DNA of 64,000 nucleotides from an uncultured Neokomagataea sp. (GTDB lineage Bacteria; Pseudomonadota; Alphaproteobacteria; Acetobacterales; Acetobacteraceae). The number at the start of each line of letters is the position of its first letter. Position 1 is the stretch's first letter. Location of the stretch: assembly GCF_946476835.1 (NCBI RefSeq), contig NZ_CAMKWA010000001.1, positions 1 through 64,000 of the forward strand. Direction: 5' to 3'. The notes under the pieces were generated by a model. It was given only the letters and a program-made list of their open reading frames with translations, did no database searches and was not told where the DNA came from. The position numbers were made by a program, and so were the translations under genes. Shown in pieces: positions 1-64,000 of this stretch.

Positions 1-52
1 CAGCGGATTTTGATTCCGCCATGCGGAGGTTCGAATCCTCCCGCCCCAGCCA
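1..52 (+). tRNA. tRNA-Gln (UUG), 3' part only
   Basis: The window opens inside a tRNA. Visible are the anticodon stem GCGGA/TCCGC (3-7, 15-19) with a seven-base loop whose central triplet TTG (10-12) reads glutamine codons, a T-arm GGAGG/CCTCC with loop TTCGAAT (25-41), the 3' acceptor strand 42-48, discriminator G49 and an encoded CCA (50-52). The D-arm and 5' acceptor strand lie outside the window. The 3' end of such a tRNA is a common integration site, and the next gene is unusually AT-rich. Confidence 0.9.
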
Positions 53-82
53 GAACAATTCCTAAAATAAAATTATATTAGT

Positions 83-98
83 CTCATAAAAATATGAG
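83..98 (+). terminator. Possible terminator after tRNA-Gln
   Basis: CTCATA and TATGAG form a 6-bp stem around an AAAA loop in AT-rich sequence about 30 bases after the tRNA. The stem is short and the following T-tract is interrupted, so this is a weak call. The rest of 99-278 is an AT-rich leader of the glycosyltransferase gene with nothing else recognised. Confidence 0.3.
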
Positions 99-278
99 CA
101 ATTATTCTTGATATCTCTCAGGAATATTCCGCGTTTTTCATCCATGCTTAGTGTTTTCATTAAGATAAACTTCATTTTAATAAAACACTGCTCAAGCAAT
201 AGACCTTTAGGATCAGGGTCATCCCATGTATGGTGAAAAGAATAAGAAAGTCACCTTCGCGGATGAAAGAGATTCATT

Positions 279-2345
279 ATGTATGACTTCGACCCCAATA
301 GTCTTCAAGCTTGGAAACATAAGCTTTTAAATGAATCTTTCTCATCCAGTGAATATATCAACTTAAAAGACTATAGCTATATAACACACTTAAGAAATTT
401 TGATCCCGAAAAACAAGAGACCATAATTGCTGACTTAAAAAACCATGCACATTTTATGCTAGACAGCACCGAGACACGTAAAGAAAAAGAGTTCTGGGCA
501 AAAATTATTTACATCACCTCCCGGCAATATGGCTCCGGTTGGTATGATTTTTTACAATACACCCATAAAAGCCACTCGCCTTCTGAAGCTGAGCACTTCA
601 TCGCACTACCTGAAGACGTCAAAGATAGTAATATTCCATATAAAATTATTCAGTGCAGACCCGACAAACATTTTTTTGACAAAAATTCTCTAAAAAAGAC
701 AACGTGGTATCAAAAAAATCCTCTTTTTTCTTATAAATGCCTCGATGATGAACACGCATTAAAATACTTATCTCAGAATTTTGGCGATACATTTGTTAAC
801 ATTTATAACAGTATTACATACCCTGCTGGAAAAGCCGACTTTATGGCGCTAGCCTTTCTATACTGGGAAGGCGGTATCTTTGCCGATGTCTTCTCCGCAT
901 GCCGTGCATCTATCTCACGCTTTATTAGCCATAATAGCGGCTTAACTCTCTTTGCAAACGAAAATAGGGTTGAAAAATTCTTCATTGCAGCAAAACCTCG
1001 CCACCCTCTTATCAAACGCTTCTTAAATCGTGCGGTAAAATTAATTGAAGAGAAAAAACAAGATTTCTCACATGAAAACTTCACAGATCATCAAGCTCTA
1101 ACTTTAAATATTCTCGATGCATACTGTGAAAATGAGAGTATTTATAAAGATAGCCTTGTAAACTTTATTCCATACAATGTTTTTTCATGCTTTGTTGATT
1201 TTAATGGGCAAGACGAATTTTTGTCCGACCCCAACCACTCACAAATCTTAAACACTATTCCTTCAACAAGTATTTTGGAAAAAGAGAGCCTAACGGGCCT
1301 CCTTCCTTCCGCAGATCGTGTACTTGGTAAAGTCGACGCCAGCATCATCCCCCCGAGCATTCCACTTACAATCATTGGACATGATCACCATCAAGACTGG
1401 TCAGAACGTCAAAACAAACATGTCATTACACCCGCAGCTCACGTGTATGAGTGGAGCAATATCAGCCTCAGCGGACCTGGTGGCTTATGGAAAGATGATA
1501 CCTTCATTCAACTAGACAGCTATCTTTCTCATGTCTGTGAGATGGAAACACGTGATGGTCACTGGAAGCAACCAACACAAACCAACATTACGCACATCAT
1601 TAATGACCCCGTCATTGTTGCCTTTGGTGCTGGCTATGGCTGCTACGGCCACTACATTGTCGATGAAATTCCTAGACTTGGACTAATCAAACACATTCTA
1701 GGCGACAATGAATTTCATAAACTCAAAATAGTTATGCCCTTAAAAACTCCCAAATGGGCATTTCCTTTATTAAAAGAAACACTCGGAATCGAGGAATCAA
1801 ACATTAAGTTTTTTGACCACGAAAATGATAAATGGCTCATAAAAAAAGCCATTACCTCTGAATACCTACACCGCGACTATACTTTCAATCCGTTTACAAA
1901 AGATTTCTATCGTAATGCATTCAATAACGATGTGCGGCCCTTTAGAAAGATTTGCCTCAGCCGCAAATCATGGGAAGTAAAAAAATCACATCAACGCATT
2001 TTCAAACAACAAGACTGGTTCGAAAATGAAGCCGTCAAGCGTGGCTTTGAATTAGTCTCCCCTGAGCGCCTTTCCATTCGTGATCAAATACGCCTGATGG
2101 CTGAAACCAAAGTACAAATTGGTGAACATGGCTCAGCGCAACATGCGTCAATTTACTCCAAAACAGGAATGACAATTGGCACTATTAATCCGTTAGGAAA
2201 TGTACAGATCAATATTGGTCGAGTTTCTCAAGATAAAAACATCATTATATACGAAAATCAGACATATACAGATGAGTACAACAATACATTCTATAGCTGT
2301 GATCAAAACGATCTTTTGTCTTTCTTCGACTCTCTGCCGGAATAA
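279..2345 (+). CDS. Two-domain glycosyltransferase (GT32-like N part, GT61/DUF563-like C part)
   Basis: Probably transfers sugars to a surface polysaccharide or glycan; donor and acceptor cannot be read from the sequence. Residues about 118-260 resemble the GT32 'DXD sugar-binding' fold: an IPYKIIQ strand, then a GGIFADVF loop at 198-205. In that loop the first metal-binding Asp (D203) is kept, but the second DXD position is Phe205. Residues about 430-660 resemble GT61 (DUF563), with GHYIVDEIPR and GEHGSAQHASIY motifs. At 688 aa it is about twice a single-domain enzyme. The gene is much more AT-rich than gmk next to it and sits just after a tRNA 3' end, which suggests acquisition by transfer (inference). 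A GAAAGAGAT stretch precedes the ATG. It is convergent with gmk. Confidence 0.75.
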   Translation: MYDFDPNSLQAWKHKLLNESFSSSEYINLKDYSYITHLRNFDPEKQETIIADLKNHAHFMLDSTETRKEKEFWAKIIYITSRQYGSGWYDFLQYTHKSHSPSEAEHFIALPEDVKDSNIPYKIIQCRPDKHFFDKNSLKKTTWYQKNPLFSYKCLDDEHALKYLSQNFGDTFVNIYNSITYPAGKADFMALAFLYWEGGIFADVFSACRASISRFISHNSGLTLFANENRVEKFFIAAKPRHPLIKRFLNRAVKLIEEKKQDFSHENFTDHQALTLNILDAYCENESIYKDSLVNFIPYNVFSCFVDFNGQDEFLSDPNHSQILNTIPSTSILEKESLTGLLPSADRVLGKVDASIIPPSIPLTIIGHDHHQDWSERQNKHVITPAAHVYEWSNISLSGPGGLWKDDTFIQLDSYLSHVCEMETRDGHWKQPTQTNITHIINDPVIVAFGAGYGCYGHYIVDEIPRLGLIKHILGDNEFHKLKIVMPLKTPKWAFPLLKETLGIEESNIKFFDHENDKWLIKKAITSEYLHRDYTFNPFTKDFYRNAFNNDVRPFRKICLSRKSWEVKKSHQRIFKQQDWFENEAVKRGFELVSPERLSIRDQIRLMAETKVQIGEHGSAQHASIYSKTGMTIGTINPLGNVQINIGRVSQDKNIIIYENQTYTDEYNNTFYSCDQNDLLSFFDSLPE

Positions 2346-2355
2346 TTCATTCTTA

Positions 2356-2382
2356 TTGGCGTCTATTAAAAATAGACGCCAA
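2356..2382. terminator. Bidirectional terminator between glycosyltransferase and gmk
   Basis: Perfect 12-bp inverted repeat TTGGCGTCTATT/AATAGACGCCAA around an AAA loop, placed between two convergent genes. A short T-run (ACTTTT) follows on the + side and AT-rich sequence on the other, so it may serve both. Confidence 0.75.
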
Positions 2383-2390
2383 ACATACTT

Positions 2391-3017
2391 TTAACGCGAA
2401 AACGTTTTGACCATTTCTGCAATCCCCGTCTGACGACGGGTTACTTGTCGTGCGGATTGCAAAATGGCACGGGCCTGACCAATGGCAGTATCCAACTCAT
2501 TATTAACCATCACATGATCAAACTCAGACCAATGCGAAATCTCGTCCAACGCTGCACGCATCCGCTTTTCAATTTCTTCTGGATGATCTGACGCACGACG
2601 ATGCAAGCGCTGCTCCAACTCTTCCAAAGACGGTGGCAGCACAAACAAACTCACAACATCATCCGGCATAGCAGCACGCATCAAGCGATGACCCTGCCAG
2701 TCAATATCAAACACCATATCATGACCCGCGGCCAAAGCCTCCTCAACAGGCTGGCGCGGTGTCCCATAACCTCGACCAAAAACCTCAGCCCATTCGAGAA
2801 GCTCACCTTTCTCAGCCATGCTGCGGAAGGTTTCCAAATCCCGAAAATGGTAATGAACACCTTCCACTTCCCCAGGGCGTGGCTGCCGCGTTGTCACCGA
2901 CACAGAATGCTTCAAAGAAGGCTCTGAAGCCCGCAACGCATTCGCAATCGTAGATTTACCTGCACCAGATGGCGCTGAGATAATAAAACAAACCCCACGG
3001 CGGGACGGGCGCGTCAT
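2391..3017 (-). CDS. gmk: Guanylate kinase
   Basis: Phosphorylates GMP (and dGMP) to GDP with ATP in purine nucleotide synthesis; cytosolic. The P-loop APSGAGKS is at residues 15-22, followed by the GMP-binding segment with TTRQPRPGE and the acidic FDIDWQG motif typical of guanylate kinases. I chose the ATG at 3017 because AAGGAG lies 5-10 bases upstream. An in-frame upstream ATG would add ten residues without homology. The 208-aa length is normal for the family. It stands alone, convergent with the glycosyltransferase. Confidence 0.96.
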   Translation of the reverse strand: MTRPSRRGVCFIISAPSGAGKSTIANALRASEPSLKHSVSVTTRQPRPGEVEGVHYHFRDLETFRSMAEKGELLEWAEVFGRGYGTPRQPVEEALAAGHDMVFDIDWQGHRLMRAAMPDDVVSLFVLPPSLEELEQRLHRRASDHPEEIEKRMRAALDEISHWSEFDHVMVNNELDTAIGQARAILQSARQVTRRQTGIAEMVKTFSR

Positions 3018-3131
3018 AAGGAACTCCTTGTTACGCTCGCCGCCCACACTCTAGGGCGACATCATGATTGCCCTGTTTCATGCCCGAAAATCGACAGCCT
3101 GAAAACATCCCCCTCGTCTTAACCTTAAACA

Positions 3132-4421
3132 TCACGCATCATGCTGCAATTGCGCTGCCAACGTATTGCCTAAAGTTCGCCGTGGGGGCCCACCCAGAAT
3201 ATGCCCAAAAGGCGCCAAAACCTCGATATGATCACAAATAATCTTAAAAACAGCGAGCATCGGCACAGATAAAATCGCGCCCGAAATGCCCCACATCCAA
3301 TCCCAAAACAGTAATGACCCAACAACAAAAACAGGGTTCAACGTAAAACGTCGCGCCAAAAGCATCGGCGTAATCGTCTCTCCCTCTAAAATATGCACAA
3401 AAAGATAAATCAATGGCGGAATAAGCGCGTGGAGTACTGAAGAAAAACTAAATAACCCAACAACAAAATACACCACCATCCCGGTCAACGGACCAATAAT
3501 CGGGATATAATTCAACAAAAATGCCAACACACCCCACAGCAATGGGTTAGGCACTCCCGTTAACCAACATTGTAAAACATTAAGAACGCCCACCAAGACA
3601 TTCATAATCGTAACCGTGACCAGATAAACCGAAACATTTCGCTCAATCTGTAAGGCCATCTGCACAACACGCCGTTTTTCAGCAAAAGTCGGCATAATTT
3701 CGACCACCCGACGCAGAAGCGTGTCACCTTCCGTCATCAAGAAAAACAGCATCAACAACATAGAAAAAAAGCCGTCAGCAAAATCACGCGTTCCAGCCAA
3801 AACTGACGAACCAAAGCGTGACAAAGCGCCATCACCACCCAATGATGAATTAGTATGCAAAACACGCACAGAATGGTGCCCGTTAAACAATGCCGATAGC
3901 CGCACATAATCGGACTGCAACGCATCAATAGGTCCGCGCAAAAGAGCCATTTTCTGCTGTAAAGCGGGCAAGGCCTGCGGCACCCGCGACAACCAACCAG
4001 CGGCCGGCACAGAAATTGTCGTTGCGACACCTCCCACAAGACCAAACATTGCGAAGATCAACAACAATGCCGCTAAATGCCGTGGAAGATGAAGTTTTTG
4101 CGTCATAAAACGCATCGGTGCCAGCATGAGCAAATTCAGCACAATAGCGAACACAAACGGCAAAAGAATCGGTGCTGTAAAATATAATGAATAAAAGACT
4201 GCCAGCACCGCCAGTACGATTAAGCACATATCTCGAACGTTAATGTGCTTCCGCAGCGCACTCTCAGGCAGAGTATAATGCGGCAAAGACGCATCATCCC
4301 CGTCCCAGCGAAAACCTGATTTTTTACCGGGCTTATCGCGTTCTTTATCGGGCGAGGTTCCAGAAGGCCCAGCACCCTGTTGTGACCCATTGAGCATTTT
4401 TTCAGTCTTAGAGCCTGACAT
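3132..4421 (-). CDS. AI-2E family (PerM/YdiK-like) membrane permease
   Basis: Member of the AI-2E/PerM transporter family of inner-membrane proteins; substrate not predictable, since few members really move autoinducer-2. After a hydrophilic, charged N-terminus of about 60 residues come hydrophobic segments (LIVLAVLAVFYSLYF, LPFVFAIVLNLLML and others). The C-terminal half has the family pattern with a VLNYIPIIGP-type motif and LLARRFTLNPVFV. The open frame extends further upstream only because it runs antisense to pqqA, so I start it at the ATG of MSGSKTEK at 4421; MLNGSQ at 4397 is an alternative. It is divergent from pqqA, with about 165 bases between starts. Confidence 0.8.
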   Translation of the reverse strand: MSGSKTEKMLNGSQQGAGPSGTSPDKERDKPGKKSGFRWDGDDASLPHYTLPESALRKHINVRDMCLIVLAVLAVFYSLYFTAPILLPFVFAIVLNLLMLAPMRFMTQKLHLPRHLAALLLIFAMFGLVGGVATTISVPAAGWLSRVPQALPALQQKMALLRGPIDALQSDYVRLSALFNGHHSVRVLHTNSSLGGDGALSRFGSSVLAGTRDFADGFFSMLLMLFFLMTEGDTLLRRVVEIMPTFAEKRRVVQMALQIERNVSVYLVTVTIMNVLVGVLNVLQCWLTGVPNPLLWGVLAFLLNYIPIIGPLTGMVVYFVVGLFSFSSVLHALIPPLIYLFVHILEGETITPMLLARRFTLNPVFVVGSLLFWDWMWGISGAILSVPMLAVFKIICDHIEVLAPFGHILGGPPRRTLGNTLAAQLQHDA

Positions 4422-4587
4422 GAGAGTGCCTGAAAATGACGGGATTAATCGAAAAGGACCACCTAAGCGACTACACGTTTTTGTGTTCTGCTCAAAATTA
4501 CTCTTGAACTCCCCCCCCAAGAGCAGACATTCTGCCCACATATCGGGAGTGTATTCTCTCTTTCCCATGACAAGAATGGAACACATC

Positions 4588-4668
4588 ATGGCTTGGAACA
4601 CACCTAAAGTCACCGAAATCCCACTAGGCGCAGAAATCAACTCTTACGTCTGCGGCAAAACCAAGTAA
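4588..4668 (+). CDS. pqqA: PQQ precursor peptide PqqA
   Basis: 26-residue peptide MAWNTPKVTEIP... that is the substrate for pyrroloquinoline quinone. The conserved Glu16 and Tyr20 (E-x3-Y) are cross-linked by PqqE with PqqD as chaperone and become the PQQ skeleton. Length and sequence match PqqA peptides of acetic acid bacteria. A GAATGGA element lies upstream of the ATG. It is the first gene of pqqABCDE and is followed by a strong hairpin, so it is probably made in excess over the downstream enzymes. PQQ serves the periplasmic alcohol, glucose and polyol dehydrogenases of this group. Confidence 0.95.
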   Translation: MAWNTPKVTEIPLGAEINSYVCGKTK

Positions 4669-4685
4669 GGTTTGCACAGAAAAAT

Positions 4686-4711
4686 CGGTTCTTTCTGGAT
4701 AGAAAGAACCG
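4686..4711 (+). promoter_or_regulatory. pqqA-pqqB intercistronic hairpin
   Basis: Perfect 10-bp stem CGGTTCTTTC/GAAAGAACCG with a six-base loop, 17 bases after the pqqA stop. No T-run follows, so it looks less like a full terminator than a processing or stabilising hairpin, or a partial attenuator, that raises pqqA mRNA over pqqB-E. The role is inferred; the structure is seen. Confidence 0.65.
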
Positions 4712-4784
4712 GTTATGTTGACGGCACACACCAAGCACGGCATGCGGTATAGGTGATGTCACCTTTTGCAGCGGCCATTATTTT

Positions 4785-5711
4785 ATGATTGATCTCCTCG
4801 TCCTCGGTTCAGGAGCTGGCGGCGGCTTCCCCCAGTGGAATTCAGCTGCACCCGGTTGTATTGCAGCACGCCAACACAATGGGACATCTCCACGCACACA
4901 GGCCTCTGTAGCCGTCAGTGGCGATGGAAAACGTTGGTTTCTCTTCAACGCTGCGCCCGATATTCGCCAGCAAATCAACGAAAATACCGCTCTACATCCC
5001 GCGCCAGAAGAAAACGGGCAACTCCGCCATACCCCCATTCAATCCGTCATTCTAACCTGTGGCGAGATTGATGCGATTACAGGCCTCCTCACACTCCGTG
5101 AACGTGAGCCATTTTCGCTAATGGCGAGTGCCTCTACTTTAGAGCAACTGAACGCCAACCCTATTTTTGGTGCGCTTGATCCGGCTATCGTGCCACGTAT
5201 CGCGCTGAACCTCGACGAGCCCTTCCCGCTGCACCATAAAGACGGCAGTGATAGCGGCCTTACACTCACAGCCTTTGCCGTACCAGGCAAAGCACCTCTC
5301 TACGCCGAAGCTGAAGGCTCACGCCCCGATGAAACGCTTGGGCTAAGCGTCTCTGATGGCACTCACACTCTCCTGTTCATTCCAGGGTGTGCCGATATTA
5401 CAGCTGATATTATACACCGCGCAGAACAAGCAGACCTGCTCCTGTTTGACGGTACGTTATGGCGCAATGATGAAATGATCCGTGCAGGATTAAGCCCCAA
5501 AACGGGGAAACGCATGGGCCATGTCTCCGTCGCTGACCCAGACGGACCAATGGCAAGCTTTAAAGACTGCACCAAACCGCAAAAAGTGCTGATCCATATC
5601 AACAACTCAAATCCTATCCTGCTGGACAACAGCCCAGAGCGCGATGCCGTGACCCAAGCCGGTTGGACCATTGCTGCCGACGGAATGACCTTCAGATTGG
5701 AAACACCATGA
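4785..5711 (+). CDS. pqqB: PQQ biosynthesis protein PqqB
   Basis: Metallo-beta-lactamase-fold protein of PQQ synthesis, proposed to act as a hydroxylase on the cross-linked tyrosine and needed for full PQQ yield. The N-terminus LGSGAGGGFPQWNS and the SGDGKRWFLFNAAPDIRQQ region are diagnostic of PqqB. At 308 aa it is full length. It lies 116 bases after pqqA, beyond the hairpin, and its TGA overlaps the pqqC ATG (ATGA). Translational coupling with pqqC is likely. Confidence 0.96.
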   Translation: MIDLLVLGSGAGGGFPQWNSAAPGCIAARQHNGTSPRTQASVAVSGDGKRWFLFNAAPDIRQQINENTALHPAPEENGQLRHTPIQSVILTCGEIDAITGLLTLREREPFSLMASASTLEQLNANPIFGALDPAIVPRIALNLDEPFPLHHKDGSDSGLTLTAFAVPGKAPLYAEAEGSRPDETLGLSVSDGTHTLLFIPGCADITADIIHRAEQADLLLFDGTLWRNDEMIRAGLSPKTGKRMGHVSVADPDGPMASFKDCTKPQKVLIHINNSNPILLDNSPERDAVTQAGWTIAADGMTFRLETP

Positions 5712-6442
5712 CCGCCCCCCTCACAACCTGCCTGACACCAGACCAGCTTGAAGACCGCCTACGCCAAATCGGTGCTGAGCGTTACCACAACAAGCACCCT
5801 TTCCATCGCAAATTACACGATGGTTTGCTTAATAAAGAACAGGTACAGGCTTGGGCTCTTAACCGTTATTATTATCAGGCAAGCATCCCCGCAAAAGACG
5901 CGACACTTCTCGCTCGTCTGCCAACCACCGAATTACGGCGTGAATGGCGCCGCCGTATCGAAGATCATGACGGCACAGAGCCCGGCACCGGAGGCGTTGC
6001 CCGCTGGCTCGTTCTGACAGACGGCCTCGGCCTTGACCGGCACTATGTGGAAAGCTTGAAAGGCCTACTTCCGGCCACGCGCTTCTCAGTCGAAGCCTAT
6101 ATCCACTTTGTACGGGACCGCTCCATTCTCGAAGCGATTGCGTCATCTCTCACAGAACTCTTCTCACCGACCATCATCAGCGAACGCGTCTCGGGAATGC
6201 TCCAGCATTACGACTTCATCTCCCACGATACACTCGCTTACTTCACCCCACGCCTAACCCAAGCACCACGCGATTCAGACTTCGCACTCGCCTATGTCCG
6301 TGAACACGCAAAAACCATTGAACAGCAAGAATCCGTGCTTGCCGCTCTTGAGTTCAAATGCTCCGTCCTCTGGACGATGCTCGACGCCCTCGATCATGCC
6401 TATATTAACGGCAACATTCCTCCTGGTGCCTTTATTCCATGA
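5708..6442 (+). CDS. pqqC: Pyrroloquinoline-quinone synthase PqqC
   Basis: Cofactorless oxidase that performs the last step, ring closure and eight-electron oxidation of AHQQ to PQQ. The protein begins MTAPLTTCLTPDQLEDRLR and carries the helical-bundle motifs HPFHRKLHDG, NRYYYQ and RIEDHDG seen in PqqC. The start at 5708 gives the usual length (244 aa) and a 4-base overlap with pqqB; a longer open frame reaching into pqqB is not meaningful. The stop overlaps pqqD in the same way. Confidence 0.96.
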   Translation: MTAPLTTCLTPDQLEDRLRQIGAERYHNKHPFHRKLHDGLLNKEQVQAWALNRYYYQASIPAKDATLLARLPTTELRREWRRRIEDHDGTEPGTGGVARWLVLTDGLGLDRHYVESLKGLLPATRFSVEAYIHFVRDRSILEAIASSLTELFSPTIISERVSGMLQHYDFISHDTLAYFTPRLTQAPRDSDFALAYVREHAKTIEQQESVLAALEFKCSVLWTMLDALDHAYINGNIPPGAFIP

Positions 6443-6729
6443 CCACAACACCACCACAGGACGCGCAAACGCGCGTCCCATCTCTCGCACGCGGGTACCG
6501 CCTACAACACGATAAAGTACGTGATTTATGGCTCATTCAAGCACCTGAAAAAGCATTAATCCTCGAAGGCGCTGCGCCTGAAATTCTTCGTTTAGTCGAT
6601 GGAGAGCGTAGTGTTTCGACCATAATCGATGCGCTTAGCACACGTTATGATGCTCCCCGCGAACTCATTACGGATGATGTCCTTACGCTCTTGAATGATT
6701 TGACGGAAAAAGGAGCATTGCGGGCGTGA
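6439..6729 (+). CDS. pqqD: PqqA-binding chaperone PqqD
   Basis: Small RiPP-recognition protein (96 aa) that binds PqqA and presents it to the radical SAM enzyme PqqE. The fold is recognised by the opening ARGYRLQHDKVRDLWLIQAPE, the GAAPEILRLVDG segment and the helical C-terminal half. It overlaps pqqC by ATGA and pqqE by GTGA. The separate PqqD, not fused to PqqC or PqqE, is the usual acetic acid bacterial arrangement. Confidence 0.94.
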   Translation: MTTTPPQDAQTRVPSLARGYRLQHDKVRDLWLIQAPEKALILEGAAPEILRLVDGERSVSTIIDALSTRYDAPRELITDDVLTLLNDLTEKGALRA

Positions 6730-7796
6730 CCATTGCAGCCCCTATGAGCCTTCTGGCTGAGCTGACACATCGCTGCCCCCTTGCCTGCGTCTATTGCTCC
6801 AACCCACTCCAGTTAGAGCGCCGTGCAGCCGAAATGAGCACGGAAAATTGGCTCAAAACACTCGACCAAGCTGCCGAAATGGGCATTTTACAAGTGCACT
6901 TCTCCGGTGGAGAGCCCATGGCCCGACCGGACTTGCCGCAGCTTATCCGGCATGCTCGCTCTCTCAACCTGTATACCAATCTCATAACGTCTGGCATTTT
7001 ACTCAATAAAGACACATTAGCGGCCCTTGATGATGCGGGCTTGGACCATATCCAACTTTCTTTCCAAGACGTCACCAATGAAGGCGCGGAGCGCATTGGC
7101 GGCTTAAAAAATGCTCAACCCCGCAAATTAGAAGCTGCACGCCTCATTAACGAACTGGGCATTCCTCTCACCCTCAATTTTGTCGTGCACCGTGAAAATA
7201 TCGCACGCATCCCGGACATGTTTACCCTTGCGCGTGAGTTGAAGGCCCAGCGCGTCGAAATTGCACACACACAATATTACGGCTGGGGTCTCAAAAATCG
7301 CTCTGCTCTTCTACCTAGCCGTGAGCAATTGGACGATGCCACGCGCTTTGTTGAAGAAGAACAACGCAAGGGTGGCTTAGCCATTGATTATGTCACCCCA
7401 GATTATCACGCAGAAACCCCCAAACCCTGCATGGATGGCTGGGGGCGACGTTTTATCAACATCACGCCCAGCGGGCGCGTTCTACCCTGTCATGCAGCTG
7501 AAATTATTCCAAACGTTGGCTTCCCTAATGTAGAAGACACATCGCTGAGCGATATTTGGTTCGATTCTGAACTGTTTAATCTGTTCCGTGGCACAGATTG
7601 GATGCCAGAACCTTGCCGCTCGTGTCCGAAGAAAGAAGAAGACTGGGGAGGCTGCCGCTGTCAGGCTCTCGCCCTCACAGGTAATGCCGCCAATACGGAC
7701 CCCATTTGCTCCAAATCTCCTCTGCACCATACAGTGGATCAGGCCCTTAAAGAAGCCGGTAAAAATCCAACAGATCTACTCTACCGCCGCTTTTAA
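6726..7796 (+). CDS. pqqE: PqqA peptide cyclase PqqE (radical SAM)
   Basis: Radical SAM enzyme that links the Glu16 and Tyr20 side chains of PqqA. The SAM-cluster motif C17-x3-C21-x2-C24 follows AELTHR, and the FSGGEP motif is present. The C-terminal SPASM region carries the auxiliary-cluster cysteines (PCMDGWG, VLPCHAAE, EPCRSCPKKEEDWGGCRCQA). Start is GTG, overlapping the pqqD stop. The last 21 bases overlap the 3' end of the convergent TPR gene, leaving no spacer or terminator between them. Confidence 0.95.
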   Translation: MTIAAPMSLLAELTHRCPLACVYCSNPLQLERRAAEMSTENWLKTLDQAAEMGILQVHFSGGEPMARPDLPQLIRHARSLNLYTNLITSGILLNKDTLAALDDAGLDHIQLSFQDVTNEGAERIGGLKNAQPRKLEAARLINELGIPLTLNFVVHRENIARIPDMFTLARELKAQRVEIAHTQYYGWGLKNRSALLPSREQLDDATRFVEEEQRKGGLAIDYVTPDYHAETPKPCMDGWGRRFINITPSGRVLPCHAAEIIPNVGFPNVEDTSLSDIWFDSELFNLFRGTDWMPEPCRSCPKKEEDWGGCRCQALALTGNAANTDPICSKSPLHHTVDQALKEAGKNPTDLLYRRF

Positions 7797-9263
7797 CTGC
7801 ACCATTTCGTGTAAACTCCGCACAACATCCCGCACAGGCTGAGCCCACTCCCCCGGCTTAGCTTGTCTAAAAATACGCATCGACGGATACCATTCCGTCT
7901 CCTCGCCACAGTCTCCCCAACGCCAACACGCATCATAGCGCGATAATAACCATACAGGGCGTCCAAGCCCTCCCATAAGATGAGCGATGGATGTATCCAC
8001 CGTAATCAAAAGATCTACCCCTGATAAACGCTTGGCCGTCTCATAAAAATCTGTAATGCCCTCGGTGCCATCGGCCAAAAAAGAGGCATATTTCAAACGT
8101 TGCTGACGTGCATCCCCCATTTGAAAACTCACATATTCCACCGAATCAAGGGCGAACAACGGTACCAAAAGATCCAACGAAAAGCTGCGCCGATAATCCG
8201 TCTGCCGCGCCTTCGTATCATGCGGCCGCGGATCTCCGGCCCAAACTAACCCCACAACTCTCTTCCGGTGGTGGGCCATAGATTTTACGGGATTATCTTC
8301 TTCTCTCAACTTAAAGTAAGGCCGCTTGGAATCCTTTGCAGGCTCATACCCCATACGCGCGGGCAGACTAAGCAGCGGACAATACACATCTACATGCTGC
8401 CCTGGGTCAAGTATCGCACAGACACCCGCAACACCCTCCACCAACTCAGCTAAACGCAACAATGGTGGCGGTACCTGTAAAATGATACGTGCGCCTGTCT
8501 GCGCTAAAAGTGGGATCAACCGTAAAAACTGTAAACTATCACCATAGCCTTGCTCATGATGCACAAGGATCGTTTTCCCCGCTAAGGAACCCCCTTCCCA
8601 TACAGGAACCATCATATCCGTTCTAACGTTTTGGCAATCCTTCCAACGCCACTCATACTCACGCCATCCCTGTTGGAAATCACCTGATTTCAACAAAGCT
8701 GTCGCCCGGCCAAAGCGAACACACGGCTGCTCCGGTGCCAGCGCTACAGCGCGATCATAATACGCCAAAGCTCGTTGTGATTGGTTGAGGCTTTGCAATG
8801 CATGACCCGCATTATTAAGGGCAAACACATCATCTGGATTGATGACCAAAGCATGCTCAGCTGCCTGCAACGCTTCCGCAAACTGCCCCACACGTGCAAG
8901 CGCCATACTGTAATCAACGGCATAATGCCCTTCTTGAGGTGCTGTTGCGCATACATAGCGTAGAGCAGCCAGCGCCCCCTCAAAATCATCATACGCCAAC
9001 CGCACCACCCCAAGGCGGTGCCACACCCGCAAGTCTGTCACATCATATTGCAACGACTTCACGTAATACTGTGCCGCCTCTCGCCATGCCGCGCAGTGCT
9101 CATACACACCTGCAACCCAAAAAGCCGCACGCGCCGTCTCCGGCATATGCTCAAGAGCAATGTGTAAGTGACACAAAGCATCGTGCGGTTCACCACGCTG
9201 CACTACCGCGAAAGCCGCCTGAATATTTTCTAAAAATACTGAACTTATTACAATTTCGGCCAT
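7776..9263 (-). CDS. TPR-repeat protein with glycosyltransferase-like C-terminal domain
   Basis: About 495 aa. The first ~230 residues are tandem tetratricopeptide helices (for example YAVDYSMALARVGQFAEAL and AFALNNAGHALQSLNQSQRALAYYDRA). The C-terminal half resembles heptosyltransferase/GT9-like domains that follow TPRs in many alphaproteobacterial proteins, with KTILVHHEQGYGDSLQF and LLITVDTSIAHLMGGLGRPVW. It may glycosylate flagellin or surface glycans, which is inference. The ATG at 9263 is preceded by GAGGGGGAAGG; upstream codons add nothing conserved. Convergent with pqqE, overlapping it by 21 bases; downstream of htpG on the same strand but separated by a terminator. Confidence 0.75.
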   Translation of the reverse strand: MAEIVISSVFLENIQAAFAVVQRGEPHDALCHLHIALEHMPETARAAFWVAGVYEHCAAWREAAQYYVKSLQYDVTDLRVWHRLGVVRLAYDDFEGALAALRYVCATAPQEGHYAVDYSMALARVGQFAEALQAAEHALVINPDDVFALNNAGHALQSLNQSQRALAYYDRAVALAPEQPCVRFGRATALLKSGDFQQGWREYEWRWKDCQNVRTDMMVPVWEGGSLAGKTILVHHEQGYGDSLQFLRLIPLLAQTGARIILQVPPPLLRLAELVEGVAGVCAILDPGQHVDVYCPLLSLPARMGYEPAKDSKRPYFKLREEDNPVKSMAHHRKRVVGLVWAGDPRPHDTKARQTDYRRSFSLDLLVPLFALDSVEYVSFQMGDARQQRLKYASFLADGTEGITDFYETAKRLSGVDLLITVDTSIAHLMGGLGRPVWLLSRYDACWRWGDCGEETEWYPSMRIFRQAKPGEWAQPVRDVVRSLHEMVQLKAAVE

Positions 9264-9290
9264 GCCTTCCCCCTCAGGAAAACATGGCCG

Positions 9291-9311
9291 AAAAAGCACT
9301 AACAAAGTGCT
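9291..9311 (-). terminator. Terminator downstream of htpG
   Basis: Read on the minus strand: AGCACT, a five-base loop, AGTGCT, then TTTTT. It lies between the htpG stop and the TPR gene start. Confidence 0.6.
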
Positions 9312-9347
9312 AAGCTTCTACACTCAGCACCTACGCGTTAATGAAAC

Positions 9348-11213
9348 TTATATTGTTCCACCTTGCGCCAAAACACCGGACAAACGGCGCGCAAACCCAC
9401 TTGGGTCAGGCACTGCTTCCCCTTCCTGCACACGTGCAAGGTCCAACAGAATATGAGCATATTCTGAAATATCAGCATCACGCTCCGCACGCTCCGCCAA
9501 AGTACGAATCAAGGCATGGCGAGGGTTAATTTCCAGCACAGGTGGCATCTCAGGCATGCCTTGACCGGAACGACGCATCAAACGCTGCATCGCCAAGTCT
9601 GGACCACCTTCAAACGTCATCACCACAGCACTACCCGTCAAACGCACCGTGCCACGGACATCCTTCACAGAATCTCCCAAAGCCTCACGCAACGCAGGAA
9701 GAAGCTTGTCCAAATCCGCCGGGCTTTCACCCTCATCTTCGGTCGTCTCAAACTTTTCCAAGTCACCATGAGACTGCACAACAGAGCGCAGTGCTTTATC
9801 ATTGAAAGCGTGCAAACGCTCCGGCCAGAAAGCATCAACCGGATCAGCCAACAACAGAACTTCTAGCCCACGCGCACGGAAACCTTCCAACTGTGCTGAA
9901 CTACGCAGCGCATCAAGGTTATCACCCGTCAGGTAGTAAATAACGTCCTGACCATCCTTCATGCGTTCAATATACGCATCCAGTGTTGTCAGTTCGTCAT
10001 TATGCGTTGAGTGGAAACGAGCGAATTTCGCAATTTCTTGACGATATTCTGCATCTTCCCAAAGACCTTCTTTTACAACCGGCCCAAAATTGTCCCAGAA
10101 GGTATTAAATTCTGGTGCCGCATCTTTCGCACGCTTCTGAATTTCGTTCAGAACGCGCTTTGTCACGGCCTTACGGATACGCTGCAATGTCGGCGTTGCC
10201 TGAAGCATTTCACGCGATACGTTCAGTGGCAGGTCTTCTGTATCAACAACACCCTGAACAAAACGCATCCAATTCGGCAACAACTCTGCTTCATCCGTAA
10301 TAAACATACGGCGAACATGCAGATGAACACGGCTCTCGCGTGATTGCTCCATGAAATCAAACGGACGCGCACCTGGAATAAACAGAAGCGACGTAAACTC
10401 TGTCGTGCCTTCTGCACTCCAATGCAACGTGACATAAGGCTCATCAAACGCACGAGCAACATGACGGTAAAACTCTGTATATTGCTCAGAAGTGATTTCT
10501 GATTTTGGCTTACGCCAAATCGCCGTGCCTTCATTGGCTGGCTTATCTTCACTCGTGCCGTCTTCGTTCGTTTCTTTCAGTGTAATGGGCCAAGAAATAT
10601 GATCTGCCCACTTACGAATAATCGAACGCAGACGGAACGGCTCTAAGAACTCAACCGCATCCTCTTTGAAAGATAGTTCAATCTCAGTGCCCGGCGTTGA
10701 ACGCGTTGCTGGCGAAAGGGTAAAATCGCCCTTACCGTCTGATGACCACGTCCAAGCTTCATCAGACCCTGCCTTGCGGGACGTTACATTCACATGATCG
10801 GCCACCATAAAGGCTGCATAGAAACCAACACCAAACTGACCAATCAGGCTTGGTCGTTCTTCTGGCTTCGCGGCACTTAGCTTTTCACCAAACTGGCGCG
10901 TGCCCGAACGTGCAATTGTTCCTAAATTCTCAGCAAGCTCATCATGGGACATGCCGATACCATCATCAGCAATAACCAGGCGCTTAGCCTCTTGATCTGG
11001 CGCGATGCGAATAGACGCATTATCTGGCAACGCCAAAGATGAGTTCGTTAATGCTTCAAAGCGACGTTTATCGGTCGCATCGGCAGCATTAGCGACCAGT
11101 TCACGAAGAAAAATCTCCCGATCTGAATACAGGGAGTGCACCACCAAATCGAGCAAACGCCCAACTTCTGCGCTAAAAGCACGCTTTTCAACATGACCAG
11201 ACGCATCACTCAT
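9348..11213 (-). CDS. htpG: Molecular chaperone HtpG (Hsp90)
   Basis: Bacterial Hsp90, an ATP-dependent dimeric chaperone in the cytosol. The N-terminal GHKL ATPase has the family blocks [34 protein letters not shown] and [12 protein letters not shown]. The middle domain follows with [15 protein letters not shown], then a C-terminal dimerisation region. Its 621 aa is standard. The ATG at 11213 is preceded by AGGAGG. An RpoH-like promoter lies in the short gap before it. It follows flgL on the same strand but is probably transcribed on its own. Confidence 0.97.
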
Positions 11214-11246
11214 ACCGATATACCTCCTGATGGGATGTTCCTTATG

Positions 11247-11275
11247 GATATGCGATGAGCGCGCTTTTTTTTCAA
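11247..11275 (-). promoter_or_regulatory. Possible heat-shock (RpoH-type) promoter of htpG
   Basis: On the minus strand TTGAAA (11275-11270) is followed after 17 bases by CATATC (11252-11247), about 34 bases before the ATG. TTGAAA fits both sigma-32 and sigma-70 -35 elements, while the -10 is poor for sigma-70. A heat-shock promoter fits the gene, but this is inference from a short match. Confidence 0.4.
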
Positions 11276-11280
11276 CGCTT

Positions 11281-12345
11281 TCAAATATAATTTGCGAGCG
11301 TCATGCCCTTCATATCGGCAATCAAACTATAAGAAGCCTTCAACTGGTTTTGAGTGTCCGTTAATTGGCTCGAAACCGTTGCTATATCTGCGTCTTTTGC
11401 TTGCCCTAATTGGCTCGTGAGCGACGAGTTCATCTGCGTCAAAAAAGAGGACTGGGTCGATAAGGTATTTTGTTGAATACCCATCTGAGCCGCAGCATTG
11501 GCTAACCCTGTATTCACCATATTATTTGATGACTGAAGACCCGTCATCAAAGTTTTATAACCATCACTGCCGATTGATACGCCGCCCAAAGACGCCACAA
11601 CCATCAAGTTTCGCATCAAATCTCGAATGGGAGACCCTGTCGTTACGGAAGAAGGCACCCCACCTTGCGTTGCAACCCACCCCACATTTTGTCCCACCGA
11701 TGATCCTGTCTGAACTTGGCTAACAAAGCCTGATATTTCTTGCGGAGCCCCTGAAAGCGCTGAAGAAAAAGGGGAATCCTCTCCCGTTTCAGATGCTTTT
11801 TGCAGTGATGCCTGCAAAACCGCCTGCCCCCCTTGGTCACCCAGTTTACTCACAATACCCGCAACGGCTTGGCTCATGGATGAAGAAGCCAAATCGCCCG
11901 TTACAGGTGCTGTTCCTGTATTACCTGCGAAAACGTAATTTTCTCCATACTGCGTATTCAGGGCCGTCCCGAGCAATGAGAGAGAGTCTCTTGCAGACTG
12001 AGCGGCAGCAGCAACCGTGGCAGAAGACGGTGTCCCTATTAGAGAAGAGATACCGGCCGTCAGTTTTGATGAAATATCCGAAATTTGTGTCATTGCACTT
12101 TGGCTAGACGATAATTGTGCCTGTGCACCCTGCACATTTGTCGTCCATGCCGCCACTTGCGTTAACGCAGGCTGCAAAGCCAATGCTTGCGTCCGTGATG
12201 CCCCAAGCCCGGCATAATCCTGTGCTTTTACTCCCGTAGAAACCTCTCCTTGCAAAGCATCTTGCCGGGCAGAGAGCGTGTTCACTGCTGCGGCCATACC
12301 ATAGAAGGAAGATCCATAACGCATATCCGCCACAATACCGGTCAC
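11281..12345 (-). CDS. flgL: Flagellar hook-associated protein FlgL (HAP3)
   Basis: Flagellin-like junction protein between hook and filament, exported through the flagellar type III system. It shows the flagellin N-terminal pattern ([31 protein letters not shown]) and a coiled C-terminus ending [23 protein letters not shown]. The centre is Ser/Ala/Gln-rich. The GTG start at 12345 is chosen because GGAGG lies seven bases upstream and the gap after the flgK stop is only two bases. Last gene of flgE-flgK-flgL. Confidence 0.88.
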
Positions 12346-12347
12346 GG

Positions 12348-13847
12348 TTAGCCTCCAATAGCACTCAGCAATGACGTAAACATGGTCTGCACAGCTGAAA
12401 TAACTTTTGCATTGGCCGAATATGCATTTTGCAATGCCACCACATTCGCCATTTCTTTATCAACTGACACACCAGAGGTGCTCGAAAACTGTGTTGATAA
12501 GCTCGTTTGAGTGTTTTTTGCTAATGAAAGATCACTGCTTGCATCTGCCGCCTGTGCCGCTTGATCAGACGTCAGGGCGGTTGCCAGCCCAATAATATCT
12601 TTCTGGCCATTATACCCAGTTCTTAACGTGCCTGAGACCCCCAATCCTTCACTTGGCGCAGCCGTCATAGACGTACCAAACGTATTGGACAGAACGTTTT
12701 TCAGGACACTTCCTGTAGTATCCGCAACAAGCAAAGAGGGAGTAGCCTGATACTGTGTCGATACACGTATGGATTGCGCAAACCCTAAACTCCCTTGTGG
12801 CGGAAGGGCTGTTTGGTCAGCACTGGGTATATGCCCAGACGAATCTGTAAAAAGAGGCATGCCTTCCGCTTGGAAACGACTGGCTAAACTATACGCAAAT
12901 GAATCACACTGTGCTTGCATCGTTGGAAGTGTCGTATCGCGTAATTCAATATTTGCTCCCAAAGAACCGCCCTGCATGCTCTTAGTCACGTCAACACCAT
13001 TCAACGTAACACCGGGCAGAGCATTACTATTTCCCTGCCCTGGGTAAACAGAGCTAGCCGAAACAACAGCACCTGATGTGGTTAACGGAAAGCTATTCGA
13101 AATTTGTGGCTGACCTGACGATGAGGTCATACGCGTGGGTAACGCAACACCATCAGCTGTAGAAATACTCATATCTCCATTGGCCGAAACCTTCCAAGAG
13201 ATATTCAAATCCCCCGAAAGAGCATTCAATGCCGTAAAACGCTGATTTTCCAAATCAGCGGTATCTTTCCCCGCTGTTTTTAAAAGCATGATATTGGTGG
13301 ATAGTGATCCTATTGTCGTTAAATTTGTATTGATATCCTGTACAGAAGACACAATGCCATCTTGGGCGCTCTGTCTTTGCTGCTGAATACCAGAACTAAT
13401 TCCATTCAACATCTGCGTGACATTGCTCGAAGCAGAAACAACTGTGCTTTGTGCTGCACTACTACTGACAGACGATGATAATGATATTAAGGATGCGCGA
13501 ACATTCCCCAATAGATCAGATAATGTGCCACTTGACCCTGAAGCATAAGATGTTGACCCTTGCAGGGCTGTGACCGCCGATAAAGAATTATTTTTTGTAT
13601 TTTCATACGAAACATTACTGTTTTGCGCATAAAGAGCGGTCTGAACTTGTGTGTTAACGGCAAGGCGCGTCCCCGCAATTAACACGCCATTTCCTACACC
13701 ATTGCCCGCACTAGCCATAACAGTTGGCTGTTCTGCAATGTAACCAGCCGTGCTTGCATTTGCCGTATTTTGGGATGAAACAGACATCGCATATTGCACC
13801 GCAGACAAGCCTGTTGATGCAATCGAGAGAGCATTATTCAATCCCAC
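12348..13847 (-). CDS. flgK: Flagellar hook-associated protein FlgK (HAP1)
   Basis: First hook-filament junction protein. The N-terminus MGLNNALSIASTGLSAVQYAMSV and the C-terminal VDKEMANVVALQNAYSANAKVISAVQTMF are the conserved coiled-coil ends shared by rod/hook/HAP proteins. The 499-aa centre is low in charge and rich in Ser/Thr/Ala, as in other alphaproteobacterial FlgK. Start is GTG with GAGAG about 11 bases upstream. It lies between flgE and flgL, all on the minus strand. Confidence 0.9.
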   Translation of the reverse strand: MGLNNALSIASTGLSAVQYAMSVSSQNTANASTAGYIAEQPTVMASAGNGVGNGVLIAGTRLAVNTQVQTALYAQNSNVSYENTKNNSLSAVTALQGSTSYASGSSGTLSDLLGNVRASLISLSSSVSSSAAQSTVVSASSNVTQMLNGISSGIQQQRQSAQDGIVSSVQDINTNLTTIGSLSTNIMLLKTAGKDTADLENQRFTALNALSGDLNISWKVSANGDMSISTADGVALPTRMTSSSGQPQISNSFPLTTSGAVVSASSVYPGQGNSNALPGVTLNGVDVTKSMQGGSLGANIELRDTTLPTMQAQCDSFAYSLASRFQAEGMPLFTDSSGHIPSADQTALPPQGSLGFAQSIRVSTQYQATPSLLVADTTGSVLKNVLSNTFGTSMTAAPSEGLGVSGTLRTGYNGQKDIIGLATALTSDQAAQAADASSDLSLAKNTQTSLSTQFSSTSGVSVDKEMANVVALQNAYSANAKVISAVQTMFTSLLSAIGG

Positions 13848-13868
13848 AAGACGTCACTCTCAAAAATA

Positions 13869-15122
13869 TTATTGAATCATCGCCAACGTCGTCTGCAACA
13901 TCTGGTCAGATGTTGAGACAACTTTAGTGTTTGCCCCATATGCTTGTTGGGCCACCACCAACTTCGTAAGATCTCCCGTCAAATCCGTTGTCGAGCTTTC
14001 AAGAGATGATGTCGCTAGAGAGCCCGCACCGTTGGTCCCAACAGCATTCAAACTGGCGCCGCCAGATCCTGAAGTCGCTGTATAGGCTTGGCCATTTTGC
14101 GCTGCGAGAGCATCAGGGTCAGCAAAAGTAGCCAACGGAATTTGTGCAACCATCTGGGACAATCCATTATCAAAACTGGCCATAACTGACCCGTCTTTTT
14201 GGACACTTAGTCCCGTATAATTACCCGTGGTCACACTATCTGACGTCATCGCTGATGAGGCAGTCGCACTACTTGATGTGCTCAAATTCACACCACTAGA
14301 GCTACCGATCACCCCCAATTTAACAGTCATATTTTGAGGGCTACCCGTATAATTAAACGCTGCAGACGAGCCGCTCGCCTGCACCGTTCCGCCGACGGAT
14401 TTTAAAGACCCATCCGTATTAAACGTGACATTTGTTGGGCTACCTGAACCATCTCCTGCTGAAACCGTCCATGATAAAGGGTCTGTCGAAGACTGCTGCC
14501 ACTTCAACGTAATATTATGCGCCGTTCCTTGAGCATCGTAAGCCGTTCCAGTTGATGTCGAAGCCGCCCCTGTCGTGGTTGTGCTCCCTATACTTCCAGA
14601 AACCGTTAGCGCCGTACTTTTCGTCGGCTGGAAAGAAATTGTATTGGGAACCTGTATGGGAGCCGCTGTGCTGCTGAGCCCGCCTCCACTTTGCACCTGA
14701 TAACCTTGTAAATAATAACCTGATGTATTGACTAAATAACCATCTTTATTTTCAGAAAAGTCGCCATTTCGCGTATATAAGTTCTGAGAACCAAAAGACG
14801 TTCCCCCTTGAGGAGAGCCCGATCCATTCGCTGCAACAACACTAAAAAAACCACGCCCTGAAATAGCCATTCCCAGAGGGTTGTTGGAGGTTGTTATACT
14901 GCCTTGATATTCTGTATTTTGATTAGTCGTTGCCGCAACACTGTCAGAAGCACCTTGTACGCTTCCTTTATTTTGTGCCGTTACATAATCAGAGAAGCTT
15001 GTTCCAGACGCCTTATACCCAACGGTCTGACTATTCGCGATATTATTCGATAAATCACCAAACGCATGTGACTGTGCATTCAATCCACTCACAGCCGTAT
15101 TTAACGCATTGAAAATAGACAT
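13869..15122 (-). CDS. flgE: Flagellar hook protein FlgE
   Basis: Forms the curved universal joint of the flagellum. The N-terminal rod/hook block SIFNALNTAVSGLNAQSHAFGDLSNNIAN and the C-terminal LTKLVVAQQAYGANTKVVSTSDQMLQTTLAMI bracket the central hook domains. I start at the ATG at 15122, preceded by GGGGGAG, not the in-frame GTG two codons earlier. At 417 aa it is normal. No other flagellar genes are in the window, so the main cluster is elsewhere. The region 15123-15290, shared with the divergent MATE gene, must hold both promoters; no clear sigma-54 or sigma-28 element was found. Confidence 0.92.
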   Translation of the reverse strand: MSIFNALNTAVSGLNAQSHAFGDLSNNIANSQTVGYKASGTSFSDYVTAQNKGSVQGASDSVAATTNQNTEYQGSITTSNNPLGMAISGRGFFSVVAANGSGSPQGGTSFGSQNLYTRNGDFSENKDGYLVNTSGYYLQGYQVQSGGGLSSTAAPIQVPNTISFQPTKSTALTVSGSIGSTTTTGAASTSTGTAYDAQGTAHNITLKWQQSSTDPLSWTVSAGDGSGSPTNVTFNTDGSLKSVGGTVQASGSSAAFNYTGSPQNMTVKLGVIGSSSGVNLSTSSSATASSAMTSDSVTTGNYTGLSVQKDGSVMASFDNGLSQMVAQIPLATFADPDALAAQNGQAYTATSGSGGASLNAVGTNGAGSLATSSLESSTTDLTGDLTKLVVAQQAYGANTKVVSTSDQMLQTTLAMIQ

Positions 15123-15290
15123 GCACACTCCCCCATTCGCGTTACCGCATCGCCGCCTCTAGGCCCCTCTCATCATCTTCCCATCGCTTCGTTAATAAAC
15201 CCCTTACAAACCAAAGGCTTTCAGCTTTGAAGCACTGAAACACCTTTTCCACTCTGGCACTTTTAAAATGAACAAGGCAGAATAAGCGTC

Positions 15291-16685
15291 ATGGCTTCTG
15301 CTCCTGATATCACCGCCTCACCGCGTATCCCTGATAACTCACCGGTTCGCCCGGCACGGTTCGTTCATGGCAGCATTATGCGGCATGTCATTACGATGGC
15401 GGGCACTGGAGCTATCGGGTTAATGGCTGTTTTTGCCGTTGACCTTCTTAATTTTTTCTACATTTCCAAATTACATAACCCTGCCCTCACAGGGGCAATC
15501 GCCTTCTCAACCTCCATCAGTTACCTGCAAGTTTCTGTTTCCATCGGCCTTACAATTGGCCTCGGAGCCTGCATTGGCCGCCTGATAGGCGCACGCCAAC
15601 ATGATGAAGCTCGCCGAATTGGTTCAGCCTTTCTCGCGGTCATGGTGGTCTTGGCTGCTATACTCGGCTTGATCACGGCAGTGTTTGCACCCGAATTCCT
15701 AAGCGCACTTGGTGCAAAAGATGTCGCTCTCAGCCAAGCCACACTCTTCCTACGCCTCACAGCACCAGCACTCCCTCTCGTGTGCCTTGGTATGGCCCTC
15801 TCTGCCTTGCTACGAGCCGTAGGCGATGCACGCCGCTCCATGCGTATGACCCTGACTGGTGCTGCCGTTTCTGCGTGCCTTGATCCTATTATGATTTTTG
15901 GCTTTCACTTAGGCCTTGAAGGCGCGGCGATTAGCACCATTCTGTCACGCGTCGCCATTACAGCGAGTGGGTTCATTAACCTTCGTGGCCACAATATGTT
16001 GGAATGGCCAGATATTAAGGCGATACGCCCAGCCATTCAGAAGGTCGGCAGTATTGCACTCCCTGCGATTGCAACAAATCTCGCCACCCCTGCAGGATCA
16101 CTATTCGTCACACATGCTATGGCACGCTTCGGCCTTGATGCTGTTTCAGGTCAAGCTACTATTGAGCGTATTGTCCCTGTCGCCTTTGCGCTAGTTTTTG
16201 CATTAACCGGCTCTGTCGGCCCCATTATGGCGCAAAACTTAGGCGCACAACAATTTGACCGTGTTAAAGAAACGCTTGTCTCTGCCCTCAAACTGACAGC
16301 GCTATGTGTAATATCAACTTGGATATTAATGGCTCTTGGACATAATATTATCTTAAATATTTTTACAGTTCATGGTGTTGGCATCGAAATTGTTCGATGG
16401 TTCTGCAACTGGTTAGTGCTTAGCTATATGTTTGTGGGACTTCTCTTCGTTGCCAATACTGCCTTTAACAATTTAGGTCACCCACTCTACTCAACAGCCT
16501 TCAACTGGGGGCGTGCTACACTTGGTACGATTCCTTTAGTTTGGCTTGGCGCCCATTACTTCGGTCCACTCGGTATTATCTGCGGACAAGCGCTTGGCGC
16601 CATTATTTTTGGAACCTCGGCCATTCTGACAGCCTTTCACGTTATCCGAAAACTCGGCACGACACCCCACTCTGGAGCGCCATAA
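15291..16685 (+). CDS. MATE family efflux transporter
   Basis: Inner-membrane Na+- or H+-coupled exporter of cationic or amphipathic drugs. The 464 residues give about 12 hydrophobic helices, with the MATE pattern of two homologous halves (GLGACIGRLIGARQHDEARRIGSAFL in the first, GPIMAQNLGAQQFDRVKETL in the second). Substrate unknown. It is divergent from flgE. Its stop codon lies in the loop of an inverted repeat that probably ends transcription. Confidence 0.92.
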   Translation: MASAPDITASPRIPDNSPVRPARFVHGSIMRHVITMAGTGAIGLMAVFAVDLLNFFYISKLHNPALTGAIAFSTSISYLQVSVSIGLTIGLGACIGRLIGARQHDEARRIGSAFLAVMVVLAAILGLITAVFAPEFLSALGAKDVALSQATLFLRLTAPALPLVCLGMALSALLRAVGDARRSMRMTLTGAAVSACLDPIMIFGFHLGLEGAAISTILSRVAITASGFINLRGHNMLEWPDIKAIRPAIQKVGSIALPAIATNLATPAGSLFVTHAMARFGLDAVSGQATIERIVPVAFALVFALTGSVGPIMAQNLGAQQFDRVKETLVSALKLTALCVISTWILMALGHNIILNIFTVHGVGIEIVRWFCNWLVLSYMFVGLLFVANTAFNNLGHPLYSTAFNWGRATLGTIPLVWLGAHYFGPLGIICGQALGAIIFGTSAILTAFHVIRKLGTTPHSGAP

Positions 16686-16697
16686 TAGCGCTCCAGA
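16671..16697. terminator. Hairpin between MATE gene and aldo/keto reductase gene
   Basis: TCTGGAGCGC/GCGCTCCAGA, a perfect 10-bp stem whose loop holds the MATE stop codon, placed between convergent genes. There is no strong T-run on the + side. Confidence 0.55.
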
Positions 16698-16704
16698 CCT
16701 AAAA

Positions 16705-17751
16705 TTATGGTGCCGGATTAGCGTTTAATTGATGCACCGCATCAATATCAGCCTCCATTTCAGGCGTAATTTTTACATCTACAGACCCTAATACTACCTT
16801 CAACTGTTCAATACTCGTTGCGCCAATAATGTTAGACGTTACAAACGAACGAGAAGTCACAAAAGCTACAGCCATTTGAACCGGATCTACATTATACTTA
16901 TGTGCTACGGACAGATATGAACGAATAGCTGTATCCACACCTGGTTTTTCATAACGTTGCCCACGATTAAATAATGTTGTTCGTGCACCTTGCGGCCGAG
17001 CACCATCCAGATATTTTCCAGTTAAATAACCTTGCGCCAACGGTGAGTAGGCTAACAATCCAACATGTTCCCTTAAGGACTGTTCTGCCAAACCGATTTC
17101 AAACGTGCGGTTCAACAAGTTATAAGCATTTTGAATCGAAACAACGCGCGGCAAGCCTGTTTTTGATGCCTCGAGAAACTTAGAAACACCCCATGAGGTC
17201 TCATTGGAAAGACCGACATGACGAATTTTTCCTTCTCTCACCAAATCCCCAAGGACCGATAATGTCTCCTCAATCGAGACCTCATCTTCCCCAGACAACC
17301 CCTTAAAAGTTGTGCCACCTTCACCAAACAACCCAATTGAACGATCCGGCCAATGTAACTGATACAGGTCGATATAATCTGTTTGTAAACGCCGCAAAGA
17401 TCCTTCCAGAGCATATCGAATTTGACGCGACGTTAATCGGGCTTCTTCACCGTTTGGCCGGAACCATGGATTCTTTGAACGTCCAACGACTTTACTGGCT
17501 AAAACAACGTCATCTCGCTTTCCACGCTCTTTAAACCAATTCCCAATAATGGTTTCCGTAGCACCATAGGTCTCTGCACGAGGTGGAATAGAGTATAATT
17601 CGGCCGTATCAATGAAATTAATTCCGTGCTCAAGCGCCAAATTCAGCTGCTCATGCCCTTCTTCTTGTGTATTTTGCTGACCGAACGTCATGGTTCCCAA
17701 GCATATATCACTAACCATTATGCCTGTTTTTGACAATTCACACTTATTCAT
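16705..17751 (-). CDS. Aldo/keto reductase (Tas/YhdN type)
   Basis: NADPH-dependent oxidoreductase with a TIM-barrel fold; physiological substrate unknown. The catalytic tetrad is visible: Asp and Tyr in DTAELY, Lys in LASKVVG, His in LYQLHWPDR. The long insertion and the NPWFRPNGEEARLTSRQIRYALEGSLRRLQTDYIDLYQ region match the Tas-like subgroup of ~346 aa. A NADP-binding IIGATSIEQL motif is near the C-terminus. Start is ATG at 17751. The 188-base gap to the divergent Hint gene is very AT-rich and must hold both promoters. Confidence 0.92.
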   Translation of the reverse strand: MNKCELSKTGIMVSDICLGTMTFGQQNTQEEGHEQLNLALEHGINFIDTAELYSIPPRAETYGATETIIGNWFKERGKRDDVVLASKVVGRSKNPWFRPNGEEARLTSRQIRYALEGSLRRLQTDYIDLYQLHWPDRSIGLFGEGGTTFKGLSGEDEVSIEETLSVLGDLVREGKIRHVGLSNETSWGVSKFLEASKTGLPRVVSIQNAYNLLNRTFEIGLAEQSLREHVGLLAYSPLAQGYLTGKYLDGARPQGARTTLFNRGQRYEKPGVDTAIRSYLSVAHKYNVDPVQMAVAFVTSRSFVTSNIIGATSIEQLKVVLGSVDVKITPEMEADIDAVHQLNANPAP

Positions 17752-17939
17752 AATAAATAAACCCCAAATACAAAAAACGATGACTTTATTACCATAAAAT
17801 AAAATATCAAAAAAACATAATTTTCATATTGAAAAGCAAAGTTTTTTAAACGACAATATGAGTTATAAAAAAGAAAACAAAAATAAGTTCGATTCTTGTC
17901 TTTGTTTTTCTTCCTGTGACAAAAAATGGAGATCATGTT

Positions 17940-19442
17940 ATGACAACCACAGTTACAGATAAAAACACCGTTAATTATACCGATGACTCTCAATTCGTCA
18001 TCAATGGTGGCATTCTTAATATCAATCCCGCCAACTTTCTAATTGCAGGTACAAATACTACAACAGCAACTGCCACTGTCGGCTCTGCCAACGGTGAAGT
18101 TGATGTTAATATAGGAAGTAACATTTTTAATCTACTAAGTGGAAACCAAACTTATTATCTTAATTTAACCAACACCCCAACAAGTAATTTTTTAATTAAT
18201 TTCAATATTTCAGGCACATCAAGCTCAATTCAATCAATATATACAAACGGGTACACAACACTAACTGCTCGTGTTTATGGTGGAATTTATAACGTTTTAA
18301 CTGGAAGCTACACTAGTAGTGTTACTGTTTCTATTAAAATTCCAGGAAACCCTTACGGCTATACAGCCAATAAAACAAACACCCTCGGTACCACCACAGC
18401 CAGTGTTTGCTACCTGCCGGGAACAATGATCGAAACTCCTACAGGCACAGTCGCTGTCGAAGACCTGTCTGAGGGTAACGAAATCTACGTGTTTGAAAAT
18501 GGCACCCGTCATACAGATACAGTTCGTTGGGCTGGTCATAAGACGGTTCATGCTGACACGACAGAAGAGCAAGCTATCCGCATCAAAGCCAATGCATTGA
18601 GCGAAGGCGTGCCTTTCAAAGATCTGCTTGTCACACCAGAACACTGCTTGTTCATGAACGATCGTTTCGTTCCTGCTCGTTTGCTCGTCAATAACCGCTC
18701 TATCGTTATCGATGAACAAAAAACGTTCGAAATCTACCATATTGAGACCAATAAACACTCCGTTATCATGGCAGACGGCGCACTCGCAGAGAGCTACCTC
18801 GACACCGGTAACCGACGCAGCTTCAAAACAGATAACAAAGTCGTTGTTGGTGGTTTCGACGCACCAAAAACATGGGAAAACGATGCTGCGGCAGCTCTCG
18901 AAGTGAGCCGTGAATTTGTTGAACCTCTTCATGCCGAACTCGCTGCACGTGCTGAAGCACTCGGTTTTGCTTTGGAACAGACGGCTTCTGAATTTACCGA
19001 AGATGCTGCTTTGGCATTGGTAACGGCAGACGGCGTTACTCTTCCTCTGCTCCGCCGCACAGCGCAGCATGCTGTTTTCCAAGTGCCTTCAAATGTTGAT
19101 CGCGTTTACCTCACGTCACGCACGGTCAGCCCTCGTGACCTGATTGGTCCTTTCGTTGATGACCGTCGTGAACTCGGCGTCATGGTTAACGACATCACGC
19201 TCTTTGATGGTGCTTCAACACAAAAAGTGACGTCACACCAGACACAAGAAGCCGTTCACGGCTGGGAACAGCCTGAACAAACAGGTCAGCGTTGGACGAA
19301 AGGCTGTGCCGAAATCCTGCTCGGCCAGCGTAAAGCCAACACAACGGGCGTTTTGTCCATCGAAATCGTCGCAGGTGGTCCATACCGCGCTGACTCGACG
19401 AACGAAACGCTTGATTATCTGGCAAAACAAGCTGTCGCGTAA
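17940..19442 (+). CDS. Hint_2-domain protein with variable N-terminal part
   Basis: About 500 aa in three parts. Residues 1-156 are Thr/Asn/Ser-rich and not recognised. Residues ~157-295 are a Hedgehog/intein (Hint_2) self-processing domain that begins at Cys157 (CYLPGTMIETPTG), with VEDLSEGNEI and the block LVTPEHCLF. A C-terminal domain of ~200 residues follows. Hint domains cleave at their N-terminal Cys, so the N-terminal part might be released or lipidated (inference). No classical signal peptide is seen. Start at 17940 follows GGAGATCATGTT. Base composition shifts sharply: 17940-18400 is AT-rich and the rest is not, which suggests domain shuffling among Hint paralogues. A strong terminator follows. 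Confidence 0.8.
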   Translation: MTTTVTDKNTVNYTDDSQFVINGGILNINPANFLIAGTNTTTATATVGSANGEVDVNIGSNIFNLLSGNQTYYLNLTNTPTSNFLINFNISGTSSSIQSIYTNGYTTLTARVYGGIYNVLTGSYTSSVTVSIKIPGNPYGYTANKTNTLGTTTASVCYLPGTMIETPTGTVAVEDLSEGNEIYVFENGTRHTDTVRWAGHKTVHADTTEEQAIRIKANALSEGVPFKDLLVTPEHCLFMNDRFVPARLLVNNRSIVIDEQKTFEIYHIETNKHSVIMADGALAESYLDTGNRRSFKTDNKVVVGGFDAPKTWENDAAAALEVSREFVEPLHAELAARAEALGFALEQTASEFTEDAALALVTADGVTLPLLRRTAQHAVFQVPSNVDRVYLTSRTVSPRDLIGPFVDDRRELGVMVNDITLFDGASTQKVTSHQTQEAVHGWEQPEQTGQRWTKGCAEILLGQRKANTTGVLSIEIVAGGPYRADSTNETLDYLAKQAVA

Positions 19443-19468
19443 TCACGCATACATTGTGTGACCGAGAA

Positions 19469-19498
19469 CGGGGCCCACCTTCGGGCCCCGTTTTTTTT
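19469..19498 (+). terminator. Rho-independent terminator after the Hint gene
   Basis: CGGGGCCC, loop ACCTTC, GGGCCCCG, then eight T residues. A textbook terminator. Confidence 0.92.
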
Positions 19499-19503
19499 AT
19501 GAT

Positions 19504-21414
19504 TTACTGCGCAGCAAAGACCGCTTGATAAAAAGCCAGCTCACGCGAGAAAGCGTCCATCACGGTCTCTTTCTGTCGGAAGCCATGCTTCTCTCCCGGG
19601 TAGATATGCAACTCTGCTTTTTCTAAACAAGCCACCATATCTTCAGCTTGTGATAGCGCTACAACCTTATCTTCATCACCATGCAAGAAGAGAACAGGAT
19701 CTGTAATATCCTGCGCGAAAGTCAGGGGGGAACGCTGAAAATACACGTCTTCAGCATCTGGATATGGGCCAATTAACCCATCCAAATACCGTGCTTCAAA
19801 CTTATGCGTTTCTTCAGCCAAGCCTCGCAAATCAGTGACGCCATACAGCACAGTGCCTGCAACAAAGAGCTTTGACCGTGCCAAAGCCCCCAAAACAGTC
19901 AACCCACCCGCACTACTGCCCCGAATGACACAGCGTTCAGGGTCTGCCTGTCCATGATCTACCGCAGCCTGCGTTGCCGCTAAGACATCATCAATATCAA
20001 CAACACCCCACTGGCCGTTCAACGCATCCCGATACTGCCGTCCATAACCGGTCGAACCACGGTAATTAACATCCAGAACGGCAAAGCCTCGTGATGTCCA
20101 GAATTGAACTTTAAAAGCAAACCCCGTATTCGCACGCCCTGTTGGGCCACCATGCGCCATGACAACCAATGGTGGCCGTTCTCCATCAGCCACTACATAT
20201 TGATGACTACTCGGTGCATAATAAAGGGCGTGTGCCGTCGCACCACCTGTTGTCTCATAAGTAATTGGCCGTGGCACTGCGATATCCGCTTTCATAACGG
20301 TATCAGGGAGCTCAACACTCTGCCTAATAACGGTGTGATTGCCCTTTAGATCGCCAATAACAATCCTCTGAGGCATATCAGAGGGCGCATCAATCCATGC
20401 CCAACGCCCATCAGACAAAGGCTCTGGAACATTCACCGGATTACCCAATGTCACATGATCCCATGTTTCATGCTGGAAAATCTGAACATGATTAAAACCG
20501 TTGCACACCGCCAAAGCCATAAGATGATCTGCTGAGAGCGGTGCCATGCTCCTCTGGCCAAAAACCCAATGCGGCAAGCCAATTTCCATCCCACAAGACG
20601 GTAACGCACGCCGTTTCCAATGCCCTGCAACTTGCTGAAAACAGATCGGCGTCCAGAGGCCTGACGAATCCTCAGTCGCAAACAAAGCACCATCTGCACT
20701 CCAGCGTGGCTCAATAATACTGCACGGTGCGGGCCCGCTGAGATCTATGCTTTCATTCAGTTGAGGTCGACTATCCTCAATATAAAGCACCTCAGCAATC
20801 TGTAAGGCGGTTTGCGTCCATGGCATATTCGGATGCTGCCAAGTGAACCATGCCAACCACTTTCCATCGGGTGATGGGCGTGGTGCAGCATAAAAATCTG
20901 CGCCTTCAGCGAGAACCGTTTCCACACCGCACTTAGAGATATACACAAGCGCAGCCATTGGCTCGGCATTTTTCTGAAGTATTTCCCGCACCGCAAAAAC
21001 ACCCCGCCCATTGGGTGCCCACGTTAAATCTGCATAACGATGCATCGGGTTTGAAGCACATGGCGTTTCGTCAAACCATAAAGCACCGGTTTTACGGTCA
21101 CTGAACACGAGCTCTGGGCCACCATCGGCACCGAGCCGCACATCCCATGCACCACCGCCATACTCATGGACAGAAGAGCCAACACTCACATCTAAAGGAG
21201 ACAGATCAACAATACCGCCACCAGGGCTATATGCCGTCACAACACTGCGTCCAGCTTCTTCTGGACGAGTTTCTAACCACGTGACCCAATGTCCTGCTGT
21301 GCGTAATTCATTAAAGCCACGCGTTTTCCCTGCGACCAAAGCAGGTGAGACCCATGATGGCCAGAACCCCGCCTTTGAAGTGCTTGCTGATTTCTGGTGA
21401 TGTAAATCCATCAT
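19504..21414 (-). CDS. S9 family peptidase (prolyl oligopeptidase-like)
   Basis: Serine peptidase with an N-terminal beta-propeller and a C-terminal alpha/beta-hydrolase domain, related to dipeptidyl/acylaminoacyl peptidases. The triad is visible: Ser501 in GSSAGG, Asp582 in HGDEDKVV and His610 in GEKHGF. The oxyanion-side segment VVMAHGGPTGR and the SRGFAVLDVNYRGSTGYG block are typical of the family. The ATG at 21414 follows AGGATGGAAA; an upstream in-frame start lacks a site. No signal peptide, so cytosolic. Convergent with the Hint gene, divergent from dedA. Confidence 0.92.
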   Translation of the reverse strand: MMDLHHQKSASTSKAGFWPSWVSPALVAGKTRGFNELRTAGHWVTWLETRPEEAGRSVVTAYSPGGGIVDLSPLDVSVGSSVHEYGGGAWDVRLGADGGPELVFSDRKTGALWFDETPCASNPMHRYADLTWAPNGRGVFAVREILQKNAEPMAALVYISKCGVETVLAEGADFYAAPRPSPDGKWLAWFTWQHPNMPWTQTALQIAEVLYIEDSRPQLNESIDLSGPAPCSIIEPRWSADGALFATEDSSGLWTPICFQQVAGHWKRRALPSCGMEIGLPHWVFGQRSMAPLSADHLMALAVCNGFNHVQIFQHETWDHVTLGNPVNVPEPLSDGRWAWIDAPSDMPQRIVIGDLKGNHTVIRQSVELPDTVMKADIAVPRPITYETTGGATAHALYYAPSSHQYVVADGERPPLVVMAHGGPTGRANTGFAFKVQFWTSRGFAVLDVNYRGSTGYGRQYRDALNGQWGVVDIDDVLAATQAAVDHGQADPERCVIRGSSAGGLTVLGALARSKLFVAGTVLYGVTDLRGLAEETHKFEARYLDGLIGPYPDAEDVYFQRSPLTFAQDITDPVLFLHGDEDKVVALSQAEDMVACLEKAELHIYPGEKHGFRQKETVMDAFSRELAFYQAVFAAQ

Positions 21415-21503
21415 TTTCCATCCTGTGGGTATGCCGTATGCTAGGCATACCAAGCTTACCGGCCGTAACCAATAACGACCAGCTTACGAACGGAACCTGA
21501 ACC

Positions 21504-22178
21504 CTGCTGCATCTATCCCCTATCCTCGACGATTTACTGCAACATTACGGCTATAGCGTTATTGGCCTCACGGTTATGCTCGAGAGCATGGGGCTTCCCC
21601 TGCCTGCGGAAAGCATCATCATTGCCTCATCGCTCTACGCTGGCAGCACACATCACCTTGAAATCCAATGGATTGTCGTGGCGACTGTTATTGGCGCTAT
21701 TATGGGTGATAATCTTGGCTATCTGATCGGACACCGTTTTGGCTTTGGCCTTTTGCGTAAACACGGCACCAAAGTTGGCTTAACCGAAGAACGCCTCTTA
21801 CTCGGGCGCTATCTGTTCAAAAAGCACGGTGGCATTATCGTTTTTCTGGGACGGTTCGTTGCTATCCTACGCGTCTTTGTTGCGCTCTTAGCGGGAGCCA
21901 ACCGTATGCCGTGGATGACCTTCCTCTTCTACAATGCCCTCGGGGGTTTGGCATGGGGTGGTGGTTACGCAATTATTACCTACCAGTTGGGCAAACAGAT
22001 TGAAAAAATCACTGGCCCCGTTGGTATTACCCTCGCTGTGCTCGGTATTTTATGTCTCGTCGGTGGTTTTCTTTTTCTCAAAAAGAACGAAAAGCGCCTA
22101 ACGGAAGAAGCCCTTAAGCAAGCCCGTCTTGAAGAGCGTTCAGCACCATCAACCCCACATGGCTCCAAAGAGAGGTAA
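21504..22178 (+). CDS. DedA family membrane protein, probable CTG start
   Basis: Inner-membrane protein of the DedA/SNARE-associated family, implicated in lipid (undecaprenyl phosphate or phospholipid) flipping. The motifs LESMGLPLPAES and the FxGRFVAILRVFVALLAGANRM block are diagnostic. The first ATG (21576) would cut off the conserved first segment. In frame upstream lie codons for LLQHYGYSVIGLTV, which match the usual DedA beginning. The frame is open only back to 21501, after a TGA at 21498, and has no ATG, GTG or TTG before 21576. The best start is CTG at 21504 with GGAAC seven bases upstream. The next gene follows after four bases. Confidence 0.85.
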   Translation: MLHLSPILDDLLQHYGYSVIGLTVMLESMGLPLPAESIIIASSLYAGSTHHLEIQWIVVATVIGAIMGDNLGYLIGHRFGFGLLRKHGTKVGLTEERLLLGRYLFKKHGGIIVFLGRFVAILRVFVALLAGANRMPWMTFLFYNALGGLAWGGGYAIITYQLGKQIEKITGPVGITLAVLGILCLVGGFLFLKKNEKRLTEEALKQARLEERSAPSTPHGSKER

Positions 22179-22182
22179 GTAT

Positions 22183-23127
22183 ATGGCGACCACACCTTCC
22201 TCATTGATTGGGAAAACGGCTCTCATCACCGGCTCTACTGGTGGCCTTGGCTTTGAGACGGCCGTGTCTTTAGCCGCGCGTGGCGCATCCGTCATTATCA
22301 GTGGTCGTTCTTTAGAAAAAGGACGAACTGCATTAGAACAATTGCGCTACCGTGTGCCCGCCGCGCAAGCGCGATTTGAAGTGTTGGACCTTGCCTCACT
22401 TGCCTCTATCGCTGATTTTGCCGGCACCTTACGCGCTCAAGGGGACCCCTTACATTTCTTAGCCAATAATGCTGGCGTGATGGCTCCCGCACAGCGCCTC
22501 ACAACGAAAGATGGTTTTGAACTGCAATTTGGCACCAATCACCTTGGCCATTTTGCTCTTACGGGACGCCTTCTCCCTCTCTTAGCCAAAGGAGAGGCAC
22601 GTATCATGACGGTTGCGTCTCTCGCTGCGAAACGGGGTGTTTTACCTTTCGGTGATCTCAACGCACGTCACCGCTACCAAGCGTTTGAACGCTACCGCCA
22701 AAGCAAACTCGCTAACCTGCTTTTTGCCTTGGAACTCGATCGCCGGGCGCGTAACGCCCCCTGGCCTATTCACTCTCGTGCGGCTCATCCGGGTTGGGCT
22801 GCCAGCAACATTATGACCAATAATGCAGCACTGGATCGTCATAGCACATTCGTCACCCGCGCTGCCCGCCATACGCTACGTCGTGTCGGTTGGAAGGTTT
22901 TCACATTTATGGGGCAAGACGTGGCACAAGGCGCTGAGCCTTTGCTCTATGCCCTGACCTCACCTAATGCACAGGATGGCGCTTATTACGGACCTAAAGA
23001 CCGTGAGGAACGCCGTGGTCCACCTGCAGAGGCCTTTATACCACCACAAGCTCATGATCTTGAAACTGCGCGGCGCTTATGGACCGTGTCTGAAACTATG
23101 ACAGGCGTAAAATACGGCCTTATTTAA
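22183..23127 (+). CDS. Short-chain dehydrogenase/reductase
   Basis: NAD(P)-dependent oxidoreductase of the SDR family, close to the retinol dehydrogenase/WWOX-like group in its pattern (LTTKDGFELQFGTNHLGHFALTGRLLPLL). The cofactor motif TGSTGGLG is near the N-terminus, NNAG follows, and the catalytic Tyr-Lys pair is in YRQSK. Substrate unknown. The ATG at 22183 lies seven bases after AGAGAGG; an in-frame ATG at 22129 lies inside dedA and adds nothing conserved. Cotranscribed with dedA. A perfect hairpin follows. Confidence 0.9.
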   Translation: MATTPSSLIGKTALITGSTGGLGFETAVSLAARGASVIISGRSLEKGRTALEQLRYRVPAAQARFEVLDLASLASIADFAGTLRAQGDPLHFLANNAGVMAPAQRLTTKDGFELQFGTNHLGHFALTGRLLPLLAKGEARIMTVASLAAKRGVLPFGDLNARHRYQAFERYRQSKLANLLFALELDRRARNAPWPIHSRAAHPGWAASNIMTNNAALDRHSTFVTRAARHTLRRVGWKVFTFMGQDVAQGAEPLLYALTSPNAQDGAYYGPKDREERRGPPAEAFIPPQAHDLETARRLWTVSETMTGVKYGLI

Positions 23128-23137
23128 GAATTAAATG

Positions 23138-23171
23138 TGTTATGTGGGTATCTATGAATACCCACATAACA
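23138..23171. terminator. Bidirectional hairpin terminator
   Basis: Perfect 14-bp stem TGTTATGTGGGTAT/ATACCCACATAACA with a six-base loop, between the convergent SDR and glycosyltransferase genes. Confidence 0.75.
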
Positions 23172-23182
23172 TCTCTGCCAAC

Positions 23183-23986
23183 TCAGGATGGTTTAGCAAT
23201 ACGCCAATTGCCTTCTACAGAATTCTTATACTGCATATCGGCATGATAAAATGCTTCACCTAAAGCATGGTGATGACGGAAAATTACCCCCGTTTCTTTT
23301 GGTGAAAGGCCGTCATCAATTGCTTTTTGTGCAAGCCATCCGGCTGTTTTAATTGTTGTGACACCCGGACCAGTTTCAACCCAAATATTTTCAAAGCTTT
23401 TCGTTTTTACAAAACGATCAACATTTTCAAAAAGCCCGCCCAAAATCGCATGCATCACTGGGTGCCGTGCTTCTGTCATGAAGAAATCGTTATCAATGCA
23501 CCATGGCTCACCGATGGAGTATGTCAGCAAACAGTTGAACTCTGCACCCGCTCCCACTTTCGCAATGGGGCCATGGGCCAGTGTGTCAACATCCACATAG
23601 ACCCCGCCATTTTGGTACAGGTCACAAATCCGCCAGAAGTCAGAACGCATCGCGGCATGAAAACATGCATCATATAAAGATGCTGCATCTTGACCATAGT
23701 GAGCATGAATGAATGCCCGCGCTTCTTCATCATCAATGATATGATGAGAAAAATCAGGGTTAAAGTGTTTGAAGCTCTCAATATTTTTTTGAACTTCTTC
23801 AGGGATGTTTTTAGAGTGCCAGTATTGAATTAAACGCTTTGGAATACGCGATGGCAGCTCTCCAGAAAGACCTGCTGGAATTTGTGGCAACCAGCCCGTT
23901 TCAATGCCTGCTGTAAGCAGATCAAAACATGGCATTCTTTCACCTGCATACACATTTTGAAGCGATTGCGGGGCTGAATTTGTCAC
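23183..23986 (-). CDS. GT32-type glycosyltransferase
   Basis: Predicted sugar transferase for surface polysaccharide. It has the family start IPKRLIQYWHSKNIPEEV, an AAMRSDFWRICDLYQNGGVY helix and an intact DXD metal site, D132-V-D134, in GGVYVDVDT. The downstream half carries the VETGPGVTTI pattern of mannosyl/galactosyl transferases in this family. At 267 aa it is a single-domain enzyme, unlike the two-domain protein at 279. Start is GTG with AGGAG about ten bases upstream. It is monocistronic, convergent with the SDR gene. Confidence 0.85.
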   Translation of the reverse strand: MTNSAPQSLQNVYAGERMPCFDLLTAGIETGWLPQIPAGLSGELPSRIPKRLIQYWHSKNIPEEVQKNIESFKHFNPDFSHHIIDDEEARAFIHAHYGQDAASLYDACFHAAMRSDFWRICDLYQNGGVYVDVDTLAHGPIAKVGAGAEFNCLLTYSIGEPWCIDNDFFMTEARHPVMHAILGGLFENVDRFVKTKSFENIWVETGPGVTTIKTAGWLAQKAIDDGLSPKETGVIFRHHHALGEAFYHADMQYKNSVEGNWRIAKPS

Positions 23987-24075
23987 AGTTTACATCTCCT
24001 GACTTCAGAAAGGCATATTGCACATGCCCTTACCTGAACTTCATCTTCCTAAGTAACCTTACGAATAAACCATAT

Positions 24076-24525
24076 TTATGGTCGAACAATGATCATAATG
24101 ACAACGATCATCATTAAAATCGTCGGTATTTCATTCGCAATACGATAATATCGTTCTGTATGGTTATTTTTCTGCATGAAAAATTGTTTACGCCACACAG
24201 AACACATTCCATGAAAACCACAAAGTCCAATCACAGCGATAAGCTTCACCCACCACCACAGAGCTCCCCATTCAATGATGCCCGGCAAAGAGGCGAGTGT
24301 ACCTCCAGCGAGAATAGTGACGATCATCGCTGGATTCATGATCTGTTTGAGTAGTTTCCGCTCCATAATGGTAAAGCGCTCATACTCTGCAGATCCCGGT
24401 TCTGCTTGGCAGTGGTAAACAAACAGGCGGGGGAGATAAAATAAGCCCGCCATCCAAGCCGTAAAAGCCATAATATGCAGCGCTACAAACCACTGCACAT
24501 GCTCCATAACAGCCTGTATTATCAT
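24076..24525 (-). CDS. hemJ: HemJ-type protoporphyrinogen IX oxidase
   Basis: Small membrane protein (149 aa, about four helices) that oxidises protoporphyrinogen IX to protoporphyrin IX in haem synthesis. The family block LHIMAFTAWMAGLFYLPRLFVYH holds the conserved His17, Arg33 and His38, and ERKLLKQIMNPAM is also typical. Its ATG overlaps the stop of the HAD gene (ATGA), and hemE is two genes upstream. This fits a haem operon. The Met-rich C-terminus ends in VIMIIVRP. Confidence 0.88.
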   Translation of the reverse strand: MIIQAVMEHVQWFVALHIMAFTAWMAGLFYLPRLFVYHCQAEPGSAEYERFTIMERKLLKQIMNPAMIVTILAGGTLASLPGIIEWGALWWWVKLIAVIGLCGFHGMCSVWRKQFFMQKNNHTERYYRIANEIPTILMMIVVIMIIVRP

Positions 24526-25220
24526 GATGTTTGGCTTTGCAGTACACGCGCCACGAGTGGGACGAGTTCAGACATGTGCGATATCCGCACAAAACCAGGC
24601 TGGGGCCAAAAGGCAGGTAAAGGCTTACCGTCTTCTCGTAACAAGACACAACTCATACCAGCCTTCCAAGCTGCCTCTGCTCCGGGGTCACTGTCTTCAA
24701 TAACGAGGCAATTTTCTGGCGCTTGTTTCTCCTGCTGTGCTGCGTACAGATACACGGCAGGAGATGGTTTTGGTTCTCCCATGTCATTCGCTGAATGTAT
24801 GCGGTTTTCTGGGAAAAATTGCGTCATATTCGTCCGTGTAAACTTCGCTTCCATCTCTTGAACAGACGAATTTGATCCCACACGAACCGGCATTCGCAAA
24901 CGCCGTATTCCTTCAAGCATTTCAGGAGAACCACTTACAGGTTCTGCCATTTTTTCCATAATATGTACGAGATTTTGACGCAAAATGAACGCCGTATTTT
25001 CTGGAAGTGAATGCCCTAATTCTGCTTCCAAATTCCGCACAACATCCGGCAAAGCCATGCCTATAAAACGTTTATGCGCCTCATCATCCGAGATTGATAA
25101 GCCTAAGCTACGCGCAAACTGCGCTGTAGCCCGGCAAGATGCAACCTCACTATCCACTAAAACACCATCACAATCAAAAATGATGAGTTTTAAGCTGCCA
25201 GAAGGATCAAGTGCCGTCAT
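24522..25220 (-). CDS. HAD-superfamily phosphatase (beta-PGM/Gph-like)
   Basis: Haloacid dehalogenase hydrolase, subfamily IA: nucleophile Asp16 and acid Asp18 in FDCDGVLVDSE, a helical cap domain (residues ~25-90), the Ser/Thr motif RVGSNSSVQ, Lys in GEPKPSPAVYL and the acidic pair EDSDPGAEAA. It probably removes phosphate from a small sugar phosphate or phosphoglycolate. The substrate is not predictable, and nothing ties it chemically to haem. It overlaps hemE upstream and hemJ downstream by four bases each, so all three are translated together. Confidence 0.88.
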   Translation of the reverse strand: MTALDPSGSLKLIIFDCDGVLVDSEVASCRATAQFARSLGLSISDDEAHKRFIGMALPDVVRNLEAELGHSLPENTAFILRQNLVHIMEKMAEPVSGSPEMLEGIRRLRMPVRVGSNSSVQEMEAKFTRTNMTQFFPENRIHSANDMGEPKPSPAVYLYAAQQEKQAPENCLVIEDSDPGAEAAWKAGMSCVLLREDGKPLPAFWPQPGFVRISHMSELVPLVARVLQSQTS

Positions 25221-26311
25221 AAAGACCTTACCGCTGCAACAAGTTCTGCCACATGTTCTGGAGGTGTATGCTGCATCACACCATGTCCAAGATTAAAAAC
25301 ATGTGAACGATGACGCAAAGAATGACAAATAGACTGTGCCTCTTGCACCATCGCCTTCCCGCCTGAAAACAAGATTGTCGGGTCTAAGTTGCCTTGTAAC
25401 GTGACATGGGGGGCATGTTTATTCAACAGATCAGCGATCTGTACAAGGTCAGCACTCGTATCCAGTGCCAAAGTGCCTATGCCTGTTTTCTGTGCATATT
25501 CAACAACCATCACCCCAGCCAAGCGCGGGAACCCAATAATGGGAATTTCAGGATAACGTCCACGCAGAATGGCAACAATCCGTCGTGTAGGCTCAATAAC
25601 TGTACGCCTGAAAGCTGAAGGGGGTAGTAAACCAGCCCATGAATCAAAGAGCATAACGGCTTCAGCACCAGATTCGATTTGACCAAAAAGCATATCGGCA
25701 GTTTGTTCAACAAGAAGATCAATTAAACGATCAAATAATAATGGATTTTCCAACATCATTTTACGCGTTGTTGCAAAATCTCGTGATCCACCACCTTCAA
25801 CCATGTAGCAGGAAACAGTAAAAGGACTTCCTGCAAAACCTAACAAGGTTGTTTCTTTTGGTAATGACTTCGTTAAACGTGTTAACGTTTCACGAATAGG
25901 AGCGGTAATCTCTGCAATACGCGCAGGGTCTAAACGCGCTAAATCTTGTTCTGAACGAATAGGTTCCAGTACAGGACCACGACCTTCAATAAATTCTAAT
26001 GATTGCCCCATAGCCCACGGCAAAATGAGAATATCAGAAAACAAAATAGCACCATCCATGCCGTAACGTCGGATAGGCTGTAAGGTAAGTTCTTCTGCAA
26101 TATCCGGTGTTGTACACCGGGTTAGAAAGTCCGCTTGTGCACGCAAAGCGCGGAATTCAGGCAAATATCGTCCAGCTTGTCGCATTAACCACATTGGTGG
26201 TGGCCATACTGCTTCGCTTTTGAGTGTTCTTATGAGTTTTTTTTCGACAGAGGCTGAACCAGTCACATCACAAGCTTTCAATGCGGAATCAGTGGAACGA
26301 AATGAATTCAT
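25217..26311 (-). CDS. hemE: Uroporphyrinogen decarboxylase
   Basis: Decarboxylates the four acetate side chains of uroporphyrinogen III to give coproporphyrinogen III in haem synthesis. The N-terminal signature PPMWLMRQAGRYLPEFR and the internal GFAGSPFTVSCYMVEGG are diagnostic. The ATG at 26311 is used; an in-frame GTG three codons earlier is possible, and neither has a strong ribosome site. First gene of hemE-HAD-hemJ. Its upstream region is the repeat-rich candidate origin, as in Caulobacter, where hemE promoters lie inside the origin. Confidence 0.96.
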   Translation of the reverse strand: MNSFRSTDSALKACDVTGSASVEKKLIRTLKSEAVWPPPMWLMRQAGRYLPEFRALRAQADFLTRCTTPDIAEELTLQPIRRYGMDGAILFSDILILPWAMGQSLEFIEGRGPVLEPIRSEQDLARLDPARIAEITAPIRETLTRLTKSLPKETTLLGFAGSPFTVSCYMVEGGGSRDFATTRKMMLENPLLFDRLIDLLVEQTADMLFGQIESGAEAVMLFDSWAGLLPPSAFRRTVIEPTRRIVAILRGRYPEIPIIGFPRLAGVMVVEYAQKTGIGTLALDTSADLVQIADLLNKHAPHVTLQGNLDPTILFSGGKAMVQEAQSICHSLRHRSHVFNLGHGVMQHTPPEHVAELVAAVRSL

Positions 26312-26320
26312 AACGCTCAC

Positions 26321-26695
26321 TAACCATGAATAATAAAAGAAAGAAATCCTGTTGGGATTATAGAACCCTGTGGTACTTGGGGTACCCGGCTTTCAGAGAA
26401 TGTACCCCAGCTTACGCACAGTGTGTACAACTCTACAGGATAGGAAAAATGCGGGCTGCATGATTCTATCCCGTTTTACCCACAGAGGGGGTGTGTACAA
26501 TCCCCATTACAGAGAGGTGTACCCACTCATCCCCAGTACTCGGTACTTGTTTGCGGTAAGGCAGTACCGTCCCCATGTACCCCAGTACTCGAACACTGTA
26601 CTGACAGGGTTTAAGTCGGAAGAGACTCGATTCCTTTTGGTGAGCCATAGTCTCTTCAAATGCTCTTGGCGATAGGTTGCTGTGTACAAAATGGT
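26321..26695. other. Candidate chromosomal replication origin (gene-free, upstream of hemE)
   Basis: No convincing gene is present; the short open frames on both strands have no recognisable products. The stretch carries 13 GTAC tetranucleotides, three identical TGTGTACAA nonamers (26422-26430, 26492-26500, 26681-26689), and TTACGCACA (26412-26420) and TTACCCACA (26476-26484). The last two differ from the DnaA box TTATNCACA at one position, and the first type is also one base off when reversed. An AT-rich patch lies at 26325-26350. The + strand changes from C-rich to G-rich around here. In Caulobacter and some other alphaproteobacteria the origin lies beside hemE (established knowledge); assignment here is inference. 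It also contains the hemE promoter. Confidence 0.6.
26373..26687. repeat. Cluster of GTAC-centred short repeats
   Basis: GTAC occurs at 26373, 26382, 26402, 26425, 26495, 26519, 26536, 26543, 26564, 26577, 26585, 26598 and 26684. About one would be expected by chance in 315 bases. Several are in longer repeats: CCCCAGTACTCG twice (26531, 26580), GTGTGTACAA twice (26421, 26491), GGTACTTG twice and TGTACCCCAG twice. The palindromic core suggests binding sites for a dimeric protein or for DnaA, or a methylation target. Confidence 0.8.
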
Positions 26696-28231
26696 TCAAA
26701 GATCACCATAACGACCATAGCTATGACCATAATGATGGCCATGAGGTCCGGCGTGATGGGGTACACCATGGATCGCGTTACTGATCTCTTTGAGTAAGGG
26801 GTACGCTGCACGATAACGCTCCTGAGACTGAGCGTAAGCATCACAAAGTGATGGATTAGGTATAAGTGTCTCTGCCCGTAATGGTGGCAGACAGATGCTG
26901 CTAATGTCTTCTTGTGTTACGGCTAGTCGCGCTAAGCGCGCAGCACCAAAAGCCCCTCCCTGTTCACCATGAGCTAATCGGTTCAAAGGGAGGTTCAAAA
27001 CAGAGGCGAGGATTGAAATCCATAAACGACTGCGCGAACCACCGCCAATAACATCGGCCGAGTGCAGCACAGAGCCTGCATCATGCAGGCCATCTAACGC
27101 ATCCCGAAAAGAATGGGCTACGCCTTCGAGAACTGCTTGTGTGAGTTCAGAGCGTGGCAAAGAGCGATCAAGGCCTAGAAAAGCTCCTCGGACATGGCCG
27201 TCATTATAAGGCGTACGCTCACCGTTTAGGTAAGGCAGGAAGAGGGCACGGGAGGGGCGTTCTACATGATCGGGTAACTCCGATAGTAGTGTGCTGACAT
27301 CGCAATGATTAATGTCGGCCCACCATGCTAATGAGGAAGCTGCAGAGAGTGTGACGCCCATTTGGTGCCATGTGTGTGGCAGAGCATGGCACATGGCGTG
27401 GATGGCACTCTGTGTGTTGGGACGAAAACGGTCCGTTGTGCACCACAGAACCCCAGATGTGCCGAGGGATAAAAACGCATCTCCCGCTTGCACAGCGCCT
27501 AACCCTACAGCTGATGCTGCATTGTCCCCTGCACTGCCTGCAATCTGTGGTGGGTGTTCTATGCCCCAGCGAGCGGCTAAGGACGCTGAGAGGGTTCCTG
27601 CGGCATCAGTGCCTTCACAGAGGCGTGGCATAGCCTCTTGGCTTAATCCTGTGGCATCCAAAGCGGCATCAGACCATTTGCGCTGTCCGACATCTAACCA
27701 GAGCGTCCCTGATGCATCGGACATGTCTTCGATCTTTTCGCCACAGAGTTTAAATCTCAGCCATGCTTTGGGCAGCAGAACGTGACGGACATTTTTGAAA
27801 ATATCTGGCTCATGTTTACGCACCCATAAAAGTTTGGGCGCGGTGAAGCCGGGCATTGCGATATTTCCACAAACGGCACGACTTTGGGGAAAGGCTTGTT
27901 CAAAGGCGCGACATTCTTCGTCTGATCGCACATCATTCCAAAGGATACAGGGGCGTAGCACTTGGTCATGGGCTCCCAATAAGACGGCACCATGCTGTTG
28001 CCCTGAAAGGCCGATGCCTTTCACTTGGGCCATTGCTTGTGGAGCATCTTCTTTTAACCCATCGAGAGCTTCTAGAAGAGCATCCCACCAGTGCTCTGGG
28101 TTTTGCTCGCTCCAGCCATTATGGGGGGATTGGACGGAGAGTTTGACGGTGCGGTTTGCAAGAACGTGTTGCTGTTCATCAACCAAAATGGCTTTTAAGC
28201 CGGAGGTGCCAGCATCAATACCAATATACAT
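26696..28231 (-). CDS. xylB: Xylulokinase
   Basis: FGGY-family kinase that phosphorylates D-xylulose to xylulose 5-phosphate, feeding pentitol and xylose carbon into the pentose phosphate pathway. It begins MYIGIDAGTSGLKAILVDEQ and shows the xylulokinase motifs GLSGQQHGAV, PCILWNDVRSDEEC, AGSAGDNAASAVG, SLGTSGVLW and VIGGGSRSRLW. Length is 511 aa. The last ~24 residues (GVPHHAGPHGHHYGHSYGRYGDL) are a His/Gly/Tyr-rich tail not expected in xylulokinases, coded next to the candidate origin. The ribosome site is weak. The preceding 28232-28416 is non-coding and probably holds its promoter. Confidence 0.94.
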   Translation of the reverse strand: MYIGIDAGTSGLKAILVDEQQHVLANRTVKLSVQSPHNGWSEQNPEHWWDALLEALDGLKEDAPQAMAQVKGIGLSGQQHGAVLLGAHDQVLRPCILWNDVRSDEECRAFEQAFPQSRAVCGNIAMPGFTAPKLLWVRKHEPDIFKNVRHVLLPKAWLRFKLCGEKIEDMSDASGTLWLDVGQRKWSDAALDATGLSQEAMPRLCEGTDAAGTLSASLAARWGIEHPPQIAGSAGDNAASAVGLGAVQAGDAFLSLGTSGVLWCTTDRFRPNTQSAIHAMCHALPHTWHQMGVTLSAASSLAWWADINHCDVSTLLSELPDHVERPSRALFLPYLNGERTPYNDGHVRGAFLGLDRSLPRSELTQAVLEGVAHSFRDALDGLHDAGSVLHSADVIGGGSRSRLWISILASVLNLPLNRLAHGEQGGAFGAARLARLAVTQEDISSICLPPLRAETLIPNPSLCDAYAQSQERYRAAYPLLKEISNAIHGVPHHAGPHGHHYGHSYGRYGDL

Positions 28232-28416
28232 GAGGGAGATCCGTTTCAGCCTTCGCTTAGACGGTCTTGTTACGCCTCATGCTTAGGGTGGAGGGATCAC
28301 GATCTTTGTGAGGGACTGCACGATTACGCGAGTAAGAGCTTTGTGGTCCTAGCGTTTTAGGTGCTCATGGCCTGTGTGGAGAGTAGATGGCAGGCTGACG
28401 TGATGACCTCGCGTGG

Positions 28417-29280
28417 TTACCCGCTTTTTCGTCTTAAAAAAGGGCGTGTATGATCCCATACTTTCAAACCACGTAAAGCGAGGTCCGCAATCCCCGGCAG
28501 CAGCCGAGGTTGCATAAGGGATGGGTTAAAGGCTTGCATGCGCCGGGCATTTTCACGGTAGCAATCTTCAACAAAACCACGGAATGAAAAACCATCTAGG
28601 AATAGGTTGGTTTGTGTAACGGCAAAATCTTTCCCATCATTGGCGTCTTGCCCGCGTTTTGCCATACCGAAGAGACGTTTTGCGGCACGTCCATAAAAGC
28701 GTAGTGTTTTGAGCTGGCGTCGCGCGTTGCCTAAGCCTTTTTGCTTTTCACGCCATGCCATATAGTTGATGAAAAACACGATATGCCGTGTTTCTTCAAA
28801 CATGAGCACATCAAAAATTTCAAACATGGCTTCGGGAAGAAAACGTGATTGTCGTGCCGTTTTGAATGCGCCAAAGCCTAAAAAAGCATCCAGACATTCC
28901 CCAAAACCGAAATCGATAAAGGCTGTTTCAAGATCATCTGGAAAAGCTTCCAAGGGTTGTGGATGTGCATCTAACCCATAACGCTCGATCATGACCTGAA
29001 TGAGCTTGGCGTGACGTGCTTCTTCTAGTCCTTGTAAGGCAACGGCCTCTTTTACGATTGGGTCTGTAATCTGTGGTGTGAAAGCATCGACAATGGCACC
29101 GGCCCGGCGCTCTGTATGATACACTTCTTGCCAGAAAGGGACGGCACGTAGCTTGGCGAGGTCTTCTTCAGATAAATCAGGCCAAGGGAGGCTTTCTGGA
29201 TCAAACACCTGATGGGTGTCGATGAATTGCTGGCAGAAAAAACGTTTATGCGCTTCTGAACCGGCTTCGATCACAGACAT
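28417..29280 (-). CDS. Ferritin-like diiron protein, paralogue A
   Basis: 287-aa protein with the two E...ExxH pairs of a four-helix diiron carboxylate bundle: Glu57 with Glu87-x2-His90 (LEEARH), and Glu128 (GFGECLD) with Glu163-x2-His166 (FEETRH). Such sites bind two irons and activate oxygen in ferritins, oxygenases and desaturase-like enzymes. The substrate is unknown. No signal peptide. The ATG at 29280 follows AGGGAGAG; the open frame upstream runs into the neighbouring gene. It lies directly downstream of a clear paralogue with the same strand and motif spacing, so the pair probably arose by duplication and may work together. Confidence 0.75.
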   Translation of the reverse strand: MSVIEAGSEAHKRFFCQQFIDTHQVFDPESLPWPDLSEEDLAKLRAVPFWQEVYHTERRAGAIVDAFTPQITDPIVKEAVALQGLEEARHAKLIQVMIERYGLDAHPQPLEAFPDDLETAFIDFGFGECLDAFLGFGAFKTARQSRFLPEAMFEIFDVLMFEETRHIVFFINYMAWREKQKGLGNARRQLKTLRFYGRAAKRLFGMAKRGQDANDGKDFAVTQTNLFLDGFSFRGFVEDCYRENARRMQAFNPSLMQPRLLPGIADLALRGLKVWDHTRPFLRRKSG

Positions 29281-29302
29281 GATGCTCTCCCTTGGGGAAC
29301 GG

Positions 29303-30352
29303 TTAGGCTGCGGTTTTACGCTTCCCAAACCGGGTTTGTGCTTTGTCCCAGAGCTTTGCCCCTTTAATGATGACGCGGGCAATGGCTGGGGTTGTGGTCG
29401 GGCGTTTGAGGCGCACGTCATAACCAGAGAAACGTCGGGCATCTTCATCAAGGCAAAGCTGCATCAGTTCAGGCACTTTGATGTCGATATTCGTGACATC
29501 CTTTGCACCGTTTACCGTGAAGTTATTGTCTTGCGTATGTTCTTCGCCATCATCATCCATGGAACGTGCTAGCCCCATGCGCTCATAGGCCAAGAACAGC
29601 CAAACACCGATGACGCGCAGTTCAAACCACGGGCGTTTCCAAAATGGCATGACAGCACGATGCCATGCGAGCCAGTTGGCAAAGAGTAAGATATGGCGGC
29701 ATTCTTCCTGCATAACAGGTTCGAATGTTTCGATCAGTTCGAGCGGAAATAAGCCTGAGCGCTCGGCTAGTGCGAAAAGGCCAAAAGCAAAGAAGCTATC
29801 AACACATTCGGAGAAGCCTGTGACCAGATATGCCCATTCTGTGTCTTTAGGCTCTTTATATTCTGGCTCTGGGGCCATTTTGATGTTGTAGGCTTCGACT
29901 AATTTGGAGAGCACTTCCTTATGGCGGTTTTCTTCCCAAGCATTGCGGGAGAGTGCGTCTTTCATCTCTGGGTCATCAATCATGGCAGCATAAGCGGCCA
30001 TGCGAAGGCGTGCTTTGCCTTCTGTTTGCACAGCAATATCCCAAATGGGGAGAGAGGTGATGCGGTGCAGTGTAACGGGGTCAAGCTCCGGCCAAGGAAT
30101 GACTGAAGGTTTGTAAGGATTAAACGTATCGCGGAACATTTGTGCGGTTGCCCGCTTGTGCTCATCCGTGCCGGGTTTTAGGGGGCCGGGGATGTCACTG
30201 CTCCAGTGGCGCGCCTCATAATCAACGCGTTCGAGTGTTTTCTGCGATGGGGCATCAGGCAGATGAGAATAGATCTCTTCGATCGATTTGGCGCTTTTGA
30301 GGGACGTTTGAGGCGCGCTGGTCATGGCGTGTTTTCGCGGCGCATTATTCAT
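29303..30352 (-). CDS. Ferritin-like diiron protein, paralogue B
   Basis: 349-aa paralogue of the next gene. Ligand pattern: Glu111 with Glu141-x2-His144 (WEENRH), and Glu182 (GFSECVD) with Glu217-x2-His220 (QEECRH). It has an additional ~55-residue N-terminal region. A hydrophobic stretch near residue 245 (VIGVWLFLAYERMGL) could touch the membrane. The ATG at 30352 is preceded by AGGAG eight bases upstream. Order on the minus strand is clpP, paralogue B, paralogue A, with 22 bases between the two, so cotranscription is likely. I cannot name the reaction; haem-, lipid- or redox-linked oxygenation are options. Confidence 0.75.
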   Translation of the reverse strand: MNNAPRKHAMTSAPQTSLKSAKSIEEIYSHLPDAPSQKTLERVDYEARHWSSDIPGPLKPGTDEHKRATAQMFRDTFNPYKPSVIPWPELDPVTLHRITSLPIWDIAVQTEGKARLRMAAYAAMIDDPEMKDALSRNAWEENRHKEVLSKLVEAYNIKMAPEPEYKEPKDTEWAYLVTGFSECVDSFFAFGLFALAERSGLFPLELIETFEPVMQEECRHILLFANWLAWHRAVMPFWKRPWFELRVIGVWLFLAYERMGLARSMDDDGEEHTQDNNFTVNGAKDVTNIDIKVPELMQLCLDEDARRFSGYDVRLKRPTTTPAIARVIIKGAKLWDKAQTRFGKRKTAA

Positions 30353-30378
30353 GCGCCGTGCTCCTAAGTCGTTGAGCG

Positions 30379-30993
30379 TTAGGTGAGGTCAGTGGCAGAG
30401 GAAATGATACGGTTTACAAGGCCGTATTCGATCGCCTCTTCGGCAGACATCCAGTAGTTACGGTCCGTATCTTTCGCAACTTTTGCGTATTCTTGCCCTG
30501 TTTCCCGCGCGAAGAGACGGTTGAGGCGTTCGCGCATCTTGATGATCTCGCGTGCTTCAATGTCGATATCTGTTGCGGGGCCGCGCACGCCACCCATCGG
30601 TTGATGAAGAAGAAAGCGCGTATTGGGCAAGCAGACGCGTCGCTCTGGGCGCCCAGCCGCGTAAATGAGCGCACCAGCAGAAGCGACCCAGCCTGTGCCG
30701 ATCATGTTGATGGGAGCGACAGAATCCACAAAGCGGATCATGTCATGGATCGTGTCACCACTTTCAACATGGCCGCCGGGTGAATTTACATAAACGTCGA
30801 TGGGCTTGTTGGAATCGCCAGCCAGAGCCAAAAGACGGCCAGTGACTTCACGGGCAAGTTTGTCGTTAATCCCGCCGAAAATCAGCACTTTGCGTTGGTC
30901 AAACAACCGGCTTTCTAGTTCGGGCCCGGTTGAGGCTTTGATGTCCTCTTTTTCGGGGGCGTCGGTTTCTTCGTCAAAGCGTCGGAAGGTCAT
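30379..30993 (-). CDS. clpP: ATP-dependent Clp protease proteolytic subunit
   Basis: Serine protease that forms the tetradecameric chamber fed by ClpA or ClpX. Catalytic Ser105 is in WVASAG, His130 in FLLHQP, and the Asp is in the KDTDRNYW segment. The core VYVNSPGGHVESGDTIHDMI is intact, although the sequence differs somewhat from the canonical ClpP1 and may represent a second ClpP isoform. The ATG at 30993 follows AAGGACA. It is not next to clpX or tig as in many bacteria, which fits an additional copy (inference). Confidence 0.92.
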   Translation of the reverse strand: MTFRRFDEETDAPEKEDIKASTGPELESRLFDQRKVLIFGGINDKLAREVTGRLLALAGDSNKPIDVYVNSPGGHVESGDTIHDMIRFVDSVAPINMIGTGWVASAGALIYAAGRPERRVCLPNTRFLLHQPMGGVRGPATDIDIEAREIIKMRERLNRLFARETGQEYAKVAKDTDRNYWMSAEEAIEYGLVNRIISSATDLT

Positions 30994-31141
30994 GCGTGTG
31001 ATGTCCTTGATAGATTATAGTGGTCCAGCGTCTTCTTCCCCTATCCTGCGCCTCGTTTGCCTCGGTGCCAAGCCCGACAGTGCACGAAGTCTCGCCATGA
31101 AGGACGAGAGAGGCTAGGTTTCATTAAATTTCATCTTTGGG

Positions 31142-32047
31142 TTGAGCCAAAACAAGAGCGGGGTCGCGGCGGTGCTTGGACGAAAACACGGAATTGTGGT
31201 CGGTGGTTTCCTGTTAGGGCTGGCGGGGTGTGCGCATCAAGATGGTGTCGAGACGACCAATCAGTGGTGGCATAATTTTGAAGGTGGTGAGATTGCGCAG
31301 TTGCGTGCACCACCGCCGGGACAAAGTGCACCGTATCCTTTGGTAAGCAAAACACCAACGGAAGCGCCTGATTTGCCATCTCCTGCAGCGCGTGAACTGC
31401 AAACTCAGCAATTGGAAATGGACCGTAATCTTGCACAGCGTGCAAGCGCGGCGCAGGGGCCGTTACCGATCGTTCCAAAATCAGCACCACCACCAACGGT
31501 GAAGACGGACAATAATGCTACGATGGGGGCTGCGACGGACCAGAAAGCGCCTCCATCAGTGACCTCGGTGCCGCAGCACCCTGAGGCGGTGATGCCAAAA
31601 TTTATAGCGAAAACCTCAGTGAACTCAGGCGCTTTGCCAGAGATGGTGAGTGCTCCTCCTGCGCCTGTTTCGTTTCCGGGTTTCTCTGTGCCGATGACGG
31701 CCGGGACATCACAGGCGGTATTGCCGGAGATCAATGCGGCTACGCCAGAAGGAACGCTTATTCGCTTTCAGGTGGCGACAGATCAGGTCGTTGGTGATGC
31801 TCAGACGGCCTATCAGCATATTGCTGGGCAGCGTCATGGTCAGCGCGTTAAAATTTTGGGATTTGGTGCGGCAATGAGCGCTGATGCTGGATTGGCACCG
31901 GCAGATCAGGTGCGTGAGGTCTCATTGGGGCTTTTGCGGGCGCAAGTGGTGGCACGTGGTTTGATCGCGCAAGGTGTGCCGCAAAGCGCTATTGACCTGT
32001 CAGGAGAAGCCATTGGTGATGGGGTGCGGGTTCGTATTGCACAGTAA
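31142..32047 (+). CDS. Putative lipoprotein with Pro-rich linker and OmpA-like C-terminal region
   Basis: Predicted exported lipoprotein: a short basic N-terminus, a hydrophobic stretch and the lipobox LAGC about residue 30. The middle (~60-190) is Pro/Ala-rich and likely extended. The last ~100 residues (IRFQVATDQVVGDAQTAYQHI...QRVKILGFGAA...RAQVVARGLIAQGVPQSAI) resemble an OmpA/MotB-type peptidoglycan-binding fold, which would tether the outer membrane to the wall. The start is uncertain: TTG at 31142 as given, or GTG at 31172, which makes a compact signal peptide. Function unknown. Divergent from clpP; followed by alaC after 70 bases. Confidence 0.65.
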   Translation: MSQNKSGVAAVLGRKHGIVVGGFLLGLAGCAHQDGVETTNQWWHNFEGGEIAQLRAPPPGQSAPYPLVSKTPTEAPDLPSPAARELQTQQLEMDRNLAQRASAAQGPLPIVPKSAPPPTVKTDNNATMGAATDQKAPPSVTSVPQHPEAVMPKFIAKTSVNSGALPEMVSAPPAPVSFPGFSVPMTAGTSQAVLPEINAATPEGTLIRFQVATDQVVGDAQTAYQHIAGQRHGQRVKILGFGAAMSADAGLAPADQVREVSLGLLRAQVVARGLIAQGVPQSAIDLSGEAIGDGVRVRIAQ

Positions 32048-32117
32048 GGCTGTTTCGCTTCTGTGAAAACCTGTCTATCGTCGTTGGTCCATTCAATTTG
32101 CTAACTTTGAGCTGGTC

Positions 32118-33356
32118 ATGACTGAAGAGTTCCATCGCATTCGCCGCCTGCCTCCTTATGTGTTCGCTGAAGTGAACAAGGCCAAGGCAGCCGCACGCGC
32201 GGCCGGTGAGGACATTATTGACCTTGGGATGGGAAATCCGGATTCAAAGCCGCCGGAACACGTGACGCAGAAACTGGTGGAAACGCTGAATAATCCGCGT
32301 GTGCATGGTTATTCAGTGAGCCGAGGGATCCCTGGTCTACGGCGCGCACAGGCAGCGTATTATGAACGTCGCTTTGGTGTGAAGGTGGATCCAGAAACGG
32401 AAGTGATCGTGACACTGGGCTCCAAAGAGGGGCTCGCTAATTTGGCATCGGCGATCACAAGTCCGGGTGATACTATTCTGGTGCCAAACCCGTCATACCC
32501 CATTCATCAGTTTGGCTTCATGATTGCGGGGGCCTCTGTGCGTTCTATTCCGGCAACGCCAGATGAGGATATGTTAAGGGCGTTGTATCGGGCTGTGAAG
32601 CACTCTGTGCCGAAGCCTACAGCGTTGATTGTCAATTTTCCGTCTAACCCGACAGCCTTTCTGGCGGACATTGATTTTTATAAAGAACTGGTCACTTTTG
32701 CTCGGCGCGAAGGTATCTGGATCTTGTCTGATCTTGCATATAGCGAGATTTATTTTGGTGAGACACCACCGCCTTCGATCTTGTCTGTGACCGGCGCGAA
32801 GGATGTTGCGGTAGAGTTTACGTCTATGTCCAAGACGTATTCTATGGCGGGTTGGCGTATGGGGTTTGCTGTTGGGAATCCTCGCCTTATTCAGGCACTG
32901 ACGCGTATTAAGTCTTATTTGGATTACGGTGCCTTTACACCTATTCAGGTGGCATCAGTTGCTGCGTTGAATGGGCCGCAAGATTACGTGAATGATATGC
33001 GTAACCTCTATCGTGACCGGCGTGATGTTTTGTTGCGTGGGTTGCACGCTGCGGGTTGGGATGTGCCAACGCCAGAAGGATCCATGTTCGCATGGGCGCC
33101 CATTCCGGAGAAATTCACTGAAATGGGCAGTGTTGAGTTCTCAAAGTTATTGATGAAGGAAGCCGGCGTTGCTGTAGCACCGGGTCTAGGCTTTGGTGAG
33201 TATGGCGAAGGCTTTGTGCGCATTGGGTTGGTGGAAAATACGCAGCGTTTGCGTCAAGCAACACGCTCCATCAAAGGATTTATGAGCCGACATGGAATAA
33301 GCCGCCCAGCGGACATGTCTTCGGCAGATACAGGATCAAAGGTGGTATCATCATGA
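32118..33356 (+). CDS. alaC: PLP-dependent aminotransferase (AlaC-like)
   Basis: Class I/II aminotransferase, fold-type I; closest in pattern to glutamate-pyruvate transaminase AlaC. The PLP lysine is K239 in SMSKTYSMAGWRMGF, preceded by the Asp/Tyr pair in SDLAYSEIYFG. The N-terminus RIRRLPPYVFAEVNK and GMGNPDSKPP are characteristic. First gene of alaC-hom-glpX-recJ, a conserved alphaproteobacterial order; its stop overlaps the hom ATG by four bases. The exact amino acid is inferred from the family. Confidence 0.88.
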   Translation: MTEEFHRIRRLPPYVFAEVNKAKAAARAAGEDIIDLGMGNPDSKPPEHVTQKLVETLNNPRVHGYSVSRGIPGLRRAQAAYYERRFGVKVDPETEVIVTLGSKEGLANLASAITSPGDTILVPNPSYPIHQFGFMIAGASVRSIPATPDEDMLRALYRAVKHSVPKPTALIVNFPSNPTAFLADIDFYKELVTFARREGIWILSDLAYSEIYFGETPPPSILSVTGAKDVAVEFTSMSKTYSMAGWRMGFAVGNPRLIQALTRIKSYLDYGAFTPIQVASVAALNGPQDYVNDMRNLYRDRRDVLLRGLHAAGWDVPTPEGSMFAWAPIPEKFTEMGSVEFSKLLMKEAGVAVAPGLGFGEYGEGFVRIGLVENTQRLRQATRSIKGFMSRHGISRPADMSSADTGSKVVSS

Positions 33357-34642
33357 AACCATTACGTATTGGCCTAGCGGGCCTTGGCACGGTTGGTGTT
33401 GGCGTTATTAAACTTCTGAGGGCGCATGCTGCAGAATTAACGGCGCGTGGTGGCCGCTCGATTGAGGTTGTCGCCGTGAGTGCCCGTAGCCGCACGCGGG
33501 ATCGTGGTGTCTCGTTGGATGGTTTGCGGTGGTATGATGATCCTGTTGCCTTAGCGCAAGATGCAGAGATCGATGTTGCTGTTGAATTGATTGGCGGTTC
33601 AGAAGGTTCTGCTCGTGCGATGGTCGAAGCTGCGCTTGCGCGTGGGATACCTGTTGTCACGGCCAATAAAGCCTTGGTTGCTTTGCATGGTGGTGCCCTC
33701 ACGGCACTAGCTTCAAAGCACAATACAACATTGTTTTATGAAGCTGCTGTTGCTGGCGGTATTCCCGCGATTAAGCTGGTGCGTGAAGCTTTGGCAGCAG
33801 ACCGCTTGGAGAGTGTTGGTGGCATTCTGAACGGGACGTGTAATTATATCCTGACCGAAATGCGTGCGACAGGTCGTGACTTCGCGGATGTTTTGGCTGA
33901 AGCACAAGCTAAAGGTTATGCAGAAGCAGAGCCTTCCACAGATGTCGATGGCTGGGATGCCGCGCATAAACTGGCTATTTTGGCGGGTATCGCATTCCGT
34001 CCAATCCGGTTTGACAGTCTTTCGGTGCACGGTATTCGGGATGTGACATCTGCTGACTTGCGCTTTGCGACGGAACTTGGTTATCGCATTAAATTGTTGG
34101 GCCTGGCGCGTCAGCAAGAGGGGAAGCCGCTTGAGGCTTGGGTGCGTCCGTGCATGGTGCCTGTATCGGTGCCGGTAGCATCTGTTGAAGGTGTGTTTAA
34201 TGCCGTCACAACGTTTGGTCCTTTCTCCGGCCCGATGACGATTTCTGGGCGTGGTGCCGGTGAAGGCCCAACGGCGAGTGCTGTGGTTGCGGATCTGGTT
34301 GATGTGGCGCGTGGAGCATCTCTGCCCGTTTGGGGCGTGGCAGATGTGCCGGATGTGATTGATTGTGCGCCATTGGATGACGTGGAGAGTGCTTTCTATG
34401 TGCGCCTAGATGTGGCTGATCGCTCTGGCACGATGGCCGGATTGACCTCTGTTCTGCGGGATCATGATGTATCTGTGCATTTGGTTTCCCAGCATGAAGC
34501 AGCGCCGGGTCGTGCACATGTTGCGCTGGTAACGCATCGTGTAACGGAGCGTGCCGTTCAAGAAGCAGTGGCAGGCTTGTCTGCGCTGCCAACGGTCAAT
34601 GGAGCGCCGTTGGTGCTGAAAATCGAGGATAGTCTGCAATGA
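33353..34642 (+). CDS. hom: Homoserine dehydrogenase
   Basis: Reduces aspartate semialdehyde to homoserine for threonine, methionine and isoleucine. The Rossmann motif GLAGLGTVGVGV opens the protein. The catalytic core contains EAAVAGGIPAIKLVREAL, GILNGTCNYILTEM and the DVDGWDAAHKLAILA segment. A C-terminal ACT domain (FYVRLDVADRSGTMAGLTSVL) should give feedback control by threonine. Its 429 aa is standard for the monofunctional enzyme. It overlaps alaC and glpX by four bases on each side. Confidence 0.96.
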   Translation: MKPLRIGLAGLGTVGVGVIKLLRAHAAELTARGGRSIEVVAVSARSRTRDRGVSLDGLRWYDDPVALAQDAEIDVAVELIGGSEGSARAMVEAALARGIPVVTANKALVALHGGALTALASKHNTTLFYEAAVAGGIPAIKLVREALAADRLESVGGILNGTCNYILTEMRATGRDFADVLAEAQAKGYAEAEPSTDVDGWDAAHKLAILAGIAFRPIRFDSLSVHGIRDVTSADLRFATELGYRIKLLGLARQQEGKPLEAWVRPCMVPVSVPVASVEGVFNAVTTFGPFSGPMTISGRGAGEGPTASAVVADLVDVARGASLPVWGVADVPDVIDCAPLDDVESAFYVRLDVADRSGTMAGLTSVLRDHDVSVHLVSQHEAAPGRAHVALVTHRVTERAVQEAVAGLSALPTVNGAPLVLKIEDSLQ

Positions 34643-35640
34643 ATGCCGCGCGCATCGCTCCGCCGGATTATCCGAAAGACCGCAATCTTGCTTTAGAACT
34701 TGTGCGCGTTACAGAGGCTGCGGCTATTGCTGCGGCCGTCTGGACCGGGCGTGGATGCAAGAACGAGGCGGATGGTGCCGCAGTTGAAGCGATGCGCGCA
34801 GCGTTTGATACGGTGTCGATCGATGGTGTTGTGACCATTGGTGAAGGTGAGATGGATGAAGCCCCCATGTTGTATATTGGGGAGCGTGTCGGGTGTGGCG
34901 GCCCGGCGATGGATATCGCTGTGGACCCACTGGAAGGCACAAATTTATGTGCCCGGAGTTTACCGAGCGCTTTGACCGTTGTGGCTTTGGCTGAGCGTGG
35001 TCGTTTCTTGCATGCCCCTGATGTTTACATGGAAAAGATTGTTGTTGGTCCGGATCTGCCTGAGGATGTGGTCGATTTGGATTCCCCGATCCAATCGAAT
35101 TTAAGGTCTTTGGCCAAGGCAAAAGGCAAAGATATTTCGGAGCTTGTTTTATGTGCTCTGGATCGTGATCGGCATGAGGCATTAATTGCGCATGCGCGTG
35201 AAGCCGGTGCGCGTGTGATGCTTGTGACGGATGGTGATGTCGCGGCAGCAATTGCAGCTTGTTTGCCTGAGGGAGGCGTTGATCTTTACGCTGGGTCTGG
35301 CGGTGCGCCAGAGGGGGTTTTGGCTGCGGCGGCTTTGCGTTGTGTCGGTGGACAAATGCAAGGACGTCTGTTGTTCGAAAATGATGCGCAGCGCCAGCGG
35401 GCTCAAGAGATGGCACAGGGTCGTGATCCTGCGCGTCGTCTCTTCTTAGACGATATGGCTGCCGGGCCTGTGCTGTTTTGTGCCTCAGGGGTGACGACAG
35501 GGCCTTTGCTGCGTGGCGTGCAAGGCGTGGGAACACATCGTGTAAGGACGAACTCGCTGGTGATGCGGTCACTTACGGGCACGGTGCGTTATATTGAAAG
35601 CTTACATGATCGGCGCCTTGGAGCGCATGGTTTAGACTGA
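34639..35640 (+). CDS. glpX: Class II fructose-1,6-bisphosphatase
   Basis: Hydrolyses fructose 1,6-bisphosphate in gluconeogenesis. This is useful in acetic acid bacteria, which often lack phosphofructokinase and cycle carbon through the pentose phosphate pathway. GlpX motifs are present: GEGEMDEAPMLYIGE, the metal-binding DPLEGTN and the TDGDVAAAIA region. 333 aa. Coupled to hom by overlap; recJ begins 11 bases after its stop. Confidence 0.95.
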   Translation: MNAARIAPPDYPKDRNLALELVRVTEAAAIAAAVWTGRGCKNEADGAAVEAMRAAFDTVSIDGVVTIGEGEMDEAPMLYIGERVGCGGPAMDIAVDPLEGTNLCARSLPSALTVVALAERGRFLHAPDVYMEKIVVGPDLPEDVVDLDSPIQSNLRSLAKAKGKDISELVLCALDRDRHEALIAHAREAGARVMLVTDGDVAAAIAACLPEGGVDLYAGSGGAPEGVLAAAALRCVGGQMQGRLLFENDAQRQRAQEMAQGRDPARRLFLDDMAAGPVLFCASGVTTGPLLRGVQGVGTHRVRTNSLVMRSLTGTVRYIESLHDRRLGAHGLD

Positions 35641-35651
35641 AATCGGGAAAC

Positions 35652-37445
35652 ATGACAGAAACAGCAAATTGCGTCCTCGGCGTTGAACACAGCGTAGGGG
35701 GGCGGCAATGGGTATGGCGTGATGCGTCACTTGGTCATGAAGAGCATCGTGCTGCGTTGGGTATGGCGCAGCGACTTGGTATTCCAGAGCTTTTAGCGCG
35801 TATTTTGTCCGCACGTGGCATTACAGTGGAAACGGCAGATGCATTTTTAACGCCGCGTTTGCGTGATCTGATGCCAGATCCGTCTTGTATGATGGATATG
35901 GATCGCGCGGCGGAGCGTCTTGCCGCAGCGGTGCGTGCGCGGGAGCCGATTGGCTTATTCGGCGATTACGATGTCGATGGTGCATGTGGCACGGCACTCA
36001 TGGCGGATTTTTTGCGTCAGTTAGGCTGTGTTGTGCAGACGCATATCCCAGACCGTATTACGGAAGGTTATGGCCCGAATAGCGCAGCCCTAGAAGGCAT
36101 GATTGATCGCGGGGCGAAGGTGCTCGTGTGTATCGATTGTGGAACTGCAGCTATTCAGGTGTTGAATGACGTAGCACAGAAGGCAGAGGTAATTGTTTTA
36201 GACCACCACAAGCCTGACGGTGCGATCTTGCCGCAGTGTATTGTGGTGAATCCTAACCGCTTAGATTGTCAGTCAGGGCTTGGGTCTATTTGTGCGGCTG
36301 CTGTGGTGTTTATGACGATGACGGCCGTTGCGCGCGTATTGCGTCGTTCGGGTTGGTTTGAGGAGCACCATGAACCTAGTTTGATTAGAGCGTTGGATCT
36401 GACTGCTTTGGCAACAATTTGTGATGTAATGCCACTCGTTGGTTTAAACCGCGCTTTTGTTCAACAAGGCTTAAAGGTGATGGCGCGTGGTGAACGTTTG
36501 GGTTTGGTGACGCTGTCGTCTGTTGCTGGTGTGCGTGAAGATGCTAGTGCGATGTCCTGTGGTTTTGCGCTAGGGCCCCGTATTAATGCGGGTGGGCGTA
36601 TTGCTAAGGCCGATTTGGGCTTAACCTTATTATTATCAGAAGATGCAGAGGTGGCACGGCAGCTTGCAGAAGAGTTGGACCAGGTTAACCGTCAACGGCA
36701 GACGGTTGAGGGTGATATACTCGAATATGCGATGGAGCACGCAGCGCGTCAGGTTCAGGCAGGGCATGCGGTTATTTTCCTGCATCAAGGTGGTTGGCAC
36801 CCTGGGGTGGTCGGTATTGTGGCGGGGCGTTTGAAAGAAAAATTCAATCGGCCAGCTTTGGTTGGAGCATTGAGTGAAGGCGTTGTGAAAGGGTCAGCGC
36901 GTTCGGTGCCGGGTTTGGATCTAGGGGCAGCTATTATTGCGGCGCGGCAAGCTGGCGTTCTTTTAACGGGAGGCGGTCACGCTATGGCAGCGGGCTTCTC
37001 CGTCTCGTCTGATAAAGTCGACGCGTTTCATGCGCTGTTAGATCAAGAACTGGCTGCTGCGCGGGATTTGCCATCTCGTGATGCTTTGCGTGTTGATGGT
37101 GTTGTAACGGTTCGTGGGGCTTCTTTGGAGGTTGCTAAGCAATTGGCACGTTTGTCTCCTTTTGGACCGGGCAATGAAGAGCCAATTTTAGTCGTGCAGA
37201 ATGTGCGTTGTGTAAAAGCCGACCGGATTGGCCGCGATGGTAATACGATGCGTGTCCTGTTGCGGGGTGAAGATGGGGGGACAACCTTAAAAGGGTTAGT
37301 CTTCCGTGCAGGGGACAGTGATTTTGCAGCGACGTTAGAAGATCGCAGCATGCCTTTGCTCCATGTGGCAGGCCAATTGCGCCCGGAAAACTGGCAAGGC
37401 CGAGAAAATGTCACCTTTTTTCTCGCTGATGTCGAAAAAGTTTAA
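35652..37445 (+). CDS. recJ: Single-stranded-DNA-specific exonuclease RecJ
   Basis: 5'-3' exonuclease on single-stranded DNA used in recombination and mismatch or base-excision repair. The DHH-phosphoesterase motifs are visible: DYDVDG at residues 105-110, IDCGT at 161-165 and DHH at 184-186. The DHHA1 part contains GPRINAGGRI and HPGVVGIVAGRLKE, followed by GGGHAMAAGF. 597 aa is normal. Last gene of the alaC-hom-glpX-recJ operon. Confidence 0.95.
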   Translation: MTETANCVLGVEHSVGGRQWVWRDASLGHEEHRAALGMAQRLGIPELLARILSARGITVETADAFLTPRLRDLMPDPSCMMDMDRAAERLAAAVRAREPIGLFGDYDVDGACGTALMADFLRQLGCVVQTHIPDRITEGYGPNSAALEGMIDRGAKVLVCIDCGTAAIQVLNDVAQKAEVIVLDHHKPDGAILPQCIVVNPNRLDCQSGLGSICAAAVVFMTMTAVARVLRRSGWFEEHHEPSLIRALDLTALATICDVMPLVGLNRAFVQQGLKVMARGERLGLVTLSSVAGVREDASAMSCGFALGPRINAGGRIAKADLGLTLLLSEDAEVARQLAEELDQVNRQRQTVEGDILEYAMEHAARQVQAGHAVIFLHQGGWHPGVVGIVAGRLKEKFNRPALVGALSEGVVKGSARSVPGLDLGAAIIAARQAGVLLTGGGHAMAAGFSVSSDKVDAFHALLDQELAAARDLPSRDALRVDGVVTVRGASLEVAKQLARLSPFGPGNEEPILVVQNVRCVKADRIGRDGNTMRVLLRGEDGGTTLKGLVFRAGDSDFAATLEDRSMPLLHVAGQLRPENWQGRENVTFFLADVEKV

Positions 37446-37458
37446 ATTAGTGCTTGAC

Positions 37459-37480
37459 GGGGGCAGGCTGCCCCCTTATA
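37459..37480 (+). terminator. Possible terminator after recJ
   Basis: GGGGGCA and TGCCCCC pair around a three-base loop, followed by only TT. The stem is strong and the T-tract poor. It also separates recJ from the tRNA. Confidence 0.45.
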
Positions 37481-37498
37481 CACCCACTCACGCCTCCA

Positions 37499-37574
37499 GT
37501 CCCGTTCGTCTAGAGGCCTAGGACACCGCCCTTTCACGGCGGCAACACGGGTTCGAATCCCGTACGGGACACCA
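37499..37574 (+). tRNA. tRNA-Glu (UUC)
   Basis: Complete cloverleaf: acceptor GTCCCGT (37499-37505) with ACGGGAC (37564-37570), anticodon stem CCGCC/GGCGG with loop CTTTCAC and anticodon TTC (37533-37535), T-arm CGGGTTCGAATCCCG, discriminator A37571 and encoded CCA (37572-37574). The stretch 37575-37844 that follows is AT-rich and non-coding. It has a weak AAGAG/CTCTT hairpin near 37635-37650 that may end the tRNA transcript. Confidence 0.97.
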
Positions 37575-37844
37575 TCATATTGGCATAATATAATGTCTTT
37601 ATGATTATGAGGAATGAAATCCTTAAAAAATAAAAAGAGTAAAAGCTCTTAATAATTTTGTCGTTATCTTACACGATAAAATGCAACGTTTTGCAAAGCA
37701 TAGTCTTTGTATCTCATGAACACGATGACGCATTTTGTAAAAGAAGTGCTGCATATCACCGGTTAAACGGAACGCTGACGCGTTTTAAGATATGTGCCTA
37801 TATGCACGCATATGCCGTCTATCATGGATGTATGAGGAAAGTTT

Positions 37845-38657
37845 ATGGGAAATCATGTTGCTTCATTGTGGGACCAGTTCCACGAATGGATACCTGTTAT
37901 CGTAAGCTATCTGAGTAAAGTGGCTCTCGCTCTTGTTGTCTTGTTGATTGGTTGGAAGATCATCAACATGGTCACGCGGACCATGGACCGTATGATGGCC
38001 GCAAGTCATCTTGAACCAACGTTGCGTGGTTTTTTGAATAGTGTTGTTGGGATGCTGTTGAAAGCGTTGCTTTTGATCAGTGTTGCATCAATGGTTGGCA
38101 TCGCTACGACGTCATTTGTTGCTGTGTTGGGTGCTGCCGGCTTGGCTGTCGGTATGGCTCTGCAAGGTAGCTTAGCAAATTTTGCTGGCGGTGTTTTGAT
38201 TCTGCTGTTTCGTCCCTTTAAAATTGGTGACTCTATTACAGCGGGTGGAAGTACGGGTAAGGTCATCTCTATTGAGATGTTTCGTACAGTGTTACGTGAT
38301 TCAAGCAATGCTGTCATTTATGTACCGAATGGTACGCTGTCGAACAATATCGTGATCAATAATACGCAGGGTGAACGTCGTCTGGCGGCTGTCTCTGTTA
38401 TGATTGATTATACGGATGATACGGATAAGGCCCGTTCTATTTTGGAAGGGCTTTTGCAGGGGGATAGCCAGATTTTGGACCCAGCATCTGCCGGTGTGTC
38501 TTTTCAAGCAAAGCCGGGCAATATTGCTGTGACGCTAGAGTTCTGGTGTGCTGCTGGCTCAGTCAGTGGTTTGACGGCGAAATATTCTGAGGCTGCTATC
38601 AAAGCATTGAAGGCTGAAGGTTATCGCTTAGGCGTGACAACACGCGCAGCTGGCTAA
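37845..38657 (+). CDS. mscS: Small-conductance mechanosensitive channel (MscS)
   Basis: Inner-membrane channel that opens under tension to release solutes on osmotic downshift. Three hydrophobic helices occupy residues ~15-115. The pore helix VAVLGAAGLAVGMALQGSLANFAGGVLI has the Gly/Ala packing of MscS. The soluble beta domain (FKIGDSITAGGSTGKVISIEMFRTVL, VIYVPNGTLSNNIVINNT) completes it. 270 aa. The ATG follows GAGGAAAG. Monocistronic, with a strong terminator. Confidence 0.93.
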   Translation: MGNHVASLWDQFHEWIPVIVSYLSKVALALVVLLIGWKIINMVTRTMDRMMAASHLEPTLRGFLNSVVGMLLKALLLISVASMVGIATTSFVAVLGAAGLAVGMALQGSLANFAGGVLILLFRPFKIGDSITAGGSTGKVISIEMFRTVLRDSSNAVIYVPNGTLSNNIVINNTQGERRLAAVSVMIDYTDDTDKARSILEGLLQGDSQILDPASAGVSFQAKPGNIAVTLEFWCAAGSVSGLTAKYSEAAIKALKAEGYRLGVTTRAAG

Positions 38658-38709
38658 GAGTTTTCTATTATAGAGGGTAACCTCTTTTTTAGACATTGTG
38701 ACATTTTTG

Positions 38710-38739
38710 CCCGCACACAGCTTGTGTGCGGGTTTTTTT
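38710..38739 (+). terminator. Rho-independent terminator after mscS
   Basis: CCCGCACACA, loop GCT, TGTGTGCGGG and seven T residues. Confidence 0.93.
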
Positions 38740-38827
38740 ATGTTTTTTTGCGAATTATTTTCAATAAGAAACAATTATACGACAAAATATTTCTGGAATA
38801 CACGAAAATTTTATGTATGAAGCATGT

Positions 38828-38846
38828 GCGAGTTATTCTCATTTTC
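38828..38846. promoter_or_regulatory. Weak Fur-box-like site upstream of the porin gene
   Basis: The 19 bases match the Fur consensus GATAATGATAATCATTATC at about 12 positions; the right half (TCATTTTC) is good and the left half poor. It lies 16 bases before the porin ATG. Suggestive only because an EfeB-like gene is in the same operon. Confidence 0.3.
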
Positions 38847-38861
38847 ATAGATTGAGAGATC

Positions 38862-40355
38862 ATGACATATTCAATTTTAAAGGGGCGTGGCCCAGTGAGA
38901 TGTGCTTCTCACGCTGGGCGGATGCTTTTAGCGGGTACGGCTTTAGTGATGTTCGCTGGACAGACAGCACGCGCTGTACCGCCACGCATGAACATTGGAA
39001 ATGCTGCTGAAGCTGCTGATGAATCTTCCAATGGTGTTTTTGGTTTTTTGTCTAATTGGCGCCGTACAGCTAATTTTTTAGGCGATATGTGGGGGTTACG
39101 CCCTGAGCTGGGCAAATATGGTGCCGTTTTGGCTATGCAGGAAACGTCAGAAGTTTTCGGTAATGTGAGCGGTGGTAGCCGTCGCGGTGCTGATTATAAT
39201 GGTTTGTTTCAAGCAGCTTTGCAGGTGAATACACAGCGTGCCTTTGGTTGGTACGGTGGCACGTTTAATGTCAGTATGGAACAAATTCACGGGCGGAGTT
39301 TGAGTGCTGATAATCTGCAAGTTTTGCAGACGGTAAGCGGCATTGAAGCAGACCGTTCAACCCGTTTGTGGGAATTGTGGTTCGACCAAAAATTCTTAGA
39401 TCAGCAAAAGCTCGACATTAAGATTGGTCAGCAGAGTCTTGACCAAGAATACATGGTCAGCAGCAATGCGCTCGTTTTTGCCAATACAATGTTTGGTTGG
39501 CCGATGCTGCCATCGGCTGATTTGCCAGGTGGTGGACCTGCTTACCCGCTATCAGCTCTTGGTGTGCGTGGACGTTACTGGCTGGCGACGCCTCTTTACT
39601 TGGTTGGCGGTGTATATAGTGGCAGCCCAACGCGTAATTTAGATGGTGACCCGCAGCAGACGAACTCATCGGGCACGAGCTTCCCACTTAATAAGGGTGT
39701 GATGGCTATTGCAGAATTGCAATATGTTTATCCAGCTCTTGGTGCGATGGTGTCTCCGGATGAAGTGGAGCCACTGTCTCATGTTTATCGTTTGGGTGGG
39801 TGGTATAACTCTGAACCGTTTGCAGATCAGTATTTAGATAATACGTACACGCCGCTTGCGTCCCCGAATAGTAATGGGAATGCGCTGGCGCATCGTGGTG
39901 CGTTTTCATTGTATGCTGTCATGGATCAAATGCTGTGGCGTAGTCATTTTGACCCGAACCGTACGTTCAACGTGTTTGGTCGCGTTATGGGAACGCCACA
40001 ATCCTCACGTGTTCCTGTTGATTTCAGTATGAACTTTGGTTTCACGTTTAAGGATCCACTGCCATACCGTACGGATGATACATTCGGTATTGGCATGGGT
40101 TATACGCATGTTAGCCATGCTTTGGCGAAGAATGATAAGGCTGTAGCGTATTATCAAGGGATATACTCCCCGGCACAGACCGGCGAGACCTACGTGGAAG
40201 CAACGTATCAATTCCAATATACGGGTTGGTTACAGATACAACCGGACTTCCAGTACATCTTTAATCCTTCTGGTGGTGTGCCGAACGTGAATAACCCGAA
40301 CCGCCGTGTGCATGATGCGGCTATTTTTGGTCTTCGTACGAACATTGCTCTGTAA
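38862..40355 (+). CDS. OprB-type carbohydrate porin
   Basis: Outer-membrane porin of the OprB family, expected to let sugars, polyols or other small solutes into the periplasm where the PQQ and flavin dehydrogenases act. The N-terminus has a signal peptide (basic start, LLAGTALVMFAGQTARA, cleavage before VPPRM). The family blocks LFQAALQVNTQRAFGW, LWELWFDQKFLDQQKLDIKIGQQSLDQEY and RRVHDAAIFGLRTNIAL follow, ending in an aromatic/hydrophobic beta strand. 497 aa. GAGAG precedes the ATG. First of three closely spaced genes with a propeller protein and a Dyp peroxidase, so its cargo might be iron-related instead of sugar (inference). Confidence 0.9.
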   Translation: MTYSILKGRGPVRCASHAGRMLLAGTALVMFAGQTARAVPPRMNIGNAAEAADESSNGVFGFLSNWRRTANFLGDMWGLRPELGKYGAVLAMQETSEVFGNVSGGSRRGADYNGLFQAALQVNTQRAFGWYGGTFNVSMEQIHGRSLSADNLQVLQTVSGIEADRSTRLWELWFDQKFLDQQKLDIKIGQQSLDQEYMVSSNALVFANTMFGWPMLPSADLPGGGPAYPLSALGVRGRYWLATPLYLVGGVYSGSPTRNLDGDPQQTNSSGTSFPLNKGVMAIAELQYVYPALGAMVSPDEVEPLSHVYRLGGWYNSEPFADQYLDNTYTPLASPNSNGNALAHRGAFSLYAVMDQMLWRSHFDPNRTFNVFGRVMGTPQSSRVPVDFSMNFGFTFKDPLPYRTDDTFGIGMGYTHVSHALAKNDKAVAYYQGIYSPAQTGETYVEATYQFQYTGWLQIQPDFQYIFNPSGGVPNVNNPNRRVHDAAIFGLRTNIAL

Positions 40356-40362
40356 GGATTTT

Positions 40363-41523
40363 ATGATGCGTTTTTTATCCTTGAAAACACTAGCAGCTGT
40401 TGGCTTCGCTTGCTCTTCTTTGTTGGGATCCGCTCAGGCAGAGCCACGGGGATTTTTGGAAACTATCCATCGGCACGCAACCCTGGCATCAACAAGCCCT
40501 GGGAATGGTGACCTAAATCCTTACGCTATTTTCGTGATGCCGCAGGATAGTGGTGTATTGCACAAAAATGATGTGTTGGTGACGAATTTCAACAACATCA
40601 CGAACTTGCAGGGCACAGGCACTACGATTGTAGCTTACCACCCAGAAACGGGAAATATCTCGGAATTTGCGAGCTTGCCGGCTAATTTGCCAGCATGTCC
40701 CGGTGGTGTCGGTCTGACAACGGCTTTAACCGTTCTGAAAAGTGGTTGGGTCATTGTTGGTAGCGCACCGAGTAAAGATGGCTCCACTCTGACCAAGGGT
40801 GATGGCTGTTTGATTGTTCTCGATACAAAGGGAAAATATGTTACTGCGTGGAAGGGGCCGCTGATTAATGCGCCTTGGGGTGATATTGCTGCTTTAGATC
40901 GCGGGGATAGTGCGACGCTGTTTATCTCAATGTCTGGTTATGATTTGCCGGGTCCGTATTACAAAGACCCTGTAACGCATTACCCGCCGATCATTCATAA
41001 GGCGACGGTTCTGCGCCTTGACCTGAAGATTCCGCAAGGTCAGCCGCCTATTCTGGATAAGCAAACCGTTGTTGCAAGTGGGTTCTCTGCGCGTGCTGAC
41101 CGTGACAACTTTTTGTTTGGCCCAACCGGCTTGGCGTTGGACACTGACGGCACATTATACGTCACGGATGGTTATGATGAAGAAGTCACGGCCATTGATA
41201 ATGCTCTGACACGCACAGATGCTGTGACCCGTAGTGGGGATGCTGTTGGGCGTATTATTTCTCGTGGTGGATTGTTAAACTGGCCATTGGCGATGATGTG
41301 GGTTCCGGGGCATCATTTGCTGGTGTCCAATGGACGTAATGGTCAGGTTGTTGAAATTGATCCAGCCACAAAAAAGCAAGTTTATGCGCAGTGGATTGAT
41401 AATGATCAAGCACAACAGCCACCGGGTAATGGAGATCTCTTTGGGTTGGCTATGACCCCCGATGGGAAAAGCTTCTATTATGTCGAAGACGACATGAATA
41501 CGTTGAACATCAGTACCCCTTAA
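40363..41523 (+). CDS. Secreted beta-propeller (NHL/SMP-30-like) protein
   Basis: 386-aa exported protein. The signal peptide is MMRFLSLKTLAAVGFACSSLLGSAQA. Repeats with the pattern of six- or seven-bladed propellers follow: GPTGLALDTDGTLYVTDGYDEEV, LNWPLAMMWVPGHHLLVSNGRNGQVVEID, DLFGLAMTPDGKSFYYVEDD. No catalytic residues can be assigned. The ATG at 40363 follows AAGGA; the open frame extends upstream into the porin gene without meaning. It lies seven bases after the porin stop and 18 before the Dyp peroxidase, so the three share one transcript. Confidence 0.75.
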   Translation: MMRFLSLKTLAAVGFACSSLLGSAQAEPRGFLETIHRHATLASTSPGNGDLNPYAIFVMPQDSGVLHKNDVLVTNFNNITNLQGTGTTIVAYHPETGNISEFASLPANLPACPGGVGLTTALTVLKSGWVIVGSAPSKDGSTLTKGDGCLIVLDTKGKYVTAWKGPLINAPWGDIAALDRGDSATLFISMSGYDLPGPYYKDPVTHYPPIIHKATVLRLDLKIPQGQPPILDKQTVVASGFSARADRDNFLFGPTGLALDTDGTLYVTDGYDEEVTAIDNALTRTDAVTRSGDAVGRIISRGGLLNWPLAMMWVPGHHLLVSNGRNGQVVEIDPATKKQVYAQWIDNDQAQQPPGNGDLFGLAMTPDGKSFYYVEDDMNTLNISTP

Positions 41524-41541
41524 GGAGAAGAAGTCTCGATT

Positions 41542-42744
41542 ATGAAACCAATACTATCGAGGCGTTTTTTCTTGGAAACGACGTTAGGGGCGGCTCTTGT
41601 AGCGGTCCCTATTGTGCGTGGTGAGGCAGGGGAGTTGCAGAGCGCTCCTGTGCTGCACCAGCCAGGAATTGATACGCCACAGCAGCCATTTGTGTATTTT
41701 ATAACGTTTGATCTGGTTGCTGAGAAAAAAGCCGATGTTGCGGCGCTTATGAAGCGCTGGACGGAAGCCGCAGATGCGCTCATGGCAGGACGTCCAATCC
41801 CAGGAATGGTAGATTCTGAAGATACTCTGGGCTTGTCTCAGAAAGATCTGACGATCACTTTCGGATTTGGGCCGGGTGTTTTTGTGAAGGATGGGAAAGA
41901 CCGTTACGGTCTGGCTTCACGCCGTCCAGCGCCTTTGGCGGATCTACCACGTTTTACGGGGGATCAGTTGATTGCGGCAAAGACTGGCGGGGACTTGTCC
42001 GTTCAGTGCTGTGCTGATGATCCGCAATCGGCGTTTCATGCAGCCCGACAAATCGCACGCCTTGCTTATGACATTGCGGAACCTCGCTGGGCACAGTCTG
42101 GGTTCTTGCCGTCCTTTGGTAAAGGCAAAACAGCCCGTAATCTTATGGGGTTCAAGGATGGTACCATCAACCCGAATATGACGGATTCTAAGGTTAAGGA
42201 TCAGTATATTTGGGCCGGCCCGCATGATGAGGCTTGGATGGCAGGTGGTAGCTATCTGGTGGCGCGTATCATCCGTATTGCGCTAGAGCATTGGGACCGG
42301 ATGAATGTTCCATTCCAAGAGCAGACAATGGGGCGGCAAAAAATCAGTGGCGCACCAATGGGTGGGAAGCATGAGTTTGAGCCTCTGACGCTGAAGCAAA
42401 TGGACCATGATGGAAACCCCATCACGGCGCAAAACGCACATGCTCGTTTGGCGGCACCAGAAGAGAATGGTGGAGCACAGATGCTGCGCCGGGCGTATTC
42501 TTATGAAAATGGCTTGAGTGTCATTGCTGAGCGTTGGCCACCTTGGCGTCAGGCAAATGAGTTTGATTCTGGTTTGTTGTTTTTGTCCTATCAGCAAGAC
42601 CCGCGGACTGGTTTCTCAAAGATTTTTGAACGTATGGCCAAGTTCGATATGATGAACCAATTCACAACCCATATTGGGAGCGGTTTGTTCGCATGTCCAG
42701 GCCGCCGTAAAGGCCATTATATTGGTGAAGAACTTCTGTTCTGA
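41542..42744 (+). CDS. efeB: Dyp-type haem peroxidase (EfeB-like), Tat-exported
   Basis: Haem-containing dye-decolourising peroxidase, similar to EfeB, proposed to release iron from haem or to oxidise ferrous iron in the periplasm. A Tat signal SRRFF is at residues 6-10, followed by a hydrophobic stretch. The Dyp motif GxxDG is G203-FK-D206-G207, and the likely proximal haem ligand is His300 in NAHARL. 400 aa, full length. AAGGAGAAG lies upstream. No efeU or efeO is nearby, so it works with the porin and propeller genes or alone. A hairpin follows. Confidence 0.9.
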   Translation: MKPILSRRFFLETTLGAALVAVPIVRGEAGELQSAPVLHQPGIDTPQQPFVYFITFDLVAEKKADVAALMKRWTEAADALMAGRPIPGMVDSEDTLGLSQKDLTITFGFGPGVFVKDGKDRYGLASRRPAPLADLPRFTGDQLIAAKTGGDLSVQCCADDPQSAFHAARQIARLAYDIAEPRWAQSGFLPSFGKGKTARNLMGFKDGTINPNMTDSKVKDQYIWAGPHDEAWMAGGSYLVARIIRIALEHWDRMNVPFQEQTMGRQKISGAPMGGKHEFEPLTLKQMDHDGNPITAQNAHARLAAPEENGGAQMLRRAYSYENGLSVIAERWPPWRQANEFDSGLLFLSYQQDPRTGFSKIFERMAKFDMMNQFTTHIGSGLFACPGRRKGHYIGEELLF

Positions 42745-42754
42745 CAGAGGGTGT

Positions 42755-42789
42755 TTATGGGCTGCTTGATATGATGAAGCAGTCCATAA
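42755..42789 (+). terminator. Hairpin after the Dyp peroxidase gene
   Basis: TTATGGGCTGCTT pairs with AAGCAGTCCATAA (one G-T pair) around a nine-base loop. Only a weak T-rich stretch follows. Confidence 0.5.
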
Positions 42790-42867
42790 GTTTGATTATT
42801 GGGCACGCAACCTAGCGTGTGTTTAAGCGCTTTCGTTGTCGTCATCGATTATGAAGGATTACGCGCG

Positions 42868-43677
42868 GTGCCCTACATCAAGACGAATGATAATACGCAT
42901 ATTTATTATGAGACCTTTGGCTCAGGGCGCCCGTTGGTTATGTTGCACGGGTGGACGTTCTCGGGGCGTTTCTTCCATCGAAATATTCCAGAAATTGCCA
43001 AACATGCTCAGGTTATCACGGTTGATTTAAGAGGGCATGGCAAGTCTGATAAACCGGATCATGGATACCGTATTCCACGCTTGGCGGCTGATTTGCGTGA
43101 TGTGCTAGAGGCACTTAATCTTGAGGATGTGACGGTTCTCGGCTGGTCAATTGGTTGCCCAATTATATGGTCGTATCTTGAATTATTCGGCACACAACGC
43201 CTGCGAAGTGCGATTTTTGTTCAGCAGACGCCGCGCCAGTATTTTTCATCAGAATGGAAGCATGGTCATGCTGCGTGTTATGACCAAGCGGGACTGGCGG
43301 AAACTATTCAGAAATTAACATTCGATCCAAAAACGTTTGATATAGGTAATCTTGAAGCGTGTTGTGCGAGTACGCTGTCAGACGATGAAAAGACCATGCT
43401 TTTAGCAGAGATGGCCCTTAGCCCAGATTATGCGCGGGCGGCGATGATGGCAGATCATACGGTGCATGATTGGCGAGATCTTCTGCCGCATGTGACGTTG
43501 CCGAGTATGATGATGGTTGCGGAAAAAGATCAGGTTCTTGTGCCAGCTGGTCCGACATGGGTGGCGCAGAATATGCCGAACTGTGAAGAGGTTCGTTTTA
43601 CGGAAAGCTCTCATATGATTTTCATTGATGAGACAGAAAAGTTCAACGAAACGGTCATTGGGTTCTTAAAGAAATGA
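42868..43677 (+). CDS. Alpha/beta hydrolase
   Basis: 269-aa hydrolase with a complete triad: Ser94 in GWSIG, Asp221 in AEKDQ, His249 in SSHMIF. The oxyanion HGWTFSG and VDLRGHGKSDKP segments resemble esterases, haloperoxidase-like enzymes and lactonases; substrate unknown. I start at GTG 42868 (MPYIKTNDNTHIYYE), with AAGGA ten bases upstream. A TTG 23 codons earlier has no support. Its stop overlaps the ATG of the isomerase-like gene, so the two are coupled and may act on the same compound, for example hydrolysis of a sugar lactone or ester followed by isomerisation (inference). Confidence 0.8.
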   Translation: MPYIKTNDNTHIYYETFGSGRPLVMLHGWTFSGRFFHRNIPEIAKHAQVITVDLRGHGKSDKPDHGYRIPRLAADLRDVLEALNLEDVTVLGWSIGCPIIWSYLELFGTQRLRSAIFVQQTPRQYFSSEWKHGHAACYDQAGLAETIQKLTFDPKTFDIGNLEACCASTLSDDEKTMLLAEMALSPDYARAAMMADHTVHDWRDLLPHVTLPSMMMVAEKDQVLVPAGPTWVAQNMPNCEEVRFTESSHMIFIDETEKFNETVIGFLKK

Positions 43678-44519
43678 GCACGTTCCCATTTCAATTCGGT
43701 ATGAACGAATTCACAACGCAGCCTTGGTCCTTTGAAGAAGACGTGCAGAATTATGCATCTTTGGGCGTTGATGCGATTGAGATTTGTGAAGCTAAGTTGG
43801 ATCCGTCTCGTGCGGTAGAGCAGTTGAAGCATGCGCGCCAATCAGGCCTTACCATTAGTGCGATACAACCAAAAATCAGGACGTTTTTTGGCAGTAAAAT
43901 GGCACCCGAACCAACGGATGTTGAGGCGCGGGTAAAGGCTTTTGAGCAGAGTTTACACCGTTTAGCACCATATGCGGAGGGTGCATCTTTTGTGATGAAT
44001 ACGGGTGCACCACATAATGGCAATATGCGGAAAACGGTTGAGGACACTGTCAATCACGTACGCCGTCTCGCTCCAATGGCCCATGATCTCGGTGTAAAGA
44101 TTGCTATTGAGCCCTTAAACCCAACATCAGTTAATATTGAGACCGCGATCTGGACGATTGATCAGGCGCTAGAGATGATAGAGGGCGTTGCGCACCCAGC
44201 TTTTGGGTTATGCTTGGATTATTGGAATATCTGGCAGCAAAATGATTGCGCCCAGTCCATTATCAAAGCAGGTGATAAAATATTCGTCTTACAGGTGTCA
44301 GACTGGCGCATGCCTTATTCTGGGATGGATCGGCTCATCCCGGGAGAGGGGGTTATTCCTCTCAAAGAACTGCTGCATGCTACGCATCAAGCGGGTTTTC
44401 GTGGGGCATGTACTGTTGAGATATTCTCGAATGATGTGCCTGACAGTGTGTATGATCATAGTTTAGTGGATGTTGTGCGTAAAAGTCGTGAAGGCTTGTT
44501 GCGTGCATGGGGGGAGTGA
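43674..44519 (+). CDS. Sugar phosphate isomerase/epimerase-like TIM barrel
   Basis: AP endonuclease family 2/xylose isomerase-like barrel of 281 aa. Metal-site positions seen: Glu146 in IAIEPLNP, Asp182 in LCLDYW, and Glu249 in CTVEIF. At the usual metal-ligand His of the D-x-x-H motif the residue is Asn185 (DYWN), so metal binding may be altered. Substrate is likely a keto sugar, hydroxypyruvate or inosose-like compound; not assignable. It overlaps the upstream hydrolase by four bases. Confidence 0.75.
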   Translation: MSTFPFQFGMNEFTTQPWSFEEDVQNYASLGVDAIEICEAKLDPSRAVEQLKHARQSGLTISAIQPKIRTFFGSKMAPEPTDVEARVKAFEQSLHRLAPYAEGASFVMNTGAPHNGNMRKTVEDTVNHVRRLAPMAHDLGVKIAIEPLNPTSVNIETAIWTIDQALEMIEGVAHPAFGLCLDYWNIWQQNDCAQSIIKAGDKIFVLQVSDWRMPYSGMDRLIPGEGVIPLKELLHATHQAGFRGACTVEIFSNDVPDSVYDHSLVDVVRKSREGLLRAWGE

Positions 44520-44537
44520 GCGCGTATGCCTGCGCGT

Positions 44538-45872
44538 TTATTGTTCAGGAGGTGATGTAGGGAAGGTGGCCCATTGATCTGCACATGGGTTTTGAGCCTT
44601 TTGCGGTTGTATAGTGGGCTCTTTTAAGGCGGGGACAACATTGCTCTCTGTGATTTTAGCATATTGCACATCCCATGCTGCGGAGCCGGAGAACATCACA
44701 TTGGCAAGTGAGGCTTCTACCGGGTTTGAATCATCAATGCCGTGTATGAGAAGAACACCATCTTCACCATAAATATTCTTAAAGGTGATATTGCGGTAAT
44801 GGGGCGTATCAAAGCCGAAGGCGTGCGGGTCATAATGCGTATCAAGCATGATGGGCCATTTATTATGGCGTAGGCAGATATGGTCATATTGAATATCATC
44901 AACCAGTCCGCCGCGTGAGCTATCACTTTTGATACGTAGTCCCGCCGTGGTGCCATCTAAGGTGAGATTCCGCACGAGAACATGGCTGACCCCGCTGAAG
45001 GTTTCACTTCCGATGGACATGCCGTGGCCAGCATAAAAATGATTATCGAGTACAGAGATATAACGGCTGGGGCCGTTTCGTCCGGCTTTAATGGCAATAT
45101 TATCATCACCTGTGCGGATGAAGCTGTGTGCAATGGTGATGTCCTCGGATGAGCCGGGGTCGATACCGTCTGTGTTGCGGGCGTCTTCGGGCGTATCAAT
45201 GCGAACATCCCAGAATGTCGCACCTGAGACATGGTCTAGTGTCACGTGGAAATTGGGTGAATTACGTAGCGTAAGATGTGCAAAGGTGATGTTCTGCGCA
45301 TCTTGCACAACGATAAGGCGTGGTACGTTTTGTTTACCCTCTTCATACTGCGCACGTCGGGCGAGGTGCCACCATGTCTCGTCGGTATCGGTCATGGGGT
45401 ATCCGCCATTGCCGTCAATAATGCCAGGGCCGAAAATACCGCCACCGGAGGTTTGACTAAAAAGAATAAAGGGGCGGCACCCATGGCCATGAGCGTCAAT
45501 CGTACCGCAGAGATTTCGGCCTTGATCGTAACGTGCAGGGTTGGTTGAAGCGGCTAAGACGGCCCCTTGGTCGAGCCATAAGAACACGCCAGATGGCATG
45601 GTTAGTGGGCCCGTCTCATAGTGGCCGGCACTAAGGCGTAAGGTGCTGCCTTCAGGGCATGAATCGAGTGCTGATTGAAGAGAGTCAGTCGAAGATGGGG
45701 TGTAGGTTGTGCAGAGAGTATGCGGAAGAACAGGCTCTGTAACCACTCTACGGTCTTGCGCGCGTGCTTGGCTTAAGGCGCAAGATAACACAAAAAAAAC
45801 AATTATATATGTCATTGGTACAATGGATTTATTTATCTTCTCATGAAGATCTTGCCGTATAATATAACGCAT
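44538..45872 (-). CDS. GH28 family glycosidase (polygalacturonase-like)
   Basis: Secreted right-handed beta-helix hydrolase acting on pectin-like galacturonan or related glycans. The GH28 active-site motifs are intact: N233-T-D235, G255-D256-D257, G282-H283-G284 and R313-I-K315. The N-terminus holds a signal peptide (PMTYIIVFFVLSCALSQARA). Start at 45872 or at the Met of that peptide (45815); neither has a good ribosome site. 444 aa. This would suit life on fruit, flowers or insect guts. The intergenic 45873-46071 is AT-rich. Confidence 0.88.
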   Translation of the reverse strand: MRYIIRQDLHEKINKSIVPMTYIIVFFVLSCALSQARAQDRRVVTEPVLPHTLCTTYTPSSTDSLQSALDSCPEGSTLRLSAGHYETGPLTMPSGVFLWLDQGAVLAASTNPARYDQGRNLCGTIDAHGHGCRPFILFSQTSGGGIFGPGIIDGNGGYPMTDTDETWWHLARRAQYEEGKQNVPRLIVVQDAQNITFAHLTLRNSPNFHVTLDHVSGATFWDVRIDTPEDARNTDGIDPGSSEDITIAHSFIRTGDDNIAIKAGRNGPSRYISVLDNHFYAGHGMSIGSETFSGVSHVLVRNLTLDGTTAGLRIKSDSSRGGLVDDIQYDHICLRHNKWPIMLDTHYDPHAFGFDTPHYRNITFKNIYGEDGVLLIHGIDDSNPVEASLANVMFSGSAAWDVQYAKITESNVVPALKEPTIQPQKAQNPCADQWATFPTSPPEQ

Positions 45873-46071
45873 CCGGAATATATCCTATAGGATGGGTGTT
45901 ATAGATTATTTCATTAATAGAGTGTAATTTATGATGTTTGTTTTTATACTTTATTGAAAACCATATTGCACAGTTAAAATTACTTAATATGAAATGCGAT
46001 GATAATGTAAAAAATATAGAGTTTATGACACTCACGGTTTAAAAAGCGCGGGAAGATCAGTGGGTTGAGGT

Positions 46072-46956
46072 ATGATGCAGGCAGGATGTCAGATTGAACT
46101 TGTGGCGGCCTTGTTGCGTGTGCAGGACGGCAGGCCCGAGGTTTTAACAGTCTGCCCAGATGCCTCTTTGCCTTCTGGCCCTCTCGAGCCAACGCATAGG
46201 ACGTTACAAGCCGGAATGCGGAGCTGGGTTGAACGACAAACGGGCGTAAAGCTGGGACATATTGAACAGCTTTATACGTTTGGAGATGAAGTGACCGCAG
46301 ATCAAATGCGTTTGCTGCGCGTGTCCTATATGGCTTTGACACGTGAGACGCGGGCGCATGCCGGTTGGGGGGGGTGGTACCGGTACTTCCCGTGGGAGGA
46401 CCGTCGCTCTGTTTCAGCGGAAAGTTTGTTACGTCAGATTGTGCAGCGTTTGAAAGGCTGGGCAGGGGACTGCCTATCACGCAGAGAACGAGTGGCGCGG
46501 CATTTTGGTCTTAATGGTTATGAATGGGATGGAGAGCGCGCACTCGACCGGTATGAAATGATGTGGGAAGCGGGTTTGTTGCCCGAAGCACCTCATGCTT
46601 GTGAGCCTTTTCTGGCAGGGGAAGGCATGCAGGGCGATCATCGCCGTATTCTTGCGACAGCAATCGGACGTTTGCGGGCTAAATGTCGCTATACCCCAGC
46701 TTTGTTCCGCCTTGTTCCAGAAGAGTTCACGCTTCGTTTTCTTCAAGAAACGCTAGAAGCCGTTTCAGGGCAGTTGTTGCACAAGCAAAACTTCCGACGT
46801 TTAATTCAAAACCAGAATTTGGTCATCGAGACAGAAAAGTATGTTGCTGCCGGTGCGGGGCGTCCTGCACGTTTGTATAGGTTGGCGAATATCGAGCATG
46901 CATCATGCTCATTAATGGGGGCCAATTTGCCTCTTTCTGCATTGGACGTGGCATAA
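46072..46956 (+). CDS. NAD biosynthesis transcriptional regulator (NrtR/NadQ type)
   Basis: 294 aa. The N-terminal half has the Nudix-like fold with a degenerate box: AGMRSWVERQTGV stands where REUxEExG should be, so the catalytic glutamates are mostly missing. The C-terminal half is a winged-helix part with RRILATAIGRLRAKCRYTPALFRLVPEEFTLRFLQETLEA, the pattern of COG4111/NrtR regulators. These bind ADP-ribose or related nucleotides and repress NAD synthesis genes. It lies just upstream of nadABC in the same direction, with a palindrome in between. The start could be ATG 46072 or 46075, with GAGG close by. Confidence 0.85.
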   Translation: MMQAGCQIELVAALLRVQDGRPEVLTVCPDASLPSGPLEPTHRTLQAGMRSWVERQTGVKLGHIEQLYTFGDEVTADQMRLLRVSYMALTRETRAHAGWGGWYRYFPWEDRRSVSAESLLRQIVQRLKGWAGDCLSRRERVARHFGLNGYEWDGERALDRYEMMWEAGLLPEAPHACEPFLAGEGMQGDHRRILATAIGRLRAKCRYTPALFRLVPEEFTLRFLQETLEAVSGQLLHKQNFRRLIQNQNLVIETEKYVAAGAGRPARLYRLANIEHASCSLMGANLPLSALDVA

Positions 46957-47133
46957 ACTGCGGATGCTGTCCGTTGAGCGATAGAGCATCTTTACTCTTG
47001 TTTGGTCAGCAGTCTGGCACTCATTTTGTGGTCATAATAGGCCGATTGGAGAGGGTAAATCACTTCTTCTAACCCTATCACATCATGGTGTGGCGTGCCT
47101 TTGGGGCTTTTGTTTTTGGGTAGAGATGTTTAT

Positions 47134-47150
47134 ATGCTCATTCTGAACAT
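47134..47150. promoter_or_regulatory. Palindromic operator candidate upstream of nadA
   Basis: ATGCTCA, spacer TTC, TGAACAT: a 7-3-7 inverted repeat with one mismatch, 20 bases before the nadA ATG. Its position between an NAD regulator gene and nadABC makes it the likely repressor site. A TATATG element overlaps its left edge and could be the -10. The assignment is inference. Confidence 0.55.
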
Positions 47151-47170
47151 AATAAGGACGGGAGCCCGTC

Positions 47171-48154
47171 ATGTCCGTATCCTCTACGCTTCAGAGCCGA
47201 GATTCTCTTTACGCCCCTGTGTCCCGTGTGATGGATCGGGCAGATTGGGAAGAGCAGTTTGCGGATGATATTGAAGCGATTTTGCGCCTAAAGCGTGAGA
47301 AGAATGCCGTGATTCTGGCGCATAACTATCAAACGCCAGAAATTTTCCATTGTGTGTCGGATATTAAGGGAGACAGCCTCGCGCTGGCCCGTGAAGCACA
47401 AAATGTGGATGCGGATATTATCGTGATGGCGGGTGTGCATTTCATGGCGGAAACAGCCAAGATGCTGAATCCAGAGAAGCTTGTTCTAATCCCAGATGAA
47501 CGTGCAGGCTGCTCATTGGCTGAAAGCATCACGGCTGAAAACGTGCGTGCCATGCGCCGGGAATATCCCGGTGTGCCTGTCGTGACCTATGTCAACAGCA
47601 CAGCAGAAGTGAAAGCGGAAAGTGATGTCTGCTGCACTTCAGGTAATGCTAAAAAAATCGTTGAGAGCTTAGGCACTGACCGGGTGATCATGATCCCCGA
47701 TCAGTATTTGGCACGCAATATTGAGGCAGAAACGGGCATAAAAATGCTCACATGGCCGGGTTCATGTGAGGTGCATGAGCGCTTTACACCGCAAGAAATT
47801 CGTCAGTATCGGCGTATGCATCCCGGCGTAGTTGTGATTGCGCATCCTGAATGCCCGCCAGAAGTTGTGGCTGAGGCTGATTTCTCCGGTTCTACAGCGC
47901 GTATGATTGATTTTGTCGCTGAAAAGCGCCCAGAAAAGGCACTGTTGGTGACGGAGTGCTCTATGAGCGATAATCTGACCACACTTTCCCCAGACACAGA
48001 ATTCGTGCGGCCCTGCAATCTGTGCCCGCATATGAAGCGTATTACGTTGAAGAATATTCGTACCACGCTGGAAAATCTGGAAACGCCGGTTACGATTCCA
48101 GAGGAGTTGATTGCTCCCGCCCGGCGCGCTGTTGAGCGGATGTTGGCTATCTAA
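47171..48154 (+). CDS. nadA: Quinolinate synthase
   Basis: [4Fe-4S] enzyme that condenses iminoaspartate with dihydroxyacetone phosphate to quinolinate. The cluster cysteines are in AGCSLAES, CCTSGNA and PCNLCPHMKR. VILAHNYQTPEIFH and GVHFMAETAKMLNPEK are family blocks. 327 aa. AAGGACGGGAG precedes the ATG. First gene of nadABC. Confidence 0.97.
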   Translation: MSVSSTLQSRDSLYAPVSRVMDRADWEEQFADDIEAILRLKREKNAVILAHNYQTPEIFHCVSDIKGDSLALAREAQNVDADIIVMAGVHFMAETAKMLNPEKLVLIPDERAGCSLAESITAENVRAMRREYPGVPVVTYVNSTAEVKAESDVCCTSGNAKKIVESLGTDRVIMIPDQYLARNIEAETGIKMLTWPGSCEVHERFTPQEIRQYRRMHPGVVVIAHPECPPEVVAEADFSGSTARMIDFVAEKRPEKALLVTECSMSDNLTTLSPDTEFVRPCNLCPHMKRITLKNIRTTLENLETPVTIPEELIAPARRAVERMLAI

Positions 48155-48162
48155 GAGGTGCA

Positions 48163-49641
48163 ATGATGCACACGCTTTCTGCTTTTGCTGGTCATGTGGT
48201 GATTGTTGGGGCAGGTCTTGCGGGGCTTGTCGCTGCGCTGAAGCTTGAGCGTCCCTGTGTCGTCCTTTCGCCAACCCTTTTAGGGGAAGGCGCCGCCTCT
48301 ATGTTGGCTCAGGGTGGGATCGCGAGTGCCGTTGGCCCGGATGATAGCCCCGCCCTTCATGCACATGATACGCTCGCTGCAGGGGCTGGATTATGTGATG
48401 CGGAGGTTGTGCAACGTATAACGGCTGCAGGCCCAGCGGCCATTGCGCAACTGCGTGATTGGGGTGTGCCCTTCGCGGGAACCCCAGAACATCCAGATTT
48501 GCATTTAGAAGCAGCACATACACGCCCTCGTATTCTGCATTTGAATGGTGATCGGAGTGGGGCAGGCATTATGCGCCCTCTGATAGCACGGGTGAAAAAC
48601 CATGGTCAGATCACCCTTTTAGAGCAGGTTGCTCTCTCGGGGTTTTGTACGAAAAATGGTCAGTTAAGCGGTGTCCGTACAACGGCTGGATATATTCCAA
48701 CGACACAATGTTTGATTGCATCAGGTGGGGTCGGGGGGCTTTTTGCGGGGGCGACATGCCCAGCAGAAGCGCAAGGGCTGCCATTAGCACAGGCCGCGCG
48801 TATTGGGGCTGCTGTCATGGATATGGAGTTCACACAATTCCACCCCACAGGTTTAGCTGTGCCTCTACCAGATGGGCGTAGGGCATTGGTCAGTGAGGCT
48901 GTGCGCGGGGCAGGTGCACGCTTGGTCGATGAACGTGGAGAACGTTTTACCGAAGAACTCCAGCCACGAGATATTGTCGCGCGGGCAATTGCTGCACATC
49001 GTGCAGCGGGGCATCAGGTATTTTTAGATGCACGCTCTTTGCCGCATGGCCCGTTCTCTACGCAGTTTCCCGGTATTGCTGCTGCGTGTCATGCGGCGGG
49101 CATAGACCCAGACCAGCAGCCCATTCCCGTACAACCGGCCATGCACTATCACATGGGAGGATTATCGGTTGATGCTGCGGGACGAACAACGGTTCCCGGC
49201 CTATGGGCATGTGGTGAAGCGGCTTGTACAGGGCTTCATGGGGCAAACCGCTTGGCCAGTAATTCTCTCTTAGAGGCAGTATTGACCGGACAATGGGCTG
49301 CTCAGGACATTAACCAGCACGAGCCCTCCCGCGCTTTGTCTTATGATGACATGATAGAGCCTTATCAAGAGGCGGCACCTTCTGACCTCTCAGAGCATTT
49401 AGTGCGTCATGCTGGAATATTGCGGGATGAAGCGGGGTTAAAGACGCTTTTGCAGCAGGTAACCCCCTCTGCGCAGAAGAATGATGCGGCATTGGTAACG
49501 GCCTTTCTCGCGGCAGGTGCCTTATTACGTCAGGAAAGCCGAGGCGCGCATTACCGTACTGATTACCCCGAGCAAAAAACGCCAGAACGGCGTGTGATGA
49601 CCTATGCAGATTTAGAGCCTTTTGGAGTTGGCCTGTCATGA
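48163..49641 (+). CDS. nadB: L-aspartate oxidase
   Basis: FAD enzyme that oxidises L-aspartate to iminoaspartate for NadA. The N-terminal dinucleotide motif is VIVGAGLAGLVAAL. GGIASAVGPDDSPALHAHDTLAAGAGLCD, MEFTQFHPTG and GLHGANRLASNSLLEAV are typical. 492 aa, a little shorter than E. coli NadB, with a reduced C-terminal helical region. AGAGG precedes paired ATGs at 48163/48166. It begins eight bases after nadA and overlaps nadC by four bases. Confidence 0.96.
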   Translation: MMHTLSAFAGHVVIVGAGLAGLVAALKLERPCVVLSPTLLGEGAASMLAQGGIASAVGPDDSPALHAHDTLAAGAGLCDAEVVQRITAAGPAAIAQLRDWGVPFAGTPEHPDLHLEAAHTRPRILHLNGDRSGAGIMRPLIARVKNHGQITLLEQVALSGFCTKNGQLSGVRTTAGYIPTTQCLIASGGVGGLFAGATCPAEAQGLPLAQAARIGAAVMDMEFTQFHPTGLAVPLPDGRRALVSEAVRGAGARLVDERGERFTEELQPRDIVARAIAAHRAAGHQVFLDARSLPHGPFSTQFPGIAAACHAAGIDPDQQPIPVQPAMHYHMGGLSVDAAGRTTVPGLWACGEAACTGLHGANRLASNSLLEAVLTGQWAAQDINQHEPSRALSYDDMIEPYQEAAPSDLSEHLVRHAGILRDEAGLKTLLQQVTPSAQKNDAALVTAFLAAGALLRQESRGAHYRTDYPEQKTPERRVMTYADLEPFGVGLS

Positions 49642-50501
49642 GCATGACTGCTTTTTTACCAGACTTGATGTGGCAGCCTGTTATCGAACTGGCATTGCGT
49701 GAAGATTTGGGCTCTGGGGGGGACATCACCTCTCAGGTTCTGGGCTTGCAGGCGCAAAAACTGACGGCTGTTTTTCGTGCGCGTCAACCTGGTGTTATTG
49801 CCGGGTTAGCGGGGGCACGTTTGGCCTTTACGTTGTTACAGCAGGATGCTGGCTTTGAGGCGCATGTCACTGATGGCGCATTCGTCCAACCAGGAGAAGT
49901 AATCGCGACGGTGACTGCTCATGCGTCGACGGTTCTTGCAGGTGAACGTACAGCCTTGAACCTTATGTCTCATTTGAGCGGCGTTGCGACAGCTACAAGG
50001 GACATTGTGGATCGTGTGGCTGGAACTGGTGTGCGGGTGTGCTGCACACGGAAAACGACGCCGGGCCTACGGGCAGTTGAGAAATACGCTGTGAAAGCCG
50101 GTGGTGGGTCAGGCCATCGTCAGCGTTTAGATGATGCTATTTTGATTAAAGATAATCATCTGGCGATCTGCGGGGGTGTTCGTGCAGCGCTCACGGCGGC
50201 ACGAGCCAGAGCGGGCCATTTGCTCAAAATTGAACTGGAAGTGGATACGCTGGAGCAGTTGGAAGAGGCATTATCGGTCGGCGGTGCCGATGTATTCTTG
50301 CTTGATAATATGGCTCCAGAAGAGCTGCGACGTGCCGTGGCCCTCGTGAACCGACGCGCCATGACAGAAGCATCAGGCGGTATTACACCGCAAACAGCAC
50401 GGAGCATTGCTGAAACCGGCGTTGATGCGATTTCGATGGGGTGGTTAACGCATACTGTGACCGCTTTGGACATCGGCCTGGATAGTGCCGTTGTGGCATG
50501 A
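49638..50501 (+). CDS. nadC: Nicotinate-nucleotide pyrophosphorylase (carboxylating)
   Basis: Quinolinate phosphoribosyltransferase: quinolinate + PRPP to nicotinate mononucleotide, CO2 and PPi. Family blocks: ALREDLGSGGDITSQ, ERTALNLMSHLSGVAT, CTRKTTPGLRAVEKYAVKAGGG and ILIKDNHL. 287 aa. ATGA overlap with nadB. Followed by a terminator-like hairpin shared with the convergent small gene. Confidence 0.97.
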   Translation: MSMTAFLPDLMWQPVIELALREDLGSGGDITSQVLGLQAQKLTAVFRARQPGVIAGLAGARLAFTLLQQDAGFEAHVTDGAFVQPGEVIATVTAHASTVLAGERTALNLMSHLSGVATATRDIVDRVAGTGVRVCCTRKTTPGLRAVEKYAVKAGGGSGHRQRLDDAILIKDNHLAICGGVRAALTAARARAGHLLKIELEVDTLEQLEEALSVGGADVFLLDNMAPEELRRAVALVNRRAMTEASGGITPQTARSIAETGVDAISMGWLTHTVTALDIGLDSAVVA

Positions 50502-50526
50502 AAAAGGGCGCCTTAAAGGCGCCCTT
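50501..50526. terminator. Terminator between nadC and the small minus-strand gene
   Basis: GGGCGCC, five-base loop, GGCGCCC. It is followed by TTTTT when read on the minus strand and by TT on the + strand, so it is best for the minus-strand gene and probably bidirectional. Confidence 0.75.
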
Positions 50527-50531
50527 GTCAT

Positions 50532-50768
50532 CTAGCAGTTACAGCCGTTGGTCTGGCCTTGTGCCTGCCGGATCACGTGATGATCAATCCACTCAGCAAC
50601 AAGACGGCGCGCCTCGGTGACTGAGGATTCGGGATGGTGGATACGGTACAACGTTGTGCAAGCCGCAAAAGCCTGCATGTCAGGTTGCCCAACGCCACGT
50701 AGTTCTTGATAAGCGGTCACTACGGCACGCTCACATTTGCGGCCGATCCGGCGGGTCTCGAAGCTCAC
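50532..50768 (-). CDS. Small conserved-looking protein of unknown function
   Basis: 78 aa, not recognised. Basic and helical in pattern (MSFETRRIGRKCERAVVTAYQEL..., SSVTEARRLVAEWIDHHVIRQA), with an odd C-terminus NGCNC carrying two cysteines. GTG start with AGGAG six bases upstream and its own terminator argue that it is a real gene. No signal peptide or membrane segment. It is divergent from pyrE; 50769-50965 is non-coding and should contain both promoters. Confidence 0.65.
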   Translation of the reverse strand: MSFETRRIGRKCERAVVTAYQELRGVGQPDMQAFAACTTLYRIHHPESSVTEARRLVAEWIDHHVIRQAQGQTNGCNC

Positions 50769-50965
50769 GGCTGCTCCTGCAAAACTTTAGAAGAGTTCGG
50801 ACCTCTTCCTCTATGGCTACCGCTCGCTGCATGCAAGGGCTATGTCGTATCTAAATGTGTTGTTATCGCCTGAGGTGACAAAATTACCCTACCCTTTGAG
50901 GGGGGAGATCATTAAACCAGCAGGCATAGATCTAAGCACGGCCAAGGAAAGCGGGAGAGTATAAA

Positions 50966-51721
50966 ATGACCCAGTTAGCAGAAAGCGCCATCGCAGGACG
51001 TACAGCGTGGGACCGTGATGCGGCCCTGACCACAGCGAAGATTCTCCTTGAGATCAAAGCCGTTAATTTTCGTCCAGAAGACCCATACACCCTGACGTCT
51101 GGCTGGAAATCACCAGTTTATATTGACTGTCGTAAGATCATCTTCTTCCCACGTGCCCGTGCGAAGATCATGGACCTCGCAGTTGAAAAAATTGGCCGCC
51201 ATATTGGCTTTGAAAGCCTTGATGCCGTGGTTGGTGGTGAAACAGCCGGCATTCCATTCGCCGCATGGATTGCAGACCGTCTGATGACGCCCATGGCATA
51301 TGTGCGTAAAAAGCCAAAAGGTTTTGGCCGCAATGCGCAGATCGAAGGTGATGTGCCAGAAAATATGCGCACCCTGCTGGTGGAAGACCTGACAACGGAC
51401 GGCGCATCAAAGGTGCGTTTTGCCAACGCTCTGCGTGAAGCTGGTGCGATTGTCGACCATACATTCGTGGTCTTCTTCTACGGCGTCTTCCCCGGCGCGC
51501 ATAAGACACTGGCCGATATGGATATTTCCCTGCACGCTCTGTGCACATGGTGGGATGTTCTGGAAGCCTGTGCTGACGGTAATTACTTCTCAGAAAAAGA
51601 CAGTGCAGAAGTACGCCGTTTCCTTGAAGACCCATGTGCATGGTCTGCTCGTCATGGTGGCGTCAGCAGTGCAGAAGAAGCTGCGGCCCTGAAGGCTGCC
51701 GCTGCTAAAGCAGAAGGCTAA
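50966..51721 (+). CDS. pyrE: Orotate phosphoribosyltransferase
   Basis: Converts orotate and PRPP to orotidine 5'-phosphate in pyrimidine synthesis. PRPP-binding motif LLVEDLTTDGASK, plus YTLTSGWKSPVYIDCRKIIFFP and VVGGETAGIPFAAWIADRL of the family. The 251-aa protein has an Ala-rich C-terminal extension (AEEAAALKAAAAKAEG). GGGAGAG lies upstream of the ATG. murI follows after five bases. Confidence 0.96.
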   Translation: MTQLAESAIAGRTAWDRDAALTTAKILLEIKAVNFRPEDPYTLTSGWKSPVYIDCRKIIFFPRARAKIMDLAVEKIGRHIGFESLDAVVGGETAGIPFAAWIADRLMTPMAYVRKKPKGFGRNAQIEGDVPENMRTLLVEDLTTDGASKVRFANALREAGAIVDHTFVVFFYGVFPGAHKTLADMDISLHALCTWWDVLEACADGNYFSEKDSAEVRRFLEDPCAWSARHGGVSSAEEAAALKAAAAKAEG

Positions 51722-51726
51722 TTCGG

Positions 51727-52560
51727 ATGAGCCTGAACCACCAACGTTGCCTTGTCTTCGATTCGGGGATTGGGGGAATGGGTGTCGTTCAGGCCCTTCA
51801 GAGCCTGAAGCCAGAATTGGTGATTGATTATCTGGCAGATACAGCGCTCTACCCCTACGGGGAGCAGCCAGATGATCTTTTGATTGAGCGTATCGTTCGT
51901 CTAATCACAGCAGCATATCAGCAAATCAATCCAGATCTCGTCGTGATTGCGTGTAATACCGCAAGCACTATCGCATTACCGGCACTGCGGGCGGCTCTGC
52001 CTGTCCCTATCATTGGGTGTGTGCCACCCATTCGCTGGGCAGGGCGCGTGTCTAAAACGCGTACGATTGGTTTGTTTTCGACTTCAGCAACTGCGCGTCG
52101 ACCATATGTGCAACAATTACATGCAGATTTTGCTGCGGATTGTCAGCTTATTGTGCATGGCGCTCGTCAGTTGGCAGATCTGGCAGAACAAGCGTTTTTA
52201 GGAGAACCTCTGAATGCTGCTGCACTGCATGCAGAGGTTAAAGCGCTTTTGCACCAGCCTGGTGGAGAGCATATCGATACGATCGGTTTGGGATGCACTC
52301 ACTATACGTTTTTGCTGCCTGAATTAGTATCATATGCACCGCAGTCCATCACATGGCTTGACCCCGCTCCATCCGTCGCGCGTCATGCTGTGACGATTTT
52401 AGAGGGGGTGCCGGCGCAGCAACGCATTGAGAGTCCGGCTGTATTATATTTGACCTCTCCCCCTCAAGGGAGAGAGGACTTTTATCATGCGATCAAACGG
52501 TTTCATTTTGAAAGATGGGATGTGTTTGAAAGTCATTGTTTCAATGAGGCAGCGCTTTAA
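51727..52560 (+). CDS. murI: Glutamate racemase
   Basis: Cofactor-independent racemase that supplies D-glutamate for peptidoglycan. Catalytic cysteines are in IACNTAS and LGCTHYTFL; the N-terminal FDSGIGGMGV and DTALYPYGEQ motifs are standard. 277 aa. Five bases after pyrE, so likely cotranscribed. A long hairpin follows. Confidence 0.95.
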   Translation: MSLNHQRCLVFDSGIGGMGVVQALQSLKPELVIDYLADTALYPYGEQPDDLLIERIVRLITAAYQQINPDLVVIACNTASTIALPALRAALPVPIIGCVPPIRWAGRVSKTRTIGLFSTSATARRPYVQQLHADFAADCQLIVHGARQLADLAEQAFLGEPLNAAALHAEVKALLHQPGGEHIDTIGLGCTHYTFLLPELVSYAPQSITWLDPAPSVARHAVTILEGVPAQQRIESPAVLYLTSPPQGREDFYHAIKRFHFERWDVFESHCFNEAAL

Positions 52561-52571
52561 CCATAAAGCGC

Positions 52572-52618
52572 CCCTACCTGCTCAGTCTCGATCAATGGGG
52601 CGGAGCAGGTAGGGTTTC
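52572..52618. terminator. Terminator between murI and the tail-fibre-like gene
   Basis: CCCTACCTGCTC (52572-52583) pairs perfectly with GAGCAGGTAGGG (52603-52614), followed by TTTCT. It lies between convergent genes. Confidence 0.75.
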
Positions 52619-52621
52619 TGA

Positions 52622-55051
52622 TTAGTTAGACAGAGGGTTGTTCATCGCATCGGTCCATTTATTGGCATAAGCATGCCAGTAGGCTGCAACACCAGCGACA
52701 CCATTCAGTTTGCAATCTGCACACCATGCATGCGCACCATCCGAAACACCTGTGTTGGGCAAATCATGCAGAGCATAAGGTTGATCAGATGTCGTGCCGC
52801 CGCGTACTTGCAAGGCCGCCGTGACAGTTACAGTGTTACCAGATTGCGGACCAACCCCATTGGCTAGAATATAAGGCGCTGAGAGAGCACCATTCGCATG
52901 AACCATACCGTTCATTTGCGTTTCACTTTGGACCGTTAGTGAGCCGGTTGTTGTATTATTGGAGACCTTCAGTCCTTGTGATGCAGCATCAATATTTACA
53001 GAATTTGTAAACTCTGTGCTCAGAGTATTGTAGAATACTTTGAATTGGTCATTCCATTGCATGGCACCAATAGGCTGGCCGCTCGTATCGTCCACAGTAA
53101 TGGACGACTTCACGGCTAAAGGGCTTGTAAGATTAATATTTCCATTCGCCGTTTTGGCTCCGACACTATCGGTTAGAATGTACGGTGTTGAAAAACCATT
53201 CGGTGCCATGGCAGGGCCTGATGGCATAGCCACAAGTCCGATTTGAGGTGCTTGGAATGAACCGCCTGCCGCCAGTGCTACGCCGTTAAGATAGTTTTGA
53301 GGGTTCCAGACAATTTGCCCAAAAGATTGTGCATTTTGTTCGGACTGTGGATCTTGAACACCATCGGCTTTGTAGCTGAGATGTAGGCTATTGGTGGTAT
53401 GTGTATCCCCAGTAAAACCATTGCTAATATCTGTATCACGGTACTGTGTCAGACGTAGGGTGGACGTATCTATTCCTGCCTTACTACCACTTGAAAACTG
53501 CCAATTTTGTGCGGTGTATTCTGACCCCACACTTTGCCCAACGACTTCTGGCTGATAAATATTGTGCTGGGTAATATTGCCCATGCCCATGGCTTGATAA
53601 GCAATAGAGTTCGGCAAAAGGTTCCAGACTCGAATGCCATAGGGCAGAGCATTTCCCCCAGCGATGCCGATACCAAGGCTATCGCGTGTCAATTTACCAC
53701 CACCAGTATTATCAAAAACCATCGTCAAACCATGGATGGAAGAACGGTAATCGACCGGGTCATGGTTCCAAAGGTCATACTCGTTATCGCATTCATGAAC
53801 GAGGGAGCCTTGGCTACCATTGGGATCCGCAATGTCACCACGTGGGTTATTATTCAGTGCACATAGCAGGTAGTCTGGGAAGGCTTTTGTAAAGACGCCG
53901 AATTCAATGACTGGTTTAGTGTAATTGGTAAAAAATGTGTCTAGTTGTGGTGTGCTACCATCGAGGGTATCGCGTCCAGGAATTTTCCCCGGTGTTGCAC
54001 CGTAACCGAAAACATTCTGTTGTGGGACATACCACCCTGTATCAAGAGAAATACTATCAACAGTACCGTCTGATAGTGTATTCCAACCCGAAATAGTTCC
54101 CATATAAACATTAAATGTATGTCGGAACTGATCATTAGTGTTCCATGGCTCATTCCATCGGTTCTCTGGTATTTTTGCGACACCAATTTCATTGGTGGCG
54201 ATATTCATGCCCGGGACAAGCATTTTCGCCCAATAGGCGGGTAAAGCTGGTGAGAACGTAGCGCCGGTTGCTGTAAAGGTGATGGCATGCGTGACCCCAT
54301 CAGGGTCTTGGATACCCGACGATGCGATAAATTTTGGGGGTGTGGATCCTGTCTCTGTCGCCCGTGTAGCAGCATCAAAATTCATATTGCCATTGACCAT
54401 GCCACCCCATGTTCCGGCAGAAACACCTGTTCCTTGGGCGGCTGACTTGCCGTTCATGAAGACGCCATCAACGACACCGCCTAGCCCACCGCTCACGGGT
54501 TGACCAAAGACGAAGTGATGGCCTTTATCATCAGCTCGGTGGCCACCAAGCATCCATGTGTGGTCCCACTCAAAGCCCAGCCCTTGCAGATCTCCAGGTG
54601 TGTCCCATGTGGCACTGCTATCCATTTTGCGAAGGGCAGTGAGGATCGGGCTGGCCTGCTCAATACCAGCGTAACTTTTGGTGCTAGAGAATACACCTAC
54701 ATTGCTGCCTTGAGACAGGGTCGTGGTCGATGTGTTTGATGGCGCCGTAATTTCACCAGATGAATTAAGGCCAGCCACACCATCGGGTTGGTTAATACTG
54801 TTTTTATTATCGCAAGAGACAGGGTGGTTATTACTATCAAGGCCACAGGCAACAATGACAGCTTGTGCGCGGTGCCATTGATTGTCGTCACCTTTATATG
54901 TTGGAACGGAAATTTGGTTATTGCTGTTAACAGGTGAAACGACACTGATGGTTTGATAATTAGCGCTACTATCTTGAGCTGCAGGCGTGCTAGCTGTCAG
55001 AACGCTGACAGGGGTAAGGAACCATGCAGCTGTGGCCATTAATTTTTTCAC
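52622..55051 (-). CDS. Large secreted tail-fibre-like protein of unknown function
   Basis: About 809 aa. The GTG at 55051, with GGAG nine bases upstream, gives a clear signal peptide (MKKLMATAAWFLTPVSVLTASTPA). The body is rich in Gly, Asn, Ser, Thr and aromatic residues, like phage tail fibres or autotransported adhesins. Two related units occur near the C-terminus (STPYILTDSVGAKT...LAVKS and SAPYILANGVGPQS...LQVRG). The C-terminus has CADCKLNG and YANKWTDAMNNPL. No phage genes are nearby and no membrane anchor is seen. Function unknown; a surface or sugar-binding protein is possible. Earlier in-frame codons upstream of 55051 are not supported. Confidence 0.65.
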   Translation of the reverse strand: MKKLMATAAWFLTPVSVLTASTPAAQDSSANYQTISVVSPVNSNNQISVPTYKGDDNQWHRAQAVIVACGLDSNNHPVSCDNKNSINQPDGVAGLNSSGEITAPSNTSTTTLSQGSNVGVFSSTKSYAGIEQASPILTALRKMDSSATWDTPGDLQGLGFEWDHTWMLGGHRADDKGHHFVFGQPVSGGLGGVVDGVFMNGKSAAQGTGVSAGTWGGMVNGNMNFDAATRATETGSTPPKFIASSGIQDPDGVTHAITFTATGATFSPALPAYWAKMLVPGMNIATNEIGVAKIPENRWNEPWNTNDQFRHTFNVYMGTISGWNTLSDGTVDSISLDTGWYVPQQNVFGYGATPGKIPGRDTLDGSTPQLDTFFTNYTKPVIEFGVFTKAFPDYLLCALNNNPRGDIADPNGSQGSLVHECDNEYDLWNHDPVDYRSSIHGLTMVFDNTGGGKLTRDSLGIGIAGGNALPYGIRVWNLLPNSIAYQAMGMGNITQHNIYQPEVVGQSVGSEYTAQNWQFSSGSKAGIDTSTLRLTQYRDTDISNGFTGDTHTTNSLHLSYKADGVQDPQSEQNAQSFGQIVWNPQNYLNGVALAAGGSFQAPQIGLVAMPSGPAMAPNGFSTPYILTDSVGAKTANGNINLTSPLAVKSSITVDDTSGQPIGAMQWNDQFKVFYNTLSTEFTNSVNIDAASQGLKVSNNTTTGSLTVQSETQMNGMVHANGALSAPYILANGVGPQSGNTVTVTAALQVRGGTTSDQPYALHDLPNTGVSDGAHAWCADCKLNGVAGVAAYWHAYANKWTDAMNNPLSN

Positions 55052-55112
55052 TATTGAGCGCTCCAAAGAGAGTCCAGTGTATAAGGACTGTAGAGAAGGT
55101 TTTCCTTGGTCC

Positions 55113-55147
55113 AAATAAAAAAAGCTCAACACAGAATGTGTTGAGCT
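55113..55147 (-). terminator. Terminator downstream of the ZntB-like gene
   Basis: On the minus strand AGCTCAACACA, loop TTC, TGTGTTGAGCT, followed by seven T residues and more T-rich sequence. Confidence 0.88.
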
Positions 55148-55252
55148 AATGCCAAGGGGTATTTTTAATATTTTTGCCTAATAATCGAGGCTGCCTTTTT
55201 ATACTGTAAACTGAGCGCAAAAGCAAGTTTTTATATGAAATCGAGCACTATT

Positions 55253-56317
55253 TTACATGAGGCGAATGGCTTTGAGGAATAAAAACGTCACAGCCATTGC
55301 CGAGAAACATACCGCGCCCGCCTCAACCGTTCCCCAAGCGCCTTGCGCAAGAAACATCCCGCCTGTGTTCATGCCGAAGAACCCTGTCACAAAGGTTGCG
55401 GGCAGCATTAATGTCGTACCGACAGAGACGATATAGAGGCGTCTGTTTGTTTCTTCGGCTTGGCTGGAGCCGAGTTCATCTTGCAGAGATCGTGCACGGT
55501 CTTGTAGCGCAATAAGATCATCCAAGGCTGCGTGTACTTGCCGCTCAGCCCGGTCACGCAGCGTATCTTCGGCCCATTCTGGTAAGTCTAAATCTTCATC
55601 CCTCAAGACGCGGTCAATCGGCGTCACGACACGGCGTAATTCGGTTGCACGGCGTCGTACTTTACCAACAATACCACCCATATGTCCTAGGTCAGAGCGG
55701 TGTTCAATCGTCAGGAGAACGTCTTCGGCACGGTCCAATTCATCATCCAAACGTCCGAGCTGACGGCGTACCGTGCTGGTAAAGTCCCGCAGGGCACGGT
55801 CAATCATGCCCGTTGGGTTACGTGGAATTTGGTCAGCTTTCAAAGAGCGATAGGCTGCGCCGAGAACCGGGATGGGGTTGCGGCGCGTGGTAATGAGCAG
55901 ATCTGGACTGGAGGCAAAGCGCCACGCACAAATCTCACGGTCTTCTTCGGACAAAGCATCGTCAAATGCAGGGAAAGCCCCCCAGACGATCTCTTCATAA
56001 GCATCAAGGGTGATGCCATATTCTGTTTCAGCCAATGTTGTGCAGGCATCTTCGGGTAAAATGGGAAGATGTGCGATGAGTGATCGGGCTGAACTATGCA
56101 CCGTATCAAAATGGAGCCAGTACCACCCTTCAGAAGATGGCTTACGGTCTTTTTTAAGGAGGGATTCCACCATATCGGAGGTGAGTGTAGAGACGCCTTG
56201 TCCAGGAACAGCATGGATGGCCCATACCAGACCATTGGCAAAGGCAGGCGCACCTTGATCTTGGTGAGCAGGATCAATCACCGTGAAGGGAAAGTTGTAA
56301 GCTGGCTTTTCAGACAC
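55253..56317 (-). CDS. zntB: CorA/ZntB-family divalent metal transporter
   Basis: 354-aa membrane protein with a long soluble N-terminal funnel and two C-terminal helices. The pore signature is FFGMNTGG, the GMN motif of CorA/ZntB. Zn2+ is likely, but Mg2+ or other metals are possible. The charged coiled region (ELRRVVTPIDRVLRDEDLDLPEWAEDTLRDRAERQVHAALDDL) is typical of the stalk helix. Start is GTG at 56317 with GGGAGGA upstream. Divergent from ahcY. Confidence 0.85.
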   Translation of the reverse strand: MSEKPAYNFPFTVIDPAHQDQGAPAFANGLVWAIHAVPGQGVSTLTSDMVESLLKKDRKPSSEGWYWLHFDTVHSSARSLIAHLPILPEDACTTLAETEYGITLDAYEEIVWGAFPAFDDALSEEDREICAWRFASSPDLLITTRRNPIPVLGAAYRSLKADQIPRNPTGMIDRALRDFTSTVRRQLGRLDDELDRAEDVLLTIEHRSDLGHMGGIVGKVRRRATELRRVVTPIDRVLRDEDLDLPEWAEDTLRDRAERQVHAALDDLIALQDRARSLQDELGSSQAEETNRRLYIVSVGTTLMLPATFVTGFFGMNTGGMFLAQGAWGTVEAGAVCFSAMAVTFLFLKAIRLM

Positions 56318-56572
56318 GGCATCCTCCCATTGATCAAAGGAGTGAGCGCTGCACAGAGCGCTATGGAAACAAAATAACGATCATAAAGACCGTTTGGTAG
56401 CTTGGTTCTGTCAGTTCATACAAAAACTGTAAAATGGTTTTATGCACACTCTGCCCTGCATCCATCATTTTGTGAGGTGCGTTGGCACTCAGTTTGAGAA
56501 GCAGCCCTTTGCGAATGGCAGGGTAATCTCTATACCTTTTCCCGTTATTCTCCCGCAGTAAGGGCATTACTC

Positions 56573-57868
56573 ATGACCGTTCAGGACTATAAAGTTCGCG
56601 ATATTACCCTCGCAGATTGGGGCCGTAAGGAAATTTCCATCGCTGAAGGCGAAATGCCTGGCCTGATGGCGCTCCGTGAAGAGTATGGTGATAGCCAGCC
56701 TCTGAAGGGCGCACGCATTGCAGGCTGCCTGCACATGACCATTCAAACGGCTGTTTTGATTGAAACGCTGGTGGCTCTGGGCGCAACGGTCCGCTGGTCT
56801 TCTTGCAATATCTTCTCCACGCAGGACCATGCGGCAGCAGCAATTGCTGCGGCAAACATTCCTGTGTTCGCGTGGAAGGGTCTGTCCGAAGAAGAATTCT
56901 GGTGGTGCATTGAGCAAACCGTTCGTGGCCCAGATGGCTGGACGCCGAACATGATTCTGGACGATGGCGGTGACCTGACCGTTCTGATGCATGATAAGTA
57001 TGCAGATCTTCTGGATGATGTTCGTGGCCTGTCCGAAGAAACCACAACGGGTGTGCATCGTCTGTGGGAAATGGCGCGTAAGGGTACGTTGAAGGTTCCG
57101 GCCATTAACGTGAATGATAGCGTCACGAAGTCCAAGTTCGACAACTTGTATGGCTGCCGTGAAAGCCTTGTTGACGCCATTCGCCGTGGTACAGACGTGA
57201 TGATGGCCGGTAAGGTTGCTGTTGTTGCTGGTTATGGTGACGTTGGTAAGGGCTCAGCAGCTTCTTTGCGTAATGCAGGTTGCCGCGTTCTGGTTACAGA
57301 AGTTGACCCGATTTGTGCGCTTCAGGCGGCCATGGAAGGCTATGAAGTTGTCACGATGGAAAATGCTGCCCCTCGCGGTGATATTTTCGTGACCTGCACA
57401 GGCAATGTGGACCTGATCACAATTGAGCATATGCGCGCTATGCGTGACCGTGCGATCGTTTGTAACATTGGTCACTTTGACAGCGAAATTCAGGTTGAAG
57501 CGCTGCGTAACTACCGCTGGAACAACATCAAGCCACAGGTTGATGAGATCGAACTGGCAGAAGGCCGTCGTATCATCCTGCTGTCCGAAGGCCGCTTGGT
57601 GAACCTTGGTAACGCAACGGGTCACCCATCTTTCGTGATGTCAGCATCCTTCACGAACCAAACGCTGGCTCAAATTGAGCTGTGGAACGCAAAGCCCGGC
57701 CAATATGAGCGTAAGGTTTACACGCTGCCAAAGGCGTTGGACGAGAAGGTTGCGGCTCTGCACTTGGCGAAGGTTGGTGCTGAGCTTTCCAAGATGTCTC
57801 AGAAGCAGGCTGACTATATCGGCGTGCCCGTGAGTGGTCCGTTCAAGCACGAAGAATATCGCTACTAA
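56573..57868 (+). CDS. ahcY: Adenosylhomocysteinase
   Basis: Hydrolyses S-adenosylhomocysteine to adenosine and homocysteine in the methyl cycle. NAD-binding [12 protein letters not shown] is in the middle; [34 protein letters not shown] and the C-terminal [13 protein letters not shown] are diagnostic. 431 aa. It lacks the ~40-residue insertion of some bacterial enzymes (judged from length). The ~250-base leader shared with the divergent zntB holds no riboswitch that I can recognise. Confidence 0.97.
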
Positions 57869-57884
57869 TAGGAACACTTACGAT

Positions 57885-57916
57885 AAAAGCGCGTTTCGAG
57901 TACGGACGCGCTTTTT
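57885..57916 (+). terminator. Terminator after ahcY
   Basis: AAAAGCGCGT and ACGCGCTTTT form a 10-bp stem around an 11-base loop, ending in five T residues. Confidence 0.8.
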
Positions 57917-57949
57917 GCGCCTCGTTGTTACAGTTTAGGAGTGTGACCC

Positions 57950-58333
57950 ATGGGTCTTTTTAGCTCAATCATGTCCAAGATTTTCGGTCAGGCCGACGCA
58001 GCAACGCCATCTGCTCCAGCAGACGCAGCACCTGCGGCAGCACCAGCATCTGACGCGCCTGCAGCAGCACCTGCCGCTGTCGATGTGAACGCTGTGCTGG
58101 CTGATTTGGCTGCAAAGGCTGGTCAACAACTGAATTATCAGACGTCAATTGTTGATCTGTTGAAACTTCTGGGTCTGGACAGCTCACTGGACGCGCGTAA
58201 GCAGCTGGCGGGTGAACTGCATTATTCTGGCAGCACAGATGATACGGCTACGATGAACGTTTGGCTCATCAAGCAGGTTTATGCTGAGCTGGCGAAGAAT
58301 GGTGGTAAGGTCCCAGAAGGCTGGGCACACTAA
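57950..58333 (+). CDS. DUF3597 domain protein
   Basis: 127 aa. A short start (MGLFSSIMSKIFG) is followed by an Ala/Pro-rich linker (~18-45) and then the DUF3597 domain (VDVNAVLADLAAKAGQQLNYQTSIVDLLKLLGLDSSLDARKQLAGELHYSG...). The fold resembles peptidoglycan-binding LysM-like neighbours, but the role is unknown. GGAG precedes the ATG. It stands between two terminators and so is its own transcription unit. Confidence 0.85.
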   Translation: MGLFSSIMSKIFGQADAATPSAPADAAPAAAPASDAPAAAPAAVDVNAVLADLAAKAGQQLNYQTSIVDLLKLLGLDSSLDARKQLAGELHYSGSTDDTATMNVWLIKQVYAELAKNGGKVPEGWAH

Positions 58334-58338
58334 TTTTT

Positions 58339-58383
58339 TAAAAATAGAGAGCATCATCTTTATGGTGGTGTTCTCTATTTTTA
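58339..58383. terminator. Hairpin after the DUF3597 gene
   Basis: Perfect 12-bp outer stem TAAAAATAGAGA/TCTCTATTTTTA. It is A/T-rich on both arms, so it can act in both directions. Confidence 0.65.
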
Positions 58384-58385
58384 GA

Positions 58386-58418
58386 ACCCTGCGGCTGATT
58401 ATGCTGCAGGGTTTTTTT
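58386..58418. terminator. Second terminator, between DUF3597 gene and PstS-like gene
   Basis: ACCCTGC pairs with GCAGGGT and is followed by six further T residues. It is convergent with, and reaches the stop of, the PstS-like gene. Confidence 0.8.
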
Positions 58419-59853
58419 ATAATTTTTTTATTATTGTACGCTCTTTTATTAAGTCTACTTTCTGTAGTGGAAGGTAACCATTTTCTTCATTCCTATGTTG
58501 AAAAATGATTTTTTGTCCTGCTTCGGATGTAAGGTAGAGAAGAAAGTCTTTGATATTTTTAGGGATGTGTTGTCCGGGTGGACAATCAATATAAATATTA
58601 AAGAAGTAGGATATCGGCCATTTAGAGCGATCATTTATACCATCAGGAAGAACAAAAGGCCCTTTTGAATTATAAGAGAGGGGCAATAATCTGACTGTTG
58701 GGGGCGCTTTTCCAGCGTCTATCCATGTGCTGTATCCAAGGCCATAAGGATCATGTGCCACAGCTTCAAGAACAGCTTTTCCATTAGGCATGGCACGATA
58801 AAAAGGGCTGAAGGGTAGGTCATTCAGCTTGGATTGTTGCATGGCGATAGCAAAGCTATTCTCTGGGTTTATGCCGTAAATATGAATGGGGGCATGTGCC
58901 CATTCCTTTTGAGCCAAGCCAAGAAAAGACCATTGTGGTGCATCTGGCTGTGGAGATGAGGCCGAGAACACACGCTGTATTTTTGGCCAAGAGGCTCCAT
59001 TTAAAGGGTTAGCCTGGTTGATATAAAGCGCGGGAGGTGTTTTGCCATCGGGGCGTGGGCCAAAGCTGGCATATGCAATACGAATACGGGTTGGAGCATA
59101 TCCTTTTGCCTGCTGGAAAGCATCAAGATCTTCTTGCCATGCTTCACGGCCCATCGGGGCAAGTGCGCTGGTTCCTGCGATTAATGCAGGTATTGCGAGG
59201 GAAGAGCCACGAAGGTCGTCAGAGAAGTGAAGTGTTGGATTGTGGGCTGTGAAACCCTCTTCAAGGTGCGGTAGCAACGTCTCTATGGTATCACTTCCAA
59301 TAATATTTATCGTATTTTTTTGAACCTTATCGTTATAATATATTAGTTTTACTGGTATTTTTTTGATTATAGACTCATTTTCATTTTGTTCTTTATTGTT
59401 ATTTTTTATTAAATACGGAAATATGTTTTGCAGTTTATTTTTATCATCGTTGGACAATATGTGTTGCAATAACGGCAGAATTCTTTGATCGATGGCATTT
59501 GATGCATCGCGGCGTACGCAGATATAAAGTCCTTGCAAAATAGGCAAGATGAGTGGATCTCCACCCGTATATCGCTTCATAGTGGCGCGCTCTCCACGTG
59601 TGAGATCACGTGGGAGAATAGCGGCGGCAATTATGCCATGTGTCAGTAAAGGGATACTGCCTGCAGGGCCTACTATGCGTGCGGAAAGATGGAATTCATG
59701 CGCAATATCCTCACTTTCTGGGCCACCACCGATGATCAATTGTCCTTGATTATCAAGGTAATGTGCCACTAAAGAGGGTACCTCTGTTGTGGCAGCGTGC
59801 ACTACAGAAGTGCACGCAAGTGTGGAGAGAAGGGAGAGAAGGTATTTTTTCAT
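58417..59853 (-). CDS. PstS-like periplasmic substrate-binding protein
   Basis: 478 aa with signal peptide MKKYLLSLLSTLACTSVVHA. The second half follows the phosphate-binding (PstS/PBP-like) pattern: IIGSDTIETLLPHLEEGF, LRGSSLAIPALIAGTSALAPMGREAW, YINQANPLNGASWPKIQRVF and ending ASEAGQKIIFQHR-like. The middle (about residues 130-185) is an Asn/Lys-rich, AT-rich insertion. Its ATG overlaps the stop of the TonB receptor gene (TAATG), so they form one operon. Such pairs are seen in acetic acid bacteria, and the ligand may be a metal complex rather than phosphate (inference). Confidence 0.75.
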   Translation of the reverse strand: MKKYLLSLLSTLACTSVVHAATTEVPSLVAHYLDNQGQLIIGGGPESEDIAHEFHLSARIVGPAGSIPLLTHGIIAAAILPRDLTRGERATMKRYTGGDPLILPILQGLYICVRRDASNAIDQRILPLLQHILSNDDKNKLQNIFPYLIKNNNKEQNENESIIKKIPVKLIYYNDKVQKNTINIIGSDTIETLLPHLEEGFTAHNPTLHFSDDLRGSSLAIPALIAGTSALAPMGREAWQEDLDAFQQAKGYAPTRIRIAYASFGPRPDGKTPPALYINQANPLNGASWPKIQRVFSASSPQPDAPQWSFLGLAQKEWAHAPIHIYGINPENSFAIAMQQSKLNDLPFSPFYRAMPNGKAVLEAVAHDPYGLGYSTWIDAGKAPPTVRLLPLSYNSKGPFVLPDGINDRSKWPISYFFNIYIDCPPGQHIPKNIKDFLLYLTSEAGQKIIFQHRNEENGYLPLQKVDLIKERTIIKKL

Positions 59854-61972
59854 TAGAAATCTGCACTTACCCCACCCAGGAATGTTCGGCCGGCACCTGG
59901 TGTGATTTGAGACGATGATACAGAAGATTCGATATAATATTCGTTGGTAATATTTTTCACATTCAAAGACATTTTAAGGTTTTTACCAACCTTCTTCCAA
60001 ACACTTGCATCAAAGCGATGATATCCCCCTATGCGGAAGCTATTGCTTAAGTCGCCTTGCCGATTACTTGCTGCGAAGACGCCTCCGCCAATGCCGGTAT
60101 CTTTGAAGAAACCGCTTTTTGGTTCATAGGTCATCCATACGCTACCAGCCCATTTAGGCACGCCAATAAGCGAGTTACCGACTTTGTAAGTGCTGGATTC
60201 TAAGATTGTAGTATCCGTATAGGCCGTGGTTGCGATGACCTGAAGGTCAGGCGTTATAGAACCATTGATGTCGAGCTCGATGCCGCGTGATCTTTGTTTC
60301 CCAGCATCAATATTGAAACCAACATTGGTGGGATCTTGTTGAGCCACATGCGCTCTAACAAGATGGTACAGTGCGAGGTTGATGAAGAGGCGTTTTTGCA
60401 GTGCCTCGGCTTTAAGCCAGCTTCAAACTGTTGCCCTGTTTCGGGTGGAATGGGTTGGCCTGAGATAGTGGGGGCGGGTTGTGATTGGAAAGACCGTGTA
60501 TAGTCAAAAAAGAATGCAACGGGAGCAATAGGTTTCCAAACAATGCCAGCACGTGGAGACCATTTTTTATCGTTAGAATCATAGCCCGTCGTTCCATAAT
60601 CTGACTGCCGTGCATGGTCAAAGCGCACGCCGCCAAGCAGGTTTATATGTTTCCCAATATCAATTTGATCTTGCAAATAAGTTGAAAGAGAGCGTGCTCT
60701 GACGGTACGATCTGCTGCTGCGACCCAATTAGTCGGTAGAGCTCCGTATACGGGGTTATCAATATCGATGCTAGCTAAAGAGCCACGGTCAAATGTACGG
60801 AAACGATAGCTCTTTAGCCATTCCCCACCTAATACGATTGTATGAGACAAGCCAAAGGTTTTGGCGTTAGCAACAGCATCCAGTTGAAAATCTGCATTAT
60901 GGTTGTTTTCATCCTGACGGACAGATGAGCGTGTAATTGTCCGTGCTAAAGTTTTTGGAGCAACTTTAACGTTGGATCCGTAGTTTACGCCCAAGATATT
61001 GATGGCACCCATATCATAATGGCCAATTTGGCGGATTTTGAGCCAATCTAAGAGCTGATGTTCTATACGGTAATTAAACTCCATTCTTTGGGAATCAGTT
61101 TCCGCCCATTTCTCACCGAGAAAACGGCTGCGTGGGAGGTCAACAACAAGCTCTTTTCCGTTGGCTGAAGGCGTTGCTACGAGGCCGCGGTCAGTTTGAT
61201 TTTTTTGGTGCGTAAAAGTGAGGCTAGCCAACGCTGTTGTACGAGATGTCGGCTGCCACAAGAGTGATCCTGCGATAAATTGGCGCTGGTACGGAATAAA
61301 GACGTCACGGAATGTATTGGTTCTTTCCGCAGCACCAATAAGTCGGAAAGCGAGTGTGTGTGAACGATTAAGAGCGCCCGTTACATCGCCTTGGCCGCGT
61401 ACAAAACCAAAGCTGCCGCCTTGTAAGGAAACATTATTCGCGGCTGCATATTTGGGTTGTTTTGTAACGATGTTGATGAGGCCACCGGGATCACCCCGCC
61501 CATATAAAACAGATGCAGGCCCTTTTAGTACTTCTATTCGTTCAATATTTGCTAAATCCCGGTAGCTATCATTGGTTTGAATAGCAGGGCTAAGCATAAT
61601 GCTATCAATGGCATAGTAAGAAGAACGAAAACCTCGAATGGTAAAGCTTTCAGATCTATTGCCTGCATCGGTTCCTGGTAGCACACCACTGACGTTGCGT
61701 AGTGCGCTTGTGAGATCAACGGCTTGTTGGTCGTCAATAACTTTTCGGGTAACGATTTGAATGGATTGAGGTATAGATATTATACTCGTTCCTGTTCTGG
61801 TCGCTGTTGTTATTTTATTTATTTTATATCCATTTGTTCTTTTTCCAAGAACGACAATTTCTGATGTGTTTACAGAATCATATTTGGTATTTTCTTTTGC
61901 ATATACTTCGTTCTGAAATAAAATAGAGCACAAATATGTAGACAGTAAAAAACAAAACTTTGTTTTTTTCAA
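59853..61972 (-). pseudogene. TonB-dependent siderophore receptor, interrupted by a one-base frameshift
   Basis: Outer-membrane receptor for ferric siderophores. Frame 1 (61972 to 60254) has a signal peptide, a plug domain (SIPQSIQIVTRKVIDDQQAVDLTSALRNVSGV, FTIRGFRSS, IERIEVLKGPASVLYGRGDPGGLINIVTKQP) and most of the barrel up to GQQFEAGLKP. There the frame breaks near 60403-60412. Homology continues in another frame as EALQKRLFINLALYHLV..., then 59853-60347 to the terminal GAGRTFLGGVSADF. The span is 2120 bases; one added base gives 706 codons, a normal length. So one base is missing by mutation or sequencing error. A Fur-box-like site lies upstream and the PstS-like gene overlaps the end. 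Confidence 0.85.
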
Positions 61973-62051
61973 CGTAGAATTCCTTGTTTTAATGTTGAGA
62001 TGTGTGTCGTGGATTTTCGGTGCAGGGATGGGGTTTATAATACCATTTTAT

Positions 62052-62070
62052 GAAAATGAAAGTCATTCTC
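62052..62070. promoter_or_regulatory. Fur-box-like operator upstream of the TonB receptor gene
   Basis: The 19 bases match the Fur consensus GATAATGATAATCATTATC at 15 positions. It is 80 bases before the receptor ATG, in AT-rich sequence, and fits iron repression of the receptor and PstS-like genes. Confidence 0.65.
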
Positions 62071-62126
62071 AATATAAAAATATTACAAATTATGTGTTAA
62101 TTTTTTATATTTAATTCATGGTTTTA

Positions 62127-62750
62127 TTATTTTATAGTTATAAAAAAATCCATTTTTAGTTCTTCGTTTAAATTTTTGAAAGATATTTTTTTGGATTCCC
62201 CAGTTTTTAATATTCCAATTTTTTCAAATACATGGATATTTTCAGATATTTTAATGTTTTTATTGTCAATAAATCCAATGTTTGATCGATTATTTATTGT
62301 AAGCGCCGAGACTATATTCCCATCTTCGGATGTAATTGAACAGAGTTCTGGCAACATGAGTAAAGAAAGGCCACGAAGAGCAGTTGGGGTGAAGGGAATA
62401 AATTTTTCCCACCCGTGCACAGCCATAGCTCTAATGGGGGCTTGTTCTTGCTGTTCTGGTGCCGGTAGGCTCGTGAGATAACGTTGTGTGTGCGGGAAGA
62501 ATAAAGACACATAACCCTCTCCAGCATCATTCATGATGCATGTGGGAAACAGTTTGGGCATAGAGATATGTTTTGCGAAGTGAATTTCGGTAGGCAAAGA
62601 AAAGTCTTTGGGCGCTCTAATCGTTAAGTCAGGCAATTTGCCCGGCGAAAAAGGCGCAACTGAAAAAATATCACGCATTGGGTCGTGGCTAAGCAGGTGA
62701 CCGTGCCAATCCATGAGGTACAGTGAAACGGCTGTGTCTGAGGCGTTCAT
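62127..62750 (-). CDS. Unknown protein downstream of mutY
   Basis: 207 aa from the ATG at 62750, which overlaps the mutY stop (ATGA). Not recognised. No signal peptide or membrane helix; a beta-rich pattern (LYLMDWHGHLLSHDPMRDIFSV, GYVSLFFPHTQRYLTSLPA, GWEKFIPFTP) suggests a small beta domain of the lectin- or fascin-like kind, but this is weak. The 3' half (after ~62330) becomes AT-rich. It precedes the iron-regulated receptor gene on the same strand, with a Fur-like site between them. Confidence 0.6.
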   Translation of the reverse strand: MNASDTAVSLYLMDWHGHLLSHDPMRDIFSVAPFSPGKLPDLTIRAPKDFSLPTEIHFAKHISMPKLFPTCIMNDAGEGYVSLFFPHTQRYLTSLPAPEQQEQAPIRAMAVHGWEKFIPFTPTALRGLSLLMLPELCSITSEDGNIVSALTINNRSNIGFIDNKNIKISENIHVFEKIGILKTGESKKISFKNLNEELKMDFFITIK

Positions 62751-63817
62751 GGAATGTCCTGTGATGGTGCAGATGTTGTGTAAAGTTTGAGGCACTTAGT
62801 CATAATGCCGGGTAGAGCAGCCGCTTTAAGAGAACGAAAGGTGCCAAAACTGGTATCAATCGTTTGATTACGGTTCTGGGGAAGGCGAGTTCCGTAGACG
62901 GCCACTTTCAGTGTAAAATGTGAGAAAATATGGGTCACTTCACCGCGCGGTGTCCAGTTTAAGAGTGCTGGTGCATGGTTTAGTGCTTCTTCGGCCCTCC
63001 AAGGGGTAGAGCGCCACTCTGTGCCGGGAAATTCATCCATGCCGCCTAAAAGGCCTTTAGTGGGGCGTTGTCGTAGTAAAAACTGCCCTTGATGGTCCTC
63101 TATGATGAAGTGCACGCCGTATCGGGTTGGGCGTATGGTTTTGGGGGCGCGCTTTGGAAGAGATGCAGCTATGCCCTGTGCCTGCGCTTTACAAGGTGTG
63201 CGCCATGGGCACGGTAAGCATGTCGGGTTGCGGGGGGTGCAGATGCTAGACCCAAGATCAAAAAGTGCCTGAGCAAAATCTGAAGGGCGTGTTTTGGCGA
63301 TTGGGTCATCGTTCAGTGTTGCAGCATGGCGGTGTAATTGCGATCGGGCCCCTGGAATAGGCTCTTCAACGGCGAAAAGCCGTGATGTAACCCGCTCGAC
63401 ATTGCCATCAACCGGCACCACAGGGACACCAAAAGCAATCGCGGCCACGGCCCGCGCGGTATATGCGCCAATGCCTGGCAGGGTTTGTAATTCGTCGACA
63501 GTGTGCGGAAAACCTCCGCGTTCCGTGACCTGTTGTGCGCAGGCATGCAGATTGCGGGCGCGGGCATAGTACCCAAGCCCGGCCCAACGCTGGAGGACGT
63601 CTTCCAATGGTGCAGCGGCCAATGCTTGAACCGTTGGATAATCCGTGAGGAAGCGTTCAAAATAGGGTATAACTGCCTGTACAGTGGTCTGCTGGAGCAT
63701 GATTTCGCTCAGCCACACGGCATAAGGTGACGGGCGCAGTTTATCAGAGCCGCGCCATGGCAAGCTGCGGCGATGCGTGTCATACCAGCGGAGGAGTTCA
63801 GAAGCGTTAAGAATCAC
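62747..63817 (-). CDS. mutY: Adenine DNA glycosylase MutY
   Basis: Removes adenine opposite 8-oxoguanine in base-excision repair. Helix-hairpin-helix LPGIGAYTARAV followed by the catalytic Asp region VPVDGNVERV; the N-terminal PWRG and LSEIMLQQTTVQAVIPYFERFL are typical. A [4Fe-4S] site C-x6-C-x2-C-x5-C (CTPRNPTCLPCPWRTPC) and a C-terminal NUDIX-like domain for 8-oxoG recognition (FLLRQRPTKGLLGGMDEFPG) are complete. GTG start at 63817 with AAGAGAG upstream. Only ten bases separate it from the divergent next gene. Confidence 0.96.
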   Translation of the reverse strand: MILNASELLRWYDTHRRSLPWRGSDKLRPSPYAVWLSEIMLQQTTVQAVIPYFERFLTDYPTVQALAAAPLEDVLQRWAGLGYYARARNLHACAQQVTERGGFPHTVDELQTLPGIGAYTARAVAAIAFGVPVVPVDGNVERVTSRLFAVEEPIPGARSQLHRHAATLNDDPIAKTRPSDFAQALFDLGSSICTPRNPTCLPCPWRTPCKAQAQGIAASLPKRAPKTIRPTRYGVHFIIEDHQGQFLLRQRPTKGLLGGMDEFPGTEWRSTPWRAEEALNHAPALLNWTPRGEVTHIFSHFTLKVAVYGTRLPQNRNQTIDTSFGTFRSLKAAALPGIMTKCLKLYTTSAPSQDIP

Positions 63818-63827
63818 GCTCTCTTAT

Positions 63828-64000
63828 ATGGAAGAGGATGGGACGCTGAACAAGCGCAGTAATGAGACTTTTCCTTCAGGAAAAGCGCCTTTTAGGTCAA
63901 AAACAACAACCTATGGCACTAAGCAAATTGGCGCGTTTGTGACGCAGGTCACGCAACCGACGTTTAAGAAAAAATCTCCCATTCTGGTTCGTCTTGCATT
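63828..64000 (+). CDS. DUF721 (DciA-like) domain protein, 5' part
   Basis: An open frame starts with ATG at 63828 and runs off the window. It contains KTTTYGTKQIGAFVTQVTQP, which matches the beginning of DUF721/DciA-like proteins that usually lie beside mutY in alphaproteobacteria. DciA proteins help load the replicative helicase in bacteria without DnaC. Only 57 codons are visible, so the call is tentative, and no strong ribosome site precedes it. Confidence 0.6.
   Translation, partial: MEEDGTLNKRSNETFPSGKAPFRSKTTTYGTKQIGAFVTQVTQPTFKKKSPILVRLA

Follow-up and report, generated by a model that had tools for sequence, protein, structure and literature searches.

The locus described here raises the question of where chromosome replication begins in the organism that carries it, and of what the initiation machinery would recognize there. 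The window analyzed, a stretch of 64,000 nucleotides, is the start of contig C1 in a 2.44-Mb draft genome of 33 contigs. The closest named relatives of its hemE are from Gluconobacter, with 74% identity at the protein level in the best segment, and this genus is also nearest by DNA (66–68% identity); the organism is inferred to be, in all likelihood, an acetic acid bacterium near this genus. The stretch immediately upstream of hemE, which hemE directly adjoins, is with high probability the chromosomal origin (oriC) of this acetic acid bacterium, an assignment made from sequence alone, with no replication experiment and no read depth, because the floor of the local skew lies there, displaced cores in other genomes keep the skew with them, the core is conserved, and dnaA is distant. 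With equal confidence, and likewise by inference, the element is read as belonging to the hemE type of origin, in a new form that is rich in GTAC and has no exact TTATCCACA in the window. The element and its two neighbors are the following:

25217–26320, minus strand: hemE (uroporphyrinogen decarboxylase; PF01208, E 1.4e-110)
26321–26695, no strand: hemE–FGGY kinase intergenic stretch, the highly probable oriC (skew floor 26062–26600 and conserved core)
26696–28231, minus strand: FGGY-family sugar kinase (PF00370/PF02782)

GC skew in the window is negative up to 26 kb and positive beyond, and its cumulative minimum, calculated for the window only, is -1782 at 26062 and -1781 at 26600, giving a floor that spans 26062–26600. 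Farther along C1, the skew is also positive in the stretches sampled between 64 and 304 kb. The element is densely packed with the palindrome GTAC, with 13 copies in 26321–26695, whereas 2000 shuffles that preserve dinucleotide composition average 2.35 and never exceed 9, and 11 of the 13 fall within a 224-base core (26368–26591; Poisson P ~4e-12). Segments of 224 bases reach at most 4 copies elsewhere in the window (outside 26100–26800) and in 400 kb sampled from the rest of the genome. Taken over its full length, the window is not rich in GTAC (109 observed vs 135 expected).

The core was described by a sequence-only model, R1, built from 24 rows, whose sole match in the window and in the genome is at 26368–26590 (143.4 bits). 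Within and around this core the following parts were distinguished:

26325–26349, plus strand: A+T-rich, purine-rich stretch on the hemE side, 24% GC, candidate unwinding element (by composition; unwinding is inferred)
26368–26591, plus strand: conserved noncoding core (model R1), single copy in the genome, kept in 26 of 30 loci, its own included
26368–26376, minus strand: left DnaA-like box, consensus CATCCACAG, degenerate in the window (CTGTGG in 24/24 rows, CTGTGGATG in 12/24)
26379–26387, no strand: GGGGTACCC, site s0 (23/24 rows)
26401–26408, no strand: TGTACCCC, site s20 (GTACC invariant in alignment A3)
26412–26420, plus strand: TTACGCACA, weak DnaA-like box (variable; TTTCCCACA in 11/24 rows)
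26422–26430, minus strand: TGTGTACAA (TTGTACACA on the reverse strand), site s43, GTAC-containing DnaA-like box (identical in 15/24 rows)
26476–26484, plus strand: TTACCCACA, weak DnaA-like box (variable across rows)
26492–26500, minus strand: TGTGTACAA, site s113 (24/24 rows)
26529–26546, no strand: ATCCCCAGTACTCGGTAC, tandem GTAC sites s154 and s161
26564: GTAC, site s182
26570–26588, no strand: TCCCCATGTACCCCAGTAC, sites s195 and s203 (identical in 13/24 rows; TTATCC/CTATCC-type letters in several non-acetic relatives)
26681–26689, minus strand: third TGTGTACAA, beyond the core (altered in the two nearest relatives)

The A-rich stretch occupies the same position, on the hemE side, in aligned relatives. 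The spacing of the GTAC sites is also kept: across 20 loci they lie, within one base, at offsets 0, 20, 43, 113, 153, 160, 182, 195, and 203, with a mean of 8.2 of these nine offsets filled (range 6 to 9 per locus) and 52 further copies at other places. In the same loci GTAC reaches 10.7–10.8 copies per 400 bases, against means of 0.15–2.8 for seven other palindromes of the same composition, and the flanks of the sites are conserved too, yet they differ between sites. At the position of s0, GGTAC is retained even in six aligned non-acetic genomes. The nonamer TGTGTACAA is found nine times in the whole draft genome, three of them in the window, and five of the other six copies were inspected (L005–L009), each lying inside a long reading frame; TTACGCACA at 26412 is one of two copies in the window. 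A first-pass annotation of these letters had pointed to several DnaA-box-like nonamers, to clustered repeats, and to a switch in strand composition, all of which held. The nonamers are TGTGTACAA at 26422, 26492, and 26681, TTACGCACA at 26412, and TTACCCACA at 26476, and the switch corresponds to the skew floor given above, but the third TGTGTACAA stands outside the core and is not kept in the two nearest relatives. Its claim that no other gene-free stretch exceeds 300 bases is open to doubt, with gaps of 399 bases (37446–37844, holding a tRNA-Glu at 37499–37574) and 464 bases (50502–50965) also present between long ORFs of the window.

The noncoding core is present in 26 of 30 hemE loci, counting that of the window, and is absent from L013, L014, L015, and L019. 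A protein-coding role was rejected, with the frame of an overlapping 101-aa ORF (26370–26675) broken by stops in 13/24 rows and row lengths differing by one base. In a search of 397 genomes of the family, in which strict filters lost some weak matches, R1 matched 125 at E up to 1e-3, always in one copy each; the match was strong (E below 1e-20) in 110 of these genomes and weak in 15. Seven of the weak matches had a hemE position available and lie 59–144 bases from the aligned hemE end. When tested on 80 hemE loci from named members of the class, R1 was strong in ten, namely three Gluconobacter, three Acetobacter, one Gluconacetobacter, one Komagataeibacter, and two Commensalibacter, with a marginal match in L061 (15.6 bits, E 0.0025), and within the 3 kb of sequence examined no match was found in Bombella (L044) or Parasaccharibacter (L043). 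A class-wide sample of 385 genomes yielded four matches, all Acetobacteraceae. The GTAC-rich architecture is thus probably unusual, strong core matches having been seen within the Acetobacteraceae only, and no description of a GTAC-rich origin was found in the open-access literature searched.

The position of the core beside hemE leaves room for the explanation that the element is a regulatory leader, or an RNA gene, of hemE or of its neighbor. This reading is supported by the fact that the element abuts hemE in the great majority of loci (26/30), and it is opposed by three genomes (G101, G118, and G032, three of the four whose hemE loci lack the core; G118 and G032 are nearest to Bombella, at 82% DNA identity), in which the core is present but lies 19.5–26 kb from hemE and the skew flip stays with the core. 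In G118, the skew minimum is at 886445, the core starts at 887183, and hemE is at 912068 (738 bases from minimum to core); in G032 the corresponding positions are 58875, 59521, and 85566 (646 bases), and in G101 they are 41988, 42190, and 61934 (202 bases). The minima are about 20–27 kb from hemE in all three and stay near the displaced cores, and therefore the skew belongs with the core and not with hemE. An RNA gene was in addition rejected because Rfam gave no hit within the core at E values up to 1; one weak match, below its gathering score, lies outside the core at 28376–28418. The leader or RNA gene reading can be regarded as virtually ruled out, and the origin reading is retained.

Skew sampled over larger distances behaves in the same way in further genomes. 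For example, in G218, which is of the same genus as the window, 11 stretches before the core are all negative and nine after it all positive, and in G070, 10/10 stretches before the core are negative and 9/10 after it positive. Similarly, the sampled skew of G169 (from genus group g31, in which G030 and G117 have Acetobacter as nearest relative) flips at the core from -0.140 to +0.058. The flip in G375 is weak and local, and the arms are irregular.

The main competing location is beside dnaA, in which case the hemE element would be something else. Two Acetobacter genome papers have put oriC near dnaA (PMC3751514; PMC13209655), and the sampled skew of G070 does switch sign near dnaA (position 1174). 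The switch in G070, however, runs from positive to negative, as is expected of a terminus. In G169 the skew is positive to either side of dnaA (0.85 Mb) and turns negative between 0.86 and 1.1 Mb, and the genome of the window shows positive skew throughout the two stretches sampled on C10, the contig with dnaA. In KSO5, oriC had been assigned to the skew maximum, at a distance of 51 kb from the assigned dif. In addition, the distance from dnaA to the core amounts to 0.346–0.499 of the contig, with a median of 0.450, in 15 genomes with both on one contig of known length (G025, G022, G060, G070, G046, G149, G013, G040, G378, G136, G126, G173, G388, G169, and G375), a distribution that would be unlikely under random placement (KS P 6e-8, relatedness ignored). 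A dnaA-side origin was rejected, the negative-to-positive flip being at the core and dnaA far away, and this alternative is now all but untenable. In all 15 genomes measured, dnaA lies 35–50% of the chromosome from the origin, toward the terminus. Because dnaA is so distant, assemblies rotated to dnaA start far from the origin. The hemE-side assignment places the origin for industrially used bacteria, several of whose assemblies start at dnaA, which is also where the two papers put oriC.

The candidate origin upstream of hemE that the first-pass annotation had proposed has held, on the local skew, on the skew of G218, G070, and G169, and on the three displaced cores. The check it had set beforehand, that the repeats should recur upstream of hemE in relatives, held in 26/30 loci (own included), and a skew minimum beside dnaA instead, which would have refuted it, is not what is seen, with the flip at the core and the sampled skew near dnaA reversed if anything. 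Its expectation that a GTAC-rich origin would be unusual also held, on the distribution and literature search given above. The search for CtrA and DnaA sites that it had suggested found no CtrA consensus TTAA-N6-8-TTAA (N7 included) in 26000–27000, no Caulobacter-type TGATCCACA in 26300–26700, and no exact TTATCCACA or its complement in the entire window; the element has degenerate DnaA boxes only.

Cori of Caulobacter crescentus, one of the closest known systems, lies between hemE and COG1806 and has DnaA, CtrA, and IHF sites (PMC1914354). Like Cori and other hemE-linked origins, the element of the window is upstream of hemE and has an A+T-rich stretch and DnaA-like boxes; unlike Cori, it has neither the CtrA consensus nor TGATCCACA, and canonical boxes are replaced by GTAC sites. 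The gene on the other side differs as well, COG1806 being replaced by the FGGY kinase in the window and by maf in 27/30 loci (assigned by tblastn with the maf of L022), although a distant relative, G076, has the Caulobacter partner gene (Kinase-PPPase). The neighbor is known to vary among other hemE origins too (PMC1914354). The window, with its sugar kinase at 26696–28231, and its two nearest relatives (L011 and L012) are the only exceptions to maf at this place, and the swap of neighbors probably reflects a rearrangement right at oriC.

In aligned non-acetic Acetobacteraceae, the left box reads TGTGGATAA, TGTGGATGA, or similar, and several of these relatives have letters of the TTATCC/CTATCC type at the places where TGTACCCCA and GTACTC stand in acetic acid bacteria. 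The core departs from other alphaproteobacterial hemE origins in that several of its box-like positions carry GTAC (TTGTACACA, TGTACCCCA) and not TTATCC-type letters. An altered specificity of DnaA was rejected as the cause, the DNA-reading region of DnaA domain IV being nearly invariant across 29 genomes with and without the GTAC sites, and the DnaA of G066, compared separately, having nearly the same reading region apart from scattered changes. The loss of canonical boxes while the reading region stays nearly the same makes the real needs of DnaA directly testable.

Two explanations of the GTAC sites do without methylation. The sites may simply be the DnaA boxes of this clade, with TTGTACACA and TGTACCCCA acting as weak, cooperative boxes for which methylation is irrelevant. 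It is known in general that relaxed boxes follow TTNTNCACA, which TTGTACACA fits, and that the Streptomyces box TTGTCCACA is one letter from TTGTACACA; the alignment of the TTATCC/CTATCC-type letters of several non-acetic relatives with TGTACCCCA and GTACTC also favors this possibility. Against it, the reading region of DnaA is nearly unchanged and therefore cannot explain a change of boxes, and GGGGTACCC is unlike a DnaA box. Alternatively, an unidentified protein other than DnaA may bind the sites, comparable to CtrA at the Caulobacter origin, and promote or block initiation, for which the nearly invariant spacing, the conserved flanks, and the lack of a TTAA-N6-8-TTAA CtrA site in 26000–27000 can be cited. 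This too remains no more than possible, with no candidate protein known (SeqA being the only one searched for) and with flanks that vary from site to site, so that one long motif does not fit all.

A third reading involves a DNA methyltransferase. When 21 genomes were searched with PF01555, all 21 proved to have a CcrM-like enzyme, which in the genome of the window has the NCBI CcrM model as its best match though below the cut-off of that model, and 20 of them a second, shorter enzyme, the exception being G066. The second enzyme has the motif TSPPYN, which is generally taken to mark N4 enzymes, and among its relatives of solved structure the two best matches bear the name DNA cytosine-N4 methyltransferase. 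It lies directly downstream of mltA (named by eye) in 15/16 loci, including that of the genome of the window:

G000:C3:106497–107303: N4-type methyltransferase (L260), downstream of mltA

The enzyme matches 171/397 genomes of the family, distributed as 110/110 with a strong core, 11/15 with a weak core, and 61/287 of all those without a strong core; of the strong-core matches, at least three (those in G210, G215, and G247) are interrupted by one internal stop. In the class sample of 385, it matches four genomes (E up to 1e-50), all Acetobacteraceae, and with no match outside this family no independent gain was available for a test. No restriction gene was recognized by eye beside the enzyme in two loci (2.7 and 2.5 kb, the wider surroundings being outside the scope), and no annotated type II restriction gene lies within 3 kb of its nearest relatives on Paracoccus plasmids (~50% identity, the second over 57% of its length only); a GIY-YIG nuclease gene is ~2 kb from the first of these.

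The link between enzyme and sites extends to genomes with few sites. Among 45 family members without a strong core (G029 included), the 23 with the enzyme carry on average 1.91 GTAC in the 450 bases upstream of hemE and the 22 without it 0.50 (P 4e-5, relatedness ignored), and the other seven palindromes show no enzyme-linked difference at 0.05 in these genomes (GATC is nearest, at 0.058). A single GTAC is found in 14/23 of the enzyme-positive non-acetic genomes, and two are retained in three enzyme-negative genomes (G004, G076, and G084). A phylogeny-aware test was never significant, with GTAC differing in 1–3 of four independent pairs on supported branches of the hemE tree, and the sign test could not have reached significance because only four such pairs exist; the direction was the same at thresholds 1, 3, and 6 and mixed at 2, where some pairings were reversed. 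The co-occurrence of enzyme and sites, and the location, conservation, and spacing of the sites, are established by the sequences themselves.

Three acetic-type genomes without an enzyme match, G066, G029, and G116, have 0, 1, and 0 GTAC per 450 bases and 14, 2, and 1 exact TTATCCACA in ~900 bases, respectively. All three cluster inside the acetic clade in the hemE tree, the placement of G029 and G116 being tentative due to their odd letter make-up. In G066 (L019; C1, about 948–949 kb) the 14 exact TTATCCACA stand between hemE and maf, with zero GTAC and no core, and the local skew is weak, with its minimum at 952128; the origin of this genome appears to have been rebuilt, as inferred from sequence alone.

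In the mechanism proposed from these observations, DnaA would load on the left box beside the A-rich stretch, on the hemE side, and also on degenerate, GTAC-bearing boxes inside the core, and would open the A-rich stretch. The GTAC sites would be marked by the co-occurring cytosine-N4-type methyltransferase, whose specificity is untested, and after passage of the fork the half-marked sites would alter the binding of DnaA until marked again, which would amount to a timing device like that of Dam and SeqA with another base and another motif. SeqA was found in 0/10 genomes (a control search was positive in E. coli), and without it the mark would act on DnaA directly, the candidate boxes containing GTAC, or through an unknown reader. 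That methylation of GTAC tunes DnaA binding or initiation is a promising lead but an inference with no data on GTAC methylation or on the specificity of the enzyme, and it is rated as less likely than not; the conserved flanks of the sites fit a plain protein-binding site as well. The bolder version is that acetic acid bacteria time replication by m4C at ~10 GTAC sites of oriC, some of them in re-coded DnaA boxes, that hemimethylation holds the origin back, and that the lineages which lost the enzyme (G066, G029/G116) reverted to canonical TTATCCACA, a proposal held to be clearly less likely than not. If true, it would add a third methylation clock to Dam/SeqA and CcrM, with a different base and motif and without SeqA, and would offer a concrete and cheaply testable case of replication control by N4-methylcytosine.

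Dense GATC marks the Dam-controlled origins of Escherichia coli and Vibrio cholerae (PMC2865523), and the element resembles these in the strong enrichment of a palindromic tetranucleotide and in a co-occurring methyltransferase apparently without a restriction partner. It is unlike them in having GTAC and not GATC, a cytosine-N4-type and not an adenine enzyme, and no SeqA in the 10 genomes searched, and methylation has not been shown. A precedent for the proposed mark in an alphaproteobacterium is M.RsaI of Rhodobacter blasticus, which methylates GTAC as m4C (PMC6256690); its kinship to the present enzyme is untested and, apparently unlike the latter, it belongs to a restriction system. Another m4C enzyme, M.Ssp6803II of Synechocystis, modifies a different motif (GGCC), and its authors link m4C to DNA replication and repair, with no origin cluster reported in the sections of that paper bearing on it (PMC6560206). 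No m4C methylome of an acetic acid bacterium was found in the open-access literature searched. The gene for the N4-type enzyme shares a contig with hemE, ~4–8 kb away from it, in G109, G067, and G105, none of which has a strong core, and the enzyme may once have been a neighbor of the origin.
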